The position numbers and the translations under genes are program-made. Below, in pieces: positions 1 to 64,000 of a DNA stretch of 64,000 bases (within the stretch, counting starts at the first letter, position 1; each line of letters opens with the position of its first letter). This DNA comes from Pedobacter westerhofensis. GTDB taxonomy: Bacteria; Bacteroidota; Bacteroidia; Sphingobacteriales; Sphingobacteriaceae. The notes under the pieces were generated by a model. It was not told the DNA's origin. It saw nothing but the letters and a program-made list of their open reading frames with translations, and made no database searches. Location: assembly GCF_900182595.1 (NCBI RefSeq), contig NZ_FXTN01000004.1:372001-436000 (forward strand). Direction: 5' to 3'.

Positions 1-1
1 A

Positions 2-67
2 CGGGTTAAAGAAGTGAATGAGGCTGTGATCCAGTCGGGATTTAATATGAATATTACGAAAAAATGA
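2..67 (+). CDS. C-terminal end of an upstream gene (partial)
   Basis: An open frame enters from the window edge and encodes 21 residues ending NMNITKK before TGA. Its stop overlaps the ATG of the next gene in an ATGA arrangement, which suggests translational coupling and one operon. The fragment is too short to assign a family. Confidence 0.5.
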   Translation, partial: RVKEVNEAVIQSGFNMNITKK

Positions 68-1725
68 AAAGACATTTTATACTTCTGGTGATCCTGTCCC
101 AGTTTCTATTTTCTGTAGCCAATGCCCAGCAGCAAACTGTCAGCAAAGGTAAGGAGCCAAAAATCATCAATATTGTTAATTTTATCAGGGACATTGAGCC
201 GCGTGACGCTGCTGTCACAAAGGATGTGCTGTACCAGACCGTCGTAAAGCAGATTGAGCTGATGAAGCAATATCACCTGGGCGGAACATTCCTGCTGCAA
301 TATGATGCACTGATTGACAAACGTTACCAGGAACTGCTAAAGGCACTGCCCGGCAATGAATTTGAAATAGGTGGCTGGTGGGAATTGCCACAGCCGCTGA
401 TTGAAAAAGCGGGCATCAAATGGCGCGGCAAGTATGCCTGGGACTGGCATTCGGATGTCGGATTTTCTGTAGGCTATACGCCCGCAGAACGTGAGAAAAT
501 CATCGATGTTTATTTTGCTGATTTCAAAGCCGTATTTGGCTATTATCCCAAATCTATTGCCGCCTGGGTTATTGATGCACATTCCCTCAATTATATGTAC
601 AACAAGTATAAGATCGTTGCTTCGGCAAATTGCAAAGATCAGGTAGGAACAGACGGATTTACCCTTTGGGGCGGGTATTGGAACCAGGCTTACTATCCGA
701 GTAAAATAAATGCCTACATGCCTGCACAGCAGCAGGACCAGCAAATTCCGGTTCCGGTTTTCCGGATGCTGGGCAGCGATCCGATCCGTCAGTATGCTGA
801 CGGGAGCACGGTGACTACGTTAGAACCGGTATATCCTTATGCCGGCGGAAATGAGCAGTGGATCAATTGGTTTTTCAAAACTTTTGCCAACGATCCCGCA
901 CTGGGATTTAACTATACACAGGCGGGCCAGGAAAATTCCTTCACCTGGGATGCGATGAAGAAAGGCCTGGAATGGCAAATGCCGATTATCGCTAATTTGA
1001 AGAAGGAAGGGAAGGTGCGCGTGGAGACAATGGAGCAGTCTGGAGCATGGTTCAGTAAGCAATATAAAGTTACTCCGGCAACTACATTTACTGTAAGCAA
1101 AGACCTTGGCAATAGTGATCAGAAAACCATGTGGTACAACAGCCGCTTTTACCGTATCAACCTGCTTTGGGAAAAAGGTATGCTACGCATTACCGATATC
1201 CATTTGTTTAATGAACAGATCCCTGATAAATACCTTAAAGAGGCGACTACCACCAACCAGAGTTTCTTTTATACCCTGCCGGTAGTAGATGGGTTTCAAT
1301 GGGGCAAAGCGGGGCATCCCGAAGGTTTCCGCTTAATGGCGAATGAGGGCGGCAGCAGTGTGCCTGTACAGGGGGGCGATCCGGTATTTACAAATGTTAA
1401 CGAGACTACCGCCCGTGCCGCATGGCCGCTGGCAAAGGGTTCATTTGAATTTGAAATGAGCGAGAATGCCTTTACCATTACAGCAAAAGGAAAACCTGCT
1501 CCCGACTGGTTTTTGGAGCTCTACGTCGCCGATAAAGGCAAAACTGCGTTTCAGAAACTTACAGGTAATAGTGCAGTCTATGAGTTTCATGGCCATTCTT
1601 ACAAGATCAGCCCGCTGCAGGGACGCCTGGAAGAAAGCAGAGGCGGAGGTTTATACCGGGTATATCCTAAAGGAGACCGTATTTCATTCCGGCTGGCAGA
1701 TACGGGAGGAAAAGAACTACAATAA
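64..1725 (+). CDS. Secreted polysaccharide-deacetylase-like protein
   Basis: This 553-residue protein starts with a signal peptide (residues 1-21, ending VANAQ), so it should be exported. Residues about 35-230 resemble the NodB/polysaccharide-deacetylase type of barrel in carbohydrate-active enzymes: WDWHSD at 126-131, YTPAER at 138-143, and the Trp/Gly-rich stretch GTDGFTLWGGYWNQAYYPS at 195-213. The C-terminal 300 residues look beta-rich and could be an accessory domain. It is translationally coupled to the preceding gene. The exact substrate and the catalytic residues cannot be read with certainty; a glycoside-hydrolase-like role is an alternative. Family assignment is inference from sequence feel, not from a search. 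Confidence 0.6.
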   Translation: MKRHFILLVILSQFLFSVANAQQQTVSKGKEPKIINIVNFIRDIEPRDAAVTKDVLYQTVVKQIELMKQYHLGGTFLLQYDALIDKRYQELLKALPGNEFEIGGWWELPQPLIEKAGIKWRGKYAWDWHSDVGFSVGYTPAEREKIIDVYFADFKAVFGYYPKSIAAWVIDAHSLNYMYNKYKIVASANCKDQVGTDGFTLWGGYWNQAYYPSKINAYMPAQQQDQQIPVPVFRMLGSDPIRQYADGSTVTTLEPVYPYAGGNEQWINWFFKTFANDPALGFNYTQAGQENSFTWDAMKKGLEWQMPIIANLKKEGKVRVETMEQSGAWFSKQYKVTPATTFTVSKDLGNSDQKTMWYNSRFYRINLLWEKGMLRITDIHLFNEQIPDKYLKEATTTNQSFFYTLPVVDGFQWGKAGHPEGFRLMANEGGSSVPVQGGDPVFTNVNETTARAAWPLAKGSFEFEMSENAFTITAKGKPAPDWFLELYVADKGKTAFQKLTGNSAVYEFHGHSYKISPLQGRLEESRGGGLYRVYPKGDRISFRLADTGGKELQ

Positions 1726-1741
1726 GGCGACCGGATGTTTT

Positions 1742-1757
1742 ATAGACAAATGTCTAT
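1742..1757. promoter_or_regulatory. Perfect 16-bp palindrome, candidate operator
   Basis: ATAGACA-AA-TGTCTAT is a perfect inverted repeat with 7-bp arms, 78 bases before the quinone oxidoreductase start. Its size suits a TetR- or MarR-type dimer. No such regulator is adjacent, so the cognate protein is unknown. The T-rich tail means a weak terminator for the preceding gene is also possible. Confidence 0.4.
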
Positions 1758-1834
1758 TTTATTTTTCGACAAATATCTTCTTTACAATCTGTTAGCTTCG
1801 TGACATTTGCACTGTCAATATTTAGCAAGCTAAT

Positions 1835-2797
1835 ATGAAAGCAGTTGTAATCAAAAATTATGGGGGGCCGGAAGTCCTCGATATAAGTGAGTTACCGACC
1901 CCCACCATAACAGATCCTTCGCAAGTGCTCGTGAAGGTGAGGGCTACATCGATAAATCCGCTCGATTATCAGGTAAGGCGTGGAGATTATGCTTCTCTGT
2001 TTGGATTACCAATTATAACGGGCCACGATATTGCAGGGGACATTGTGGCCGTAGGTGAGGCTGTAAAAAACTGGCGGATTGGTGATAAGGTCTATTACTC
2101 CCCGCGATTTGGCGGAAGTGGCAGCTATGCCGAATATCATCTTACGGAAGAATCTTCGCTATCCAGAATGCCGGATAATCTTTCATATGAGGAAGCTGCT
2201 GCTGTACCTCTTGTTGGCGGAACTGTATGGGAAATGCTCGCGGTAAGGGCCAGCCTCAAAAAAGGGGAAACGATACTGATCCCCGGAGGTGCCGGCGGCG
2301 TGGGAACATTCGCAATACAGGTCGCGAAGTCTATGGGGGCTGTTGTTTTTACAACAGGGCAGAGTGCTTTGCATGAGGATCTTCGGAAACTTGGCGCTGA
2401 TGTGGTAATAGATCATCATCATGAGGACTATATTGAAGAGATCAAGTCTTATACGAATGGAAAAGGGGCAGATGTAATTATTGATACCGTTGGGGGCAGT
2501 ATGCTGTCGGACAGTCCGCTTGCGCTGGCTGACTATGGTAGAGTTGTATCACTGGTTGATATTGCCCAGCCTCAAAACCTTATCCATGCCTGGGAAAAGA
2601 ATGCTACGTACCATTTTGTTTTTACGCGGCAAAGCAGGGATGAGTTGCATCATATTACCAGATTGATAGAAAATGGAGATATAAAACCTGTTATAGATAG
2701 TGTATATCCGATTGAAGAAGTCAAAAACGCCCATGAAAGGATTGAACAGAGAAAAAGAGAAAGACCTTTATTTGGTAAGATTGTGCTTTCTTTTTAG
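1835..2797 (+). CDS. Zinc-less quinone oxidoreductase / MDR-family NADP-dependent alcohol dehydrogenase
   Basis: This 320-residue protein belongs to the medium-chain dehydrogenase/reductase superfamily. The N-terminal GroES-like half has KAVVIKNYGGPEVL and the conserved ATSINPLDYQVRRGDY. The Rossmann half carries the nucleotide-binding glycine motif GGAGGVG at residues 151-157. The structural zinc Cys cluster is absent and the length is typical for quinone oxidoreductases (about 320), so it probably reduces quinones or enones with NADPH in the cytoplasm. It stands alone, 109 bases after the preceding gene, behind a palindromic candidate operator, which suggests separate control. The physiological substrate is unknown. 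Confidence 0.85.
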   Translation: MKAVVIKNYGGPEVLDISELPTPTITDPSQVLVKVRATSINPLDYQVRRGDYASLFGLPIITGHDIAGDIVAVGEAVKNWRIGDKVYYSPRFGGSGSYAEYHLTEESSLSRMPDNLSYEEAAAVPLVGGTVWEMLAVRASLKKGETILIPGGAGGVGTFAIQVAKSMGAVVFTTGQSALHEDLRKLGADVVIDHHHEDYIEEIKSYTNGKGADVIIDTVGGSMLSDSPLALADYGRVVSLVDIAQPQNLIHAWEKNATYHFVFTRQSRDELHHITRLIENGDIKPVIDSVYPIEEVKNAHERIEQRKRERPLFGKIVLSF

Positions 2798-2822
2798 AAT
2801 GATGGATTAAGCAGGTTCACTG

Positions 2823-3530
2823 CTATTGCTTTAACCGTATCTTAAATTGGGAAGGCGTATCAATATAACTGGCATCTTTATCAAGCCCCGCTTTAAAGGT
2901 CTCAAGTTTTGCGCTATCGATCCAAAATACCGTTTTTAAATACTGCGATTTTGTTAACCTGGTTTCATCATATGTTTCGTCGCCACTTGGTTCATGAGGC
3001 GCTATTTTATGTTTCAACAAGGTTTCTTCGAAATTCTCCCCGCGCAACCAGACAATGATGTTGCCTTTATTCGCAATTCCAATCACAAAATCCAGTCGGT
3101 TCACCGAAGGTTTCTGGTACAAATCAGTGCTGATGCCCTTTGCATTTACGGTGCTGAACGCCTTTTTAATCGCATCTACAGGAAGAGGTATTGTATCTGA
3201 ATAGAAAGATTGATCGCGGAATGAAGCATACTGAACCACCAGTTTTACAGGCAGGCGTTCTTTTCTGGTAGGGTCGTTAGAATCCCCGTAGCCCCAGCCG
3301 AAGTTATTGCCGTCATTTACAGTATTGTAACCTACGTATGCTATTTCGCCGTCTTCTAAAATAAGCTGGCCGTTGTGTACATGTACGGGATAGCTGGCTG
3401 GCGAAGAAAATGAAGCGGTGTAATAATACCTTTTCCAGGTTTTATATTTCCAGATCTTTACTGACGTGGCCAGGATCAGGAGCATCAGTATCGCCGCATA
3501 AATCTTATTGATGGAATTTAGTTGATACAT
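2823..3530 (-). CDS. DUF2931-like protein
   Basis: The ATG at 3530 (MYQLNSINK) is preferred over the in-frame start 16 codons upstream, because it lies one base after the stop of the preceding gene. The 235-residue protein has one N-terminal hydrophobic segment (about residues 10-25), then a soluble domain with FGWGYGDSND, RLPVKLVVQYASFRDQSFYS and a C-terminal Lys-rich end. This resembles the DUF2931 proteins common in Bacteroidota, which are usually cell-envelope proteins of unknown role. No lipobox Cys is visible. It forms a two-gene unit with the small membrane protein upstream. Confidence 0.65.
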   Translation of the reverse strand: MYQLNSINKIYAAILMLLILATSVKIWKYKTWKRYYYTASFSSPASYPVHVHNGQLILEDGEIAYVGYNTVNDGNNFGWGYGDSNDPTRKERLPVKLVVQYASFRDQSFYSDTIPLPVDAIKKAFSTVNAKGISTDLYQKPSVNRLDFVIGIANKGNIIVWLRGENFEETLLKHKIAPHEPSGDETYDETRLTKSQYLKTVFWIDSAKLETFKAGLDKDASYIDTPSQFKIRLKQ

Positions 3531-3531
3531 G

Positions 3532-3843
3532 CTAGTGCCAGTTTGTGTTTGCAAGTTCAATAAAAAAGCACAAGACAAAAATGCTGCACAGGCTGAGTGC
3601 TAAGGAAATATAGAAAATTATACGGCTTGCAGCATATGCCTTGCCTTTGTAGGTGAAGGTATACATACCTGCCAGTATACTAAAGATTGGGCAGACCAGC
3701 GTGCAGAGCATGATTCCTTCATCTTCACTATTATAAGTGCAAGTCATGTAAAGAGCAGTCATGATAAGGATAGCTGCAATCAGGATGATACTCTTGTACG
3801 ACTGTTTTTCAATTTCTATTGTGTCCTGTGCTGGTGATTCCAT
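3532..3843 (-). CDS. Small membrane protein of unknown function
   Basis: The 103-residue protein has a polar N-terminus (about 17 residues) and three probable membrane helices (about 18-35, 44-64 and 75-97). I recognise no family. It directly precedes the DUF2931-like gene with a one-base gap, so the two are probably cotranscribed and may act together at the inner membrane. Confidence 0.6.
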   Translation of the reverse strand: MESPAQDTIEIEKQSYKSIILIAAILIMTALYMTCTYNSEDEGIMLCTLVCPIFSILAGMYTFTYKGKAYAASRIIFYISLALSLCSIFVLCFFIELANTNWH

Positions 3844-4504
3844 ATGTTATTTTTTCCCCGGGTTTTCTGGTATGACTTTGGAAGTCTTTTTTTTGGCTTG
3901 AAAAATTTAAATTTTATTTGTTTATTCTTGTGCCTGTTTTTCTATTTTATCGCAGGTGTTAAATACTCTTTTACAATATAGAAATATAATCTTAATCTTT
4001 AGTATCAGTATGATTAGCCAAATGCCTGTTCCCGCAAGATGAATAGAGGATTTGTAAATATGTTGGATGATGTTTGTACTCGGGTTGTCTCCATGCGAAG
4101 TTCATACCTGGTTTAGTTTTCGTATACTTTTTCTTCGGTATCAAGGGGCTTCTTAGTGCGTGACTCAGAAGCAAGGTTGCTTGTTAATCTTCTGTAAAAT
4201 CACCATTTGAATGGATATTTGATGCACACCATGGATATCCATCAGCATATCATACTTATCAGAATGCGGTTGTTTGGCACCAAATGCCGGTGTAAAATAT
4301 TGCAGGGCTGCGGCCAGCTCGCCGTTCGCTCCGCCAAATTGCTCCAGCAAAATGTTTGCGAAAATAGGATGGGGTTAGAAACCCTTGCGTTGAATTGTAA
4401 ATCTTTTGAATGATGATTATCATCTGTTTTTTAGGTGATGTATGCTGCCTAAACTCACAGGATTACATTCAGTTTCGTATAAAATTTAATGATAATGATA
4501 TAAA
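3844..4504. other. Gene-poor stretch holding a catalase remnant
   Basis: No intact gene is visible. The catalase remnant occupies about 4205-4423. AT-rich sequence at about 3890-3990 lies upstream of the minus-strand membrane protein. A short GATAATGATA-type run near 4489-4500 resembles part of an iron-box but is not a clean palindrome. Short frames at 3992-4174 show no family resemblance. Confidence 0.5.
4205..4423 (-). pseudogene. Manganese catalase N-terminal remnant (frameshifted)
   Basis: On the minus strand, one frame reads LQFNARVSNP and a second frame reads HPIFANILLEQFGG followed by ANGELAAALQYFTPAFGAKQ and SDKYDMLMDI. Together these match the start of Bacteroidota manganese catalases, where LQFNARVS continues into LLEQFGGANGEL in one frame. 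At least one frameshift lies near 4365, the start (ATG at 4423) is in another frame again, and homology ends near 4234, where the metal-binding ATEEFSH-type segment should follow. The remaining two thirds of the gene is missing. This is a decayed fragment. Confidence 0.75.
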
Positions 4505-5671
4505 TTACTTAGGGATCTCGATGTAAAAAGTGGTACCAACATTTACCTGGCTTTCGAACCATATTTTTCCGTTATGCCACTCCACAATGGTTTTGATGAT
4601 AGACATCCCCAGTCCGATGGACTCTTCACCTTTGAGCCCGCTGCGCCGTGCCGGATTAAATTTCTCAAACAATTGTTTGTGATATTTTTCAGGAATACCA
4701 ACACCGTCGTCAGCCACAGTAATCAGTACAGAAGTATCCTGATCAGTGATGTTTACCGCTATTGTTCCACCGTCATTTGTAAATTTCAGCGAATTGGAAA
4801 TGAGGTTGTTCATGATCTGGAAAAATTTGTCTTCATCAATTTCGATGTAAACTTTTTCCATATTGCTCAGCAGGGTAAAGCGTTTTTTCATTTCTACCTC
4901 ATTATTGATGTATCCCTGTATGAGGATTTGCATCTTGCCAACAAGTTCGATCCTTTTTTTTACCAGATTTACACCAAAGCTCTCGAGAAATTCCTGGTTG
5001 ATAAAGTTCCTGATCAGGTTGATACATTTTTTACTTGTCCTGTTGATCAGATCGGTGTATTGATGCAGCCGGTGCTCGTCGGTTATTTTTTCAGGGTCAC
5101 TCATCAAACTGGAAAGCGATTGTATGATCCCAATCGGCCCCATCAGGTCATGGGAGATAATATTCAAAATGGAGTTCTTTTTCTTATTGTGCTCATTCAG
5201 GACATTGATATAGTCCTTCATGTCTGTGATATCTTCTGCATCACAACCAACAATACGCTGGCCGGAGGAGGTAACCATTAATGCAGCAGCTATTTTGTAA
5301 ACGTGTCGTTTTCCGTCAATATGCACACGGGATTCGAAATCTTCAATTTTTTCACCTGATTTACATGCAAGGTATTTCTCCATTACATATTCCAGATCCT
5401 CATGTTCTATCAAAGGCAGCAACACCGCCGGATCCGTGATATCGTTAAACTGGTTGATAAAGGCCTGATTTGAGTAGATGATGCGGCCATTCCTAACATC
5501 AATGAGAAAATGCAGATGCCTTGAACTTTCACTTAGCAATCTTAACGTTTCGTTAATCATATGTATAGCAAGGTAGGCTATTGAAGCTGACAATTTGTTT
5601 TGTATAACTACCTGTTCTTTGCGATAAACATCCTGAAAAAATATATTAAGCAGCATAAACATCCAGATCAT
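4505..5671 (-). CDS. PAS-domain sensor histidine kinase
   Basis: The 388-residue protein has a PAS-like domain at about residues 50-150 (LIDVRNGRIIYSNQAFINQF, then a GCDAEDIT-type end). A dimerisation helix follows with the phospho-accepting His174 in ISHDLMGP, then a HATPase domain with NNLISNSLKFT (N box), DDGVGIP (G1) and GLGMSI (G2). No clear membrane helix or receiver domain is present, so it is probably a cytoplasmic orthodox kinase. No response-regulator gene is adjacent. The first Met is used here, but translation could begin at an internal MINETLRLL, close to the PAS domain. A TPR gene remnant lies directly upstream. Confidence 0.85.
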   Translation of the reverse strand: MIWMFMLLNIFFQDVYRKEQVVIQNKLSASIAYLAIHMINETLRLLSESSRHLHFLIDVRNGRIIYSNQAFINQFNDITDPAVLLPLIEHEDLEYVMEKYLACKSGEKIEDFESRVHIDGKRHVYKIAAALMVTSSGQRIVGCDAEDITDMKDYINVLNEHNKKKNSILNIISHDLMGPIGIIQSLSSLMSDPEKITDEHRLHQYTDLINRTSKKCINLIRNFINQEFLESFGVNLVKKRIELVGKMQILIQGYINNEVEMKKRFTLLSNMEKVYIEIDEDKFFQIMNNLISNSLKFTNDGGTIAVNITDQDTSVLITVADDGVGIPEKYHKQLFEKFNPARRSGLKGEESIGLGMSIIKTIVEWHNGKIWFESQVNVGTTFYIEIPK

Positions 5672-5687
5672 AAGATGAATTCAGGTA

Positions 5688-5940
5688 TCATGCGCTTAAA
5701 ATAAAATTCATAGGCGGTTTATAGCTGGCTCTTTTGAGGTAATATTCTTCAGCCTTCCCATATTGTTTACGTGCAGTATAGATAACGCCCAAAGATTCCT
5801 ATACCTAATACATGTCAGCTTCTGAAGGAGATTGCTCTTTTATTGCTTTCTGAAGCCTGGAAAGAGCCACACTTGTATGGTTCTGCGAGATAAGTATCTT
5901 ATTAAAAACTGCAATGTTAGAGTAATGACAGTAGTTAATA
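5688..5940 (-). pseudogene. TPR-protein remnant with in-frame stops
   Basis: Just downstream of the TonB receptor stop, one minus-strand frame reads SVALSRLQKAIKEQSPSEAD, then two stop codons four bases apart near 5800, then ESLGVIYTARKQYGKAEEYY and on to a TGA at 5688. The pattern LGVIYxAxxQYxKAEEYYLK is typical of tetratricopeptide repeats. The frame is otherwise intact, so this is a remnant of a TPR protein, possibly once the sensor part of a TPR-kinase. It lies between the receptor and the kinase. Confidence 0.5.
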
Positions 5941-8304
5941 TCTGACAGAAAGGCCAAGGTTAACAGCTCTGCCTCTTCCTTTTGAGTAAAAGCCTGGCTG
6001 CATAAACCACTGGGCGCGGGCAGGAAAATAATCCTCATTGAATAGATTGTCAATACCCAGACTTAAACGTGTATTTTTGTTAACCCTGAATCCAGCTGCA
6101 AAACTAAACAGGTTGTAAGGCTCAACTACACCTTCATTTCCATTATAGATTCCGCTGGTTGCATTTTTCTCAAACCGGTCACGTTTCATAATCCCAGTGT
6201 AATTAAGTGTCAGATCAAGTACCCTCAGCGGAAGATAATTTATACTACCCGTAATTTTTGGTGCAGAGATGCGCCTTCCGTTTAAGTACAGGTCTTCAGG
6301 ATCGTTATACTTTCCATTTCCATTCACATCTCGTTTGCCTTCGGTATAACTGTAGCTTCCTGAAATATTCAGAGAGGGTGTAATGATAAAATTTGCCGCC
6401 AGTTCATAACCGTAGATATTTTCCGGGCTCCGGTTGGTATTATACAGCGTTGTTGCCGGATCGTATACAACCTCTATGCCTAATTTAGATGTGCTGCGAT
6501 AAGCTGATGCCGTAAGTTTTAATCCTTTGAAACTGCTTTCAAAACCTAATTCATAGTTGTTTACCCTAACAGCATCAGTATTTATTTTGTCGATGCTGCT
6601 GGCTCTCGCGTCGCGCAATGCAAGACCAATATCCATTACAGAGAAACCCTGGGAATAACTGACGAATGGACTGAACAATGGTAGTTTATTGTATTTGAAA
6701 CCAGCATTAAATAAGGCCGTATTGTATTTTAATGCGCCGCCCGTAACATTGATTGAGGGTGTTACTGTCGCCCCGTTTGCACCGGTAATCCGGAGAGTCT
6801 GGTAATCATCAACATCAATGTTCACATGCTCGTACCTGAATCCTGTTTTAAATATCAGGTTCCTGAAAAGATTTACATCGGCCTGTACAAATGGCGCCAG
6901 ATTGGTCATATCCATAGTAGGCACCCACACACGGCCGTCGACCAATGGTTGTGAGGTTTTATCCCGGAGAAAATCTAATCCATAGGCAAGGTTTGCTGTT
7001 ACAGGTAAATGGTCAATAATTGGTGTTTGTAAAAATATCCTTGCGCCTTTCTTATCATTGTGCGCAAGTGACTGTCCGTCGCCGCCGTCAAATCGACCAG
7101 CAGAGACGTAAAAAACGTCTTCCCTGTTTTCGTAATATGCGTCAGCTGTAAGGGAAGTTTTTAAAAACAGACTGTCAAGTTTGTACGAAAAATGTAGATT
7201 ATGGTTGTACTGATTGCCGGTTGGTATTCCCGCAGGAGCTCCTAACTTTCCTGTTGCCTTTTGGCCTGTGGCCAAATTTCCATTAATCAGTGTGTAGTTA
7301 CTGTGTTGTAAACTACTGTAAAAGTTGTAAACCAGCTGAAGACGTTGATTTTTAGTAGGCTGATAACCTATCTTGGCAAATGCGTTATAGCTATCTGTTT
7401 CCCCAAGGCTATAGTTAGGGCCTACAATATCACCTTTTGCGTCTCTATACTCGCCTGTTTGCTCTGCCACACCACTTAGAACGTAGTCGAACTTGTTAGT
7501 TTTTCCATAGAACATCTGGCTGATTCTGCCTCCAGCGGAGTTTTTAAGCTTCACCAGCGATCCATTATAGGAGATATCAGTTTTACCCGCAAATTTCTGG
7601 GCTGTATCTGGCACCAATGTAATATAGTTGACCAAGCCTCCGGCAGCCCCGTTACCATAAATAGCAGTTGCACCTTTTACCACCTCGACCTGCTGTAAGA
7701 CGGAGGGATCAATAGATCTGAGATCAACTTCTGCATTTCTGAGAGGGGAGGACTGACTAACACCGTCAATCATGACCAGCATGGGTCTACCGCGCAAATT
7801 CTGACCAACATTGCTGCCAGACTGTGCTGAAGGTGCGATTCCTGGAACCTGATTTGCGAGGATCGCTGTTAAATCCGGATTGATAGCGATTTCATTTTCC
7901 AGTTTTTTCCTGGAAATTACTGTTACAGATGAAGTAATATTACGAAGTTGCTCTGGCCTTCGGGTTGCAGAAACTACAACTTCATCCAGGTCATTTTGAA
8001 TCTTCTCCAACTTCCAGTTGATTGTGGTATCACGTTGTATGGCCGGAAGATTGACCAATAATGTCTGATAACCTGCAGAGGAGATTTTTAATGTGACAGG
8101 AACACCGGCAGAGAGATATATTCCATACAGACCTTTTGCGTCTGCATTATTTGACGTTCTACCGATCTTGATGGTTGCAAAAGGCAGAAACCCATTTTCA
8201 TCTTTTACTATACCCTGTACTTTGACACTTTGTGCAACGGTAGTAAGACTAACCAGGGAAAAAACCAGCAAAATAAATAGCGAGAGTTGTAGATTTTTCA
8301 TCAT
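5935..8304 (-). CDS. TonB-dependent receptor, siderophore/iron type
   Basis: This 789-residue outer-membrane receptor has a signal peptide (1-24, ending TVAQS). A carboxypeptidase-regulatory-like domain follows (about 28-110: VQGIVKDENGFLPFATIKIG), then a TonB-box-like segment with LDEVVVSATRRPEQL. The plug is at about 125-235 (ISRKKLENE, LRGRPMLVMIDGV, VEVVKGATAIYGNGAAGGLV). A long beta-barrel ends with VNLGLSVRY, where the terminal aromatic residue is typical of outer-membrane proteins. The plug and barrel resemble FecA/FhuA-type siderophore receptors. A 23-bp palindrome with a Fur-box-like core lies 37 bases upstream, consistent with iron control. Ligand identity is inference. Confidence 0.9.
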   Translation of the reverse strand: MMKNLQLSLFILLVFSLVSLTTVAQSVKVQGIVKDENGFLPFATIKIGRTSNNADAKGLYGIYLSAGVPVTLKISSAGYQTLLVNLPAIQRDTTINWKLEKIQNDLDEVVVSATRRPEQLRNITSSVTVISRKKLENEIAINPDLTAILANQVPGIAPSAQSGSNVGQNLRGRPMLVMIDGVSQSSPLRNAEVDLRSIDPSVLQQVEVVKGATAIYGNGAAGGLVNYITLVPDTAQKFAGKTDISYNGSLVKLKNSAGGRISQMFYGKTNKFDYVLSGVAEQTGEYRDAKGDIVGPNYSLGETDSYNAFAKIGYQPTKNQRLQLVYNFYSSLQHSNYTLINGNLATGQKATGKLGAPAGIPTGNQYNHNLHFSYKLDSLFLKTSLTADAYYENREDVFYVSAGRFDGGDGQSLAHNDKKGARIFLQTPIIDHLPVTANLAYGLDFLRDKTSQPLVDGRVWVPTMDMTNLAPFVQADVNLFRNLIFKTGFRYEHVNIDVDDYQTLRITGANGATVTPSINVTGGALKYNTALFNAGFKYNKLPLFSPFVSYSQGFSVMDIGLALRDARASSIDKINTDAVRVNNYELGFESSFKGLKLTASAYRSTSKLGIEVVYDPATTLYNTNRSPENIYGYELAANFIITPSLNISGSYSYTEGKRDVNGNGKYNDPEDLYLNGRRISAPKITGSINYLPLRVLDLTLNYTGIMKRDRFEKNATSGIYNGNEGVVEPYNLFSFAAGFRVNKNTRLSLGIDNLFNEDYFPARAQWFMQPGFYSKGRGRAVNLGLSVRY

Positions 8305-8340
8305 AATTTAAATTTATGCGAATGTAGAACAATATCTTTG

Positions 8341-8363
8341 TTATTTATAATGATAATAAATAA
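8341..8363. promoter_or_regulatory. Fur-box-like palindrome upstream of TonB receptor
   Basis: TTATTTAT and ATAAATAA are perfect inverted repeats around a 7-base AATGATA spacer. Aligned with the 7-1-7 Fur consensus TGATAATnATTATCA, the centre (TTATAATGATAATAA) matches about 11 of 14 positions. It sits 37-59 bases upstream of the receptor ATG, where a repressor would block transcription. Confidence 0.45.
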
Positions 8364-8543
8364 ATAGTCTTTAGGTCTTGATGCTTTGACCCAGCAGAGA
8401 GAGTATAAAAAGCCCTTACCCAACAAAACCAGCTCCATTGTCTAAATATGAACAGCTTTTTAATATGACAATTTTATAAAATATTTCTTCAAAGAATTTG
8501 TATACTGGCTTATGGCTGGCTGGCTAACTTTTCAATCGAAATA

Positions 8544-8587
8544 TGACATTAATCTAAAACATACATTTCAGATTTATACTACCTTTG
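8544..8587 (+). promoter_or_regulatory. Promoter of TetR gene with shared upstream motif
   Basis: TACCTTTG at 8580-8587 is an exact -7 element. It places the transcript start about 8592, only a few bases before the ATG at 8596, so the mRNA may be nearly leaderless. TGACATTAATCT at 8544-8555 begins exactly 36 bases before the -7 element. The same arrangement recurs before the next gene. Confidence 0.55.
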
Positions 8588-8595
8588 CGGATATT

Positions 8596-9174
8596 ATGGC
8601 ACGAAATGTGGAATTTGATGAAGATAGGGCTATTCAAAAAGCCATGGAGGTTTTCTGGAGAAAAGGGTACGGCGGTGCTTCCATGCGTGATCTGACAGAC
8701 GCGATGCAGATAAACGCCAGTAGTTTATACAATACCATAGGAGATAAGCATCAGTTATTTATCAAGTGTATCACCAACTATGTACACACCCGGATGGAGG
8801 AAACTCTGGCACATTCCTCTAAAATCAAGTCACCGATAAAAGCAGTTATTGGTTTAATCAATGATTGTGTGAATACAATTCTTTATAGCGATAACCACTG
8901 TCTGGCCATAAAGACAACTTTCGAACTGGCGTCAACAGATCCGGATATCAAAGTGCTGCTCAAGCAGGATAGCGATTTTACGCATGGGTTTCTACTGAAG
9001 TTGATTCAGCAGGCAATTGAACTCAAAGAAATCACCAGCGATACAGACGCTGAAACTCTGACCAGTTTCATCCTGTCTGCTTTTACAGGCTGGCATGAAT
9101 CCTACATTATCCATCACGATCCTGTCAGGATCAAAAAGATGGCAAAATATCTCATCACACAAATTTCTCAGTAG
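8596..9174 (+). CDS. TetR/AcrR family transcriptional regulator
   Basis: The start at ATG 8596 (MARNVEFDED) is chosen because a longer frame from 8512 would begin upstream of the -7 element at 8580, and because TetR proteins begin close to their helix-turn-helix. The 192-residue protein has the HTH at about residues 10-55 (AIQKAMEVFWRKGYGGASM, then LYNTIGDKHQLF) and an all-helical ligand/dimer domain. It probably represses itself and the adjacent saccharopine-dehydrogenase-like gene, whose promoters share a 12-bp motif at identical spacing. The inducer is unknown. Confidence 0.85.
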   Translation: MARNVEFDEDRAIQKAMEVFWRKGYGGASMRDLTDAMQINASSLYNTIGDKHQLFIKCITNYVHTRMEETLAHSSKIKSPIKAVIGLINDCVNTILYSDNHCLAIKTTFELASTDPDIKVLLKQDSDFTHGFLLKLIQQAIELKEITSDTDAETLTSFILSAFTGWHESYIIHHDPVRIKKMAKYLITQISQ

Positions 9175-9208
9175 ATTGGCCTGACTGCAGTTGAACTTCG
9201 CGTTTTAA

Positions 9209-9252
9209 TGACATTAATCTGAAATGTTTGTTTTAAAATTAGCATACGTTTG
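9209..9252 (+). promoter_or_regulatory. Promoter of saccharopine-dehydrogenase-like gene with shared motif
   Basis: TACGTTTG at 9245-9252 is an exact -7 element. TGACATTAATCT at 9209-9220 starts 36 bases before it, identical in sequence and spacing to the copy in the TetR promoter. This is the likely binding site of that TetR protein (inference). Confidence 0.5.
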
Positions 9253-9349
9253 CTAAAGATATACGAGTAGTAACAGAGGCATTAAATAATAAACCTGCTT
9301 TTTGTTGCTATAAATCTGAAACGCATACTACAGAATAAAACTGAATAAC

Positions 9350-10348
9350 ATGAAAAACTTACAAACTATCCCACAGGGGAAATTGTTGATCTACGGAGCA
9401 ACCGGATACACTGGTACACTAATCGTCCATGAAGCAGCACGCAGAGGCATAGACTTCGAAATCGCCGGCAGAAGCGAAGATAAGTTAGCTGTATTGGCTG
9501 CTGAACTCAACGTTCCTTACCATGTATTTCATGTTGGTGACATTGAAGGATGGAAAGCATCCCTGGAAGGTAAAACTGCATTGCTAAATATAGCAGGACC
9601 TTTTAGCGAAACAGCAGAGCAGGCGATGGAAGCTGCCATCAAATCCAAGGTACACTACTTTGATATTACTGCAGAAGTAGACATTTACCGTCTTGCCGAA
9701 AGCAAAGATGCTGCAGCCAAAGCCGCCGGTATCATGCTGTTGTCAGGAGCCGGATTATTCGCTACATATGACCCTTTAATTGTACACACTGCGAAACGCG
9801 TAAAAAATCCTGTTGCACTGCGTGCAGCGTTCAAATATTCAGGAGGGTTTACGCCCGGTTCTGTAGCCAGCAGTGGCAATATCATCAACGCGGGATTTTT
9901 GGTGAGGAAAAACGGCGAGTTAAGAAAACTAACGGAAGCACCTTCTGCTGCTTTTGATCTGGGTGACGGCCCGGAAGATTTTTCTCTGATGCCTTTGGGT
10001 GCGGTAGTTATCAGTTATAAATCAACAGGTATTCCTGATATCGAGGAATATTTTGCAATGGCGGCTCCGGCTGAAGCGGGTACTGAACCATTCAAAGAAG
10101 GTCATCCGGTAGCAGGATCTGGCACACAGCGCAGTAAAATTCTAGTCGAAGTTACCGGAGATGACGGAACAGTAGTGCGTTCAATGGCGGATACACAGGA
10201 TGGTTATATGCCAACTGTTACATCAGCAGTTGAGGTGGTAAATCATGCATTGAATGGTTCGTTTAAAATAGGATTTCAGTCGCCCGCTTCTGCATATGGT
10301 GCGGAATTGCTGACTTCACTACACGATGTGAACATAACTGATTTTTAA
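9350..10348 (+). CDS. Saccharopine dehydrogenase-like NAD(P)-binding protein
   Basis: The 332-residue protein starts with a Rossmann domain: LLIYGATGYTG at residues 12-22, then EIAGRSEDKL binding the cofactor ribose. It continues as in saccharopine dehydrogenase / trans-acting enoyl reductase family proteins (NIAGPFSETAEQAMEAAI, then HYFDITAEVD). These are cytoplasmic oxidoreductases of varied and often unknown substrate; true lysine metabolism is not implied. Neighbouring TetR and the shared promoter motif suggest induction by a small molecule. A bidirectional terminator follows. Confidence 0.8.
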   Translation: MKNLQTIPQGKLLIYGATGYTGTLIVHEAARRGIDFEIAGRSEDKLAVLAAELNVPYHVFHVGDIEGWKASLEGKTALLNIAGPFSETAEQAMEAAIKSKVHYFDITAEVDIYRLAESKDAAAKAAGIMLLSGAGLFATYDPLIVHTAKRVKNPVALRAAFKYSGGFTPGSVASSGNIINAGFLVRKNGELRKLTEAPSAAFDLGDGPEDFSLMPLGAVVISYKSTGIPDIEEYFAMAAPAEAGTEPFKEGHPVAGSGTQRSKILVEVTGDDGTVVRSMADTQDGYMPTVTSAVEVVNHALNGSFKIGFQSPASAYGAELLTSLHDVNITDF

Positions 10349-10397
10349 GCTCGCTTTACGGATATGCTAGAAGTGTATCCGCTTAACATTCACAATA

Positions 10398-10446
10398 AAA
10401 CAAAATGGTTTTGCCGGCAATTCAGCTGACAAAACCATTCTTGTTT
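10398..10446. terminator. Bidirectional terminator between convergent genes
   Basis: Arms AAACAAAATGGTTTTG (10398-10413) and CAAAACCATTCTTGTTT (10430-10446) pair almost completely with one bulge around a 16-base loop. A-rich and T-rich flanks let it serve both convergent genes. Confidence 0.75.
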
Positions 10447-10465
10447 CTGGTGTAAAAAGAATTGA

Positions 10466-11209
10466 TTAAAGGATTGATGATCCTCCGTCAATGATGTGGT
10501 CGGCTCCGGTGATAAATGAAGCTTCGTCACTCGAAAGGAAGGCTACAAGCTGACCAATCTCTTCCGGTTTACCAATCCGGCCAATCGGCGTTAAGCTGAT
10601 CAGGTAGTCGTTCATGCCTTTCAGGCTGTCAGTATCCATTCCCATTTTACTGAATAGCTCAGTGTCAATGGCACCCGGACTGATGGAATTCACTCTGATC
10701 TTTCTTGCTGCCAGTTCCAGCGCTGCTGTTTTTACTATGGAATTTACTGCGGCCTTGCTTGCGCTGTAAACGCTGAGGGTAGAAGCGACCGTGGTAGCAA
10801 GTACAGAAGAAAGCACAACAACAGATGCTCCGTCATTAAGATAAGGGATGAACTTGCTCAGCGTAAAAAATACGCCCCTATAATTGATATTGTTGATCTT
10901 ATCAAAGTTAACTGGTGTTTCCTTTTCGATGGTGGATGTACCTGATACTCCGGCGTTGATGTACAGGATATCAACCTTGCCAAACTTATCACTCACTTCG
11001 CTTACTAAGCTGTCAATATCTTCAAGTTTTGCCTGATCTGATAAAATAGCGGTAACTCCAAGTTTTTGTGCGGCCAGATCTATCGCATCCTTTCTTCTTC
11101 CGGTGATAATAACTGTAGCGCCTAATTCTTTAAGAACTTTGGCCGTGCCATAGCCCATGCCACTGTTTCCGCCGGTAACGACAGCTATTTTGTTTTCAAA
11201 TTTGTTCAT
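10466..11209 (-). CDS. SDR family oxidoreductase (classical)
   Basis: The 247-residue classical short-chain dehydrogenase has the cofactor motif TGGNSGMG at 12-19, INAG at about 86-89, catalytic Ser in VVLSSVLA, the YSASK catalytic pair and the SPGAIDTEL segment. The C-terminus FITGADHIIDGGSS is typical of glucose/3-ketoacyl-reductase-like SDRs. It lies 12 bases downstream of the MFS exporter gene, in one operon divergent from an HxlR regulator. Such HxlR-controlled SDR/MFS pairs commonly respond to electrophiles or quinones; that is inference here. All catalytic residues are intact. Confidence 0.9.
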   Translation of the reverse strand: MNKFENKIAVVTGGNSGMGYGTAKVLKELGATVIITGRRKDAIDLAAQKLGVTAILSDQAKLEDIDSLVSEVSDKFGKVDILYINAGVSGTSTIEKETPVNFDKINNINYRGVFFTLSKFIPYLNDGASVVVLSSVLATTVASTLSVYSASKAAVNSIVKTAALELAARKIRVNSISPGAIDTELFSKMGMDTDSLKGMNDYLISLTPIGRIGKPEEIGQLVAFLSSDEASFITGADHIIDGGSSIL

Positions 11210-11221
11210 TGTCTTTGTTTT

Positions 11222-12616
11222 TTATAATTTTTGTGATGTATAATGCAGTGTAACTTGTTTTTTTGGGATGGTAAAAGTTGCAATCAGGGCAGCGATTAAA
11301 GCAATACCCGCAGCGGTTAAAAATGCTGTGCTGAGGCCTGAAGAAAAATCGTGGGGTTTAACATTGGCTGAGTATACGGATAATACTGCAGCAATGCCTA
11401 TGGCACCACCAATTTGCTGACTGATTTGTAAAACTCCTGAGGCTATACCGGCGTCTTCATCTTTAATACCTTCGAGGATTACAATACTGCCGGGTGAAAA
11501 TACCAAAGCAATACCTATACTATGCAGCACCAAAGGCACAAGAACACCTATTGAGTAATTGCTTGTACTGCTCAATTCTGAAAAACCAAGCAGACTGGCT
11601 GCTACTAAAAGGCTTCCGGTAACGAGTAAGGTGCGACTTCCGAAAATGGAAAGAAGACGGGGCACAAAATTGGATAGTATAAATACAATGGTTGTTAATG
11701 GAAGGTAAGCAACACCAGCCAGTAATGGGTTGTATCCCAGTACTTCCTGGAAATACTGAAGAATGAGAAATAAAGTTGCAAAGTGCATTCCGCAAATGAC
11801 TGCCATGACAAACAGACCACCACGTCTCGTTGTTGGGGCAAGAATATTTAGTTTCAACAGGGGCGCGGTAACTTTCGATTCTATCCTGATAAATAGGATG
11901 AACAAAAATGCAGCGCTGATAAAACTGCCTGCTGTGATTAATGATAACCATCCATATTCTCCTCCACTTATAAAACCGAATACCAGTGCCGAAGAGCCCG
12001 CCGTTGCTGTCAATGCGCCCAGCAGATCTATTTTTCCATTGACCTTCGCAGTTTCTGGTACAAGAAATGCTATTGCTGCAAAAGCTATAGCGCCAACCGG
12101 AACATTAATGAGCAATGACCACCGCCATGAAATAAAAGCGGTTAATGCCCCACCTATAATAAGGCCTAATGACGCACCAATAGAGGATACCGCTACAAAA
12201 AGGGATAAGCCACGGTTTTTTTCGTCTTCATTTCTGGCCAGAATGGTGATCAAAGCCAGCACACTTGGAGCAGCCAGCGCAGACCCAATACCCTGGAAAA
12301 TCCGGGCAATGATCAGGGTGGAAGGAGATTGCGCGATTCCTCCGCTGAGCGAGGCGAGGACAAATATAGCGAGGCCTACCTGAAATGCCTTGACCTGTCC
12401 CATAATATCACCTAATCGTCCACCTAACAGTAGCAAACCTCCAAATGCTAATGCAAAGGCATTTGGGATCCATGATAAATTCGTTGTGGTAAAACGCAGA
12501 TCAGTCTGAATATTCTTTAAGGATACTATGACGATCAGAAAATCCATCGCCAACATCAATTGTACTGTGAGTATAATAGCCAATGCAGTTCTTCTATGAA
12601 TTAATGTAGTAGTCAT
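11222..12616 (-). CDS. MFS drug exporter, DHA2 (EmrB/QacA) family
   Basis: The 464-residue polytopic inner-membrane protein has about 14 hydrophobic helices. It carries the DHA2 motifs LGGRLGDIMGQ (loop 2-3 motif A, about 64-74), ARIFQGIGSALAAPSVLALI (motif B/C region) and the repeated GGALTAFISWRWSLLINVPVG. These mark proton-coupled multidrug exporters. It leads an operon with the SDR gene and has an exact -7 element (TACCTTTG) 25-32 bases before the ATG. The divergent HxlR gene with direct-repeat operators 60 bases away is the likely regulator. The substrate is unknown. Confidence 0.9.
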   Translation of the reverse strand: MTTTLIHRRTALAIILTVQLMLAMDFLIVIVSLKNIQTDLRFTTTNLSWIPNAFALAFGGLLLLGGRLGDIMGQVKAFQVGLAIFVLASLSGGIAQSPSTLIIARIFQGIGSALAAPSVLALITILARNEDEKNRGLSLFVAVSSIGASLGLIIGGALTAFISWRWSLLINVPVGAIAFAAIAFLVPETAKVNGKIDLLGALTATAGSSALVFGFISGGEYGWLSLITAGSFISAAFLFILFIRIESKVTAPLLKLNILAPTTRRGGLFVMAVICGMHFATLFLILQYFQEVLGYNPLLAGVAYLPLTTIVFILSNFVPRLLSIFGSRTLLVTGSLLVAASLLGFSELSSTSNYSIGVLVPLVLHSIGIALVFSPGSIVILEGIKDEDAGIASGVLQISQQIGGAIGIAAVLSVYSANVKPHDFSSGLSTAFLTAAGIALIAALIATFTIPKKQVTLHYTSQKL

Positions 12617-12640
12617 GATTTATATAATAATTTGTTGGTT

Positions 12641-12648
12641 CAAAGGTA
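12641..12648 (-). promoter_or_regulatory. -7 promoter element of the MFS-SDR operon
   Basis: On the minus strand this reads TACCTTTG, an exact TAnnTTTG match. It puts the transcript start near 12636, about 20 bases before the MFS ATG. Confidence 0.55.
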
Positions 12649-12674
12649 TAATTACTTAACTTTACATTGGATAT

Positions 12675-12704
12675 GGGTTTCCCTTAGTATAGTGGGTTCC
12701 CTTA
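12675..12704. promoter_or_regulatory. Direct-repeat operator in front of the HxlR gene
   Basis: GGGTTTCCCTTA (12675-12686) and GGGTTCCCTTA (12694-12704) repeat at 19-base spacing directly before the HxlR start, with GGG...CCC symmetry inside each copy. Position and form suit binding by the HxlR dimer to control both divergent genes. Confidence 0.5.
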
Positions 12705-12716
12705 ATGATTGCGAAA

Positions 12717-13076
12717 ATGGAACAGACAAGATTACTCAATGACATAGAAAAGGATTGTTCAAAAATCCTCTTTGCGATACAAGACGCGCTTGATTTAATC
12801 AGCGGTAAATGGAAGATCAAAGTGATCAGCGTGCTGCTTTACGGTAAGAAAAATTTCACTGATTTACAAAGGCAGATTGACGGCCTTGGCTCCAAAATGC
12901 TTTCCAAGGATCTGCAGGAGCTGGAAATTAACGGGTTAATCACCAGAACGGTAAATGCTACAAAGCCCATTACGGTGACCTATGAGTTAACGGAATATGG
13001 CTATACTATGGAGCCGATTATCCAGGTGCTTGCTGATTGGGGAACGGAACACAGACATAAAATTACTGGAAGATAA
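12717..13076 (+). CDS. HxlR family winged-helix transcriptional regulator
   Basis: Translation probably begins at ATG 12717 (MEQTRLLND); the ATG at 12705 abuts the repeat operator. The 119-residue protein has the HxlR signature: Cys near the N-terminus (EKDCSK), ISGKWKIKVISVLLYG, FTDLQRQIDGLGSKMLSKDL and a wing TVTYELTEYGYTMEPIIQVL. The N-terminal Cys is the thiol sensor in several members such as YodB and HypR, so it may sense quinones or electrophiles (inference). It is divergent from the MFS-SDR operon. Confidence 0.9.
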   Translation: MEQTRLLNDIEKDCSKILFAIQDALDLISGKWKIKVISVLLYGKKNFTDLQRQIDGLGSKMLSKDLQELEINGLITRTVNATKPITVTYELTEYGYTMEPIIQVLADWGTEHRHKITGR

Positions 13077-13434
13077 TCCGGTTTTTGTGGGTATACGGAA
13101 AATTAAAACAGGATTGCAAACGGGCATTTCGCCGGCTTGTAGTTCTTTGGCTTTTTTAAATAAAATAGGGTTTTTAAATTGCTGTCCATAACGACTGATT
13201 TAAGTAATACAAATTTAACTTAACCGTCAGGCTTGCACAAGATGTTCAAATTACAAACTGGTTGATACATAATTTGTTACATCGTTCCAGTGAGTTCGCT
13301 CATTTTTTAGACCTACTCACTGGATTACTCACTGGAGATATGGTTTTATATGAAATATGTGAACACACTTAAAAACAAAAAAGTCCGTTAATTGAACATT
13401 AACAGGCTATTTAAACATTTTGATATTGCTATCT

Positions 13435-13449
13435 GCGGAGAGTGGGGGA
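13435..13449. repeat. 15-bp duplicate of tRNA-Ser 3' end
   Basis: GCGGAGAGTGGGGGA occurs here and again at 13610-13624 inside the tRNA-Ser gene, 175 bases apart. The rest of the tRNA is not repeated. A duplicated tRNA 3' end is the usual trace of site-specific integration or of a truncated tandem tRNA copy. No integrase gene is seen nearby. Confidence 0.5.
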
Positions 13450-13573
13450 CTAGCTCGCTACTCTCGCTGATCCCTGTTAGGGGGAGGTTTCAAACAAAAT
13501 GCTGTCGCTGCGCTCCTGTCCTTTTTTGTCATCCACCAAGCCTTGCGCTACCGCGCAGAACTTGCTGTATAAC

Positions 13574-13606
13574 AAAAAATGCCACCCTATTGGGTAGCAT
13601 TTTTGT
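13574..13606 (-). terminator. Rho-independent terminator of tRNA-Ser
   Basis: In minus-strand sense, arms AATGCTACCC and GGGTGGCATT pair around a 4-base loop with one G-U pair, flanked by A and T runs. It lies directly after the tRNA 3' end. Confidence 0.85.
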
Positions 13607-13607
13607 T

Positions 13608-13697
13608 TGGCGGAGAGTGGGGGATTCGAACCCGCGGACCCTTTGACAAGTCAACAGTTTTCAAGACTGCCGCAATCGACCACTCTGCCAACTCTCC
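13608..13697 (-). tRNA. tRNA-Ser (anticodon UGA), CCA encoded
   Basis: In minus-strand sense the acceptor stem GGAGAGT (13697-13691) pairs with ACTCTCC (13618-13612), discriminator G and an encoded CCA follow. The anticodon loop is CTTGAAA with anticodon TGA. A long variable arm (GTTGACTTGTCAAAG region) and the T-loop GGTTCGAATCC confirm a serine class II tRNA. Confidence 0.95.
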
Positions 13698-13816
13698 GCG
13701 ACAAAAGTACAATTAAACTCCAATTCGCCAAACAGTAGCCCTGAACTATCTTTTAAATGCCTCATTATGAAACTGATTTTTTTTCCTGAACCTGTTTTTA
13801 GATGCGCTCAACGCTC

Positions 13817-13960
13817 TTAATGCGAAGTTCCAGGTGTGAAAATTGTAATATCCACATCATTACCCAGCCCCTCAAACTGCCCTGTAACCGCTAAAAAACG
13901 AATTGCTCCTGTAATATGTTTGAATTTCGCAATTAATGGTTTGATTAACGCAACTGTCAT
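13817..13960 (-). CDS. Possible 47-residue protein of unknown function
   Basis: An ATG frame encodes 47 residues beginning MTVALIKPLIAKFKHITGA and ending FTPGTSH. It is divergent from the AraC regulator. No family is recognised. It may be a remnant of a larger enzyme gene or chance; there is no ribosome binding site to help. Confidence 0.2.
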   Translation of the reverse strand: MTVALIKPLIAKFKHITGAIRFLAVTGQFEGLGNDVDITIFTPGTSH

Positions 13961-13974
13961 AAAACTATCCAAAG

Positions 13975-13982
13975 TAAATTTG
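13975..13982 (+). promoter_or_regulatory. -7 element of the AraC gene
   Basis: TAAATTTG matches TAnnTTTG exactly, giving a transcript start near 13987 and a leader of about 25 bases before ATG 14012. This also argues against a GTG start at 13982. Confidence 0.5.
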
Positions 13983-14011
13983 TGTCAGCAAATTTTATTA
14001 AATTCATCCCT

Positions 14012-14914
14012 ATGGAAAAGACGCAAACGTTAGAGAACTTTTATCAGAGCAAATTTAACACCGCTACGCCCAATATACAGCATGGGGTGGGGCACTTTAA
14101 TGTGTTCCGCCTTGAAGACTGCATGGGGCCAAATGCGAAACCCGTTTCATACAGCAGAAGGGATTTTTATAAAGTAAGCCTGGTGCGTGGCAAATACTTG
14201 TACCACTATGCAGACAAAAGTATTTCCATCGAAGGCACCACGCTGATCTTTTTTAATCCCAACGTTCCTTATACCGTACAATCACTTTCAGAAAACAACA
14301 CCGGGTTCTTCTGCATCTTTACAGAATCCTTTTTTATAGAAAAAATACGCGGAAGCCTGACCGATCTTCCGATGTTCAGCAACGGTGGCAAGCCGGCATA
14401 TTTCCTGGATGAGAAACAGGATGAAGTGGTATCTTCTATTTTCACGAAAATGCTGGATGAAATTGAATCAGACTATGTTTTCAAGTATGATCTGCTCCGT
14501 AATTACGTCACAGAGCTCACGCATTATGCACTGAAGTCGCAGCCTTCAGAAACGCTGTACCAGCATCCTGATGCCAAGTCAAGGATTACTTCTGTCTTTA
14601 CAGAATTACTGGAGCGTCAGTTCCCGATAGAGACTCCTTCACAACGCTTCTCGATGCGCTCGGCGAAAGACTTTGCAGAAAAACTTGCGGTACATGTAAA
14701 CCACCTCAACAGGTCGGTCAAAGAGACCACAGGAAAGACCACAACAGATATCATTACTCAGCGACTGCTGGCCGAAGCAAAATCTCTGCTGCGCCATACC
14801 GACTGGAATGTTTCTGAAATAGGATACTGCCTGGGCTTTGAAGAGGCGGCACACTTCAATAACTTTTTCAAAAAACAAACCGCTTATACCCCGGGTTCGT
14901 TCAGAAATGTTTGA
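14012..14914 (+). CDS. AraC family transcriptional regulator
   Basis: The 300-residue protein starts at MEKTQTLENFYQ. An N-terminal cupin-like sensing domain spans about 1-170 (VGHFNVFRLED, YSRRDFYKVSLVRGKYLYHY). The C-terminal AraC HTH pair is at about 200-300 (KDFAEKLAVHVNHLNRSVKE, then DWNVSEIGYCLGFEEAAHFN, FFKKQTAYTPGSFR). It is a full-length paralogue of the AraC protein at 47419-48327. An SDR gene follows 76 bases downstream in the same direction and is the probable target. Confidence 0.9.
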   Translation: MEKTQTLENFYQSKFNTATPNIQHGVGHFNVFRLEDCMGPNAKPVSYSRRDFYKVSLVRGKYLYHYADKSISIEGTTLIFFNPNVPYTVQSLSENNTGFFCIFTESFFIEKIRGSLTDLPMFSNGGKPAYFLDEKQDEVVSSIFTKMLDEIESDYVFKYDLLRNYVTELTHYALKSQPSETLYQHPDAKSRITSVFTELLERQFPIETPSQRFSMRSAKDFAEKLAVHVNHLNRSVKETTGKTTTDIITQRLLAEAKSLLRHTDWNVSEIGYCLGFEEAAHFNNFFKKQTAYTPGSFRNV

Positions 14915-14990
14915 ATTTAGCAATGATGTGATTGATTGTTGCAATTTTTGAGCCTGCTGAACCATTAATTTTGTTATCAAAATAACAATC

Positions 14991-15854
14991 ATGGAAACAA
15001 AATCGCAAGTATGGTATGTTACAGGTGCCACAGAGGGACTTGGATTAGATTTAGTAAAACAGCTACTTGCAGCTGGGTATAAGGTTGCTGCAACTGGCAG
15101 GAATGCCGAAGATCTTGAAGCTGCGGTAGGCCACTGGTACCCTAATTTTTTGCCGCTTGAAGTTAACCTTTCCAATGAAGACAGTGTAAGCACATCTTTA
15201 AAAGCTACGGCTACCAGGTTTGGTAAGATCGATGTGGTAGTAAATAATACAGACAGTCCAATCTCAGAAGACTCAGGTCAGATGAGCGATAAAGAGGCGA
15301 GGGCCACTTTTGAGATCAACGTTTTCGGAATGATGAACGTGATCAGAAACGCCATGCCTAATCTCAGGAAAAACTTGTCAGGACATTTCTTCAATGTTTC
15401 CTCGTCAGGAGAATTTAACGGGACGTATCCGGGTTTCAGCATTTACTGTGCAGCAAGGTTCGCCGTAGCAGGACTTTCTGAGTCGCTCGCCGCAGAAGCC
15501 AGGCCATTTAATATCGGTGTCACTGTCGTGCTGCCTGGCCAGTTCCACACGGGCAATCTGAATGCTGTTACAGAAAGCAAACCATCTTCAGGCCATATGC
15601 TCAATGCTCAGACCCAGGTAGAGCATAAACAGGAGTTATATCCCGATGGTGCCGCTATTAAGCAGCAGGTTGATCCTAAGAAAGCCGCTGCACTGATGAT
15701 CAGTATTGCTGCAAAGAGCCAGCCGCCACTTTACCTGTTCCTGGGCAAACGCGCTTTTGAAGATGCTGCTGAAAAGATTAACCTGGTACAAAAGGATATG
15801 TGTGCCTGGAAAAGCGAAGCACTAAGCACTGATGCCAAAGCAGAACTGGAATAA
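14991..15854 (+). CDS. SDR family protein with altered catalytic Lys
   Basis: The 287-residue protein has the classical SDR cofactor motif TGATEGLG (11-18), Ser in FNVSSSGEF (about 138) and catalytic Tyr152. Two signature residues differ: NNAG is NNTD (85-88), and the YxxxK motif is YCAAR, so the catalytic Lys is Arg156. The codons are TAC...AGG, with no frameshift nearby. The C-terminus extends about 40 residues beyond the core. Lys-to-Arg normally cripples SDR catalysis, so it could be a weak enzyme or a binding/sensing protein. It is paired with the upstream AraC regulator. Confidence 0.85.
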   Translation: METKSQVWYVTGATEGLGLDLVKQLLAAGYKVAATGRNAEDLEAAVGHWYPNFLPLEVNLSNEDSVSTSLKATATRFGKIDVVVNNTDSPISEDSGQMSDKEARATFEINVFGMMNVIRNAMPNLRKNLSGHFFNVSSSGEFNGTYPGFSIYCAARFAVAGLSESLAAEARPFNIGVTVVLPGQFHTGNLNAVTESKPSSGHMLNAQTQVEHKQELYPDGAAIKQQVDPKKAAALMISIAAKSQPPLYLFLGKRAFEDAAEKINLVQKDMCAWKSEALSTDAKAELE

Positions 15855-15991
15855 TTCTTTTGCCCAATCCCGGAAAATGGACATTTGCGACCACTTAAAC
15901 AGACATAATTAAAATAATTCTAATTTATCTTCGATTTTATTTGTATCGAGTCTTAATAATGTGAATATTTGCAATATAATCAATTCATTAA

Positions 15992-16360
15992 ATGCAAAAC
16001 GTCATTACCGCTGAGCCTCTTGTAGAATTCGTAGAAGTATTTAGAACTGTTAATGGTTCTGTATTTCAGTCTGACAAAGAAAATTGCTGGTATATTGATT
16101 TTGTAGGCAAGCTTGCCCGTTTTGATTACAGGAGCATCATGAAGCTCAGAAAGGCGATTTACGCGATAGATATCGAAGCACTGCTGCTGAATTCTGAACT
16201 GACGCCTGATCTGGAGATCGTATTTATCTGTGCCTGTGATCACTGCTACGTGTTAACCCTGCTGGAAATTATTGATTTCAAAAAATTGCTTGAAGGAACA
16301 TTTGTCATGCTGGAGTTAAACCGCATCATTCATGACAGGGTTTACCGCTTAAGTATCTGA
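15992..16360 (+). CDS. Conserved hypothetical protein
   Basis: The 122-residue protein has no signal peptide or membrane helix. It has a mixed alpha/beta pattern and three Cys in or near FICACDHCYVLT (about 80-91), which includes CACDHC, a possible metal site. I do not recognise a named family. It is a single gene upstream of ferritin on the same strand, with about 107 bases between. Confidence 0.6.
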   Translation: MQNVITAEPLVEFVEVFRTVNGSVFQSDKENCWYIDFVGKLARFDYRSIMKLRKAIYAIDIEALLLNSELTPDLEIVFICACDHCYVLTLLEIIDFKKLLEGTFVMLELNRIIHDRVYRLSI

Positions 16361-16423
16361 CCTTCTTTAGACTTAGAATCTTTCCATATTTCACTGTAAT
16401 GCTGCAAAGTTGATTTTATGCAC

Positions 16424-16431
16424 TATTTTTG
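16424..16431 (+). promoter_or_regulatory. -7 element of the ferritin gene
   Basis: TATTTTTG matches TAnnTTTG exactly, giving a start near 16437 and a leader of about 30 bases to ATG 16468. Confidence 0.5.
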
Positions 16432-16467
16432 CATCAGTCAAATCGACAAGAACATAATTACAAATAT

Positions 16468-16998
16468 ATGAAAGACATCACACGCGTACAGTGCCTGCTA
16501 TCAACTGAGGTAGAAGCATTGTTAAATCAGCAAATCAAAAAAGAAGCCCAATCTGCATCAGCATATCTTGCAATGGCATCATGGTGTGATAGTAACGGTT
16601 TTGATTATTCATCTGAATACTTTTTCAAACAATCCGAAGAAGAAAGACAACATCAGCTTAAAATATTCAAATATGTTTTGGATATGGGCGGTTCTGCTAT
16701 CTCTCCGGAAGTAACAAATATACAAACTGAATTCAACTCTTTCAGAGAGGTTTTCGAAGAGGCTTTGGATGCAGAAATCAGCGTTACGCAATCACTGAAA
16801 AACATTGCGGCAAACTGCTACAAAGAGCAGGATTACGTAACTATCGAGTTCTTAAACTGGTTCTTTAAAGAACAACGTGAAGAAGAGTACAAAGCAAGAC
16901 GTGCGCTCGAATTGTTCGACGTGATCGGTGAAGCCGGTACAGGAAGATGGGAAATTGACAAACATGTTAACGACATTAAATACGATAGCGAAGGATAA
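16468..16998 (+). CDS. Ferritin (iron storage)
   Basis: The ATG at 16468 (MKDITRVQCL) is chosen because an earlier in-frame ATG at 16429 lies inside the -7 element. The 176-residue four-helix-bundle protein has ferroxidase ligands E26 (IKKEAQSASAYLAMASWC), E59 and H62 (SEEERQHQ), and a second set in DAEISVTQS and KEQREEE. Length and motifs match prokaryotic FtnA-type ferritin, not heme-binding bacterioferritin. It forms 24-mer cages that oxidise and store iron in the cytoplasm. A strong terminator follows, so it is monocistronic. Confidence 0.93.
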   Translation: MKDITRVQCLLSTEVEALLNQQIKKEAQSASAYLAMASWCDSNGFDYSSEYFFKQSEEERQHQLKIFKYVLDMGGSAISPEVTNIQTEFNSFREVFEEALDAEISVTQSLKNIAANCYKEQDYVTIEFLNWFFKEQREEEYKARRALELFDVIGEAGTGRWEIDKHVNDIKYDSEG

Positions 16999-17017
16999 TC
17001 CAGCTATTATTCTTCAG

Positions 17018-17047
17018 AACCGCTCAATTATATTGAGCGGTTTTTTT
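17018..17047 (+). terminator. Rho-independent terminator of ferritin
   Basis: Perfect 11-bp arms AACCGCTCAAT and ATTGAGCGGTT around loop TAT, followed by seven T. Confidence 0.95.
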
Positions 17048-17262
17048 GTGTCTGAAATTTCGGGGCTTCCCTCAACCCTGGCATGAGCTTCAGGATAAAA
17101 GCTTTACAAAATAATAATACTGATTTCACAATACCAAAGCTGTAGCCTGCCAAATTTTAAGTGTATCAATTAGGTTATGTATGGTTTTTGAAACTAAAAA
17201 TTGAATATCATTGTTATAAATAGATATACATTCTTAAACTAATTTAAAGAAAGATACACAGT

Positions 17263-17724
17263 ATGGGACTATTTGATATTTTTAAGGCAAAAAAAGAAAA
17301 CGAAGCAGGGGACACCAATACTGATCAGCTGATGGTCAATACTGATGAGCTAAACCTTGACGAGCTTTTGGAAATAGCTGTAAAAGAGCCTGTATACAAA
17401 CCTGCATTTTATAAGCGCGTGCTTACAGACGAAATCATAGTAATTTCTATAAATGTGAATGTCTCTGATGGTTATCAGTACCTGGAGGTAGGAACGAGCG
17501 TGGAGCTATATGCGCTGGCTGACGGGACAATCCCGCTGTTTACCACCATAGACCGCATCTTTGACCATGGAGTTGTAAAAGATGACGTAGAATTTCTAAA
17601 GATGAGCGGTGCAGATCTTTTCAGTGTAGCCCAGGGCGAGAAATTCATAGTGAACCCTCACAGTGATTACAAAGTTAAAATCTCGCCAGGCATAGTTCAG
17701 AACCTGCTGGATGGAAGAATCTAA
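17263..17724 (+). CDS. SseB-like protein (SseB N-terminal domain)
   Basis: The 153-residue cytoplasmic protein starts MGLFDIFKAKKE. It contains the SseB N-terminal-type domain: LDELLEIAVKEPVYKPAFYK, a central strand region FTTIDRIFDHG, the Leu-Phe turn GADLFSVAQGEKFIVNPHS and the end ISPGIVQNLL. The VxNPxS signature is typical. SseB-type domains have no well-established biochemical role. It is monocistronic, with a shared terminator after it. Confidence 0.75.
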   Translation: MGLFDIFKAKKENEAGDTNTDQLMVNTDELNLDELLEIAVKEPVYKPAFYKRVLTDEIIVISINVNVSDGYQYLEVGTSVELYALADGTIPLFTTIDRIFDHGVVKDDVEFLKMSGADLFSVAQGEKFIVNPHSDYKVKISPGIVQNLLDGRI

Positions 17725-17733
17725 CATAATCCT

Positions 17734-17771
17734 TAAAAAAAAAGACCATTGATATCAATGGTCTTTTTTTT
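17734..17771. terminator. Bidirectional terminator
   Basis: GACCATTGATATCAATGGTC is a perfect 20-bp palindrome flanked by an A run on the left and a T run on the right, between convergent genes. Confidence 0.95.
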
Positions 17772-17809
17772 GCGAAGCCAGTTCATCTGGCATCGGAAAT
17801 AAATAGTTA

Positions 17810-18817
17810 TTAAGGCTGCGCTTGCTGCTCCTGTGCTTTCTCTTTTTCCTTAGCTGCTGCTTTTTCTTTCTTCCTGAAGAAACCTCGCAGCAGAAAATTA
17901 TGCTGCAGCGCTTCCATATTTTCATCCAGTTTCTTAGTGCTGGATTCCAGGTTAGATACAGTATGTTTCAATCGCGTTCCTGTTGAATCATCATTTAGCA
18001 AAACACCCACCGCATTTTTATCAGAATTCAGTTTCCTACTTGTTGCATTCAGGTTTCCAGTCATTTCAGATGCCGAAGTAGCAGTAGCCTGCAGGCTTTT
18101 TACAGCTGATTTCAGGTTACTGAACACCACTGTGTCGGTTAAGAGCTCTGTAGCCAGCGTACCTTTATTGTTCAGCTTGGAAGTATATTGTGAGATCGCA
18201 GATGTTACTCTTGCGGTAGTAGCAGATGCATTTTCAAGGTTTACTGTCATCTGGCGCAGGCGGTCGGCCATTACAGAGTCGGTAAGCAATGCGCCCAGTG
18301 CACCTTTTCCTTTTACCATTTCAGCACTTACTACCTTAAAGTCAGTGGTGATCGCCAGTATGTTCTTGTTATTGTCCTGCAAAGTCTTCATAATATCGTC
18401 GGGAGCAAGTGCTGCCGCAATATCCAGTCTGTCGCCATCTTCAACCACAGGCGTCTGCGCAGTCCCGCCCACAATCTCCACCATTTTATTACCGATGAAA
18501 CCTTCTGAACCCAGTTTTGCCATCGCATTTTTGTGGATATACTGCTGTGAAGACTTCTCGATATGCAATGTAACCTCAACCTGTGCATTGCCATAAAATT
18601 CAACTTTGCTTACCGTTCCCACTTTAACACCGTTGAAGAAAACATTGTTACCTGCAGTGATACCGTTTACATTGTTAAAGATCGCTTTTAAGGTAATGCT
18701 GCTGACAAAACGTTTTTGTTTACCACCCAGGGTAAGTACACCTGCGATAAAAATAATGACACCAACTACGATGAAAATTCCGACAATAATTGATCTTTTG
18801 TTTTCTGAAGCGCTCAT
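17810..18817 (-). CDS. MlaD/MCE family lipid-transport protein
   Basis: The 335-residue protein has one N-terminal membrane anchor (about 9-31) and an MCE domain (about 37-115: FNNVNGITAGNNVFFNGVKVG, with SEGFIGNKMVEI). A long helical region follows, then a Lys/Glu-rich C-terminus. MCE proteins bind phospholipids in the periplasm and pass them to or from the MlaE/MlaF transporter. The stop of the ATPase gene adjoins its start, so it is the third gene of the operon permease-ATPase-MCE. The direction of transport is not known. Confidence 0.9.
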   Translation of the reverse strand: MSASENKRSIIVGIFIVVGVIIFIAGVLTLGGKQKRFVSSITLKAIFNNVNGITAGNNVFFNGVKVGTVSKVEFYGNAQVEVTLHIEKSSQQYIHKNAMAKLGSEGFIGNKMVEIVGGTAQTPVVEDGDRLDIAAALAPDDIMKTLQDNNKNILAITTDFKVVSAEMVKGKGALGALLTDSVMADRLRQMTVNLENASATTARVTSAISQYTSKLNNKGTLATELLTDTVVFSNLKSAVKSLQATATSASEMTGNLNATSRKLNSDKNAVGVLLNDDSTGTRLKHTVSNLESSTKKLDENMEALQHNFLLRGFFRKKEKAAAKEKEKAQEQQAQP

Positions 18818-19591
18818 TTATGCTGTAAAATTATAATTGTAAAAAGATTGAACACGGGAATCCTCACTCGCAAAGACCTCCTCAAAGGTACCCTGAATAG
18901 CAAACTGCCCATCCAGTAGCATAGCAATTCTGTCGCCAGTTTCCTTGGCGCAGGTTAAATCATGTGTAATGATGATCGCCGTGGTTTTATATTTCTCCTG
19001 AACTTCGTTGATCAGGTTATTGATTTCTATACATGTAATAGGGTCAAGTCCGGCTGTCGGCTCATCATATAACATGATCTCCGGCCTCAAAATTAACGTC
19101 CTGGCAATACCAATCCGCTTGCGCTGCCCGCCTGATAGTTCAGAAGGCATCTGCTCGATGGTCTGCAGCAAGCCAACCGCATCCAGTACACTTTCTACCT
19201 CATCATTGATCTGGCTTCGTGACAGGTTCCGCGAATTGCGTACCAGTGGGAACTCCAGGTTCTGGCGTACAGTCATACTATCATATAAGGCGCTGTTCTG
19301 AAAAGAAAAGCCCACTTTAAGTCTCAGGGCCATCAGCTCTCTGGTTGGCAAATTTGCCACTTCTTCACCAAGAACCTTCACCATGCCCTGATCGGGAAGG
19401 AGCAGGCCGGAAATGATTTTGATCAGTACTGACTTACCTGTTCCGGAACGGCCAAGTACCACAAGGTTCTCGCCTTTATATACATCAAGGTCAACACCCC
19501 GCAGGATATGCAGGTCGCCGAATGCTTTTTGTAATCCCCTGATAGAAATCACAGGGTTATTTTTGTCTATTGCTTTCTGTTCTTTTATCAT
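18818..19591 (-). CDS. MlaF-type ABC transporter ATP-binding protein
   Basis: The 257-residue ATPase has Walker A GRSGTGKS (47-54), Q-loop (FSFQNSALYDSMTVRQN region), signature LSGGQRKR, Walker B IMLYDEPTAGLDP and the H-loop ITHDL. It powers the MCE lipid transporter with the permease upstream and the MCE protein downstream. Spacing is 6 bases after the permease and 0 before the MCE gene. Confidence 0.93.
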   Translation of the reverse strand: MIKEQKAIDKNNPVISIRGLQKAFGDLHILRGVDLDVYKGENLVVLGRSGTGKSVLIKIISGLLLPDQGMVKVLGEEVANLPTRELMALRLKVGFSFQNSALYDSMTVRQNLEFPLVRNSRNLSRSQINDEVESVLDAVGLLQTIEQMPSELSGGQRKRIGIARTLILRPEIMLYDEPTAGLDPITCIEINNLINEVQEKYKTTAIIITHDLTCAKETGDRIAMLLDGQFAIQGTFEEVFASEDSRVQSFYNYNFTA

Positions 19592-19597
19592 GATCGC

Positions 19598-20404
19598 TTA
19601 ACGGAACGCATTTACTATTGCTACAATAACAATTTCCTCCACAAAAATCAGGAACATGGCGGCTACCACGGCAGAGTTGGCTGCTTTACCTACACCTTCA
19701 GTTCCTTTACTGGAATTGTAACCACAGTAACATCCTACCAAACCAATGGTAAAACCAAAAACTGTTGATTTAAACGAGGTACTAAAGAGATCCAGGAAAC
19801 TGAGTGATTCAAACACCTGCGAGAAAAACATGGCAAAACTGGTCTGTTCATGACTGTGCACACTTAGAAATCCTCCCATCAGGGCTACAAAGGCAGTATA
19901 CATCACCAGCAAGGGTATCATGAAAGTAGTGGCCAGTATCCTGGTTACGACCAGATATTTAAAGGGGTTCGTGGCCGATACTTCCATCGCATCGATCTGC
20001 TCGGTTACTTTCATTGATCCCAGCTCCGCACCCATATTGGAACCTACTTTTCCTGCGGCAATCAATGCAGTTACCAAAGGCGCAAGTGCGCGGACTATAG
20101 CGATAGAAATCAGTGAGGGAATCCAGGAGGTGGCACCAAAGTTGGCCAGAGATGGCCTTGACTGGTCCGTAAATACCACTCCGGTAATAAAGCCCGTAAG
20201 GGAAATCAGCGGCAGTGACTTGTAACCTACCTCATAACACTGGTGAATGATCTCTTTAAATTCGTAAGGAGGCATGAACACCTCCTTGAAAAACCGTAGT
20301 ATAAATTTATAAATCTCGTAAACCTCTAAAAACAAACTGTCCAGTTTCTTGGATAAGACATATTTTGTGGGCTGTATATTGGGATTGTCTGTGTTAGGAT
20401 CCAT
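19598..20404 (-). CDS. MlaE-type ABC transporter permease
   Basis: The start at ATG 20404 (MDPNTDNP) is preferred over a TTG seven codons upstream, which sits beside the -7 element. The 268-residue MlaE-family permease has an N-terminal amphipathic interface helix, about five membrane helices, the conserved LPLISLTGFITGVVFTDQ and the GAELGSMKVTEQIDAMEVS coupling helix. It is the membrane part of the MCE lipid transporter and first gene of the operon. Confidence 0.92.
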   Translation of the reverse strand: MDPNTDNPNIQPTKYVLSKKLDSLFLEVYEIYKFILRFFKEVFMPPYEFKEIIHQCYEVGYKSLPLISLTGFITGVVFTDQSRPSLANFGATSWIPSLISIAIVRALAPLVTALIAAGKVGSNMGAELGSMKVTEQIDAMEVSATNPFKYLVVTRILATTFMIPLLVMYTAFVALMGGFLSVHSHEQTSFAMFFSQVFESLSFLDLFSTSFKSTVFGFTIGLVGCYCGYNSSKGTEGVGKAANSAVVAAMFLIFVEEIVIVAIVNAFR

Positions 20405-20422
20405 TCGTTGTGATTGATGCGC

Positions 20423-20430
20423 CAAATATA
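20423..20430 (-). promoter_or_regulatory. -7 element of the MCE operon
   Basis: In minus-strand sense it reads TATATTTG, an exact TAnnTTTG match, with a predicted start about 14 bases before ATG 20404. Confidence 0.5.
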
Positions 20431-20624
20431 ATTTAAATCATCATTATATTTATTCTATATTAAGAAAGCGACAAAACACGAAAATTGTTTTTGTTTTATG
20501 CTGACTAAATACGCATTTTGGTCAAATGTAAGATATCATGAAGGATTAGCCAATCCGGCATCCTAAAATGACAAAATAATGATGTGTTAAAAATAATATT
20601 GCTACCTTTTAAAAATTTATACCT

Positions 20625-21305
20625 ATGAACAAGCCAAAAAGCATACTCAAAACTATCCTGCTAGGATTAGTACTGGTTTCTGCGACAGCAATGAACGCTT
20701 CAGCCCAGGAGAAACCGCCCTTTTGGGACGATGTAAATGCAATCAAAGCATACGACAAAATCTATGCGCCGCCGGCAAACCCTATTTTGTTTATCGGCAG
20801 TTCTTCAATTCGCCTTTGGGTTGATTTTACAAAGACCTTTAAGAATTATACCGTGCTTAACCGTGCGATAGGAGGTGCCGTAACCACGGATGCAGACCTT
20901 TACCTCAAAGATCTCGTATTTCCATACCATCCCAAACAACTGGTGATCTATGTTGGAGAAAACGATCTGCTTAAAGCACCCGATGCTACAACAGTTTTTA
21001 ACGACTTTAAAAAACTATACGGGGATATCAGGGCGGAACTTCCCAATACTCCTATAGTATATATATCTATCAAAGGAAGTCCTTCAAGAAAACAATACCA
21101 GGCAAAGGCGATTGAGGCCAACCGTTTGATCAGTGCCTATATAAAAGGACAGCAACAGATCACTTTTGTGGATGTTTACCATCCTATGCTCGATAAAAAT
21201 GGAGAGATGCAGCCGGGCCTGTTCAAACAGGATATGCTGCACATGAATGCCTCGGGCTACGCGATCTGGAATAAGCTTGTGCTACCCCTGCTGATCAAAG
21301 ATTAA
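20625..21305 (+). CDS. Secreted SGNH/GDSL-family hydrolase
   Basis: The 226-residue protein has a signal peptide (1-28, ending NASAQ). SGNH blocks follow: nucleophile Ser in ILFIGSSSIRLW (block I), Gly in RAIGGAVTTD, Asn in YVGENDLL (block III) and the Asp/His pair in QDMLHMNASGY (block V). This is a complete esterase or acetylhydrolase active site; carbohydrate esters or lipids are likely substrates, acting in the periplasm or outside. It is a single gene with a bidirectional terminator after it. Confidence 0.9.
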   Translation: MNKPKSILKTILLGLVLVSATAMNASAQEKPPFWDDVNAIKAYDKIYAPPANPILFIGSSSIRLWVDFTKTFKNYTVLNRAIGGAVTTDADLYLKDLVFPYHPKQLVIYVGENDLLKAPDATTVFNDFKKLYGDIRAELPNTPIVYISIKGSPSRKQYQAKAIEANRLISAYIKGQQQITFVDVYHPMLDKNGEMQPGLFKQDMLHMNASGYAIWNKLVLPLLIKD

Positions 21306-21349
21306 ATTCCCGGCAATCAATCTGCCTGGGGCCGCTTGAGGCCGGTAAT

Positions 21350-21381
21350 ATGACAAGCACAGAATAATCTGTGCTTGTCAT
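21350..21381. terminator. Bidirectional terminator
   Basis: Perfect 14-bp arms ATGACAAGCACAGA and TCTGTGCTTGTCAT around loop ATAA, between convergent genes. Its right edge touches the stop codon of the DoxX-like gene. Confidence 0.9.
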
Positions 21382-21779
21382 TATAATCTCAGCGCATAAT
21401 CAAAGGATGCACGATTGTAAATGAGATACCTGTATAATACCACCAGATATGCCCCGTACACTACCTGTATAAACACATTCTCCCAGGATTCTATCAGGGA
21501 AGAGCCAAAAATAAGCATCAGTATCAGGATCAGCCCAAGCAGGATCCCGGACCTCGTAAACAGGCCAATCAAAATTAAAATGCCGACAATCAGCTCCAGT
21601 ACAGGCAGTACATAGCCAAATGCCTGCACGAGCGGTTCAGGTAAAAATGTCCTGCTGAACAGATTTGCCATCCACTGACTAAACGCTTCCAGCTTGGGCA
21701 AGCGCGCTAAACCATGTCCAAAAAAACTCAGGCCTATAGGCAGACGGGCAAGGAAGTAGCTGAATTCTTCATTTTTCAT
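21381..21779 (-). CDS. DoxX family membrane protein
   Basis: The 132-residue protein has four membrane helices and the DoxX pattern: LARLPIGLSFFGHGLARLP near the N-terminus, FGYVLPVLELIVGILILIGLF in the middle and a Tyr-rich fourth helix. DoxX-type proteins are linked to redox and oxidative-stress functions in the membrane; the reaction is not settled. It is a single gene. Confidence 0.85.
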   Translation of the reverse strand: MKNEEFSYFLARLPIGLSFFGHGLARLPKLEAFSQWMANLFSRTFLPEPLVQAFGYVLPVLELIVGILILIGLFTRSGILLGLILILMLIFGSSLIESWENVFIQVVYGAYLVVLYRYLIYNRASFDYALRL

Positions 21780-22018
21780 AAGCTCAATTTTTATCTAAAT
21801 ATAACAAGATCCGGTCTGCTTCCGCAGAACATCAGGCCCATAATGATAACCGCCCTGTAAAAAACAGGATTCGTCGGTAGATTCTATATCCTCGTCTAAT
21901 ATGACTTTGGCTGCAGTAAATATTTGGTTCTTTTGGTGTAACAGTTGTATTACCATCAGGCAAAAAAGGGAAAGTGGCACAGTTATGATCAATGTGCTGG
22001 GATATATCAATATGTTTG

Positions 22019-22036
22019 TTTAACAATTATGTTAAA
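22019..22036. promoter_or_regulatory. 18-bp palindrome upstream of TetR gene
   Basis: TTTAACA-ATTA-TGTTAAA has perfect 7-bp arms and ends 25 bases before the TetR ATG. It is the likely autoregulatory operator. Confidence 0.5.
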
Positions 22037-22061
22037 TACTAATATCAAACAATAATAAACA

Positions 22062-22652
22062 ATGGCAGTAAGAGATACCGGAACAGAACAGTTAATCAAG
22101 GATACCGCCAAGCGGATCTTTTTCCGCGAAGGAAAGTTCCATGCTACCACACAGGATATTGCTGACGCGGCAGGGGTGAACCGTACCCTGGTCCATTATT
22201 ATTTCCGTTCAAGAGATATTCTTTTTGAACAGGTAGTGAAAGAGGCCAAAGACGAGCTTCACCAGACCCTTGACAAAACACTGGCCGCCAAACTCAGCTT
22301 TAAAGACAAACTGAAAAAGATGATTGATGTGTTTATGGATGAAACAATGGCCTTTCCTTATCGTGAGCTCTTTGTGATCACCGAGAACAAGAGGCACGAT
22401 AAGCAGGAAATAGACCTGATACATGATACACATGTGAAGCCCTTCCTGGCAGAGATTAAAACAGAGATCCTGGCGGGGAACATCACCACCACCAACGATC
22501 CGCGGCAATTTATGATGAGCCTGTTTTCGCTCATGGCCTATCCGGTACTTGCAGAATCTCTGAATAAAACGTTTTTAAAAATCAGTGATACAGAATTTCC
22601 AAAAATGATGAAACAGCGCAGGCAAATCATTTTTGACATGCTTTACAGATAA
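22062..22652 (+). CDS. TetR/AcrR family regulator of the RND pump
   Basis: The 196-residue protein has the TetR HTH at about 10-55 (AKRIFFREGKFHATTQDIAD, then VNRTLVHYYFRSRD) and a helical ligand domain. It lies 103 bases upstream of, and in line with, a complete RND efflux operon, a standard arrangement for a local repressor of multidrug efflux. Confidence 0.9.
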   Translation: MAVRDTGTEQLIKDTAKRIFFREGKFHATTQDIADAAGVNRTLVHYYFRSRDILFEQVVKEAKDELHQTLDKTLAAKLSFKDKLKKMIDVFMDETMAFPYRELFVITENKRHDKQEIDLIHDTHVKPFLAEIKTEILAGNITTTNDPRQFMMSLFSLMAYPVLAESLNKTFLKISDTEFPKMMKQRRQIIFDMLYR

Positions 22653-22755
22653 CATGATATGATCCGAAGATAGTTTGCGATCGTATTCCCTTATAAACTA
22701 ACAATTTAAATGATATAATTACCCTTATACAAGCCCAGAAGTAGAAAACACACAT

Positions 22756-23922
22756 ATGAAGACGAACATAAAAACAGGACTGCTGTTCCTGGCAGGAATC
22801 ACCCTCGCCTCATGCGGAGGAAGCAATAAAGAAGATGCAGCTAAGGCAGCTGCCGCCCCACAGGTGCAGGAATACAAAGTGGTTACCCTTCAGCCCAGAT
22901 CAGCAACCCTCAATACAGACTTTCCTGCAAGCATACAGGGTCAGGAGAACATTGAGATCAGGCCCAGGATTGAAGGTTACATTGAAAAAATATATGTGGA
23001 TGAAGGTGCCGTAGTGAAAAAAGGCCAGCCGCTCTTTAAAATCAATGACCCGCAATATGAACAGGCCGTACGTACAGCACAGGCAGGAATTAAAACTGCA
23101 CAGGCACAGGTAAGTACAGCAAAACTGGCGGTAGTAAAAGTTACGCCACTGGTACAGAAAGAGATCGTAAGTAAATATGAGCTTGAATCTGCCCAGTATA
23201 GTTACGACTCTGCATTGGCGAGCCTTGCACAAGCCAGGGCAGCCCTGGTGAATGCACAAACGAACTTAAGTTACACCACAGTGACCAGTCCGGTAAACGG
23301 AGTTGTAGGTTCGATCCCTTTCCGCCTGGGAAGCCTGGTAAACTCCAGTACTACAGATCCGCTGACAACCGTATCAAGCATTGGCAATGTATATGCTTAT
23401 TTCGCGCTGAATGAAAAGCTGCTCCTTGAATTTACAAAAGACAGCACAGGAACATCCTTTTCGCAGAAAATTGCAAAACTGCCAAAGGTATCACTGCTGC
23501 TGGCCGACGGATCACTGTATAAGGAACAGGGACGTATAGAAACTGTAAACGGCCTGATCAATACCGCTACAGGTTCTGCCAACATCCGCGCACGTTTTTC
23601 AAACCCTCAGGGTGTGATCAGAAGTGGTAGCAGTACCACTGTAAGGCTTCCAAATGCAGTAAAAGATGCATTGCTGATCCCTCAGAGTGCTACTTTTGAA
23701 CTGCAGGATAAGCGTTTTGCAGTAGTAGTGGATAAAGAAGGCAAAACTAAAACCGTATCTATCACCGTCATGGAGAATACTCCTGGTAACTACTATATCG
23801 TGGAAAGCGGACTAAAAGCGGGCGACCAGGTTGCACTGGAAGGTGTATCTACTTTAAAAGATGGCACCCAGATCAAGGCAAACGTACAGCAGCCGGATGC
23901 TATTTATGCAGACTTAAAATAA
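22756..23922 (+). CDS. RND efflux periplasmic adaptor (membrane-fusion lipoprotein)
   Basis: The 388-residue protein has a lipoprotein signal with lipobox LASC (Cys20). HlyD/AcrA-type lipoyl halves follow: IEIRPRIEGYIEKIYVDEGA at about 71-90 and YTTVTSPVNGVVGSIPF around 177-193. A coiled-coil hairpin lies between them, then beta-barrel and membrane-proximal domains. It bridges the RND permease to the outer-membrane channel. It is the first gene of the pump operon, 6 bases before the permease. Confidence 0.93.
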   Translation: MKTNIKTGLLFLAGITLASCGGSNKEDAAKAAAAPQVQEYKVVTLQPRSATLNTDFPASIQGQENIEIRPRIEGYIEKIYVDEGAVVKKGQPLFKINDPQYEQAVRTAQAGIKTAQAQVSTAKLAVVKVTPLVQKEIVSKYELESAQYSYDSALASLAQARAALVNAQTNLSYTTVTSPVNGVVGSIPFRLGSLVNSSTTDPLTTVSSIGNVYAYFALNEKLLLEFTKDSTGTSFSQKIAKLPKVSLLLADGSLYKEQGRIETVNGLINTATGSANIRARFSNPQGVIRSGSSTTVRLPNAVKDALLIPQSATFELQDKRFAVVVDKEGKTKTVSITVMENTPGNYYIVESGLKAGDQVALEGVSTLKDGTQIKANVQQPDAIYADLK

Positions 23923-23928
23923 GAGCAG

Positions 23929-26900
23929 ATGTTTAAAATATTCATACAGAGACCAGTTCTCTCCACGGTGATCTCAGTGATCATCGTTATTCTGGGTGTC
24001 CTCGGGCTCATCTCGCTGCCAATTGCGCAGTACCCCGATATTGCACCTCCCACGGTAAACGTTGCCGCTTCCTATACAGGGGCAAATGCCGATGTGGTTT
24101 TAAAAAGTATTATTATCCCACTTGAAGAGCAGATCAATGGGGTGGAGAACATGACCTACATGACCTCCACCGCAACGAATGACGGTGCAGCAAGCATCAA
24201 GATCTTCTTTAAAGTGGGTACAGACCCGGATCTTGCCGCGGTAAACGTACAAAACAGGGTGTCAAGGGCAACCAGTTTGCTGCCCTCTGAAGTAACACAG
24301 GCAGGGGTAACGGTTACCAAAAGCCAGAGCAGTAACCTGCTGATCTTCTCATTATATAGTGAGGATAAAACTTATGACCAGACCTTTTTGCAGAATTATG
24401 CCAAGATCAACCTTGTACCTGCCATCCAAAGGGTAACCGGCGTAGGAGATGCAACCGTTTTCGGATCAAAGGATTATTCGATGCGTATCTGGCTAAAACC
24501 GGATATCATGCAGCAGTACAGCCTGATCCCAAGCGATATCTCTGCTGTACTCGCAGAACAGAACATCGAGGCGGCTCCGGGTAAGTTCGGTGAAAACAGT
24601 AACCAGTCTTTTCAGTATGTAATTAAATACAAAGGCCGTTTGGTGCAGCCCGCCGAGTTTGAAAATATGATTATCAAATCCGTAGGCCAGGGACAGGTGT
24701 TACGCCTGAAAGATGTAGCCAGGGTAGAACTGGGCGCATTAACGTACTCCTCGACGATCAATATGAACGGGCAGGAATCGGTAGGTATGGCGATCAGCCA
24801 GACCCCGGGCTCCAACGCAAGGGACGTGATCAATAATTCCAAAAAGATTATTGAAGAAGCTTCAAAAACTTTCCCCAAAGGGATTAAATACACCTACCTG
24901 GTAGATGTGAATGAAAACCTGGATGCCTCAATTGAAAAAGTAATCCATACGCTGATCGAAGCATTTATCCTCGTGTTTATCGTGGTATTTATCTTCCTGC
25001 AGGACTTCAGGTCTACTTTAGTTCCGGCTATTGCGGTTCCGGTGGCAATTGTGGGTACCTTCTTTTTCCTGAACCTGTTTGGTTTTACGATCAACCTGCT
25101 GACGCTGTTTGCGCTTGTACTGGCTATCGGTATTGTAGTGGATGATGCGATTGTGGTAGTTGAGGCCGTCCATGCGAAACTGGATCATGGTTATAAATCA
25201 GCGAAGAAAGCTACCATCGATGCCATGAACGAAATTTCCGGTGCGATTATTTCCATTACGCTGGTGATGGCCGCGGTATTTATCCCGGTAACTTTTATCA
25301 CCGGATCTACCGGGGTTTTCTATAAGCAGTTTGGTGTAACACTGGCAGTGGCAATTATCCTATCAGCCGTAAACGCATTGACCTTAAGTCCGGCACTGTG
25401 TGCATTGCTGTTAAAACCGCATGCTGATGACCATAAACATCAAAGCTTTATACAGCGTTTTTATACGGCATTTAATGTTGCTTTTGACAATATCACCAAT
25501 AAATACAAACGCTCGGTACAGTTCCTTTCTGTTAAAAAATGGATCGTGCTGGGTGCAGTGGCGATAGCCGGAGCAGGTTTATTCTATATGATGAAAACCA
25601 CGCCTTCTGCCTTTGTGCCCTCAGAAGATCAGGGAACAATTTTTGCCAATATCAGTTTGCCGCCATCTTCTTCGATGGAACGTACAACGGAGTTATCGAA
25701 ACAGGTGGACAGCATTGCGCATACGATTCCTGAAGTAAGCAATACCTTACGTATCGTTGGGCAGAACTTTGTGGCTGGTGCGGGTAGTGCCTATAGTATG
25801 GTAATTGTGCGTCTCAAAACGTGGGACCAGCGGAAAAGAACGGTAGATGATGTGGTGGGCGACCTGTTCAAAAAGACAGGCAGCATACGCGGTGCAAGTA
25901 TCTTCTTTATATCGCCGCCAACCATCCAGGGTTTTGGCCAGAGTGGTGGTTTTGAGTTCCAGCTGCAGGATAAAACTGCGCACAGCACGGCCGACTTCTT
26001 TAAAGTGAATAATGAGTTCCTGGCTAAACTGGCCCAAAGAAAAGAGATCCAGTATGCACAAACTTCTTTCAATCCCAACTTCCCTCAATACATGATGGAC
26101 GTAGACCTGGAGAAAGCCAAAGAAGCGGGAGTAACGGTGAACATGATCCTTCAGACCATGCAGGGTTATTACGGAGGTTTATATGCTTCAAACTACAACC
26201 AGTTTGGCAAGCAGTACCGCGTGATGGTGCAGGCTTCTGAAGAATACAGGATGAACCCTGAAGGGCTGAGCAAGATATTTGTCCGCAATACCGCAGGGGC
26301 GATGGCACCAATAACGGAGTTCATTAAAATGCGCAGGGTATTCGGCCCGGAATCTATTTCCAGGTTTAACCTCTTCAGCTCAATTGCGATCACGGGTGCA
26401 CCTAACGTAGGCTTCAGTTCCGGTGATGCTATTAAAGCTATCCAGGAAGTGGCTACTTCACTGCCTGCAGGTTATGGATACGAATTCTCGGGCCTGACCA
26501 GGGAGGAGCTGGCATCAGGCAGTGAAACAGTATTTATCTTTATCCTCTGCCTGGTTTTCGTGTACTTCTTGCTGAGTGCACAATATGAAAGTTATATTCT
26601 TCCATTTGCAGTACTGCTGGCGATTCCATTCGGACTTGCAGGGGCATACCTGTTCTCGATCATCTTTAAACTGAACAGTAATATCTATCTGCAGATCTCG
26701 CTGATCATGCTTATCGGTTTGCTTGCCAAAAACGGGATCCTGATTGTAGAGTTTGCGCTGGAAAGAAGAAGGAACGGGATGCCAATCGTGGAATCTGCAA
26801 TTGAAGGTGCTGTGGCGCGTTTAAGGCCGATCCTGATGACATCCTTTGCATTCATCTTTGGGCTTGTGCCCCTGATGTTCTCCAGCGGAGCGGGTGCAGT

Positions 26901-27141
26901 AGGTAACAAGTCTATCGGTACCGGTGCCGTAGGAGGTATGCTCATCGGAACAATCATCGGGGTGTTTGCGATCCCGGTATTGTTTATCATCTTCCAGTCT
27001 TTACAGGAAAAAATCAGTGGCCCGGCTAAGAACGGCTATGATGATGATGACGAAGAGGAAGAAACAGCAGCAGCTAATCCTGAACAGAAAAGAATCGATG
27101 GCGCTGAAGAGCACCTGCTGATCGAACCGCCTAAAGCATAG
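23929..27141 (+). CDS. RND multidrug efflux permease (AcrB/HAE1 type)
   Basis: The 1070-residue inner-membrane protein has 12 membrane helices and two large periplasmic loops. It starts MFKIFIQRPVLSTVISVI with the family SLPIAQYPDIAPPTVNV. The proton-relay Asp pair lies in VLAIGIVVDDAIVVVEAVH. Later motifs are YKQFGVTLAVAIILSAVNAL and LMIGLLAKNGILIVEFA in the second half. The C-terminus is Asp/Glu-rich. It captures drugs from the periplasm or outer leaflet and exports them with the adaptor and channel. Confidence 0.95.
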   Translation: MFKIFIQRPVLSTVISVIIVILGVLGLISLPIAQYPDIAPPTVNVAASYTGANADVVLKSIIIPLEEQINGVENMTYMTSTATNDGAASIKIFFKVGTDPDLAAVNVQNRVSRATSLLPSEVTQAGVTVTKSQSSNLLIFSLYSEDKTYDQTFLQNYAKINLVPAIQRVTGVGDATVFGSKDYSMRIWLKPDIMQQYSLIPSDISAVLAEQNIEAAPGKFGENSNQSFQYVIKYKGRLVQPAEFENMIIKSVGQGQVLRLKDVARVELGALTYSSTINMNGQESVGMAISQTPGSNARDVINNSKKIIEEASKTFPKGIKYTYLVDVNENLDASIEKVIHTLIEAFILVFIVVFIFLQDFRSTLVPAIAVPVAIVGTFFFLNLFGFTINLLTLFALVLAIGIVVDDAIVVVEAVHAKLDHGYKSAKKATIDAMNEISGAIISITLVMAAVFIPVTFITGSTGVFYKQFGVTLAVAIILSAVNALTLSPALCALLLKPHADDHKHQSFIQRFYTAFNVAFDNITNKYKRSVQFLSVKKWIVLGAVAIAGAGLFYMMKTTPSAFVPSEDQGTIFANISLPPSSSMERTTELSKQVDSIAHTIPEVSNTLRIVGQNFVAGAGSAYSMVIVRLKTWDQRKRTVDDVVGDLFKKTGSIRGASIFFISPPTIQGFGQSGGFEFQLQDKTAHSTADFFKVNNEFLAKLAQRKEIQYAQTSFNPNFPQYMMDVDLEKAKEAGVTVNMILQTMQGYYGGLYASNYNQFGKQYRVMVQASEEYRMNPEGLSKIFVRNTAGAMAPITEFIKMRRVFGPESISRFNLFSSIAITGAPNVGFSSGDAIKAIQEVATSLPAGYGYEFSGLTREELASGSETVFIFILCLVFVYFLLSAQYESYILPFAVLLAIPFGLAGAYLFSIIFKLNSNIYLQISLIMLIGLLAKNGILIVEFALERRRNGMPIVESAIEGAVARLRPILMTSFAFIFGLVPLMFSSGAGAVGNKSIGTGAVGGMLIGTIIGVFAIPVLFIIFQSLQEKISGPAKNGYDDDDEEEETAAANPEQKRIDGAEEHLLIEPPKA

Positions 27142-27164
27142 TTTATCATTAAGAACGAAATCAA

Positions 27165-28571
27165 ATGACTCATAAATATAACAAACAGGTTTTAGGATTA
27201 CTCGTAGCAGCGTCACTTTTTAGTGCCTGCTCGGTGACCAAAACCTACAAAAGCCCGGAGGTAAAAACTGATGGATTGTACCGCGACCAGGTTGCTGCAG
27301 ATTCTGTGACGCTGGCTGATATGCCATGGCAAAGTCTTTTTGCGGATGAAAAGCTGAAAGCACTAATCCAGAAGGGGCTCGACCAGAATGTAGACCTTAA
27401 AAATGCAATCCAGAATATTGCGCAGGCACAAGCGACATTGAAGCAAAGCAAACTGGCGTATTTGCCGACTTTAAGCGCGAATGCAGATTATACGAGGACA
27501 AAATCCTCATTGGCGGCATTAAACTTTCCGGCCGGAATCAATATCAATACGCTTACCAACACCTACCGTTTGTACCTAAGTACTTCATGGGAAGCGGATA
27601 TCTGGGGAAAACTGAGCAGCAGCAAGAGAGCTGCCCTTGCCAGTTACCTTGGCACGGATGCGGCAAGAAAAGCTGTGCAGACACAACTGATCGCTGATAT
27701 TTCAAATAATTACTTTACACTAATTTCGCTGGATAAACAGCTCACGATTACCGAAGAGACCCTGAAGAACAGGCGCAGCAGTGTAGAAACGATAAAGGAG
27801 TTAAAAGAGGGGGCAGTGGTTACAGGCGCAGCTGTTGTGCAAAGTGAAGCTAACCTCTATGCAGCAGAAGTGACCATACCTGATCTGAAACAGAGCATCA
27901 GGGAAACTGAAAATGCGCTGAGCATTCTACTGGCGCAGGCACCCGGCCCTATAGACAGAAATACGCTTGACTCACAGGTTGTACCTGTAAACCTGTCCGT
28001 TGGACTGCCATCTCAACTGCTGCATAACCGCCCCGACGTTGAGCAGGCAGAATTCGCCTTCAGAAATTCATTTGAAAATACAAACCTGGCCAGGACGTAT
28101 TTCTATCCAAGTTTGACCTTAACGGCAAATGGCGGATTGTCTACGCTGCAGCTAAAGAATTTCTTCGATCAGTCGATCTTTTATTCACTGGTAGGGGGCT
28201 TAACTCAGCCTATCTTTAATCAGGGTGTCAATAAAGCGAGATTAACTACTGCACAATCACAACAGATACAGGCGATGAACACTTATCAGCAGACCTTACT
28301 GGTAGCAGGGCAGGAAGTATCTAACTCTCTGTTTGATTACCAGTCGGCCGTAGCGAAACAGGCTTCCAGGGCAAAACAGATTGCCGCCCTGATCAAAGCT
28401 GTGGATTATACGCAGGAATTGCTGCGTTTCAGTTCGGCCACAAACTATACTGACGTACTGACTTCAGAGCAGAGCCTTCTTGCAGCGCAGTTAAGTGCTG
28501 TAAGTGATCAGCAGCAGAAGCTGCAGGCTGTGGTAAATCTCTACCGTGCATTGGGCGGTGGCTGGAAATAA
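27165..28571 (+). CDS. RND efflux outer-membrane channel (TolC/OprM, NodT type)
   Basis: The 468-residue protein has a lipobox FSAC (Cys22), the start YKSPEVKTDGLYRDQ and the OprM duplicated helical repeats: WQSLFADEKLKALIQKGLDQ, STSWEADIWGKL and LLHNRPDVEQAEF. It ends LYRALGGGWK, typical for this family. It is the last gene of the adaptor-permease-channel operon; a convergent gene begins 5 bases after it. Confidence 0.93.
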   Translation: MTHKYNKQVLGLLVAASLFSACSVTKTYKSPEVKTDGLYRDQVAADSVTLADMPWQSLFADEKLKALIQKGLDQNVDLKNAIQNIAQAQATLKQSKLAYLPTLSANADYTRTKSSLAALNFPAGININTLTNTYRLYLSTSWEADIWGKLSSSKRAALASYLGTDAARKAVQTQLIADISNNYFTLISLDKQLTITEETLKNRRSSVETIKELKEGAVVTGAAVVQSEANLYAAEVTIPDLKQSIRETENALSILLAQAPGPIDRNTLDSQVVPVNLSVGLPSQLLHNRPDVEQAEFAFRNSFENTNLARTYFYPSLTLTANGGLSTLQLKNFFDQSIFYSLVGGLTQPIFNQGVNKARLTTAQSQQIQAMNTYQQTLLVAGQEVSNSLFDYQSAVAKQASRAKQIAALIKAVDYTQELLRFSSATNYTDVLTSEQSLLAAQLSAVSDQQQKLQAVVNLYRALGGGWK

Positions 28572-28576
28572 TCCGG

Positions 28577-29314
28577 CTACCAGTCTATCCCCTGCAGGGA
28601 TGCATGATATTTAACAGGATCAAAGCTGTAAAGGTTGGGTGATTTATGCGCCCCGCCTTTACGCTGGTCTTCATGTTTAATCAGCACATCGAAACGCATG
28701 ATCCGGCGGTAAAAATTACCCCTGTTCAGCTTTCTTCCCAGGATGGTTTCGTATAAACGCTGTAATTCCGAGATGGTAAAGCGCTCAGGAAGCAGGTTCA
28801 TACCAATGGGTTTATAACTCAGCTGCTGCCTTAAAACAGTCAGCGCATTATCGTAAATCGTCTGGTGGTCCATCGCGAGAGCCGGCATGTGATCTATTGA
28901 TTTCCATTCGCAGGTGTCACTGTAATGGTCAATTTCCAGGTTTACTTGTGTATAATCTACAAGTGCATAAAAACCGATGGAAATAAAACGTTGCTTGTGC
29001 CAAAGGTTATCATCGTAATTCCTGAAAAAATCTTCTGAACGGTTGACGTTTCCGAAAATGCCAAATTCCTGTAAATAGATCCTTTCTGCACCGGTACGCT
29101 CTCTGAGTACCCGCTGTGCTGCATCCTCAACATTTTCATCTTTAAAAACGTATCCGCCGGGCAACAGCCATTTCTGACCTTTTGCCATTCTTACCAAAAG
29201 CACCTTTAACTGGTTCTCGTGAAAACCAAATACAACACTGTCTACAGAAATATGGGGCAAGGCTTTTTCCCACATCCGGCTGCTCATCTCAATGATCTTC
29301 TCGTCTTTTTCCAT
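28577..29314 (-). CDS. NUDIX-domain transcriptional regulator (NrtR/AraR-like)
   Basis: The ATG at 29314 (MEKDEKII) is preferred over a TTG three codons upstream. The 245-residue protein has a NUDIX fold at about 25-150 (VDSVVFGFHENQLKVLLVR) and a C-terminal winged helix at about 165-240 (FTISELQRLYETILGRKLNR, then GNFYRRIM). The NUDIX box reads RVLRERTG where REUxEExG is expected, so catalytic Glu residues are missing. This matches NrtR and Bacteroides AraR-like regulators, which sense a nucleotide-sugar-like or sugar ligand instead of hydrolysing it. The ligand is unknown. Confidence 0.85.
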   Translation of the reverse strand: MEKDEKIIEMSSRMWEKALPHISVDSVVFGFHENQLKVLLVRMAKGQKWLLPGGYVFKDENVEDAAQRVLRERTGAERIYLQEFGIFGNVNRSEDFFRNYDDNLWHKQRFISIGFYALVDYTQVNLEIDHYSDTCEWKSIDHMPALAMDHQTIYDNALTVLRQQLSYKPIGMNLLPERFTISELQRLYETILGRKLNRGNFYRRIMRFDVLIKHEDQRKGGAHKSPNLYSFDPVKYHASLQGIDW

Positions 29315-29581
29315 TTTCCGCAATAATAAGCTAAAATAAATATTTGCCGCGCTAAATAAAATAATATCTCAGTGATTCACAATGAGTCAAAGGTGCTGAT
29401 TATTACCCGGATATAACAGATTTTTATTACAGCTGCAAGAAGATTGTATGCTTTGAGCATTGATTCCCGGGCTTTCAATTCTTACCTTACAATGTAAAAA
29501 TGATGTAACATCAGAGCGCTGAAATTTTATTATGATAGCTTTGATTTTTAAAACTAAGATTTACCTAAACTCTTTGATCAC

Positions 29582-32500
29582 ATGAAGAAAACGCTTCTCT
29601 TATTCTCATTACTGGCATTTGCCGGCTTGAAAAGCCAGGCGCAAAGCCAGCCGGTATGGATGCAGCAGCCTGCTGTTTCTCCGGACGGAAAATGGATCGC
29701 CTTTGAATATAAGGGCAATCTTTTTAAAGTTCCCTACAGCGGTGGCGATGCCGTACCGCTTACCATAGCCAATTCCTATAGCGGATATCCCATCTGGAGC
29801 CACGACAGTAAAAAGATAGCTTTTGCCTCAGACCGCTATGGCAATTTTGATGTTTACCTGATGAATGCTTCAGGGGGCGAGGCCAGCCGGCTAACTTATA
29901 ATTCCAGTCGTGATATCCCTTATGATTTTTCTGTGGATGATGCTAAGGTTATCTTTGGTACAGACCGTCATGATCTCTATTCATCGGCGCGTTTTCCCTC
30001 GGATGCGATATTTACCAAGCTCTATGAAGTGCCCGCTAAGGGAGGCAACAGCCGGATGCTGAACAGTGCAGGGATGGAATATGTGCATTACAATGAAAAG
30101 GGCGACCAGCTGATTTTTCAGGACAGAAAGGGCTATGAAGATGCCTGGAGAAAACACCATACCTCGGCCGTAACCAGGGATATCTGGACGTACAATATCA
30201 AAAACAACACCTATACCAAAGTATCTGCATTTAATGGCGAAGACCGTGAACCGGTTTGGGGCAGCGGGGATACTTTTTATTACCTGAGTGAAAAAAATGG
30301 AAACCAAAATCTTTACAAATCATCTTTAGGCAGTACTGCTGCAGTTACGCAGCTGACGAACTTTGAAAAAAATCCTGTACGTAATCTTTCGCGCTCGGCG
30401 GGAGGCAACTTTGTATTTACTTATAATGGTGATCTGTATACTTTCACAGAAGGGCAACAGCCGCAAAAGCTGGGCATCAACCTGAATGCCGACTTCTCGG
30501 GCGACCAGATCATGACTGTTCCGGTAAGAGGAGAGGCTGCTGAAATGGCGGTTTCCAGCGATGGCAAACAGGTTGCTTTTGTATACCGCGGAGATATTTT
30601 TGTGACTTCTGTTGATGGTGCTACCACAAAAAGGATTACCAATACTCCTTATCAGGAACGGATGGTAGACTTTAGTCCAGATGGCCGCAAGCTATTGTAT
30701 TCTGCGGAACATGCAGGTTCATGGGATATTGATGAAGTGACGATTGCCAACCGGAACGAACCTTATTTTTATGCCGCTACGGTACTGAATACGCAAAGCA
30801 TTATCGCCACTGCGAAAGACGAATTTCAGGGTGTTTATTCACCTGACGGGAAAAAGATCGCTTTCCTTGAAGAAAGAAATATTCTGCGCTCGTATGATAT
30901 TGCCGGGAAAACAAGCCGGACATTACTGCCCGAAGGCGTGAATTACTCCTATGCGGACGGAGATCAGTATTTCACCTGGTCGCCCGACAGCAAATACCTG
31001 CTCGCGCAATCCACCGAGGGCGGAGGGTGGTTCCAGAACGAAGTGGTATTGATTAAAGATGACGGTTCTGGCAAGCGCATCAACCTCACGGAATCTGGTT
31101 TCAGTGATGAGATGCCGCAATGGGGAATGGACGGAAAGATGATGTACTGGTTAACGGATAAAGACGGAATGAAAAACCTGAGCCGCGGCAGCCAGTCGGA
31201 CATCTATGCGATGTTCTTTGACCAGAAAGCATGGGACAGGTTCCAGCTGAGCAAGGAAGATTTTGACCTGCGCACAGAATCTGAGAAAAAAGATACTGCC
31301 GGTAAAAAAGAACCTGCGAAAGACCTGAAAAAGAAAGAGCCTGCAAAAACTCCTGCCGCACCGGTAAACCTGTACCTCAGCAACCTGGATAACCGCACAA
31401 AACGCCTCACACTGGCATCTACGGCGATCAATGGGGCCAAGCTTTCAAAAGATGGTGAAAAGCTGTATTTCTTTGCGAAGTATGACAAGGGGTACGACCT
31501 CTGGGTAACGATCACACGTACCAATGAAAGCAAAGTGCTGGCCAAGCTGGATGCACCGGGTGGCGGCATTGAGCTGAGCAAGGATGGAAAATCACTCTTT
31601 GTGATCGCCAATGGCAATATCATGAAGGTAGGGGTAGACGATGGCAAAGTTACCCCAGTGAAGATCAATTCTGAAATGGAACTGAATGCCTCGGCAGAAC
31701 GTGAATATATTCTTGACCATACCTGGAAACAGGTGAAGAAGAAATTCTTTGATCCTAAACTCCAGGGTGTAGACTGGGATTATTACCATACCAACTATAA
31801 GAAGTTCCTGCCTTATATCAACAACGATTATGACTTTCAGGTACTGCTGAGCGAATTCCTGGGAGAATTAAATGCCTCACACACCGGCGGACGTTACAGT
31901 CCTTCCTTTCCTAACGGCGATGAAACTGCCGCACTGGGGCTAACCTACGATCTTTCGGGAACCGGCGACGGACTGCCTGTAAAGGGCGTGATCCCTGGTG
32001 GGCCTTTTGATATTGCGGGCACAAAAATGAAAGCCGGTATGGTAATCGACAAGATCAACGGGGAAGCGATTACTGCCGCCTCCGACTGGTCGAAACTGCT
32101 GAACCACAAAGCCGGGCAGTTTACGCGGATTTCATTTCATGAACTCAAAGGCGGAAGCACTTATGAGGAAACGGTCAAACCGATCAAACCGAGAACCGAA
32201 ACCAGCGTGCTGCTGTACAACAAATGGGTGAAACTGATGGAGCATCTTACCGATAGTCTCTCTGGCGGCAAAGTAGGCTATGTACATGTGCGCAGCATGG
32301 ATGATCCCAGCTTCCGCGTTACCTTTGATAAGGTGTTGGGCAAAAACAGCCGGAAGGAAGCCTTGATTGTAGATTCACGCTTTAATGGCGGCGGATGGCT
32401 GCATGACGACCTGGTAACCTTTCTGAGCGGCAAGCTTTATTTTACACTGCGCCCGCAGGGACATATTACCGAAGGCGGCGAACCGCTGAACAAATGGTAC

Positions 32501-32830
32501 AAGCCCAGCTGTGTACTGATGAGCGAAAGCAACTATTCCGACGCTTTCATGTTCCCTTATGCGTATAAAGAACTGGGAATTGGAAAACTGATTGGCACAC
32601 CTGTAGCCGGAACTGGCACGGCTGTATGGTGGGAAGCACAGATCAACAGCCGGATCGTTTTTGGGATCCCGATGATCGGAACCTATGGCGCCGGAGAAAC
32701 CCATGCCACGGAAAACCACCAGCTGGAACCAGATATCATGATCCTGAACGATTACAACCAGATCCTGTCTGGTAACGACCAGCAGCTGGCCGCTGCTGTG
32801 CAGGAGATGCTTAAAACCATAAAGAAGTAA
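29582..32830 (+). CDS. Tricorn-like S41 family peptidase
   Basis: The 1082-residue exported protein has a signal peptide (1-20). Beta-propeller repeats of the TolB/WD40 type follow (repeated SPDGKWIAFE, WSHDSKKIAFASDRYGNFDV, FSPDGRKLLYS). A charged linker rich in Lys/Glu/Asp and EPAK repeats lies at about 560-600. Then come a core helical domain, a PDZ domain (about 795-850, LPVKGVIPGGPFDIAGTKMK) and an S41 protease domain. Its catalytic Ser probably lies in SESNYSDAFM, with GTPVAGTGTAVWWE after it. It resembles archaeal tricorn protease and probably degrades peptides in the periplasm. It is a single gene. Confidence 0.9.
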   Translation: MKKTLLLFSLLAFAGLKSQAQSQPVWMQQPAVSPDGKWIAFEYKGNLFKVPYSGGDAVPLTIANSYSGYPIWSHDSKKIAFASDRYGNFDVYLMNASGGEASRLTYNSSRDIPYDFSVDDAKVIFGTDRHDLYSSARFPSDAIFTKLYEVPAKGGNSRMLNSAGMEYVHYNEKGDQLIFQDRKGYEDAWRKHHTSAVTRDIWTYNIKNNTYTKVSAFNGEDREPVWGSGDTFYYLSEKNGNQNLYKSSLGSTAAVTQLTNFEKNPVRNLSRSAGGNFVFTYNGDLYTFTEGQQPQKLGINLNADFSGDQIMTVPVRGEAAEMAVSSDGKQVAFVYRGDIFVTSVDGATTKRITNTPYQERMVDFSPDGRKLLYSAEHAGSWDIDEVTIANRNEPYFYAATVLNTQSIIATAKDEFQGVYSPDGKKIAFLEERNILRSYDIAGKTSRTLLPEGVNYSYADGDQYFTWSPDSKYLLAQSTEGGGWFQNEVVLIKDDGSGKRINLTESGFSDEMPQWGMDGKMMYWLTDKDGMKNLSRGSQSDIYAMFFDQKAWDRFQLSKEDFDLRTESEKKDTAGKKEPAKDLKKKEPAKTPAAPVNLYLSNLDNRTKRLTLASTAINGAKLSKDGEKLYFFAKYDKGYDLWVTITRTNESKVLAKLDAPGGGIELSKDGKSLFVIANGNIMKVGVDDGKVTPVKINSEMELNASAEREYILDHTWKQVKKKFFDPKLQGVDWDYYHTNYKKFLPYINNDYDFQVLLSEFLGELNASHTGGRYSPSFPNGDETAALGLTYDLSGTGDGLPVKGVIPGGPFDIAGTKMKAGMVIDKINGEAITAASDWSKLLNHKAGQFTRISFHELKGGSTYEETVKPIKPRTETSVLLYNKWVKLMEHLTDSLSGGKVGYVHVRSMDDPSFRVTFDKVLGKNSRKEALIVDSRFNGGGWLHDDLVTFLSGKLYFTLRPQGHITEGGEPLNKWYKPSCVLMSESNYSDAFMFPYAYKELGIGKLIGTPVAGTGTAVWWEAQINSRIVFGIPMIGTYGAGETHATENHQLEPDIMILNDYNQILSGNDQQLAAAVQEMLKTIKK

Positions 32831-32835
32831 ACAGA

Positions 32836-32907
32836 TAAGGCTTTATCATTAAGCTGAACCCCAAAAGTTTTGTCGTAATTGGGGATCAGCTTAATGATAA
32901 GGCCTTA
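32836..32907. terminator. Very long hairpin after the S41 peptidase gene
   Basis: Arms 32836-32864 and 32879-32907 are 29 bases long and pair except for one A-A mismatch and one G-U pair, around a 14-base loop. It begins 6 bases after the stop and could end transcription. The stem is much longer than the other terminators in this window (10-16 bp), so a mobile-repeat origin is possible. Confidence 0.6.
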
Positions 32908-32928
32908 TTTCATCCTGTCCTCGCTTTC

Positions 32929-32961
32929 AGTCATCGCGCTGATGCTTTGAGTCATCGCGCT
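32929..32961. repeat. 12-bp direct repeat
   Basis: AGTCATCGCGCT occurs at 32929-32940 and 32950-32961, 21 bases apart, in the 85-117 bases before the TonB receptor ATG. It could be a paired regulator site. Confidence 0.35.
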
Positions 32962-33045
32962 TTTTGTGCTTTCTGCCTCATTTAACATTTCGTAACAATT
33001 ACCAGGGCATATATTTCTTGAATTTAGAGAAATATTAAACCCTAT

Positions 33046-35847
33046 ATGAAGACTATTTTACTATTTTTATTGTTTTGTGGCCTGTTTTCCATACAGCAGG
33101 CCAGGGCCCAAAACGGGCCGAACTTCCAGAACGATACCGCAACGGTCAACAAATTTATCACAGCGCCGCTGGATGAAGTTCTGGATGAATTCGCTGCCAC
33201 CTATAAGATCAGGTTTATATTTGATCGTGCACAGATGCACAAATATGGGGTAAGCGATCACTATTTCCATGATAAAGTGAAAGACATCATCAGAGGTATC
33301 TGCCGTGCCAATGATATCTACTATGCCAAACAGCCGGATGGTACGTATTTTATCCTGGAAAAACCTGAAGACATTACCCGGCTGAGGCGGCTTCCGCCAG
33401 GGGCCATGAAACCCACGGTAGAAGCTAAGGTTAACCAGGCCTTTACAGAGGAGGTCATCACTACGGCCGCTGCTGCGAGGCCAGTGCGTACGAACTTTGC
33501 GCTGGCCGGAAGGGTGACAGATAACGCTACCGGCGAATCGCTGCCCGCAGCTTCGATCAAGATCAGAGGGACAAACATTACAGCCGTAACCAATACCGAC
33601 GGATACTTTAACCTGACGAATGTCCCTGCCGACACATCTGTCCTGGTCGTCAGCTATGCGGGGTACCAGACATCAGCCGAAAGGCTTACGCCCGAAAGAG
33701 CATCACAGAAGCTGGTGATCTCCATGCTGCCTGCCGACAATGCACTTACTGAGGTAGTGATCAACGGGGAGAAGGGAGAAGCGGTGATGAATACCGATAC
33801 GCGCAGGGTGAGCGTGGTACAGCTTACACCGGCAAAGCTGGCTGTGCTGCCAAACATTGGCGAAAGGGATATCCTCAGGGCATTTCAGCTGATGCCAGGG
33901 ATCAGCGGAAGTAACGAATCCTCATCAGGAGCCTATGTAAGGGGAGGTACGCCGGATCAGAACCTGGTGCTATTCGATGGTTTTACCGTTTATCAGGTAG
34001 ACCACTTGTATGGATTTTACAGTGCATTTAACGTAAACGCGGTCAAGGATGTGCAGATGTATAAAGGCGGCTTCTCCGCTAAGTTTGGTGGCAGGCTTTC
34101 CAGTGTGACCGATATTACAGGTAAAGACGGGAATAAGAAAACCGCAGGTTTTGGGGTAGACCTCAGTTTGCTGAGTGTTAACATCTACGGAGAAACGCCA
34201 TTAAACGATAAATCATCCCTCTTGTTCAGTTTAAGGAGATCGTACCAGGGCCCGCTCTACAATAAAATTTTTAACAAGCTTACCAATACCACTACTGCAA
34301 CCACCGGTGGCGGCGGATTTGGTGGCCCGGGTGGCCGCGGCGGAATGGCTAACTTCCAGACACAGGTATCTTCATGGTTTTATGACCTGAATGGAAAATA
34401 CACGTATACACCGGATGATAAAAACATTTTTTCCCTCAGTTTCTACAGCGGTAAGGATAAACTGGATAACAGCCACGACCTGGGTATCCCGAGTGTGCTT
34501 TCAAGTTCTGTTAACAGCTCCAGCATCACAGATCTTACCACTTACGGTAACGTAGGCTCCAGTGCCAAGTGGTCCAGGAGATGGACAGACAAATTGTACG
34601 CTAACACCCTTGTGAGTTATTCCAATTTCTTCAGCCACCGCAACAGGGGCATGGCCAGTTCAATCACAGATTCTACAGGAACAGTAGTTGATACCAACAG
34701 TGGTTCTGCGGAGAACAATAACCTGAAAGACCTCAGTGCAAAGTCTGACTGGGAGTTAAACATCAGCAATACGGGCAAAATTCTGTTCGGCGGTTTTGCT
34801 TCCAGGCAGGATGTAAAATATGATTATACGCAGAACGATACGACAAAACTGATTGACCAGAACAATCAGGCGCTTACCCTTGGTGGGTACGCAGAACTGG
34901 AGCAGAACTTTGGCGCGCTCAGGTTGACTCCGGGCCTTCGGTATACCCATTACGACTTAACGAACAAGAATTATATAGAGCCGCGTTTCTCTGCCAGTTA
35001 CGCCATCAACGACAAGCTGATGCTGAAAGCTGCTACCGGACGTTTTTACCAGTTTACCAACAGGGTAGTACGTGAAGACATCCTTTCAGGCAGTAAAGAC
35101 TTCTGGGTACTGGCAAATGGGAGCAGTATTCCTGTGGGCAGTGCCATCCATTACATCCTTGGTGCCAGCTACGAAACCAACAAATTTTTATTCAGCATTG
35201 AAGGGTATTACAAAAGGCTGAGCGACCTGACAGAATATTCCCTTCGGCAAACGGGAACTGGCGGAATGTTCAATCCGAATTCTACCATCACCCTGGAGCA
35301 GAACTTTTATAATGGAAAAGGGTATGCAAAGGGAATTGAATTCCTGGTACAGAAAAAAGTTGGGCAGTATACCGGCTGGATAGGCTATACCCTGGCCAGT
35401 GCGTTCAATAAATTTGACGTATACGGTACGGATTATTTCCCTGCAGCACAGGACGTGCGCAATGAGTTTAAATCGATCAACCTTTATCAGGAGGGCAGAT
35501 GGACATTCTCCGCTACCTGGATCTATGCAAGCGGGCGTCCGTACACGGCACCTGTTGGCAGTTATACCATCAACAGGGCAGGGTCGGGAGCCGAAACCTA
35601 TTTTGTGGTCAGCGGTAAAAATACCGAGCGCTTCAAAGCATATCACCGCCTTGATGCCGCCATTACGTATGATCTGATCAGGACCAGCACTAAGAAAGTG
35701 GGCAGCATTGGCTTCTCTTTCTTCAACATCTATAACAGGTCCAACACCTGGTACAGGGAGTATTCTATACAGGGAAATCAGGTGATTTCTACTGATGTAA
35801 ATTATCTGGGGTTCACACCTAACTTAACGTTAAGCTTAAAATGGTAA
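33046..35847 (+). CDS. TonB-dependent receptor with STN-like domain
   Basis: The 933-residue outer-membrane receptor has a signal peptide (1-22, ending ARAQN). An STN-like periplasmic signalling domain follows (about 40-105: LDEVLDEFAATYKIRFIFDR). Then come a carboxypeptidase-regulatory-like domain (about 150-225: LAGRVTDNATGESLPAASI), a plug (about 255-360: LPNIGERDILRAFQLMPGIS, YVRGGTPDQNLVLFDGFTVY) and a barrel ending LTLSLKW. It carries a Gly-rich loop with GGGGFGGPGGRGG. It leads an operon with a DUF4249 lipoprotein, a LytS-like kinase and a LytTR regulator, so uptake and signalling are linked. The substrate is unknown. Confidence 0.9.
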   Translation: MKTILLFLLFCGLFSIQQARAQNGPNFQNDTATVNKFITAPLDEVLDEFAATYKIRFIFDRAQMHKYGVSDHYFHDKVKDIIRGICRANDIYYAKQPDGTYFILEKPEDITRLRRLPPGAMKPTVEAKVNQAFTEEVITTAAAARPVRTNFALAGRVTDNATGESLPAASIKIRGTNITAVTNTDGYFNLTNVPADTSVLVVSYAGYQTSAERLTPERASQKLVISMLPADNALTEVVINGEKGEAVMNTDTRRVSVVQLTPAKLAVLPNIGERDILRAFQLMPGISGSNESSSGAYVRGGTPDQNLVLFDGFTVYQVDHLYGFYSAFNVNAVKDVQMYKGGFSAKFGGRLSSVTDITGKDGNKKTAGFGVDLSLLSVNIYGETPLNDKSSLLFSLRRSYQGPLYNKIFNKLTNTTTATTGGGGFGGPGGRGGMANFQTQVSSWFYDLNGKYTYTPDDKNIFSLSFYSGKDKLDNSHDLGIPSVLSSSVNSSSITDLTTYGNVGSSAKWSRRWTDKLYANTLVSYSNFFSHRNRGMASSITDSTGTVVDTNSGSAENNNLKDLSAKSDWELNISNTGKILFGGFASRQDVKYDYTQNDTTKLIDQNNQALTLGGYAELEQNFGALRLTPGLRYTHYDLTNKNYIEPRFSASYAINDKLMLKAATGRFYQFTNRVVREDILSGSKDFWVLANGSSIPVGSAIHYILGASYETNKFLFSIEGYYKRLSDLTEYSLRQTGTGGMFNPNSTITLEQNFYNGKGYAKGIEFLVQKKVGQYTGWIGYTLASAFNKFDVYGTDYFPAAQDVRNEFKSINLYQEGRWTFSATWIYASGRPYTAPVGSYTINRAGSGAETYFVVSGKNTERFKAYHRLDAAITYDLIRTSTKKVGSIGFSFFNIYNRSNTWYREYSIQGNQVISTDVNYLGFTPNLTLSLKW

Positions 35848-36659
35848 CAAACTATAGAAAGATCATATTCAGCAGTATAGTACTACTGCTGTTTCTTGCA
35901 GCCGCATGTAAAAAAGACAGTTCCACAGCAGACTACAGTGCATTGCCGGTGGTAGAGGGATACCTGATGCCCAACAAAATTGTTGAAGTAAAAGTATCAT
36001 TGCAAAAAGCCCTGGTAGATACCAATGCCTATGGCGTGGCTGTCACCGGATTAACGCTGAGCATCTCTGACGGCAGCATTACAAAAACGCTGACCGAAGA
36101 TAAAGCGGGCCACTATATTTTGAACGACCTAACTTTTATCAAATCCGGCTCAACCTATAAGCTGTCTTTTACTTATAATAACCTGCCTGTAACGGCCAGC
36201 ACAGTGATACCCGATAAACCTTCGGGCATTGTAACCTCTGCCGATACTGTGATCATTCCAAAGATGACTTTCGGTTCTACAGAAACTGCATTTGTACCCG
36301 TGTATATCCGCTGGAATAATCCAAACTCATATAACCATATTGTAGTGTTCAGGTACCTGGAAACTTTCAAGTCTTTAATTTCCAGTCGGTTTAACAGTGA
36401 TACGGTGAGCAGTGTGGAAGTGAATGCGGTTAAAGCAGCAGAATTTGAACTGACTGCCCGTTCTTTTAAATATTATGGAAACTACAAGGTAATCGTAACA
36501 CGTGTAAACCAGGAATATCTGGATATGCTGAACAACAACAGCACATCTTCACAAAATTTAACAAATGCACCAACAAATGTTACGAATGGATTGGGTATTT
36601 TTACGGGCATGCAATCCGATACCCTCTCAAAAAAGTTGCTGGTGAAAGCGGAAGAGTAA
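35841..36659 (+). CDS. DUF4249 lipoprotein
   Basis: The 272-residue protein has a lipoprotein signal with lipobox LAAAC (Cys23) and a beta-rich body (PVVEGYLMPNKIVEVKVSLQ, then AGHYILNDL and YKLSFTYNNLPVTASTVIP) typical of DUF4249. These proteins regularly follow TonB receptors of this type in Bacteroidota and probably bind the ligand at the outer membrane. It overlaps the receptor gene by 7 bases. Confidence 0.85.
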   Translation: MVTNYRKIIFSSIVLLLFLAAACKKDSSTADYSALPVVEGYLMPNKIVEVKVSLQKALVDTNAYGVAVTGLTLSISDGSITKTLTEDKAGHYILNDLTFIKSGSTYKLSFTYNNLPVTASTVIPDKPSGIVTSADTVIIPKMTFGSTETAFVPVYIRWNNPNSYNHIVVFRYLETFKSLISSRFNSDTVSSVEVNAVKAAEFELTARSFKYYGNYKVIVTRVNQEYLDMLNNNSTSSQNLTNAPTNVTNGLGIFTGMQSDTLSKKLLVKAEE

Positions 36660-36672
36660 TTTTAGAAAGATC

Positions 36673-37875
36673 ATGAAGCGTTTATCCAGGCTGATTTCCA
36701 ACAAGTACGTCATTTATGCAATTCATGTATTGTTCTGGATGCTGCTGATCTTTCCCTTTTTATCAGGGCCCTATCATCCTTCATATTTTAGTGAGGTAAA
36801 GTACAGGATAATCTTCAACAACAGCATGTTGATTATCCTGTTCTATTTCAATGCGTACTATCTTTATCCCAAAGTTTTCAGGAGAAAGGGCTGGCCGGCC
36901 TATATTTTAAGCGTGGTTGTATCCGTAGGGATGATTGTTTATGTGTCTTTTTATGTAGAGAAAACCTGGTTGCCCTTTAATGAATTTTCAGGTTTTCCGG
37001 GACGTCATCACCGTACTTTTCCTGAAAAAGAGAGCGGTCCATACTGGTCTCATTCGGGGATGGGACATGACGATTCTCTGCACAGGGATGAGGATCCTTC
37101 GTTTTTCAGGGAACGTGGAAGGAATGAATTCCATAAGGGCGACCGGGAGCGGTTTCCGCGGCCAATGGGCCCACCCAGGGGGATATTTCCCTTTCCGATG
37201 TATCTTTTTATCATTGGGATCAGCTTTAGCTACAGGCTGATGACCGATCAGAATATCGAAGAGAAAAAACGAAAGGAGCAGGAAACAGAAACCTTAAAAA
37301 CAGAGCTCGATTTTCTGCGTTCGCAGATCAGTCCGCATTTTATGTTTAATGTGCTCAATACACTGGTAGCCATGGCCAGAAAGAAATCCGACTTAATGGA
37401 GCCTTCCCTGATCCAGCTCTCTACGTTAATGCGTTATGTGCTGCATGAAAGTAATTACAACAGAATTCCGCTGGGCAAAGAGGTAGAGTATCTCAAAAAC
37501 TATATTGAATTGCAGTCGCTCCGCTTTGGTGATGACCTGAATCTGATCATGGAGATCTCTCAGGATACTGAGGGCTTTGAAATTGAGCCCATGCTGCTGA
37601 TCCCATTTGTAGAAAATGCTTTTAAACATGGGCTGGGAACCGGGAACGATGCAAGACTGCTGATCCGTCTGGGGATAGACCAGGCGCTTTCACAGCTGCA
37701 TTTTACAGTTGAAAACGAAATTGCCCCTGTGAGCGACAGTAAGGACGCCAGCTCCGGCATTGGATTAAAAAATGTAAGCCGCAGGCTGGAACTCTTATAC
37801 AAAGACAAATACACCTTAGAAACGATGGTGAATGATAATATTTTTATTGCCGACCTAATAATTGAATTGAGATGA
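36673..37875 (+). CDS. LytS-type sensor histidine kinase with His-rich periplasmic loop
   Basis: The 400-residue protein has four membrane helices (about 12-32, 48-65, 76-98 and 171-190). A 70-residue extracytoplasmic loop between the third and fourth is rich in His, Arg and acidic residues (RHHRT, SHSGMGHDDSLHRDED, FHKGDRERF). The cytoplasmic part has the His_kinase box ISPHFMFNVLNTLV and a HATPase with PFVENAFKHGLG and SGIGLKNVSRRLELLY. It pairs with the LytTR regulator whose ATG overlaps its stop (ATGA). The loop suggests metal or anionic ligand sensing (inference). Confidence 0.9.
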   Translation: MKRLSRLISNKYVIYAIHVLFWMLLIFPFLSGPYHPSYFSEVKYRIIFNNSMLIILFYFNAYYLYPKVFRRKGWPAYILSVVVSVGMIVYVSFYVEKTWLPFNEFSGFPGRHHRTFPEKESGPYWSHSGMGHDDSLHRDEDPSFFRERGRNEFHKGDRERFPRPMGPPRGIFPFPMYLFIIGISFSYRLMTDQNIEEKKRKEQETETLKTELDFLRSQISPHFMFNVLNTLVAMARKKSDLMEPSLIQLSTLMRYVLHESNYNRIPLGKEVEYLKNYIELQSLRFGDDLNLIMEISQDTEGFEIEPMLLIPFVENAFKHGLGTGNDARLLIRLGIDQALSQLHFTVENEIAPVSDSKDASSGIGLKNVSRRLELLYKDKYTLETMVNDNIFIADLIIELR

Positions 37876-38585
37876 TCCGTTGCCTGATAGTTGATGATGA
37901 GCGTTTTGCGAGAGAACTGATAGAGGATAACATTCGTTTAATTCCCTTCCTTGACCTGGTAGCCAGTTGTAAAAATACAGATGAGGCCATGAAGGTAATG
38001 GCCACAGAACAGATTGACCTGGTTTTCCTGGATATCCAGATGCCCGGCTTATCCGGAATTCAATGGCTGGGAGCAGGGCTGATCAATTCCCCGATGGTGA
38101 TCATGATTACGGCCTATGAAAATTATGCCCTGGAAGGCTTCAATCTGAACGTGCTGGATTACGTAGTGAAACCAGTTGCGTTCGATCGCTTTTTAAAAGC
38201 TGCCAATAAAGCTATGGAACTGTACATGTTGAAAAATAAGCAGGCCCCTGCCTTGCCTGCTGAGCCTAATACCTTATTCGTAAACTCCGACTATTCGCTG
38301 GTGAGAATTAATATGGACCATATCACCCATATCGAAGGTTTAAAGGATTATATCAAGATATTTCAATTGAATACCGAGAGGCCGATTATACCGAGGCTTA
38401 CGCTGCATTATATGGAGGCCAAGCTTCCTGCCACATCATTTTTACGCGTCCACCGTTCGTATATCGTAGCGCTTGATAAGATTATCTCCATTAAAAGAAA
38501 CCGCTTGTACCTGCCTGATGCAGATATTCCTTTCACTGATAATTACAGGCCACAGTTAATGGAATATATAGGCCAGCACAGTTAA
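37872..38585 (+). CDS. LytTR family response regulator
   Basis: The 237-residue protein has a receiver domain (acidic pocket DDE at residues 8-10, phospho-acceptor Asp in LVFLDIQMPG, Lys in VVKPVAFDRF). A LytTR DNA-binding domain follows at about 130-235 (RINMDHITHIEGLKDYIKIF, then FLRVHRSYIVALDKI). It is translationally coupled to the kinase upstream and presumably controls the TonB/DUF4249 operon. Confidence 0.93.
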   Translation: MIRCLIVDDERFARELIEDNIRLIPFLDLVASCKNTDEAMKVMATEQIDLVFLDIQMPGLSGIQWLGAGLINSPMVIMITAYENYALEGFNLNVLDYVVKPVAFDRFLKAANKAMELYMLKNKQAPALPAEPNTLFVNSDYSLVRINMDHITHIEGLKDYIKIFQLNTERPIIPRLTLHYMEAKLPATSFLRVHRSYIVALDKIISIKRNRLYLPDADIPFTDNYRPQLMEYIGQHS

Positions 38586-38609
38586 GTGGTCCTGATGGGA
38601 AACATGTCT

Positions 38610-39377
38610 TTACCGATCTTCCAGCCAGCTTAAAAACGCAGTTACTTTATCTTTTGCAACCAATAGTTTCTCTGCTGTAGGAATTAACAGCTTCACAAAA
38701 AGCTTCCTGGCGAAATAATGCTCTACCTCAAGTACAGATTTAAAGCTGATGAGGTACTGCCGGTTTAACCTGAAGAACTGTTTGGTCGACAAGAGCTGAT
38801 GCACTTCATCCAGCGGGGAGGAGATGCCAAACTCTTCCTGATGAAAGTTTACGATCGTGGGTATTTCATTTTTGATGTAGAAGTAGGCGATGCTTTCTGT
38901 GGGGACGATCACATATTTGTTATGTTTAAATACCAGGAAGCTTTTTTTACCATCATTTTCCCCAATCCTGTTCATCAGCAATTCGAGCTGCTGGCTTTCT
39001 TCTTTGTGTGTCTGAAAGAAATTTCTGATACTTTCAACCTTTTCAAAAGCGGGGCCAATGGTTTCGGCTGATATCGGCTTTAGAATATAGTCTATCCCGT
39101 TGGATTTGAAAGCTTCTATTGCGTAGTCATTATAAGCTGTACAGAATATGACCGGGGAAACCACTTTTACACGTCTGAAGATATCAAAACATAATCCGTC
39201 TGCAAGCTGAACATCCATAAAGATCAGATCGGGTGCGGGATTTTCACTGAGGTACTGTACCGCGCTCTCCACACTCTGTATTGAACCCACAATCTTAGCG
39301 CCCGGTTTTACTAATGTAATGGTCCTGGCTAAAGCTCTGGCCGTTTTTATTTCATCTTCAATGATCAGGATATTCAT
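38610..39377 (-). CDS. LytTR family response regulator
   Basis: The 255-residue protein has a receiver (EDE at 7-9, Asp in LIFMDVQLADG, Lys in YILKPIS) and a LytTR domain at about 150-250 (STESIAYFYIKNEIPTIV-like, FFRLNRQYLISFKSV). It overlaps the 3' end of the cognate kinase gene by 20 bases and is the last gene of the heme/P460 operon. Confidence 0.92.
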   Translation of the reverse strand: MNILIIEDEIKTARALARTITLVKPGAKIVGSIQSVESAVQYLSENPAPDLIFMDVQLADGLCFDIFRRVKVVSPVIFCTAYNDYAIEAFKSNGIDYILKPISAETIGPAFEKVESIRNFFQTHKEESQQLELLMNRIGENDGKKSFLVFKHNKYVIVPTESIAYFYIKNEIPTIVNFHQEEFGISSPLDEVHQLLSTKQFFRLNRQYLISFKSVLEVEHYFARKLFVKLLIPTAEKLLVAKDKVTAFLSWLEDR

Positions 39378-40404
39378 GGATCAGCGGGAGTTTAACTGTA
39401 AAAAGTACGTTATTGTTATCGATGATGATCTTCTGGTTCAGCAGGTGCAGATACCGCTGGTTAATATTCTCCAAACCCAGCTGGGTAGAACTTTCAGGAT
39501 TTTTCCGGAGGTTGAGCGGATTCTCGATGACCAGATTTTCTGTTGTAGTGTACAGCATGATGTGCAATGGTTTTACCAGGCTGACTACATTGTGCTTCAC
39601 ACAGTTTTCCACCAGAAGCTGAAGTGTGAATGGTGGTATAAGGCTTTGATATAAAGATGGATGAATACGTATATCTAAACTTATACCTTCTTCAAATCTG
39701 GCTTTCAGCAGGAAAAAATATGCCTGCAGGATACCGAGTTCTTCGCTTAAAGTGATCAGGTCTGATTTTCTGTTTTCCAGCGTGGAGCGGTAGAAATCAG
39801 ACAGTTTATTTATGAAATTGGCGGACTGGGGATCTCCCAGCTCGATCATTGATTTGAGTGTGCTCAGGCTGTTGAACAGAAAATGGGGATTAACCTGCTG
39901 CTTAAGCAGTTCAAACTGGGCACCCAAATTGTCGGATCGGGTCCTTTCCAGTTCTATCGCCATGAGCTGCGTCCGGTGGCTCTGGTACAGCAGGTGAAGA
40001 AACATATAGGTGGTGAGGTTAATCAGGATTCCCCTGAACTGGTACATCATCAGCATAGACTTGAAATTATATGCCGGGAACAGTAACTGGTGCGCGATGA
40101 CCAGTACAATCATCAGGAAAATTCCAAACACCACACTGCATATCAGCCTGATATTAAAGAAACTGCCGTCCACCGCTTTATTTGAAAATTTAGGTAAACT
40201 AAAAAGGTTGGCATACCAGATCAGCAAAGAATAGGTAAAAGCAATGGAGGCATCTACCATCAGCTCTGTAAGCGTAATATGCAGCTGAAGGATCTTTGGT
40301 ATCGATGCCAGTACACCAATGAACAGCGAGCTGAGCCAGATGACCAGGGGCGAAACGCTGAAAACGCTTCCGGGCCTCGTATAAGTACCGGGCCTAATGA
40401 TCAT
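39358..40404 (-). CDS. LytS-type sensor histidine kinase
   Basis: The 348-residue protein has about four N-terminal membrane helices and the His_kinase domain (QQVNPHFLFNSLSTLKSMIE), followed by a HATPase-like end with LVENCVKHNVV and LGLENINQRYLHLL. It overlaps the preceding P460-like gene at ATGA and overlaps the regulator downstream. With little periplasmic loop it may sense within the membrane or through the upstream heme proteins (inference). Confidence 0.9.
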   Translation of the reverse strand: MIIRPGTYTRPGSVFSVSPLVIWLSSLFIGVLASIPKILQLHITLTELMVDASIAFTYSLLIWYANLFSLPKFSNKAVDGSFFNIRLICSVVFGIFLMIVLVIAHQLLFPAYNFKSMLMMYQFRGILINLTTYMFLHLLYQSHRTQLMAIELERTRSDNLGAQFELLKQQVNPHFLFNSLSTLKSMIELGDPQSANFINKLSDFYRSTLENRKSDLITLSEELGILQAYFFLLKARFEEGISLDIRIHPSLYQSLIPPFTLQLLVENCVKHNVVSLVKPLHIMLYTTTENLVIENPLNLRKNPESSTQLGLENINQRYLHLLNQKIIIDNNNVLFTVKLPLIHEYPDH

Positions 40405-40880
40405 GGCATTACTGAGGGTTGCTGTGCAAAGATATAACGCATGCTTTTTTCATTTCCTGTAGTATCATTGCTCAAGGTAAGTAATTTACCTTCATATCGC
40501 TGGTAGTTTGCTTTTATGTTTTCAAATTGACCGCCGGTTGTTTTAATTATTTCCAATGACAGGAGCTCGCCGGGGATCTTTGCGCCAAACCAGTGTTCAT
40601 CTTCTTTCTGTTTCCAGGTGATCATGGCCAGAACTTCGCCAGGCTGTGGCGCATTACCCGCTATGGCAGTTTTTAGGGCAAGTTCGTTACCATACAATGT
40701 GCACATTGTGGCGTTTTTTTTGTTGATTGCTGTGCTGATCACTTTTAATCCCATTTTACTGAAATTGAAAGATGAGGGCAGCGAAGCGTCTTTATTGATT
40801 AGCTGAGAACCATTGGGTTGTGTACTGCATGCTGCCGATAGCAGGATCAGCGCCGGGAATACGATATATATTGCTTTCAT
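40401..40880 (-). CDS. Cytochrome-P460-like lipoprotein without heme motif
   Basis: ATG 40880 (MKAIYIVF) is preferred; the longer frame would overlap the upstream gene. The 159-residue protein has a lipobox SAAC (Cys18). Its body parallels the P460 domain of the upstream gene: MGLKVISTAINKKNATMCTL versus WQVVTTSDRFDNNTMRVI, then YGNELALKTAIAGN versus FGNDIAIKAIREN. No CxxCH is present, so it does not bind covalent c-type heme. It may be a heme-free sensor or electron/ligand partner. Confidence 0.7.
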   Translation of the reverse strand: MKAIYIVFPALILLSAACSTQPNGSQLINKDASLPSSFNFSKMGLKVISTAINKKNATMCTLYGNELALKTAIAGNAPQPGEVLAMITWKQKEDEHWFGAKIPGELLSLEIIKTTGGQFENIKANYQRYEGKLLTLSNDTTGNEKSMRYIFAQQPSVMP

Positions 40881-40884
40881 TGTT

Positions 40885-41853
40885 TTAGTTTTTAACGGGC
40901 AGAGTAAATACAAAATCATTTTTGCTCATCGGGCGGTGGCAGTTCACACATTCTGTAGCAAACAGTTTGGTTTTTCCGTAAGGAAGCATTTTTGGTGTCT
41001 TAAACCTTGCAAATCCCCATCCTGCAGTAGAACCATATTTTTGATCATCTTTGATCATATACTCCACCTGTTTAAAAGCGCCTGTTTTTACGTTGCCATC
41101 CTTATCGCTGAGCTTATCCCATGCTACTTTTGCAAAAATGGTTCCGTTTGGCCAGGGGTTGATGTGATTCTCCCTGATCGCTTTGATGGCAATATCATTT
41201 CCAAAAATCACCCGCATGGTGTTGTTATCAAAGCGGTCTGATGTGGTAACTACCTGCCAGTTTTTATAGTCGGGTATAAATTCAATACCATTGAGTGCTA
41301 CCGGAAGATTGATTTTTGGTGCATTTGCGGCTCCTTCAACCCATTTACCATACTGTTTATCCAGTGCATTGGTCTTACTGGTATCTGAAGGTTTGTTGTT
41401 CAGCATCTCTGTAAGGTAATTTTTCAGTACCAGGAGATCTGAAGCTGAAACCTTTGTTCCGGGATGTACGATCTGGTATGATTTAATGGGCATCGCAGCT
41501 GCCTGGATCTGGTTTACGGCTTCCCATAATTTGGCTGCCTGATCTGGTTTGGCCAGTGCAGACCAGCTGGAGAAGTTTAATCCTTCGCGTCCCTTCTTTA
41601 TATCCTCCGCTACTTTCCAGTTTGCAGGGGCAATCCTATCATACCACCGTACATTCGTTTCATTGGAATGGCAGTCGTAACAAGCTCTTTTCAGAATTGC
41701 CTTTACATCCTGCGGCGCCTGGAAATCTCCGGTGACCGGTGGATTTGCAAATACCGGCCTGTTAATAAACTGTATCAGTATCAATCCTCCTAGAATTACC
41801 AGGACCCCGGGGATGATGATTCTTCTTATCCGGTGTTTTGCTTCTAAACTCAT
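40885..41853 (-). CDS. Heme-binding domain plus cytochrome P460 domain protein
   Basis: The 322-residue protein has an N-terminal anchor (about 12-30). A haem-binding domain follows, with CxxCH at C58-C61-H62 (CYDCHSNETNVRWYDRIAP), then a P460-type domain (about 190-320: WQVVTTSDRFDNNTMRVIF) with a second CxxCH (C302-C305-H306) near the C-terminus. It should be a periplasmic di-heme protein. Cytochrome P460 relatives oxidise hydroxylamine or bind NO; the role here is not established. It leads an operon with the P460-like lipoprotein and a LytS/LytTR pair, 4 bases upstream. Confidence 0.88.
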   Translation of the reverse strand: MSLEAKHRIRRIIIPGVLVILGGLILIQFINRPVFANPPVTGDFQAPQDVKAILKRACYDCHSNETNVRWYDRIAPANWKVAEDIKKGREGLNFSSWSALAKPDQAAKLWEAVNQIQAAAMPIKSYQIVHPGTKVSASDLLVLKNYLTEMLNNKPSDTSKTNALDKQYGKWVEGAANAPKINLPVALNGIEFIPDYKNWQVVTTSDRFDNNTMRVIFGNDIAIKAIRENHINPWPNGTIFAKVAWDKLSDKDGNVKTGAFKQVEYMIKDDQKYGSTAGWGFARFKTPKMLPYGKTKLFATECVNCHRPMSKNDFVFTLPVKN

Positions 41854-42036
41854 ATCCTAAAATTTTACTTAAAGGAACGCTTATTATATCCGCCATCAAA
41901 GCTGATTTTGTTCAATCAGGCGAATAAACAGGTGAACCCTCCAAATATCAGGTTGAATCTGAATTTCGTAAAATTTGGAAACATCATGTAATACCAGCAT
42001 TCCTGCTGCGTCTGTTTATTTACATCCGTACTTTTA

Positions 42037-45000
42037 TCAGGCTCCAATTCCAAACTGCTCAGCCAGTCTTTTAACTTTGCCCTTTATGAGTTGGTTTAAC
42101 TCTTTTTGACCATACCCAGCAGTTATTTTGTCCAGGTTTTCAAGCACATATAAACCTATGCGGATATTTTGGAGGTGCGCCTGCTGATACGTGGGGTCCA
42201 GACTCTCGATATAACTGAACTCCTGAGAAAGAAAATCCGTGGTTTCCTTTGTGAGGATATTGGCTTCTGTCACATGGCGCAGCGCATACATGTTCTGAAT
42301 GGTGCTGACCCGGTTAAGGGTATCTCTCATACTGTAATTTCTCAGTGGTATCTGCTTCAGGCTTTTCTGGAGGATCAGTTCTGCCTGCATGGTTTTACCT
42401 TCCATAATCAGGTTGGTAGTCAGGGTGTTATTCATAGTCCAGGTTCCTTTCATAAACTCTCTCGTCTGTGGATCCAGGTATTTCGATTTTTTATATGCGG
42501 TGAAATCCATTTTGTTGGCAACATGATCGAACATCTCATCAGTATGGCTACGCTCAGATTTATCGCGCTCATCACCCTGTTGTGACTGAAATGGCAGCAG
42601 GCGATAGGCATAACCTTCAAGGTGCAGGTATTTATCCAACCCGATATAAGTATCGTCAGAAACAGAGGTCGCGAAATATATTGGCCGTTTCCAGTTGTTG
42701 TGTACCAGGATATCGAAGATGGCAAGGTCACCTTTACTGGCATAGGGTTTATTGAATACCCATTCCATACTTTTTGCCACTCTGGACCGCTCATTATTTT
42801 TGATGGTATGGGTTTTCACCAGCTGATCGGTGTCAACGGTAAGTTTAAGCTTTTTGGAAGGCAGGAAATTCATGTACGCGCCACTGCTCATCTGTACCTG
42901 GTCTGCTTTATTGTCTGATGTCATTACCGCAAAGAGGTCCTTCAGCTCTACGCTGTCCGTCAACCCATAATCTACATAAGGCAGATAATCTCTGGTGCCC
43001 TCTGCATACTGGTTTTCGGTCATAGAAACAGGGAGAGGAGCAGAGGCGTTCTGCTGTCTTTTCATCTGGTTGATATATCCTGCATCCGGCAGGAACTGTA
43101 CGCACAGCACCCTCACATCAGTTCTGATTCCTTCCACTTCCTGCGCGTACCAGAGGGGGTAGGTATCATTATCAGCATTGGTAAACAGGATGGCGTTTGG
43201 GGCACAGGAGTTCAGGTAATTTCTTGCCCAGTCGCGCGCAGTGGTTTTATTCGATCTGTTGTGATCGTCCCAGTTCTGAGTTCCCATGAGTACCGGTACA
43301 GTGATGCAAAGCAGTGCGGCAACCGAAAGGCTAAATTTCGGCTGGGCAAACCTGCTCAGCAGTTCCCCTACTGCAAGCATTCCAAAGCCTATAAATATAG
43401 AGAAGGCATAAAACGAACCGATATAAGCATAATCCCGCTCCCGCACCTGCAGCGGATCCTGGTTCAGGTAGAGAATAATAGCAATTCCGGTAAAAAAGAA
43501 TAGTGTCAGCAGTACCAGCGCGTCACGTCTGTTCCTGCGGTATAGCCAAACCAGACCTGCGATACCCAGGATCAGCGGCAGACCGTAATACACATTGTGG
43601 CCTTCATTCGCAGTTACGCTTTGCGGCAGGCCGGCCTGGCTTCCCAACCTTACTGCGTCAAGTGATTTTATTCCTGTGATCCAGTTTCCGTTTTCTATAC
43701 CGCCCTGGCCTTCAAAATCATTCTGACGACCGGCAAAGTTCCATAGAAAGTAGCGCCAATACATAAAGCCAAGCTGCCAGGAAGTAAAGAACCTCAGGTT
43801 TTGCACAAATGAGGGGGTTTCTCCTTCGGACATATTCAGCCACTGACGATAAAATGCGGGATGGTTATCCTTCTGGCTATACGTTCTGGGGAAGAACATA
43901 TTTTTATCATACGTAGTTTTATAAGTGGAACCGGAAATTTCATATTTGGAATTTCCTTTTCGATAGGTGTAGCCTGTTTCCTTCTGGTCTACGGTTTTTG
44001 CATCAAATGTATTCCCGTATAGTAAAGGCGTAGAACCATAATTGATCCTGCCAAGGTAGCTGTACAATGAAAATGGGTTATCAGGATTACTTAAATTGAT
44101 ATTTGGCTTTGCGTCGGCACGGATCAGGATCATGAAATAAGAGCTAAAGCCAAACAGCAGAACTACTAAACACAGGAGTCCAAGGTTGAGGTTGTACTTT
44201 TTCTTTTGAATGGAATACCGGATGGCCCATAAGGTAGCTGCAGCAAATATCAGAAGAAAGAAAATTGCTCCTGAGCCAAATGAAAATCCCAGCGTATTTA
44301 CAAAGAATAAGTCAGCTTCGGCAGCAAAAAGCACAAAATACTGGATGATCACAAACTGGACCAGTCCCACGATGAAGCAGCCAGCTACCAGCGCTTTTAA
44401 TGTGCCTGGTACTGTTGGTCTTAAAGCCTTCTTGAAATACCAGACAAGCGTTACTGCGGGAATGGCAAGCAAGCTCAATAAATGAACCCCGGTAGACAGG
44501 CCCACGACAAAAGCGATCAGCACAAGCCAGCGGTCGTTGTTTTCGCTTTCCCATTTCAGGATTGCCCAAAATGTGATGGCGGTAAATAAAGAGGAGAGCG
44601 CATATACTTCTGATTCTACTGCAGAGAACCAGAATGTATCAGAAAATGTATAGGCCAGGGCACCTATTGCACCCGCGGCCATAATACCGAATGTTTTTGA
44701 GCCGGGTTTTTCATTCCTGTATACTTTGGCAGCAATGGCCGTGATGGTCCAGAATAAAAACATAATCGTGGCTGCGCTGGCAAGCACTGCGCTGAAGTTG
44801 ATCCAATATGCAATCTTCGCCGTATTTCCCATAGCCAGCAGGCTGAACATTTTTCCGATCATTAGAAACAGGGGAGCCCCGGGCTGATGGCCAACCTGCA
44901 GTTTGGAGGAAGTTGCAATAAATTCTCCGCAGTCCCAGAAACTTACTGTGGGTTCCATTGTGAGCCAGTACGTGAGCAGGGCGATCGCAAAAAGTGCAAA

Positions 45001-45231
45001 TCCCATACAGGTATTGATACGCTGATAACGTTGTTTTTCTGCCGGAGTACTGATCATCTCTGCAAATTCAGTATGGATAAACTCCTGTACCCGCTTCATA
45101 TTGAATGTTGTGGGCTGATGTTCCAATGCAGTAAGGATATGATCGTATAACTCATCAAATGAATCCTTGCTAACCGTTACCTCCAGGAGATGACGGCGAA
45201 CGTCGAGCTGCTGCTGTGCGGTAAGTTTCAT
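42037..45231 (-). CDS. DUF2723 membrane protein with extra N-terminal domain
   Basis: The 1064-residue protein is a DUF2723 member (glycosyltransferase-C/PMT-like architecture): many membrane helices from about 72, the hallmark MEPTVSFWDCGEFIATSSKL and QVGHQPGAPLFLMIGKMF, and a long soluble C-terminal part. DUF2723 proteins normally begin close to that motif. Here about 70 soluble residues precede it (MKLTAQQQLDVRRHLLEVTV, FDELYDHILTALEHQ), resembling the short N-terminal segment of PadR-linked membrane proteins in Bacteroidota. The gene overlaps the PadR gene at its start. Function is unknown; O-mannosylation-type glycosyl transfer is possible. Confidence 0.85.
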   Translation of the reverse strand: MKLTAQQQLDVRRHLLEVTVSKDSFDELYDHILTALEHQPTTFNMKRVQEFIHTEFAEMISTPAEKQRYQRINTCMGFALFAIALLTYWLTMEPTVSFWDCGEFIATSSKLQVGHQPGAPLFLMIGKMFSLLAMGNTAKIAYWINFSAVLASAATIMFLFWTITAIAAKVYRNEKPGSKTFGIMAAGAIGALAYTFSDTFWFSAVESEVYALSSLFTAITFWAILKWESENNDRWLVLIAFVVGLSTGVHLLSLLAIPAVTLVWYFKKALRPTVPGTLKALVAGCFIVGLVQFVIIQYFVLFAAEADLFFVNTLGFSFGSGAIFFLLIFAAATLWAIRYSIQKKKYNLNLGLLCLVVLLFGFSSYFMILIRADAKPNINLSNPDNPFSLYSYLGRINYGSTPLLYGNTFDAKTVDQKETGYTYRKGNSKYEISGSTYKTTYDKNMFFPRTYSQKDNHPAFYRQWLNMSEGETPSFVQNLRFFTSWQLGFMYWRYFLWNFAGRQNDFEGQGGIENGNWITGIKSLDAVRLGSQAGLPQSVTANEGHNVYYGLPLILGIAGLVWLYRRNRRDALVLLTLFFFTGIAIILYLNQDPLQVRERDYAYIGSFYAFSIFIGFGMLAVGELLSRFAQPKFSLSVAALLCITVPVLMGTQNWDDHNRSNKTTARDWARNYLNSCAPNAILFTNADNDTYPLWYAQEVEGIRTDVRVLCVQFLPDAGYINQMKRQQNASAPLPVSMTENQYAEGTRDYLPYVDYGLTDSVELKDLFAVMTSDNKADQVQMSSGAYMNFLPSKKLKLTVDTDQLVKTHTIKNNERSRVAKSMEWVFNKPYASKGDLAIFDILVHNNWKRPIYFATSVSDDTYIGLDKYLHLEGYAYRLLPFQSQQGDERDKSERSHTDEMFDHVANKMDFTAYKKSKYLDPQTREFMKGTWTMNNTLTTNLIMEGKTMQAELILQKSLKQIPLRNYSMRDTLNRVSTIQNMYALRHVTEANILTKETTDFLSQEFSYIESLDPTYQQAHLQNIRIGLYVLENLDKITAGYGQKELNQLIKGKVKRLAEQFGIGA

Positions 45232-45569
45232 GATAATTTTGATTTAAGGCTGAGCAGTAATTCAAGATTGCCAATAAAACTTCTGGCTTCTTCAAGTTTG
45301 GTTTGTACGGCAACCCTGCCTTCTTTGGTGAGGGCATAATACTTGCGGACGCGGTTGTCTACCATTTCGGTGCTGGTGCTCAGCATTCCTTCGGCTTCCA
45401 TTTTATGCAGGGAAGGGTACATCGATCCTTCAGTAAGGAGGATCTCACCGTTGGTGATTTCCTTTACTTTTTGTGTGATCTCGTAGCCATACATTTTTTC
45501 ATTTTCCTGCAGTAATTTAAGAATGATCGTTTGCAGGCTTCCTTTTAACATACCGTTTGCTGTACTCAT
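45228..45569 (-). CDS. PadR family transcriptional regulator
   Basis: ATG 45569 (MSTANGMLKG) is chosen because the -7 element lies just upstream, leaving no room for the longer frame. The 113-residue protein has the PadR winged helix (SLQTIILKLLQENEKMYGYE, LTEGSMYPSLHKMEAEGM, then RKYYALTKEG) and a short C-terminal dimer helix. Its stop overlaps the DUF2723 ATG. It probably represses its own operon through the adjacent palindrome. Confidence 0.92.
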   Translation of the reverse strand: MSTANGMLKGSLQTIILKLLQENEKMYGYEITQKVKEITNGEILLTEGSMYPSLHKMEAEGMLSTSTEMVDNRVRKYYALTKEGRVAVQTKLEEARSFIGNLELLLSLKSKLS

Positions 45570-45573
45570 GATA

Positions 45574-45610
45574 CAAATGTATAATTTTCCTACATACATA
45601 GGAAAATTAT
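45574..45610 (-). promoter_or_regulatory. PadR-operon promoter with perfect 30-bp palindrome
   Basis: In minus-strand sense, TACATTTG (45581-45574) is an exact -7 element ending 4 bases before ATG 45569, so the mRNA is probably leaderless or nearly so. Next to it, ATAATTTTCCTA (45581-45592) and TAGGAAAATTAT (45599-45610) are perfect 12-bp arms around CATACA. A protein bound here would cover the promoter. Confidence 0.7.
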
Positions 45611-45631
45611 GCATTATATATTTTTTTTGGT

Positions 45632-46306
45632 TTAGCTAAAAGTGATTGTACCAAGGTACTCACTGTCCGACTGCCTGCTGCGGTCTGCTGCAACAAACGC
45701 CAGGTAACAATGAAATGTGCCACCATTGGTGTATATCTTACTTTTTTTGTAGTAGCTTACCCGCAGAATCTGTTCGCCACTTTTTCTGAACTCTCCAAAA
45801 ATAGACATGAAAGCCTTTTTGTGCTCAATATCATAAGCAAGCAGCATTGCCTGGTCTGCATAATGTGCACCTTTTGCGAGCGCATCCGACCAATCTTTAT
45901 CCCAGCTGAATTTGATCTCCTGTTCAGCATACTTTTCTACCTTCATGTTTTCTGGCAGAGGCAGACTGCCGTAGCTCACTTTGGCCAGGGCAGGATTGAC
46001 TGTGAACTCAGGTGCATCACCTTCAACGGCATGAGTCAGAAGGTAGGATTTCGCAGCAGCATGGCCTTGCGAAGCAGGCTTGTAGGTGAAACCTTTGAAT
46101 CCTTCACGCACAAAATCGAGAAGTGGTTTTAGCCAGAATTGCGCGGTGTTAAATCTGGTACGATTGCCTTTTTCTTTTTTTGAGATCTTCGTTGTTCTTT
46201 TTTTATGCGGCCCCTTTATATACGGATTGCCATTACGAGAAGATCCATGTGTAGGGCCTACCTTTCCTTTGATAGGGCCGTTAATTCCATTGATTAGTTT
46301 TCCCAT
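45632..46306 (-). CDS. DUF6266 family protein
   Basis: The 224-residue protein has a Gly/Lys-rich N-terminus (MGKLINGINGPIKGKVGPTH, then NPYIKGPHKKRTTK) and a beta-rich body with AALAKVSYGSLPLP-like and IKFSWDKDW motifs. This pattern is that of DUF6266, which is frequent in Sphingobacteriaceae and of unknown function. There is no signal peptide. It lies just upstream of the PadR gene but is separated by the palindromic promoter. Confidence 0.75.
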   Translation of the reverse strand: MGKLINGINGPIKGKVGPTHGSSRNGNPYIKGPHKKRTTKISKKEKGNRTRFNTAQFWLKPLLDFVREGFKGFTYKPASQGHAAAKSYLLTHAVEGDAPEFTVNPALAKVSYGSLPLPENMKVEKYAEQEIKFSWDKDWSDALAKGAHYADQAMLLAYDIEHKKAFMSIFGEFRKSGEQILRVSYYKKSKIYTNGGTFHCYLAFVAADRSRQSDSEYLGTITFS

Positions 46307-46415
46307 GATATATTCAATTATTTGAAAACCAATTTACTAACTGTTTTAAACAAATACAAATTAATTTGAAAATAAATATGGATCAAAAACAGATCATACA
46401 GGGATAATATTTCTC

Positions 46416-46470
46416 TTTGATCCGAGTTTGATCCGTCTTTGATCCGAGTTTGATCCGAATGTGATGCGTT
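46416..46470. repeat. Five 11-bp tandem repeats
   Basis: Units TTTGATCCGAG, TTTGATCCGTC, TTTGATCCGAG, TTTGATCCGAA and a diverged TGTGATGCGTT follow one another at 46416-46470. The 11-base period is close to one helical turn. They lie between the divergent ends of DUF6266 upstream DNA and the SDR gene. Confidence 0.75.
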
Positions 46471-46564
46471 TTTGTTTGGGAACAGTGGTTACAGTAATCA
46501 ATCAGCGTATGATGGCGGGCATCTTATGATCTTTTCAGAAACCGGATTTTGAGATGTTATTTGC

Positions 46565-47329
46565 TTAAAGGTTTTGGCCGCCGGAAACTTCGATGCGCTG
46601 TGCATTGATCCATTTGGCATCTTCGGTGCACAAGAAAGCAACAACACTGCCGATATCGTCAGGCCTTCCTACGCGGCCAAGAGCCGTGATACTTGCGATA
46701 TGCTTGTTGAGTTCCGGATTATCTCTGACCATACCGCCGCCAAAATCGGTTTCTATGGCTCCGGGGGCAACAATGTTCACATTGATCCCGCGTTTACCTA
46801 ATTCCTGGGCCATGTATTTGGTTAAGGTTTCAATCGCGCCTTTCATACTTGCATAGAGTGAATAGCCCGGGGTACTGAATCTGGCCAGGCCGGTAGAAAT
46901 ATTGACAATACCGCCTCCGTCGTTCATCAGGGCAAGTGATTTTTGCGACAGGAAATAAACTCCTTTATAGTGGATATTCAGTAAAGTATCAAACTGCTCT
47001 TCAGTAGTATCAGTAAAGGGGGCATATACAGCGATCCCTGCGTTATTGATTAAAAAATCAAAATGATCAGTATCAAATTTATCTTTTAATACTTCCTGAA
47101 CCTGAATGAGAAACTGATCAAAGCTTTTGATATCTGCAGTATCAAGCTGCAGGGCTGCGCCCTTTTGTCCCAGTTGTTCAATATCAGCTATCACTGCCTG
47201 GGCCTCATCTTTTTTCGTGTGATAAGTGAAGATCACATCAAAACCTTTCTTTGCAAGGCTTTGTACCATGTTTTTACCTAATCCGCGGCTACCGCCGGTA
47301 ACCAGTGCAATTTTACTTTTAAGTTCCAT
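46565..47329 (-). CDS. SDR family oxidoreductase
   Basis: ATG 47329 (MELKSKIALV) is preferred because SDR proteins start close to the cofactor motif. The 254-residue protein has TGGSRGLG (about 12-19), NNAG, Ser in IVNISTGLA, YASMK catalytic pair and NIVAPGAIETDF. The C-terminus WINAQRIEVSGGQNL is typical. It sits 89 bases downstream of the AraC gene in the same direction, mirroring the AraC-SDR pair at 14012-15854. Confidence 0.9.
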   Translation of the reverse strand: MELKSKIALVTGGSRGLGKNMVQSLAKKGFDVIFTYHTKKDEAQAVIADIEQLGQKGAALQLDTADIKSFDQFLIQVQEVLKDKFDTDHFDFLINNAGIAVYAPFTDTTEEQFDTLLNIHYKGVYFLSQKSLALMNDGGGIVNISTGLARFSTPGYSLYASMKGAIETLTKYMAQELGKRGINVNIVAPGAIETDFGGGMVRDNPELNKHIASITALGRVGRPDDIGSVVAFLCTEDAKWINAQRIEVSGGQNL

Positions 47330-47418
47330 CGTAATAAGTTTTAATTCGACGGTAAAAGTAAGATGATATCGGACAACGGTGTTTGCACAATTCAATCAGA
47401 AGCTTACATAAATCAATC

Positions 47419-48327
47419 TTAGGCCCTGAATAGATTGGGAGCGATGGAGGTTTGTTTTCTAAAGAAGTTTGAAAAATGCGCCAGCTGTTCAAAACCGAGG
47501 GAATAGGCAATTTCGGATATGTTCCAGTCGGTCTGTTTCAACAGGATTTTTGCTTCCTGTGTAATCCTGGAGCTGATGATCTCTGTAGTGGTTTTGCCTG
47601 TATTTTCTTTTAAAACCTTATTCAGGTGATTTACATGTACAGAAAGCCGGTCGGCATAATCCTTGGCAGTACGCAGCGCCAGTTTCTGATGTTGTGATTC
47701 AATTGGAAACTGTCTTTCCAGCAGTTCAATAAAGAGAGAAGATACCCTTGCCGAAGCGTTATGTGTTGGATACAATGAAGATGCCGGCTGCAATTTCTGC
47801 CCGTAGTGGATCAGTTCAAGCACATAGTTTCTGATCAGGTCATATTTATAAGCGTAGTCGGATGATATTTCCTTATGGATTTTATTGAAGATCGCAGTCA
47901 GTTCCAGGCATTCTTCATCTGTAAGCTCGAATATTGGAACACCGCCCGGCTGAAAAATGGGCAGGTCTTCGAGAACTACGCCACTCTTATTCTTGATCAG
48001 AAACTCGTCTGTGAAGATACAAAAGCTGCCGTGCTGGTCTGTATCCTGTGGCAGCCAGTTATACGGAATCTTTGGTGTGGCAAAAATCAAAGCATTTTTC
48101 TCAATGTCAATTACTTTATCAGCGTACTCTGCTATATTCTTCCCGTGAATGAGGCCTATTTTGTAATATGCTCTGCGGTTGTAGGGCATAACAGGCTTCT
48201 TATCGGTTTCTTTGCTCACCAGATCTTCAGTTCTGAAGATGTTGAAATGACCAATTTCTTTAGAAAGCCCTGCAGGTATCAGGGTGGATATAGACTGATA
48301 AAATTCTTCTACCGATATAGTTTCCAT
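47419..48327 (-). CDS. AraC family transcriptional regulator
   Basis: ATG 48327 (METISVEEFYQ) is preferred. The 302-residue protein has a cupin-like sensing half (IGHFNIFRTED, YNRRAYYKIGLIHGK) and C-terminal AraC HTH (KDYADRLSVHVNHLNKVLKE, DWNISEIAYSLGFEQLAHFS, FFRKQTSIAPNLFR). It aligns over its full length with the AraC protein at 14012-14914. It is the likely regulator of the SDR gene downstream. Confidence 0.9.
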   Translation of the reverse strand: METISVEEFYQSISTLIPAGLSKEIGHFNIFRTEDLVSKETDKKPVMPYNRRAYYKIGLIHGKNIAEYADKVIDIEKNALIFATPKIPYNWLPQDTDQHGSFCIFTDEFLIKNKSGVVLEDLPIFQPGGVPIFELTDEECLELTAIFNKIHKEISSDYAYKYDLIRNYVLELIHYGQKLQPASSLYPTHNASARVSSLFIELLERQFPIESQHQKLALRTAKDYADRLSVHVNHLNKVLKENTGKTTTEIISSRITQEAKILLKQTDWNISEIAYSLGFEQLAHFSNFFRKQTSIAPNLFRA

Positions 48328-48420
48328 ATACATGAGGTTTGCAAAAATCAAATATAATGAAAAATCATTAATGGAAGCAGCGGCATTGATTGCTATATGA
48401 GAGCAGCGGAATAGCTGATC

Positions 48421-48732
48421 TTATCCATAATAACAAAGATAAGCCACATCGTCATCACAGGTAACATCAAAGGATACGCCTGAAGGAACATCAAATTCTT
48501 CCTGTGCCTTGTATTTTACATAACTGTTTCCTTCGAGTTTTACGCCCAGAATACCTGAAATGATAATCATTTTCTCTGGTGAGGATGTAGAAAAAGTATA
48601 GTTGCCTTTTTTCATCACGCCCACTGTGGCGCTTCCTTTTTCTGTTTCCAGTGCCAGGCTTTGAACTTTGCCCGAAAAATATACATTGTGGTTTACGGTC
48701 TCTTCTTCAGAAAGATTGATAGAATTACTCAT
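48421..48732 (-). CDS. ppnP: Pyrimidine/purine nucleoside phosphorylase
   Basis: The 103-residue single-domain cupin matches PpnP/YaiE (formerly DUF1255): VYFSGKVQSLALETEKGSAT, VGVMKKGNYTFSTSSPEKM, IISGILGVKLEG, FDVPSGVSFDV and the end VAYLCYYG. PpnP phosphorolyses a broad set of nucleosides to base plus ribose-1-phosphate. It is a small cytoplasmic enzyme and a single gene here, with N-terminal Glu residues longer than in E. coli. Confidence 0.9.
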   Translation of the reverse strand: MSNSINLSEEETVNHNVYFSGKVQSLALETEKGSATVGVMKKGNYTFSTSSPEKMIIISGILGVKLEGNSYVKYKAQEEFDVPSGVSFDVTCDDDVAYLCYYG

Positions 48733-48915
48733 GGTTTTGGATTTACTGGATTGATTTAAAAACCAAAAATAACTTTTTTATCATATAAGAGGTGGTTTAT
48801 CTATAAAAAACCTCCTATCGCATCGTGTTTGGGAATCTGGCGAATACATATACGGTTTTGGCTACATCCTTACCAGCAGCATTCCCGAATTTTGGCAGAT
48901 AAATTAATCAAAGAC

Positions 48916-49650
48916 ATGGAAATCAAAGGAAAAATCGTAGTGATTACAGGTGCTAGCAGCGGAATAGGCGAGGCTGCTGCGCGAATGCTGGCCGGGCTGG
49001 GCGCAAAAGTAGTATTGGGCGCACGCCGACCTGAGCGTCTGGAAAGTATTGCCGCGGGCATTGTAAAAGATGGCGGAGAAGCTGTATTTGCCGTAACAGA
49101 TGTAAAACGCCGTGAAGACCTTAGCAATCTGGTAAAACTGGCTGTTGAACAGTATGGTAGGGTGGATGTGATCATTAATAATGCCGGGATTGCCCGTTTA
49201 TCCCGAATTGATGAACTGGATATCGAAGCATGGGAAGAAATGATAGATATCAATCTGAAGGGTGTTTTGTATGGGATCGCCGCCGTCGTACCGGAATTTA
49301 AGAAACAGGGATATGGTCAGGTAATCAATATTATCTCAACTTCGGGTATTAAGATTGTGCCTTTGCAGGGCGTTTACGCAGGTACAAAAAATGCAGTGAG
49401 AACAATCAGTGAAGCCTTCCGCCAGGAGTCTAAAGGTGCATACCGCATAACCGGCATCTCTCCCGGAATGATCCGGACAGAACTGACCGAGGGAATTACA
49501 GACCCGGCGATGAGGTCTGCAATGCAGGAACATGTTTCGGCAGTGGCCATTTCTGCGGATGCGATTGCCAGCGCTGTAGTTTTTGCTATTGGCCAGCCCT
49601 CCGATGTAGAGGTCGGTGATATTGTTGTTCGCCCTGCGGCGCAGGATTAA
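48916..49650 (+). CDS. SDR family oxidoreductase
   Basis: ATG 48916 (MEIKGKIVVITGAS) is chosen; the longer frame adds 29 unlikely residues. The 244-residue protein has TGASSGIG, NNAG, Ser in NIISTSG, YAGTK catalytic pair and SPGMIRTEL. The ending VGDIVVRPAAQD is typical of YdfG-like and clavulanate-type SDRs. It precedes an AraC regulator and OsmC on the same strand, suggesting a stress-related cluster. Confidence 0.9.
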   Translation: MEIKGKIVVITGASSGIGEAAARMLAGLGAKVVLGARRPERLESIAAGIVKDGGEAVFAVTDVKRREDLSNLVKLAVEQYGRVDVIINNAGIARLSRIDELDIEAWEEMIDINLKGVLYGIAAVVPEFKKQGYGQVINIISTSGIKIVPLQGVYAGTKNAVRTISEAFRQESKGAYRITGISPGMIRTELTEGITDPAMRSAMQEHVSAVAISADAIASAVVFAIGQPSDVEVGDIVVRPAAQD

Positions 49651-49711
49651 TTTCTAAATTGCCCGGGATTTACTGATATTGTATTTATAAATATTTTTAT
49701 ACACTTATAAA

Positions 49712-50626
49712 ATGTCTATTCCTCAGATTTACACCATCAACAGTATTTCAGAACTGTTACGAAGGACAGGACTGCCAAAGCCACTGCATCCGCAGGTAGC
49801 GCTGGTGAACTATGACCAGGTGAAGCTGATGCTGACTGATGCCGGCAATAAATTTGCACTGAATTTTTATAAAATATCTTTTAAAACTGATTTTAACGGA
49901 CGTGTAAAATACGGACAGGGGTATTATGATTTTGAGGAGGGTGGACTTGCATTTCTCTCCCCAAATCAGGTCGTGACCATGTCTGGCGAAACTGAGAGTT
50001 ATCAGGGGTATGCGCTGTATTTTCATCCTGACCTGATCAGGGGCCATCCGCTGGCTGAGCATATCCATCAGTATGGATTTTTTGCTTATGCTGTTTCAGA
50101 GGCGCTATTTCTTTCTGACAAAGAGAAAAAGGTGATCAGCAGGCTGTTTGAAGCTATCGAAACAGAACTTCAGCATGATATTGACCACTTTAGCCAGGAT
50201 GTGCTTGTTGCACAGATCGAGCTGCTGCTCACGTACAGTAACCGTTATTATAACAGACAGTTTATCACCAGGAAAGTGATTTACAACAGTCTGATTGATC
50301 AGATGAACCTATATCTGGGCGGGCGCCTCGGCGCGCAAAATCCAGTGATCGGCGGACTGCCCTCTGTTCAGGATGTGGCAGACCACCTGCAGGTTTCTCC
50401 GAGGTATTTAACGGATATGCTTAAATCCCTTACGGGACAAAGCGCACAACAGCATATCCATCATCAGATCATAGAAAAGGCGAAAGATATTTTGGCAGTC
50501 AGCAACCGCACCATTGCAGAGATCGCATATGATTTAGGCTTTGAACATCCGCAATCATTTAATAAGTTGTTTAAGCAAAAAACAAAAATGTCTCCTTCAG
50601 CGTTCAGGCAATCTTTTGATAATTGA
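49712..50626 (+). CDS. AraC family transcriptional regulator
   Basis: The 304-residue protein has an N-terminal AraC-type ligand domain (about 1-180: FYKISFKTDFNGRVKYGQGY, LAFLSPNQVVTM) and C-terminal double HTH (VQDVADHLQVSPRYLTDMLK, RTIAEIAYDLGFEHPQSFNK, KTKMSPSAFRQ). It lies 61 bases after the SDR gene and 73 bases before OsmC, on the same strand. Confidence 0.92.
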   Translation: MSIPQIYTINSISELLRRTGLPKPLHPQVALVNYDQVKLMLTDAGNKFALNFYKISFKTDFNGRVKYGQGYYDFEEGGLAFLSPNQVVTMSGETESYQGYALYFHPDLIRGHPLAEHIHQYGFFAYAVSEALFLSDKEKKVISRLFEAIETELQHDIDHFSQDVLVAQIELLLTYSNRYYNRQFITRKVIYNSLIDQMNLYLGGRLGAQNPVIGGLPSVQDVADHLQVSPRYLTDMLKSLTGQSAQQHIHHQIIEKAKDILAVSNRTIAEIAYDLGFEHPQSFNKLFKQKTKMSPSAFRQSFDN

Positions 50627-50699
50627 TTGAAGTTTATAAATTTACTTTCGATTTGCGCCGGAATCATAACACAACCGGCAGACAGTCGTTAAAGATATT

Positions 50700-51191
50700 A
50701 TGAAGAAGCAACATCATTATCAATTATCATTAAGGTGGAATGGGAACCTTGGCGAAGGAACGCTTAACTATAAATCATATGCAAGGATTTACACTGTTCA
50801 CATCGATGGTAAACCAGTATTGGAAGGTTCCTCTGATCCTTATTTCAGGGGAGATCAAAGCAAGCACAATCCTGAAGACATGCTGATATCGTCGCTGAGC
50901 GCCTGCCATATGTTATCCTACTTACATGTATGTGCCGTAGGCGGGGTAGTGGTGGTAGATTACCTGGATAATGCTACAGGTTTGATGGAAACTACGCCGG
51001 ACGGTTCCGGCCGTTTTCTTGAGGTTACGCTTAATCCTGTGGTTACTGTTGCCGATGCTTCTATGATTGAAAAAGCCAACGCATATCATGCCAGGGCCAA
51101 TCAGCTCTGTTTTATTGCAAACTCGGTCAATTTCCCGGTGAAGCATGTGCCCGAGGCAAGAGTGAAGTTAAATGTAACTTTCAAGCTTTAA
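50700..51191 (+). CDS. OsmC family peroxiredoxin-like protein
   Basis: The 163-residue protein has the OsmC/Ohr fold with both redox Cys residues: ISSLSACHMLSYLHVC (first) and HARANQLCFIANSVNFPV (second). The HNPEDMLISSLSACHM pattern is that of OsmC family peroxide reductases. It reduces organic or hydrogen peroxide in the cytoplasm. It follows SDR and AraC genes and shares a bidirectional terminator with the convergent subunit-3 gene. Confidence 0.88.
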   Translation: MKKQHHYQLSLRWNGNLGEGTLNYKSYARIYTVHIDGKPVLEGSSDPYFRGDQSKHNPEDMLISSLSACHMLSYLHVCAVGGVVVVDYLDNATGLMETTPDGSGRFLEVTLNPVVTVADASMIEKANAYHARANQLCFIANSVNFPVKHVPEARVKLNVTFKL

Positions 51192-51222
51192 ATGCGCCCG
51201 TTACCAAAGTAACAGGCGCATT
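51191..51222. terminator. Bidirectional terminator
   Basis: Arms AATGCGCCCGTTAC and GTAACAGGCGCATT pair with one mismatch around loop CAAA, between convergent genes. The first base is the last base of the OsmC stop. Confidence 0.85.
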
Positions 51223-51225
51223 GGT

Positions 51226-51858
51226 TTATATCTTTTCAGACTCCATTCCGTACTGTTTTAACACATCAGCCGGTACGCCTTCCCATTTGTTTGGCTGGTT
51301 ACCTGCGTAGCCGATATCTTTGACCCCGATTTCGCTGGTGAAAAATCCTGAGGCCGTAAGATCCCGCATGAGGTTAAAAAAGGCAACTCCCTGCATCATA
51401 TTTGGTTTCGCTTTTTGAGGATAGGCGATCTCATCGATCAGGCTCAGCTGCTGGGCGGATGAACCTCCGCTGAATGGCTTTTGAAACCTGTTGTTGCTCT
51501 GGATGTCCAGCCATTTTAGTCCTCCGCGCATTGGCGTCTGGTGCTGTGGCATGTCCTTCACAATAAATTCAATAAAATCCGGCACTTTTGCATCTGTTGC
51601 ACTGCCCGACCTGCCATCTTTGGGTATGATGATATCTGCTAGAATTGCGATAGTAGCCATTTCATGTTCATTGAAGAACTTTGCTTCTTTCAGCGCCTGG
51701 TCCCTTGCTATTTCAAAGTCCTGCCTTCCCGGCTGGGCGGCAGCTTCTTTTGTAACTATTTCTTCTTTTACTTCTTTTCCCGGTTTACAGGCCTCGAGTA
51801 ATAATCCCGTACTTACGGCAGTGAGGCCTAAGGCCCTTAATGATTCTCTTCTGTTCAT
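51226..51858 (-). CDS. Gluconate 2-dehydrogenase subunit 3 family protein
   Basis: The 210-residue protein starts with a Tat-like signal (NRRESLRALGLT, then a hydrophobic run and Cys24 in LLEACKPG, a possible lipobox). The body shows the subunit-3 pattern: EHEMATIAILADIIIPKDG and FFNLMRDLTASGFFTSEIG. This small subunit accompanies GMC-type FAD dehydrogenases, helping export the complex through Tat and bind it. It lies 42 bases downstream of the GMC gene. Confidence 0.88.
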   Translation of the reverse strand: MNRRESLRALGLTAVSTGLLLEACKPGKEVKEEIVTKEAAAQPGRQDFEIARDQALKEAKFFNEHEMATIAILADIIIPKDGRSGSATDAKVPDFIEFIVKDMPQHQTPMRGGLKWLDIQSNNRFQKPFSGGSSAQQLSLIDEIAYPQKAKPNMMQGVAFFNLMRDLTASGFFTSEIGVKDIGYAGNQPNKWEGVPADVLKQYGMESEKI

Positions 51859-51900
51859 CTTATGATAGATAATTAAGCAGATTAAACGATACGATATTGA

Positions 51901-53640
51901 TTAGCTCAGGTTTACCTTTTTCTTCTGCGCCAGAATATACTCTGCGGTACGCATCGACAATGCAAGAATAGTCCAGGTTGCGTTTTTATCGCCCTGCTGT
52001 ACGAAAGGCCCGGCATCAACCACAAATAAATTCTGGCAATCATGTGCCTGGCACCATTTGTTCAGCGCAGATTTCTTCGGATCATTGCCCATCCTTACTG
52101 TACCGGTTTCATGAATGATTTTTCCCGGTGCTTCCAGTCCGTAATTGGTATCTGCGCCCGGCAGGTCTGAGGTAATGATGGCGCCCATATTATGCATGAT
52201 CTCTTTAAAAGTTTCCTGCATATGTTTTGCCTGTTTAACCTCGTCCGGTGCCCATTTATAATTGAACCGGAGGACAGGGATACCGTATTTGTCTACCACT
52301 TTAGGGTCTATCTCACAGTAATTGCTTTCTCTTGCGATAGCTGTACCGCGGCCGGCCATCCCTACGTTTGTGCCAAAAAACCTGCGGTAATCATCTTTCA
52401 ACGAAGCTCCATACCCTCCGGCTTCTTTCATCTTTCCATCCTTGCCGGGCACGAGGCCATTGACCTTCTGGATATTAGAGCCAATGCCATATCCCGGCAT
52501 GTGCATACCACCGCCATATTCTATATGGTATCCCCTTGGGAAGTCCAGCTTTTTATTGTCCAGCCACCAGGGCGAATAAATATGTACACTGCCTACACCA
52601 TCTTCGTTGTAGCGTTTACGGTCCATCAGCTGTGGCAAAAAGCCGCTGAGGCTCGCTCCTGTAGAGTCATGCAGGTATTTTCCTACGATGCCGCTGCTGT
52701 TGGCTATTCCGTCAGGGTGAGCTGCAGATTTTGAGTTGAGCAGCAGTCTTGCAGATTCTCCGGCACTGGCGCCCAGAATTACAATTTTACCTTTAACTTC
52801 ATATTCCTGTAGATCTTTGGTATTCACATAGGATACTCCTGTAGCAAGGCCGCTTTTATCTGTCAGAACTTCTCTGACCATGGCGTTGGTGATCACCGTC
52901 AGGTTTCCGGTTTCTACTGCCGGGATAACCAGGCATGAGGATGATGAAAAATCGGCGTAGACTTTACATGATCTTCCGCATTGCCCGCAGAAAAAGCAGG
53001 AACCACGTTTATTATTTCCCGGTAAAGCTTCGGTGAGGACAGACCCTCTTCCCGGTATAACTTTCACTCCGGATTTCGTAGCGCCCTTCTTAATAAACAG
53101 TTCGTGCAGCCTTGGTTTTGGAGGTGCGAGGAAGATGCCATCAGGTTCACTTTCTATTCCTTCGGCAGTTCCGTAAACACCAATTAACCGGTCTACCTTG
53201 TCATAAAAAGGTTTTAGCTCATCGTAAACAATAGGCCAGCTATCGGTTAGTCCGTCCTTAGGCTGGAAATCTTCGGGGCCCATTCTCAATGAGATTCTTC
53301 CCCAGTGATTTGTTCTTCCGCCCAGCATCCTGGAACGGAACCATGCAAATTCTGAGTTGTTTTTTTGTGTGTAAGGTTCACCTTCAAGTTCCCAACCACC
53401 GTATGCGGCATCGAAATCGCCGAAGGGACGGGTAGTGCTGGCTCCGCGCCTGGGTGATTCCCAGGGCCATTTGAGCTGCTGGGCGTCTGTTCTTGGGTCA
53501 AAATATGCACCTGCTTCGAGCATCAGTACTTTTTGTCCGGCATGAGCAAGCACATAGGCAGCCATACCGCCTCCTGCACCTGAACCTACAATAATTGCAT
53601 CGTATTCTACATTTGACTTTTTAATCTGAAAATCGTTCAT
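51901..53640 (-). CDS. GMC family oxidoreductase with Fe-S-type cysteine cluster
   Basis: The 579-residue FAD enzyme has the dinucleotide motif GSGAGGG (19-25), RMLGGRTNHWGRISLRM (FAD-binding GMC signature), and the GMC C-terminal domain with HETGTVRMG and the VVDAGPFVQQGDKNATWTIL flavin loop. An unusual cluster C215-x2-C218-x2-C221-x3-C225 (CFFCGQCGRSC) and Cys236 could ligate an Fe-S centre. It is probably a sugar or alcohol dehydrogenase on the periplasmic side, exported with subunit 3 (encoded next, 42 bases downstream). The substrate is unknown. Confidence 0.9.
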   Translation of the reverse strand: MNDFQIKKSNVEYDAIIVGSGAGGGMAAYVLAHAGQKVLMLEAGAYFDPRTDAQQLKWPWESPRRGASTTRPFGDFDAAYGGWELEGEPYTQKNNSEFAWFRSRMLGGRTNHWGRISLRMGPEDFQPKDGLTDSWPIVYDELKPFYDKVDRLIGVYGTAEGIESEPDGIFLAPPKPRLHELFIKKGATKSGVKVIPGRGSVLTEALPGNNKRGSCFFCGQCGRSCKVYADFSSSSCLVIPAVETGNLTVITNAMVREVLTDKSGLATGVSYVNTKDLQEYEVKGKIVILGASAGESARLLLNSKSAAHPDGIANSSGIVGKYLHDSTGASLSGFLPQLMDRKRYNEDGVGSVHIYSPWWLDNKKLDFPRGYHIEYGGGMHMPGYGIGSNIQKVNGLVPGKDGKMKEAGGYGASLKDDYRRFFGTNVGMAGRGTAIARESNYCEIDPKVVDKYGIPVLRFNYKWAPDEVKQAKHMQETFKEIMHNMGAIITSDLPGADTNYGLEAPGKIIHETGTVRMGNDPKKSALNKWCQAHDCQNLFVVDAGPFVQQGDKNATWTILALSMRTAEYILAQKKKVNLS

Positions 53641-53824
53641 CCTTAATTCTGGGTTATTAAGAGTATATATTTGGGTGCTTATTTTTCGAATTTAGGATTA
53701 AAAATGAAAAAATGACTTCTATTCCAAGAAATAATTGCTGTAACATTTTGAAAACATCCGTCCTGACGTTAACAAAATTGCCTTTAAAGTTGATAATAAA
53801 CACCCTTAAAAATAAAAAAGAGCC

Positions 53825-54571
53825 TCAAAATTGCTTATCCCTGCCTGTTTTCACAATGTTAGTTTTGATGTGATCATAAAACGATTCTTTGTATGTTGAA
53901 CCCAGTAGGAGCACGGTTTTATTTTTAAGCACAACCATGTTTCCGTCAATATGGATGATCTTTGTATGATTAACGATAAAAGATTTATGTATCCTAAGAA
54001 AGAGATCCGGGGGTAATTGGGAAATGATTTTTTTAAGGGGCACCTGAACAACGTGAGCTTCCCTGTCTAAATTGAAGGTTACATTATTGTTATTGGATTC
54101 TATATAAAATATATCATCAAGCTCTATTTTAAACAGACGGCTAGTGGCAAGCTCCTTGAGATAAATGTACGAAGCATTTGTAGACTGAAGTTTTTGCGGT
54201 ACTGCTGAAGGTTGAGGCAAAGCATAGATGATTTTGGCAATGCACTGCATAAATTTCAGCTTTGAAACAGGTTTTAGCAAATAATCGACTGCATTATGCT
54301 TAAAGGCTTCAAAAGCGTATTCTGTAAACATACTGATATAAACAATTTTGGTAATGTGGGCAATCAGACCGGGAAAATCCACTCCTTCAAAGGCTGGCAC
54401 ATCAATGCCCAGGAAAACGAAATCAGGCATTATCATTTTCACCTGCGCGATACCTTCTTCAGCTTTGGTTTGAAAACCAACCAGTTCAAGAAAGACGATA
54501 TCATGAATATGTTTTTTCAGGGTATCAATTGATTTGAGATCTTCATCAATAATAAAACATGTTATCTTCAT
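53825..54571 (-). CDS. LytTR regulator with degenerate receiver domain
   Basis: The 248-residue protein has a receiver-like domain (acidic pocket D9-E10-D11) whose phospho-acceptor position is Gly: FVFLGIDVPAFEG, G55 where Asp is normal. The Lys motif is kept (LLKPVS). A LytTR DNA-binding domain follows (LDDIFYIESNNNNVTF, FLRIHKSFIVNHTKI). It ends the FecR-receptor operon, 14 bases downstream of the receptor gene. It probably works without His-Asp phosphotransfer, for example by constitutive or ligand/partner control. No cognate kinase is adjacent. Confidence 0.88.
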   Translation of the reverse strand: MKITCFIIDEDLKSIDTLKKHIHDIVFLELVGFQTKAEEGIAQVKMIMPDFVFLGIDVPAFEGVDFPGLIAHITKIVYISMFTEYAFEAFKHNAVDYLLKPVSKLKFMQCIAKIIYALPQPSAVPQKLQSTNASYIYLKELATSRLFKIELDDIFYIESNNNNVTFNLDREAHVVQVPLKKIISQLPPDLFLRIHKSFIVNHTKIIHIDGNMVVLKNKTVLLLGSTYKESFYDHIKTNIVKTGRDKQF

Positions 54572-54585
54572 ATTCCCTCCAATAA

Positions 54586-57291
54586 TTATTTTAACCTGTC
54601 CAATTCAGACTGGTTGCTCAGGTCTTTTTTCGGTGCCGTAGACTTGCTGCCAAATTTGTAATTTAAGCTCAGGTTGAACCGTCGGTTTTCATTTTTATTA
54701 TAAAAAGTACTGTATAAGTTTCCGGTTTCATTTACCCCTTTTGTGATATAGCTGTAAAAAATATCAGTGATACCCATTTTCAGGGAAGCCTTATTTTTTA
54801 ATATCGTGTATTTGAAACCTGCATCAACCCTGTATCTCGGGTCTATCCGTCGCGTGAGCACAACGCGTCTGGATTTGAGCAAGCCCAGTACTTCGAAAGA
54901 CAACCGGGGATTTACCTCAAGGGAATTGAGGAGATTGAGGCTGCAGGCGGCTTGTTTCAGATTGACATAGGTGTCAAGTATAGGTGTTTTGTATTGCTCG
55001 TAAAACAGATCACTATTGGCGGTCATATTCCACCATGATGAAATTTCCTTATTGTAACTGATTGATAAGTCAATGGTATAATAATTTTTAAAATTATCTA
55101 TAGTCTGCCTGGTTGCTCCGCTGCTGTCGGCCAGTGAAGTGAAGTAGTTAAAGTAGTTCTTAGTTTTACTATAGGATAGGCCCAGCGTCAGGTCTTTTTC
55201 AAAAAGGTAGCTGAATTCGACAGATTGGGTGGTTTCCGGCTGGAGCAGGGGATTGCCCTGAGTATAAAAGTAGGGAGAGGAATAGTCTATGAAGGGATTT
55301 AAGTCTTCGTATCCGGGCCTTCCGATCCTGCGGCTGTAGGAAAAACTGATCTGGTCTTTTCCTATATCCCTTAACAGAAACAGGCTTGGGAAAAACTGGA
55401 TATAGCTTCTGTTGAACCTTTCCCCGGTGGTTATAGAAGTCCCCTGATAATCAGTTTGCTCTGCTCTGACACCAACCTGGAAGCTCGTATGCTCAGCAAA
55501 TTTTGTGATGTAGTTAAGGTATGCTGCATTGATATATTCTTTATAATCAAAAGTATTTGTCCGGCCCGGATCGCTTACAGCATATCCCGGAATAACTTCA
55601 TTCTGGAACAGGATGCTGCTATTGGAATGTGTATATGCTGTTTTAGCCCCGGCCTCGAACTTTGCGTTTTTTGAAAGCGGATAAGTATAATCGACTTTTG
55701 CCGTGTAGACCCTGATGTCAATATCCGCAGAGTTTAAAACCTTTTCCTGCGGCCGGTCAGACAGTCCCTGTTTGTTAAAATAACTATTAATATACGTATT
55801 TGGATCGGAAGACCGATAGGCAGTATAATCAGCGTTGAATAAGATCAGATGATCATCAGGACCGAAGAGGTGCTTCACACTGAGATTTAGCCCATATGTA
55901 TGATACGAACCTTTTCCATTGTTCAGGGACGATAAACTGGAGTCGGGGACACCGCTGTTAAAATCCCTGAAGACTGTATTCTCTTTGAAATCCGAACGAC
56001 TGGTATTATCATTTAAGGTGCCTAGTATCCCTATTGTATTAAAATCATTCAGCGTATAGTCGGCCCCCAGTCGCGCGTTATTGGAAACCGATCTGTTATG
56101 TGAGATTTGATTTTGGTTATATTTAAGTAATTCTGGCGCGGTTATCCTTTTATCACTCAGGTATTCTGATTTCTGCAGACTATGCTGAAAACTGTAGTTA
56201 CTGAACATGTTGAGTTTACCTGCTTTGTAATTCAGCGTAGCACTTTCGCTGAACCGCGGTCGGGTCCCAATAATAAATCCGCTGGTAACCGTCCCGTTAA
56301 ATCCCGGATTTGTTCCCTTTTTAGTTTTAATATTGATAATTCCTCCTTTGCCTTCCGCATCATACTTAGAAGAAGGATTGCTGATCAGCTCGATTTTATC
56401 GATTGAATTTGCTGGCATACTTTGCAAAAGGGAGCTGATTTCGGCTGCCGATAATTTAACCCTTTTATCATCGATCATCACTATGACGCCCTGTTTTCCT
56501 TTCATGCTGATCTGGCCATTGTCAATGGAAACGCCGGGAGCAATCTCCAGTAGTTCGTTGACCGAGCCGCTGCTTGCCAGGATGCTGTTTTCGACGTTCA
56601 TAATTGTGCGGTCTATCTGGCGCTCTATAAATTGCTTCTTTGCAACCACCCGAACCTCATTCAGTTGTTTGCTGGAGGGCGCAAGCTGCAGGGGAGGCAA
56701 ATGGATACCTGCTGAAGTTAAGCTGAAATTAGTGCTCGAGGTTGTTTGATATCCCATTTGCGAAACCTTTAACCTGTAATTTCCCAGGGCAATGTTTTTA
56801 AATGTGTATTTTCCGGTGCTGTCGCACAGCGTATTTTTCACTACTGAAGTATCCTGCGTTTTCAGTAGCTGAACGGAGCTGTATGACAGGGGTTGTTGCC
56901 TCTGGTCGTAAATATAACCTGTTACTGTGCCCGTAGCAATACTATCTGTAGTGGCAGCAATCTTTGAAGTGGAGAATATGCCCGTTTTTTTTACTCTGGG
57001 ATAGATGACATAATTACTGTTTTCTACATGGTAGAAAGAGAGGTCTGAGTCTTTAAAGAAATCTGCGAGTACTTTTTCTATTTTCTGATCCGTTGACTGG
57101 GGTACCACATAGCTGGTAGTTTTGCCGGTAAGCAGTCCATCCTGATACATGAAATTGATATGGTATTGATGTGCCAGTCGGTCGATCACTTCTTTTACAG
57201 GATGTTCGTTAACAGAAATCTGTGAAGCATAGGACCCTTCAGAAAAATAGATAGAACAGATCATTGTTATAAAAAATGTGATGTATTTCAT
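54586..57291 (-). CDS. STN-domain outer-membrane beta-barrel receptor
   Basis: The 901-residue protein has a signal peptide (1-23). An STN domain follows (about 25-95: ISVNEHPVKEVIDRLAHQYH) that contacts FecR-type anti-sigma factors. Then come a carboxypeptidase-regulatory-like domain (about 125-210: GTVTGYIYDQRQQPLSYSSV), a plug (about 215-330: MKGKQGVIVMIDDKRVKLSA) and an OMP_b-brl_3-type barrel. It lies 16 bases after FecR. The C-terminus is Lys/Ser-rich and lacks a terminal aromatic residue. Transport and signalling are both likely. Confidence 0.9.
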   Translation of the reverse strand: MKYITFFITMICSIYFSEGSYASQISVNEHPVKEVIDRLAHQYHINFMYQDGLLTGKTTSYVVPQSTDQKIEKVLADFFKDSDLSFYHVENSNYVIYPRVKKTGIFSTSKIAATTDSIATGTVTGYIYDQRQQPLSYSSVQLLKTQDTSVVKNTLCDSTGKYTFKNIALGNYRLKVSQMGYQTTSSTNFSLTSAGIHLPPLQLAPSSKQLNEVRVVAKKQFIERQIDRTIMNVENSILASSGSVNELLEIAPGVSIDNGQISMKGKQGVIVMIDDKRVKLSAAEISSLLQSMPANSIDKIELISNPSSKYDAEGKGGIINIKTKKGTNPGFNGTVTSGFIIGTRPRFSESATLNYKAGKLNMFSNYSFQHSLQKSEYLSDKRITAPELLKYNQNQISHNRSVSNNARLGADYTLNDFNTIGILGTLNDNTSRSDFKENTVFRDFNSGVPDSSLSSLNNGKGSYHTYGLNLSVKHLFGPDDHLILFNADYTAYRSSDPNTYINSYFNKQGLSDRPQEKVLNSADIDIRVYTAKVDYTYPLSKNAKFEAGAKTAYTHSNSSILFQNEVIPGYAVSDPGRTNTFDYKEYINAAYLNYITKFAEHTSFQVGVRAEQTDYQGTSITTGERFNRSYIQFFPSLFLLRDIGKDQISFSYSRRIGRPGYEDLNPFIDYSSPYFYTQGNPLLQPETTQSVEFSYLFEKDLTLGLSYSKTKNYFNYFTSLADSSGATRQTIDNFKNYYTIDLSISYNKEISSWWNMTANSDLFYEQYKTPILDTYVNLKQAACSLNLLNSLEVNPRLSFEVLGLLKSRRVVLTRRIDPRYRVDAGFKYTILKNKASLKMGITDIFYSYITKGVNETGNLYSTFYNKNENRRFNLSLNYKFGSKSTAPKKDLSNQSELDRLK

Positions 57292-57307
57292 ACAGGTGCA
57301 GATCCGC

Positions 57308-58318
57308 TTATTTTACAATTAACTGTTTGGCAGAATTTTTGGAAAATGTGATATTCAATGCAAGAGAAAGCCCCTTTAATAATCCGGCTTCACTGCTGGT
57401 GACAAAAGTCCCGGTAAGCTTCTTACTCAGGATTTCCTGATTCTGAACTATCACCTTATACCCATACATATCTTCAAGCTGTGTAAATACCTCGCTCACA
57501 GAAGTCTGGTTAAATTCCAGACGGTTGTTTCTCCAGGCAATCTTCTTTACAGCTATTGTCTTCTTTTTTATGATGGTGTCCTGGTGGGAGAGATATTCAA
57601 ATACTTCACCAGCTTTCATCAGCACAGCCTTTTTTGCTTTAAGCCCGAGGCTTACCTTACCCCTGATCAGTGCAACATTCACCAGTCCACGTCTGTGGTT
57701 CACGTTAAACGTAGTTCCAAGGACTTCGATGGCCAGTTGGCCGGCATGCACCACAAAATGATCTGCTGGCAGCACAGCGCCAGACTGATGCAGATGTTTT
57801 ACAACAAACAGTGCTTCTCCGGTTATCCATACTTCCCTCTTTTCGCTGCTGCTCCAATTTTTCAGGTAGTGCAGGGTACTGTTGGCATTGAGCTCTACCT
57901 GTGAATGGTCAGGAAGCATGATCGTCTTTTTTTCTCCGAAGGCTGTACGAAACTCTACCGTGCTTTTTAAGCGGTAAAAAAAGAATAATGATCCAACCAG
58001 AATAACCGCTGCAGCGGCACTGACAATTGTCCGCAATTTAATGACATGCACCTTTTTGTGTTTTGTTATTGCTGCATTTATGCGGCTCCAAAGCTGGTCC
58101 TCATCCTGCTGATCAAAGATTCTCTGTTCCAAGGTAATGCCGGATACGACTTTGGCCGCAATTTCCATATTCTGTATCTGTTCAGGATGGCTGAGACGAA
58201 CCTGTTCCCAATAGGCCGAGAGCTCTGGATTGGGTAACAATACCCAGGTGATGAAAGAAAGATCAGTTATAAAATCTTCGGGTTTGTAATGAGGTAAGTC
58301 TGGATTAGGCTTGATCAT
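57308..58318 (-). CDS. FecR family anti-sigma factor
   Basis: The 336-residue protein has a cytoplasmic N-terminal part (about 1-90) that binds the sigma factor, a single membrane helix (about 93-113), a FecR periplasmic domain (TAFGEKKTIMLPDHSQVELN, WITGEALFVVKH, VLGTTFNVNHRRG, VNVALIRGKVSLG) and a C-terminal DUF4974-like end (LEFNQTSVSEVFTQLEDMYG). It transmits the receptor signal to the ECF sigma factor encoded 103 bases upstream. Confidence 0.92.
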   Translation of the reverse strand: MIKPNPDLPHYKPEDFITDLSFITWVLLPNPELSAYWEQVRLSHPEQIQNMEIAAKVVSGITLEQRIFDQQDEDQLWSRINAAITKHKKVHVIKLRTIVSAAAAVILVGSLFFFYRLKSTVEFRTAFGEKKTIMLPDHSQVELNANSTLHYLKNWSSSEKREVWITGEALFVVKHLHQSGAVLPADHFVVHAGQLAIEVLGTTFNVNHRRGLVNVALIRGKVSLGLKAKKAVLMKAGEVFEYLSHQDTIIKKKTIAVKKIAWRNNRLEFNQTSVSEVFTQLEDMYGYKVIVQNQEILSKKLTGTFVTSSEAGLLKGLSLALNITFSKNSAKQLIVK

Positions 58319-58421
58319 AGCACTGCATTTTTATTGATTAGCAGTTCTATCCGATTTTTACCCCATGAAGATGAAATTTAATTTATCTTATACATAAGAC
58401 CCCGATTATCATATGTATAAA

Positions 58422-59006
58422 TTAACAATAGTACAGGTATATAAATCTAAAGTCTTTCAGCGTAAGATTTCTTCGCATGACGGCAATAGCCCTCCCCAAT
58501 AATTTATAAGTTCCTTTTTTTGTAATATCCATAATATCGGAAATCTCTTCGAAGGAGAGGCCTTCGTAATACCGCAGGTAGATAATCTCGTATTGTTTTA
58601 CTGATAATTTTTTAAATGAACTTTCCAGCTTTTTTTTGATATCAAGCTGATATTCTTCAGTGATCATTTGGGCTTCTTTGTTGAAAGTGATTTCAAAGAG
58701 GGGAAGATCATTCACGGATACGAATTGATGATCAGCGTTTAATAGTTTGAATAGATTAATCCTGAATGATTTAAACAAGTAATTTTTAGTATGATCTGTA
58801 CTGCTTAAATGTGTTCTTCTTTCCCAAAGGGATACAAACAGATCCTGAATGCATTCCTTAATGAGTTCTCTGTTGCTGCTGAATCTTGTACCATAATTGA
58901 AGAGAAGCTTTGAATATGATCTCACAATACTTTCGAAAGCGATGCGGTCACCCTTCCTAAAAGCATCCCAGGTGATCGTATCGGATTTAGTGGCTGCGCT
59001 TTTCAA
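58422..59006 (-). CDS. ECF (FecI-type) RNA polymerase sigma factor, TTG start
   Basis: The 194-residue sigma-70 region-2/region-4 protein has AFESIVRSYSKLLFNYGTRF (region 2), CIQDLFVSLWERR, and region 4 LSVKQYEIIYLRYYEGLSFE with ISDIMDITKKGTYKLLGRAI. The frame has no ATG before region 2; TTG at 59006 is the best start (MKSAATKSD). It probably directs transcription of the FecR/receptor/LytTR genes once released. It is divergent from the peptide precursor gene. It has its own -7 element at 59091-59098. Confidence 0.9.
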   Translation of the reverse strand: MKSAATKSDTITWDAFRKGDRIAFESIVRSYSKLLFNYGTRFSSNRELIKECIQDLFVSLWERRTHLSSTDHTKNYLFKSFRINLFKLLNADHQFVSVNDLPLFEITFNKEAQMITEEYQLDIKKKLESSFKKLSVKQYEIIYLRYYEGLSFEEISDIMDITKKGTYKLLGRAIAVMRRNLTLKDFRFIYLYYC

Positions 59007-59090
59007 ATCGAATATTAAAATTAATACTGTGGATAAGATAACAGGTTAATAACGGTAATATAGTAACTAAAACGGCTTACCAAATATAAG

Positions 59091-59098
59091 TAAAATTA
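59091..59098 (-). promoter_or_regulatory. -7 element of the ECF sigma gene
   Basis: In minus-strand sense it reads TATATTTG, an exact TAnnTTTG match, with a predicted start about 80 bases before the TTG codon. Confidence 0.45.
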
Positions 59099-59160
59099 AT
59101 TTATTGATTGAACCAAACGTAAACCTGTAAATAGCTTCAGTTCACATGGATAAAATCCAC

Positions 59161-59191
59161 TTTCACCAGATTGAGGCGCAGTTTAATTTTG
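59161..59191 (+). promoter_or_regulatory. Promoter of the peptide/maturase operon
   Basis: TTTC at 59161-59164 and TAATTTTG at 59184-59191 are separated by 19 bases, matching the Bacteroidota -33/-7 layout (TTTG-N19-TAnnTTTG) with one mismatch. The predicted start is near 59197, leaving a 43-base AT-rich leader before the precursor. Confidence 0.55.
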
Positions 59192-59239
59192 TTCATAGTA
59201 TATTCAGTTACAATCTAAAATAAACTTAATTTATTTGTT

Positions 59240-59386
59240 ATGGAAAATTCCAAAGAAAACCAATTTGATCCAAAAGAGTTTTTGGATGCAAAAGTTATTT
59301 CTCCTCTGGAGCAGGAAAAACTTTTAGGAGGTACAGCTGAAGCTGTGGAGAAAGAAACTGTGAAAGAACACGTAAAAGAAACCTAA
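59240..59386 (+). CDS. Double-glycine leader peptide (RiPP precursor)
   Basis: This 48-residue peptide has a leader ending SPLEQEKLLGG (residues 1-31: start MENSKENQFDPKEFL). The GG at 30-31 after Leu28-Leu29 is the classic site cut by C39 peptidases. The predicted core is 17 residues (residues 32-48: TAEAVEKETVKEHVKET) with no Cys, Ser or aromatic residue, but three Thr, five Glu and three Lys. It precedes two oxygenase-like proteins and a C39 exporter, so it is the likely precursor of a modified secreted peptide. It is too short for standard gene finders and may be missed in other genomes. Confidence 0.75.
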   Translation: MENSKENQFDPKEFLDAKVISPLEQEKLLGGTAEAVEKETVKEHVKET

Positions 59387-59406
59387 GAGGTAGTCTTTTT
59401 GAGAAG

Positions 59407-59435
59407 CAAGCCAGATGTGAATATCATCTGGCTTG
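59407..59435 (+). terminator. Hairpin between precursor and maturase genes
   Basis: Perfect 11-bp arms CAAGCCAGATG and CATCTGGCTTG around a 7-base loop, 20 bases after the precursor stop. The following T-run is weak (TTGTTCGTT), so it may be a partial terminator or an mRNA-stabilising end that raises precursor over maturase expression. Confidence 0.6.
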
Positions 59436-59465
59436 TTCGTTCAAGTTGAATTTAATACCGGGCAA

Positions 59466-60800
59466 ATGGAACTAACAAACAACATTACTACGAGCGACAC
59501 TGCTCAAACTGCATGGACTAAAGAATGGTGGACAAACTTTTTAGACGCGTCCGATTTTTTTAAGGATTCCATTCTTATTCCGGATGTTATGGATGAAGAA
59601 ACTGTGGCCAGTTTTAACGACATGACAGGATCGATGTTGAGGGAGATCTTTATAAGGCAGAATACATCCTATGACTTTAGACTGTACCTGAACGGGAAAT
59701 CGCAGTCGAGGAAATATATGGTTGACAATTTATTTAATTACCCGCCATTGACTACTGAAAGCCTGGCAGAATGGGCATCTCGTACGTTTGCGGATGAGAA
59801 ATTCGGGCTGATCATTAATTCGGGGGAGAAGTTTTCAAACGAAATGGCAGAGAAGATTGCAGTGTACCTGAATCCGCTACTGGAAGAGGCCGGGCTGCCC
59901 CTCAAAGGCATCAATATCACTGTCTTTGTGGGCAATTATGGGTTTACTCCCCTGGGCATACATACGGATCATCCCGGAGAAAATGTGATGCACCTACATC
60001 TTGGGCCTGGCGAAAAAACGATGTACAACTGGGAAATGGAAGCCTACAAAGAAATCGCGGGTGATGTATCAAATAATAAAAACATTGCACCTCTTTTGCC
60101 TTTTGCGAAAGCCTTCCAGCTAAGAACCGGGGATGTGTATTTTATGCCATGGAACAAGTTCCACATTGGCAATACAGAAGATTTTTCAGTAGGGCTGAGC
60201 GTCTGGTACAACAATATGCCACTGAACAGGCTCTTTGAGAATCTGATCAAATCGTTTAAATATCAGTACCTTAAAAAAGATGACACGAATGACAAATCCA
60301 ATATTGTTGGGCCTTACAAGGCTCCCGATGCGGAGGAAGGTTTTGAACAGATACTCTCTGCCCTGGAAATGGACGATGTGAGATTGAAAACAAGTCTTAA
60401 AGATCTCACCAGAGAGGTTTTTGAATCGTACATCCTCTCGTTGTACAGCAACCAGGGCTGGAAATCAAGGCCTATTTCTGTTGAAGATGAACTTGCTTTA
60501 AAAGGCCTTAAACTCAATGAATCTACATTTCTTCATTTGAAAGATAAAATTATCCACGCTCCTGAATCCTATAAGATAACCTATAAAATCCTGGAGAGTG
60601 GTCAGCTGAGAATTTATGCAAGGGGAACAAAAATTGAAATTAAATATCATCCTGAGCTTGTCGCTATTATACAAAAGCTAAATGAGGGTGGAAGTTATCA
60701 GACAGAAGAACTGCTTAAGGAATTAAATAAAGAATGGCCTGAGCAAGCCGGACTTTATATACTTAACCTCTTATTCCTGAACAGAGCAATAGTTTATTAA
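59466..60800 (+). CDS. JmjC/cupin-type Fe(II)/2-oxoglutarate oxygenase-like protein (peptide maturase 1)
   Basis: ATG 59466 is used; the frame from TTG 59433 overlaps the hairpin. The 444-residue protein has a jelly-roll domain with GIHTDHPGENVMHLHLGPGE and TGDVYFMPWNKFHIGNTEDF. These give the facial metal triad H166, D168 and H233, as in JmjC/cupin-4 (ROXA-like) hydroxylases. The N-terminal 110 residues are unusual. The C-terminus (about 395-444: IKYHPELVAIIQKLNEG, LLKELNKEWPEQAGLYILNL) looks like a winged helix or RiPP-recognition-type element. It probably hydroxylates the peptide encoded upstream. It is a tandem paralogue of the next protein. Confidence 0.75.
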   Translation: MELTNNITTSDTAQTAWTKEWWTNFLDASDFFKDSILIPDVMDEETVASFNDMTGSMLREIFIRQNTSYDFRLYLNGKSQSRKYMVDNLFNYPPLTTESLAEWASRTFADEKFGLIINSGEKFSNEMAEKIAVYLNPLLEEAGLPLKGINITVFVGNYGFTPLGIHTDHPGENVMHLHLGPGEKTMYNWEMEAYKEIAGDVSNNKNIAPLLPFAKAFQLRTGDVYFMPWNKFHIGNTEDFSVGLSVWYNNMPLNRLFENLIKSFKYQYLKKDDTNDKSNIVGPYKAPDAEEGFEQILSALEMDDVRLKTSLKDLTREVFESYILSLYSNQGWKSRPISVEDELALKGLKLNESTFLHLKDKIIHAPESYKITYKILESGQLRIYARGTKIEIKYHPELVAIIQKLNEGGSYQTEELLKELNKEWPEQAGLYILNLLFLNRAIVY

Positions 60801-60821
60801 TGAACAATAAAATACTGGAAT

Positions 60822-62129
60822 ATGTCAAATGCAGGATTAACAATTGCCAATACCACAGAAAAGTTTCCATTGAATCGTACAGGATGGGAAAGTATTCTTC
60901 ATCAGACTGATAAATTTTCAATACCGGGAGTACAAACAAATGTATTGGAACAGGAGGACAGAGTTAACTTCAAAAAATGGATTTTTGATGTGGTACGTCA
61001 CATTTGCCTGAATAAAACAAATGCATATGGTTTTCGCGTATATGTTAACGGCGAAATTGTCAACAAGGATTACCTGATTGAGAAGGTATATCCGCACATA
61101 CCTGCCGTAGACAGTGATGGATCGGCATGGATTGAGGATGTTTTTCAGGATCAAAAGTTTGGCATTATCCTTAATTACAGCGAAAAGTTCAGTATGTCGA
61201 TGGCAGACCGCCTTTCCGTCCTGCTCCATCCCCTCCTGGAACATCTTGGTGTTCCTTCCAATGGTATGCATACTACGGTATTTATCGGGAACTATGGCTT
61301 TACACCATTAGGTCTTCATCAGGATCATTTTGGTGCCAATGTGATACATTTTCATCTGGGGCCCGGAGATAAAACCATGTACACCTGGGAAGCCGGACTC
61401 TTTGAATCTGTGGATGGAAAAAACAAAGTCCTTTCAGAATTGCTCCCCTTAGCCAACGCTTATCATTTTGAGCAGGATGACCTGTTTTTTATGCCCTGGG
61501 ACCAATATCACATCGGACAGACAGACGATTTGTCTGTAGGGCTTACGGTATGGTTTGATAACCACAGTAACTATGCCCTTGCCGAAAGACTGCTGAAGTC
61601 TGTTACTGTGGAACTGACTGATGAAAACCTGCTGGAAATCACTAATCTGCAGCGGGGGATTGCTGATATTGATTATTCTCCTGTAGAAGAGATATTTAAA
61701 AACCATTCGACGATTGCTGATTTACCATTCAAGGAACTGCTGCGGGAAGTTTTCACCGATTTTAAGATGGCGCTGTTCAGCAATTGCGGCTGGACTTCCA
61801 TTCCGGTTACTGTTGAGCAGATTTCAGCGGATTTTAAAGTCGATACAAATTTCAGCATGATGGACGGTGTGCGTGTGCAAGTTCCCAATCCTTACCAGCT
61901 TTATTACAGGAGAAGTACCGCAGAAGATATCACCATCTATGCAAGAGGAGCAAAAATCACAATCAAATATCATCCGCTGCTGGAAGATATTATGAACAGG
62001 TTAAATACCAACGAAATCTTTGCTTCAGGATCTTTGCTGAAGGAGTTGAATGAGGTATGGCCACCGCAGGCGGGATTGTATTTTCTGGCGTTGTTATATA
62101 ATAAACGGGCACTTTATATTACTGATTAG
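60822..62129 (+). CDS. JmjC/cupin-type Fe(II)/2-oxoglutarate oxygenase-like protein (peptide maturase 2)
   Basis: The 435-residue paralogue of the preceding protein starts MSNAGLTIAN. It has GLHQDHFGANVIHFHLGPGD and DDLFFMPWDQYHIGQTDDLS, giving triad H166, D168 and H230. Conserved blocks shared with maturase 1 include VFIGNYGFTPLG, DKFSIPGV-type N-terminal region, KFGIILNYSEKFS and the C-terminal IKYHPLLEDIMNRLN, LLKELNEVWPPQAGLYFLAL. The two are about one third to one half identical by eye. Two paralogues suggest two modification sites or a heterodimer. It lies 21 bases after maturase 1 and 26 bases before the exporter. Confidence 0.75.
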   Translation: MSNAGLTIANTTEKFPLNRTGWESILHQTDKFSIPGVQTNVLEQEDRVNFKKWIFDVVRHICLNKTNAYGFRVYVNGEIVNKDYLIEKVYPHIPAVDSDGSAWIEDVFQDQKFGIILNYSEKFSMSMADRLSVLLHPLLEHLGVPSNGMHTTVFIGNYGFTPLGLHQDHFGANVIHFHLGPGDKTMYTWEAGLFESVDGKNKVLSELLPLANAYHFEQDDLFFMPWDQYHIGQTDDLSVGLTVWFDNHSNYALAERLLKSVTVELTDENLLEITNLQRGIADIDYSPVEEIFKNHSTIADLPFKELLREVFTDFKMALFSNCGWTSIPVTVEQISADFKVDTNFSMMDGVRVQVPNPYQLYYRRSTAEDITIYARGAKITIKYHPLLEDIMNRLNTNEIFASGSLLKELNEVWPPQAGLYFLALLYNKRALYITD

Positions 62130-62155
62130 CTTCAGTTATCATCTGATTTTATGGA

Positions 62156-64000
62156 ATGAGAAATTTTCCTCACTATTCACAATTTGATTCCATTGACTGC
62201 GGGCCCGGCTGCCTGCAAATCATTTCCAAATTTTATGGCAGAGAATATTCCCTAAATCTGTTGCGTAGTTTAAGTAATGTTGGCCGGGAAGGTGTGTCTG
62301 TATTGGGCATCTGCCGTGCCGCAGAAAAACTGGGCTTCAACTCAACACCAGTAAAGATCAGCTTTGCAGATTTTGCATCGCGTGTGCAACTTCCCTGTAT
62401 TGTGCACTGGCAGCAAAACCATTTTCTTGTGGTTTACAAAATCACATCAAAATATGTTTATCTCTCAGATCCGGGTTCTTCAAGGCAGAAAGTTACTGTT
62501 GCTGCCTTTCTGAAAAACTGGATCAGTGATGTAGAAGATAATGAGAAAATCGGGATCGTCATCGCTCTGGAAATGCTGCCCGCATTCAAGACCATCAATC
62601 TGGAAGATTCAAATATCCCGCAGGCCAATAAAACAGAGGGGCTAAAATATCTTTTCGAACATTTGTTCAGCCATAAAAAAGTGATCATCCAAATAGCCTT
62701 CGGGCTATTCTTCAGCACCTTATTTACGCTGATCCTTCCTTTTCTTACCCAGGGTATTATTGATTCCGGGATAAATGAAAAAGATATCAATTTTATATAC
62801 CTGCTGGTTTTTGGACAAATTGCTATTTATACGGGACAATTGGTAATAGAATTTATTCAAAACTGGCTGCTGATGTATGTTGGTTCAAGGATCAATGTGA
62901 CAATGGTCTCTGAGTTTTTATCCAAGATTATGGCTATGCCCATCAAATATTTTGACACAAAACTTTCCGGAGACCTGCTGCAGCGGATAGATGACCATAA
63001 AAGAATAGAGAAGTTCCTGACGTCCAAAACTCTGGGCCTGATCTTCCAGGTGCTGTTGTTCGCTGCCTTCGTGACTGTACTTGCCTTCTATAATACAAGC
63101 GTTTTTGTTTGCTTTATGATTGGGACTTCAGGGTATATTGGATGGGTCTTATTGTTTCATCGTAAAAGGAGGATAGTTGACTTCCAGAAGTTTATTGAGC
63201 TGTCGAAGAACCAATCCAAGCAGATTGAAATTATAAACGGGATGCAGGACATTAAACTGCACAACTCAGAGCGGCAGAAAAGATGGGAATGGCAGGAAAT
63301 ACAAGCCAGATTGTTTGATATTAACCTACGCTATCTTTCACTTGAACAATACCAGCGACTGGGTGCAAAATTTATCAACAGCATTAAAAATATCATTATC
63401 ACGCTAATTGCCACAAAAGCTGTAATTGCGGGCGACATGTCTTTGGGCCAGCTCATCGCGATCCAGTTTATCGTGGGAGAACTTAACTCTCCACTGAGCT
63501 CCGCGATAGACTTTATTCAATCCTACCAGGAAGCCAAAATTAGTCTGGACAGAATAGGAGAGATGCAACAACCGCAGTCAGACAGCAGTAGTTTGACAGA
63601 CCATCTGCTGCGTCCCTTGTCTTCGGGATCCCTGCAGTTAATAAAAGTTAGTTTTACCTATGCCGGAACGCACTATTCAAAAGTATTAAAAGACGTAGAC
63701 CTGCATATTCCTGAAGGAAAAACGACAGCCATTGTGGGACTGAGCGGCAGCGGCAAAACGACTTTGTTAAAGCTGCTCATGAAATTCTATGAACCCACAG
63801 AGGGACAAATCGTAGTGGGCGATATTAACCTTAAATCTGTTAATGAGCAGATTTGGCGGGAGAAATGTGGTTCTGTACTACAGGATGGCTTTGTTTTTTC
63901 TGATACGATCGCCAGAAATATCGCTTTAGGAGTAGAGAACATAGATCATCGACAGTTGTTTGAGGCAGCGAAGATTGCCAATATACGGGAGTTCATTGAT
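62156..64000 (+). CDS. C39-peptidase ABC exporter (partial, runs off the window)
   Basis: From ATG 62156 the frame runs 615 codons to the window end without a stop. Residues 1-130 are a C39 double-glycine peptidase with catalytic Cys15 (SQFDSIDCGPGCL), His89 (WQQNHFLVV) and Asp105 (YLSDPGS). About six membrane helices of the exporter domain follow (IIQIAFGLFFSTLFTLILPF onwards). The ABC domain begins near 510 with Walker A GLSGSGKTT and Q-loop VLQDGFVFSDT; signature and Walker B lie beyond the edge. It should cleave the leader after GG and export the core. The first in-frame ATG at 62151 has a stop after one codon and is not used. Confidence 0.92.
   Translation, partial: MRNFPHYSQFDSIDCGPGCLQIISKFYGREYSLNLLRSLSNVGREGVSVLGICRAAEKLGFNSTPVKISFADFASRVQLPCIVHWQQNHFLVVYKITSKYVYLSDPGSSRQKVTVAAFLKNWISDVEDNEKIGIVIALEMLPAFKTINLEDSNIPQANKTEGLKYLFEHLFSHKKVIIQIAFGLFFSTLFTLILPFLTQGIIDSGINEKDINFIYLLVFGQIAIYTGQLVIEFIQNWLLMYVGSRINVTMVSEFLSKIMAMPIKYFDTKLSGDLLQRIDDHKRIEKFLTSKTLGLIFQVLLFAAFVTVLAFYNTSVFVCFMIGTSGYIGWVLLFHRKRRIVDFQKFIELSKNQSKQIEIINGMQDIKLHNSERQKRWEWQEIQARLFDINLRYLSLEQYQRLGAKFINSIKNIIITLIATKAVIAGDMSLGQLIAIQFIVGELNSPLSSAIDFIQSYQEAKISLDRIGEMQQPQSDSSSLTDHLLRPLSSGSLQLIKVSFTYAGTHYSKVLKDVDLHIPEGKTTAIVGLSGSGKTTLLKLLMKFYEPTEGQIVVGDINLKSVNEQIWREKCGSVLQDGFVFSDTIARNIALGVENIDHRQLFEAAKIANIREFID

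Follow-up and report, generated by a model that had tools for sequence, protein, structure and literature searches.

The window, by which we mean the whole stretch of DNA that was analysed, comprises 64,000 nt of Pedobacter westerhofensis (GCF_900182595.1, NZ_FXTN01000004.1, positions 372,001-436,000, forward strand). It contains a contiguous set of plus-strand genes that encode a precursor peptide with a GG leader, two tandem oxygenase-like proteins and a C39 exporter (Table 1), and every gene named in the preliminary description of this DNA is present. The leader of the precursor ends in LLGG (EKLLGG) and is followed by a 17-residue remainder, as described, and the two oxygenases are paralogous, being 36-38% identical to each other. 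For oxygenase A, the start at an ATG also conserved in two relatives gives a protein of 444 aa; a 455-aa form that starts at a TTG is also open.

Table 1. Coordinates of the features discussed, numbered from the first nucleotide of the window
Feature	Position	Strand	Remarks
TonB-receptor-like outer-membrane barrel (OMP_b-brl_3)	54586..57291	-	putative member of the locus
FecR-type anti-sigma/transducer	57308..58318	-	Pfam; putative member of the locus
ECF-type sigma factor	58422..59006	-	Pfam; divergent from the precursor
Precursor peptide	59240..59386	+	48 aa; 31-residue leader ending FDPKEFLDAKVISPLEQEKLLGG; 17-residue core TAEAVEKETVKEHVKET; ORF, leader alignment
Hairpin between precursor and oxygenase A	59407..59435	+	perfect 11-bp stem, 7-nt loop; z -3.8
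Oxygenase A	59466..60800	+	444 aa; predicted ROX-like JmjC fold; H166, D168, K184, H233; predicted C-terminal winged-helix/RRE-like domain ~366-444
Oxygenase B	60822..62129	+	435 aa; paralogue of A, same catalytic pattern
C39-peptidase ABC exporter	62156..64000	+	extends 363 bases past the window; full length 735 aa

The part of the exporter that lies inside the window has C39 (E 2.9e-31), ABC membrane and ABC ATPase domains in Pfam, and thus a C39 peptidase fused to an ABC transporter is found together with an LLGG site in the precursor. A HlyD-like gene follows the exporter, past the end of the window. The suggestion that more enzymes may lie there found no support, as no further maturase was seen when ORFs of at least 90 aa were read by eye; in the same reading, the ORFs beyond the HlyD-like gene were mostly on the opposite strand. 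Neither the genes of the window operon that were scanned with Pfam nor, by eye, the ORFs of at least 90 aa further downstream showed a Lan synthetase or ATP-grasp ligase. The oxygenases are the sole visible maturases, as had been claimed: from the precursor to the HlyD-like gene there is no gene of the lanthionine, radical-SAM, YcaO or ATP-grasp type.

A promoter had been proposed upstream of the precursor, and this was not borne out: two matches to the sigma-70 consensus, which is not the Bacteroidota type, were found versus a mean of 1.9 in shuffles. In 24 of 37 operons a hairpin likewise follows the precursor gene (mean of 0.33 in shuffles), and that of the window is likely to be an attenuator or an mRNA-stabilising element. 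The divergent ECF-type sigma factor is a possible regulator of the pathway. In 24 of the 40 loci from Bacteroidota a relative of the barrel is found no more than 600 bp from the block; in G018, which carries a copy of the window arrangement, the barrel is further off and is not counted among the 24.

Predicted oxygenase structure and modelled leader docking

The preliminary description assigned the oxygenases to the JmjC type, which holds for the predicted fold and the intact metal-binding pattern but not for Pfam, where oxygenase A stays below the cut-off for JmjC_2 (PF08007; E 0.12, 12.4 bits, gathering cut-off 22) and oxygenase B is unmatched to this family. The window oxygenases had no match in NCBIfam, and a sequence-based profile search of the PDB also gave no match, so that the fold assignment rests on prediction. 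The AlphaFold2 model has a pLDDT of 92.8 and matches the ribosomal oxygenases YcfD, NO66 and MINA53 over nearly its full length at 11-16% identity in the structural alignments, with a Z of 19.5 for YcfD over 340 residues between 15 and 444. In this predicted model a JmjC core, a middle part and a C-terminal winged helix are found in a single chain. Most of the nearest structural relatives carry the PDB title of ribosomal oxygenase or arginyl/histidine hydroxylase, with histone demethylase as the title of some NO66 entries. The HxD/E...K...H pattern (H, D/E, K, H), which includes the Fe-binding HxD/E...H, is intact in all 73 aligned proteins, which comprise both window oxygenases and 71 of 89 listed locus proteins.

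The C-terminal domain has in the model three strands (372-375, 380-385 and 388-393) followed by three helices (396-406, 413-417 and 426-438). Compared with the PqqD profile, this domain gave a moderate match with a probability of 55% in local mode (E 1.2e-4) and 24% in global mode; controls from the catalytic part, from the middle part and with shuffled columns each remained below 1%. The predicted domain resembles RiPP recognition elements. When the precursor and enzyme of a Chitinophaga relative were modelled as a fusion, run without a negative control, the leader was docked with a mean pLDDT of 96 for residues 11-20 and a strand at 18-20, and residues 29-96 stayed below 50. The output of this model carried no coordinates and hence the docking site is not readable from it; we infer that the leader most likely docks on the C-terminal winged-helix domain.

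Leader and core peptides across loci and genomes

The loci that were compared were fetched by their oxygenase, and their inspection preceded the choice of the leader pattern and of 290 as the score cut-off. The leader motif across loci is FLxxKxLSPLExxxxxGG, and peptides of this type are found in 40 of the 46 loci with a close oxygenase; a C39 exporter lies somewhere in the examined stretch of 41 of the 46. Carriers of the gene set include bacteria of soil and water. The proposed association of the maturases with a GG peptide and an exporter is therefore seen elsewhere, whereas their pairing, which is correct for the window, is not the rule, as two or more oxygenases are present at only 14 of the 46 loci. 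The six close loci without a match to the leader pattern include two that are cut by a contig end, one with another GG peptide (L064) and three in which none was found (L056, L062 and L063). No leader was matched by the pattern in the 29 weaker oxygenase relatives. The pattern was matched 59 times in a set of 10,876 small ORFs from 76 loci, always on the strand of the oxygenase and at most 900 bp from it, versus a mean of 0.77 matches when residues were shuffled. It was also observed that the distant oxygenase relatives at L064, L067 and L071 are located beside graspetide-type ATP-grasp enzymes.

The preliminary description would have been refuted had the maturases never co-occurred with a GG peptide or exporter in other genomes, and this, the genomic half of its own test, came out in its favour, both in the locus counts above and across genomes: among 99 genomes (the window's included) leader and oxygenase are present in the same four, and among 395 genomes of the phylum (the window's included) a full-length leader and a full-length oxygenase are present in the same two. 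The E-values of the full-length profile matches in the four genomes range from 1.7e-10 to 6.7e-14, from a profile whose training set includes most of the precursors that it recovers; in its own genome the window precursor, whose leader is part of the profile, has an E-value of 1.2e-12. Relaxing the limit to an E of 1 brings matches in 58 of the 99 genomes, and these are taken as noise because they are mostly partial and lie in long frames. None of seven precursors matched an NCBIfam model, and an eighth gave two unrelated families (E 0.04-0.06). The window precursor is under purifying selection, with 12 synonymous and 2 non-synonymous differences from that of G018 (pS 0.42, pN 0.02). From the ORF hits, the leader alignment and selection, the system has the encoded precursor, conserved leader and variable core of a RiPP.

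The cores are low-complexity sequences of several types (poly-Q, KVKVKVK, KEKEKE, VVRQV and H/D-rich), and in 55 of 58 the core is lower in complexity than the end of the leader. A poly-Q precursor is found at L057 (Altibacter) and a KVKV precursor at L028 (Aquimarina). A search for one target residue that every core shares gave none. The mixture of CAA and CAG codons speaks against poly-Q having arisen by slippage alone. The core type follows the clade of the oxygenase, with 4 changes on the enzyme tree versus a minimum of 11 in shuffles.

Proposed pathway and its alternatives

The best reading is that the ROX-like oxygenases and GG-leader peptides constitute an undescribed RiPP family, and the RiPP-pathway interpretation of the preliminary description is supported. 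We consider it probable that ROX-like oxygenases hydroxylate the repetitive core, which would then be released by C39 cleavage and exported. The precursor would be produced in excess over the enzymes, with the hairpin probably limiting read-through. The FLxxKxLS segment of the leader would bind the oxygenase, most likely at the C-terminal winged-helix domain, as the model of the relative suggests. With Fe(II), 2-oxoglutarate and O2, the oxygenases would hydroxylate several core side chains, acting repeatedly along the core. As expected for this exporter family, the C39 domain would cleave after GG and the 17-residue product would be exported with the HlyD-like protein. In what is the weakest step of the scheme, the product is probably sensed or imported by the TonB-receptor-like barrel, whose gene is here next to those for the ECF sigma factor and FecR.

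That the leader-like ORFs and the gene order reflect chance or an annotation artefact is hardly credible. Short GG ORFs are common in six frames, but the excess of leader matches over shuffles, the full-length profile E-values in four genomes and a pN far below pS in the precursor all argue against it, and a chance origin was rejected on the leader-pattern shuffles, pN/pS and the hairpin shuffles. It is also very improbable that the GG peptide is secreted unmodified as a bacteriocin or pheromone, with the oxygenases merely co-regulated and acting on another target, for instance the exporter or the barrel, or else a ribosomal protein. C39 exporters serve unmodified peptides too, and the enzymes are predicted to fold like ribosomal-protein oxygenases; against this stand the tracking of core type with oxygenase clade, the joint presence and absence of enzyme and leader across genomes, the docking of the leader in the Chitinophaga fusion model and the three distant enzyme relatives that adjoin graspetide-type enzymes.

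A somewhat less remote, though still unlikely, alternative is that the oxygenases modify the precursor otherwise than by hydroxylation, or not by hydroxylation only, through desaturation, cross-linking, backbone cleavage or oxidation to a carbonyl. The paralogues at the loci with at least two oxygenases could split different steps, and the available text of PMC12636437 describes backbone cleavage by alpha-ketoglutarate enzymes in RiPPs and cites Cys-Tyr cross-linking by others. Cys and Tyr account for only 0.3% each of the cores, and a Cys-Tyr cross-link was set aside because of this scarcity; the mostly hydroxylase or ribosomal-oxygenase titles of the closest structural relatives (apart from the NO66 histone demethylase entries) also speak for hydroxylation.

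Relation to known systems and significance

A GG leader with a peptidase-containing exporter is found in lanthipeptides, class II bacteriocins and graspetides. The window system differs from these in the absence of a lanthionine, radical-SAM, YcaO or ATP-grasp gene up to the HlyD-like gene and in its almost Cys-free cores. The ribosomal oxygenases (YcfD/RoxA, NO66/RIOX1 and MINA53/RIOX2) are alike in predicted fold, JmjC-type core, winged-helix-like C-terminal part and HxD...H, whereas the window enzymes are 11-16% identical to them and are encoded beside GG peptides and exporters; this neighbourhood favours the GG peptide over a ribosomal protein as substrate.

According to the available parts of PMC12707348 and PMC12257519, BipG and PbsQ of biphenomycin-type RiPPs are JmjC/cupin tailoring hydroxylases that act on the precursor at Orn. 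They carry out one tailoring step beside an MNIO, an arginase and a B12-rSAM enzyme, whereas in the window the oxygenases are the only visible maturase, export is of the C39 type and the cores are repetitive. The closest chemical precedent found for poly-Q cores is PflC/PosC, alpha-KG HEXXH enzymes that, in the available text of PMC12636437, hydroxylate stretches of successive Gln residues within a RiPP precursor. Unlike the window system, these are HEXXH enzymes akin to zincin proteases, and the leader is of the nitrile-hydratase type and lacks a typical double-Gly site (PMC12636437). For fish and algae, PMC12710340 (2025) reports fusions of PF08007 JmjC domains with RRE-like domains, together with bacterial homologues in RiPP-like contexts; in its available portion no precursor, leader, core or comparable gene cluster is described. 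A literature search with few subscription papers in its scope found no description of a ROX-like oxygenase/GG-peptide system, nor do the available parts of PMC13060819, PMC10734526 and PMC11002830 contain a match to it.

We also advance, tentatively and as a possibility short of an even chance, a separate RiPP class in which ROX-like hydroxylases (or their ancestor) use the winged helix as leader binder and hydroxylate each repeat (poly-Q, KV, KE, VQR or H/D). The resulting polyhydroxylated secreted peptides, perhaps self-assembling or metal-binding, would be recognised by a dedicated TonB-type barrel.

If the proposed pathway is true, the oxygenases would be a new maturase type for RiPP biosynthesis, and a link would be drawn between the recognition of RiPP leaders and the ribosomal-oxygenase winged-helix domain. 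The window system would supply precursors for the RRE-like/JmjC fusion enzymes of PMC12710340, as far as the available text describes them. FLxxKxLSPLExxxxxGG provides a genome-mining handle for peptides without a fitting NCBIfam model (eight tried), and the match between enzyme clade and core type (poly-Q, H/D or K/V/E) makes substrate specificity directly testable. Enzymes that hydroxylate many adjacent side chains of simple repeats would be useful tools.

The window operon

The preliminary description had placed a precursor gene, two paralogous oxygenase-like genes (A and B) and a C39 exporter gene on one strand, and all four were found on the forward strand. It also allowed for extra enzymes past the window; there, the gene after the exporter encodes a 240-aa HlyD-family protein, and no additional operon gene was seen downstream of it among ORFs of at least 90 aa.

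Genes of the candidate RiPP operon in the window
Feature	Position	Strand	Basis
Precursor ORF, 48 aa	59240-59386	+	ORF reading
First oxygenase-like gene (A)	59466-60800	+	ORF reading
Second oxygenase-like gene (B)	60822-62129	+	ORF reading
C39 exporter, 735 aa overall; last 363 bases outside window	from 62156	+	ORF reading

The precursor differs from that of the near copy in genome G018 by 12 synonymous and 2 non-synonymous changes (pS 0.42, pN 0.02), none of which alters the 31-residue leader, and from that of G013 by 11 synonymous and 2 non-synonymous changes. A profile of 30 leaders, its own included, recovers the window precursor at E 1.2e-12. Downstream of the precursor gene, 24 of 37 operons have a perfect stem of at least 9 pairs (mean 0.33, maximum 3 in 200 shuffles), whereas 0 of 36 same-length stretches 5' of the first precursor have one. 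The window hairpin (59407-59435) lies within a stretch folding at z -3.8, and such hairpins are compatible with a device that yields more precursor than enzyme.

Of 40 Bacteroidota loci, 24 encode an OMP_b-brl_3-type outer-membrane barrel no more than 600 bp from the block; in 17 of them its gene lies directly upstream of the first GG peptide gene, at a distance of 76-194 bp. The window barrel is on the other side of the block, together with genes for FecR and ECF sigma proteins, as is typical of surface-signalling systems. Genes that recur 5' of the precursors in L031-L033, L035, L043, L047 and L050 encode a ThiF/E1-like protein, a LuxR-type regulator and an unnamed product of ~220 aa (Pfam, one example each).

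Recurrence of leader peptide, oxygenase and exporter

Comparative sequence analysis demonstrates the genes, selection on the precursor, the conserved leader, co-occurrence and the active-site pattern. A 7-row oxygenase profile was run against genome contigs of 84,980 species; of 136 candidate stretches, 76 were confirmed (73 loci), and five loci from searched genomes brought these to 78, or 75 without three copies. We treated as close the 46 loci whose best oxygenase score was at least 290 bits, a cut chosen once the scores were known; this set excludes the window's own locus and includes the G018 near copy.

The proposed check, whether the oxygenase occurs with a GG peptide or exporter elsewhere, came out in favor of the association: at least one leader-type GG peptide is present in 40 of the 46 close loci and a C39 exporter anywhere in the examined stretch in 41. 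The exporter was not found in the examined stretches of L024, where only a partial ABC gene precedes the end of the stretch, L041, L046, L056 and L062. Among the loci lacking the leader, L044 and L053 begin at or near a contig end and L064 encodes another kind of GG peptide, clustered with a grasp-with-spasm ATP-grasp enzyme; no leader-type GG peptide was found in L056, L062 and L063. The preliminary description's maturase pair holds for the window, but at least two oxygenases occur in just 14 of the 46 close loci, and the multi-oxygenase loci appear from the tree to be the product of more than one duplication.

The leader pattern (FLxxKxLSPLExxxxxGG type, GG being the putative C39 cleavage site) matches 59 of 10,876 small ORFs from 76 loci, and all 59 are encoded on the same strand as the oxygenase, no more than 900 bp away from it. 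Residue shuffles gave a mean of 0.77 matches; for a stricter pattern the counts were 53 and 0.005. No such leader was found in 29 weaker relatives, including those of Photorhabdus, Photobacterium, Endozoicomonas and Vibrio.

Among 99 genomes, the oxygenase is found in four, the window's genome (G000), G013, G018 and G022, and the leader at E <1e-5 in exactly the same four. The best leader match outside them is partial (E 0.0057); at E <=1 the profile matches 58 of the 99 genomes, the rest by weaker and mostly partial matches. A set of 395 phylum genomes that includes G000 yields both oxygenase and leader at full length in G000 and G276 alone, besides a weak partial match to the oxygenase in G395 and to the leader in G244. 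Leader recovery is partly by construction because the profile contains the G000, G013, G022 and most likely G276 precursors; its absence from other genomes is not.

Predicted oxygenase fold and leader docking

Sequence-family searches say little about the oxygenases, and relatives among the matches listed from a plasmid collection are annotated merely as cupin domain-containing or hypothetical. Structure prediction gives a ribosomal oxygenase (ROX)-like fold and, in the C-terminal part, a topology like that of RiPP recognition elements. For the AF2 model of oxygenase A (73-row alignment; mean pLDDT 92.8, pTM 0.89), Foldseek placed E. coli YcfD first (E 1.4e-14) and listed Rhodothermus YcfD, NO66 and MINA53 further down. 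VIA-align superposed 340 residues lying between positions 15 and 444 on YcfD at Z 19.5 and rmsd 6.6, the large whole-chain rmsd implying that the domains are set somewhat differently; its alignments to JMJD5 and KDM6 cover the N-terminal catalytic part only. All 73 of 73 rows, among them the window pair, retain H166, D168, K184 and H233, with Glu at position 168 in 2; K184 is presumably the 2-oxoglutarate binder, as in other JmjC enzymes. The earlier JmjC-type reading thus agrees with the predicted fold and the retained metal-site residues.

The last 80 residues of the model run strand-strand-strand-helix-helix-helix, an order also given for RiPP recognition elements in PMC12710340. Against a profile of 30 PqqD proteins of the phylum, this C-terminal part scored a local probability of 55% (E 1.2e-4), or 24% when aligned globally; scores <1% were obtained for the catalytic and middle parts and for a control with shuffled columns.

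In the relative L024, the last precursor and first oxygenase share a frame with a single stop between them, and an artificial fusion by stop read-through was folded on a 45-row alignment. Leader residues 11-20 (PRAFLNARII) reached a mean pLDDT of 96, residues 11-15 being helical and 18-20 forming a strand; residues 29-96 were <50. Because the strand requires a partner and the other strands are in the enzyme only, this one uncontrolled model of a relative predicts leader docking onto the oxygenase.

Cores, related contexts and the proposed pathway

Core complexity is below that of the leader end in 55 of 58 peptides. The cores include Q runs of 6-17 (mixed CAA and CAG codons), KVKVKVKVKIK, KEKEKEKEK, VVVRQVRQVVQ, TVKTVVDVVTTVT, KKKEKKK and H/D-rich types; one of the 58 has at least two Cys and none has Trp. 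With cores classed as Q run >=5, >=2 His or other (56 rows on a 64-oxygenase tree; the six L047 peptides, joined, counted as His), 4 changes are needed, against a minimum of 11 and mean of 20.4 in 500 by-locus label shuffles. Six poly-Q loci (Flavobacteriaceae, Weeksellaceae) form one oxygenase clade (98/91); the seventh Q-run peptide, Chromobacterium L051, has an enzyme of the H-core clade. Chromobacterium and Paucibacter enzymes nest there beside Chitinophaga and G013 rows (midpoint root only), which suggests transfer between phyla.

One oxygenase accompanies five tandem precursors in L043 (7126-7990) and six in L047 (6990-8007), where one core has KCKCKCKCK. Six poly-Q operons (L042, L052, L057, L059, L060, L065) encode a 116-143 aa protein weakly like small operon proteins of L026, L027 and L061 (E-values from a very small sequence set). 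Some small operon proteins start like a signal peptide, the two scanned had no Pfam match, and a role in immunity, as chaperone or as partner is possible.

Distant oxygenase relatives in tandem in L073, L075, L079, L081, L082, L086 and L092 (Photorhabdus, Photobacterium, a Neisseriaceae bacterium, an alphaproteobacterium) neighbor genes for an ABC exporter and for proteins of the Cupin_8/JmjC and arginase families (Pfam for L073 genes only); this set may represent a RiPP type that combines hydroxylation with conversion of Arg to Orn. On a Pantoea ananatis plasmid (L160, 3790-9151), consecutive genes encode an arginase-family protein, two cupin-domain proteins, and GNAT and MFS proteins; one of the cupin proteins is distantly related to oxygenase A. 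Oxygenase relatives adjoin ATP-grasp peptide maturases in L064 (8007-15150), L067 and L071, which suggests hybrid graspetide pathways; the L064 enzyme is above the grasp-with-spasm cut-off and the other two, related, are below cut-offs. Two GG peptides that contain Cys are encoded in L064 as well (9384-9557, 10009-10182). Elsewhere in the window's genome are tandem 293- and 294-aa proteins with sub-threshold JmjC_2 matches (L154 4408-6253, contig C8) and, near C39 exporters without this oxygenase, other GG-type small ORFs on the minus strand (L156 7732-7893, L157 7613-7852, L158 4933-5148).

Earlier reports describe JmjC- or cupin-type hydroxylases acting on Orn in biphenomycin-type pathways (PMC12707348, PMC12257519), alpha-KG HEXXH enzymes hydroxylating consecutive Gln (PMC12636437), and JmjC domains fused to RRE-like domains, with bacterial homologues in RiPP-like contexts (PMC12710340). 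The literature searched, in which subscription papers are mostly absent, held no description of a precursor family of this kind. The oxygenases would hydroxylate the core, acting repeatedly along it; the C39 domain would cut after the GG, the cleaved peptide would be exported and the barrel may recognize the product. We read the gene set as probably a RiPP family with ROX-like maturases, and possibly a class.
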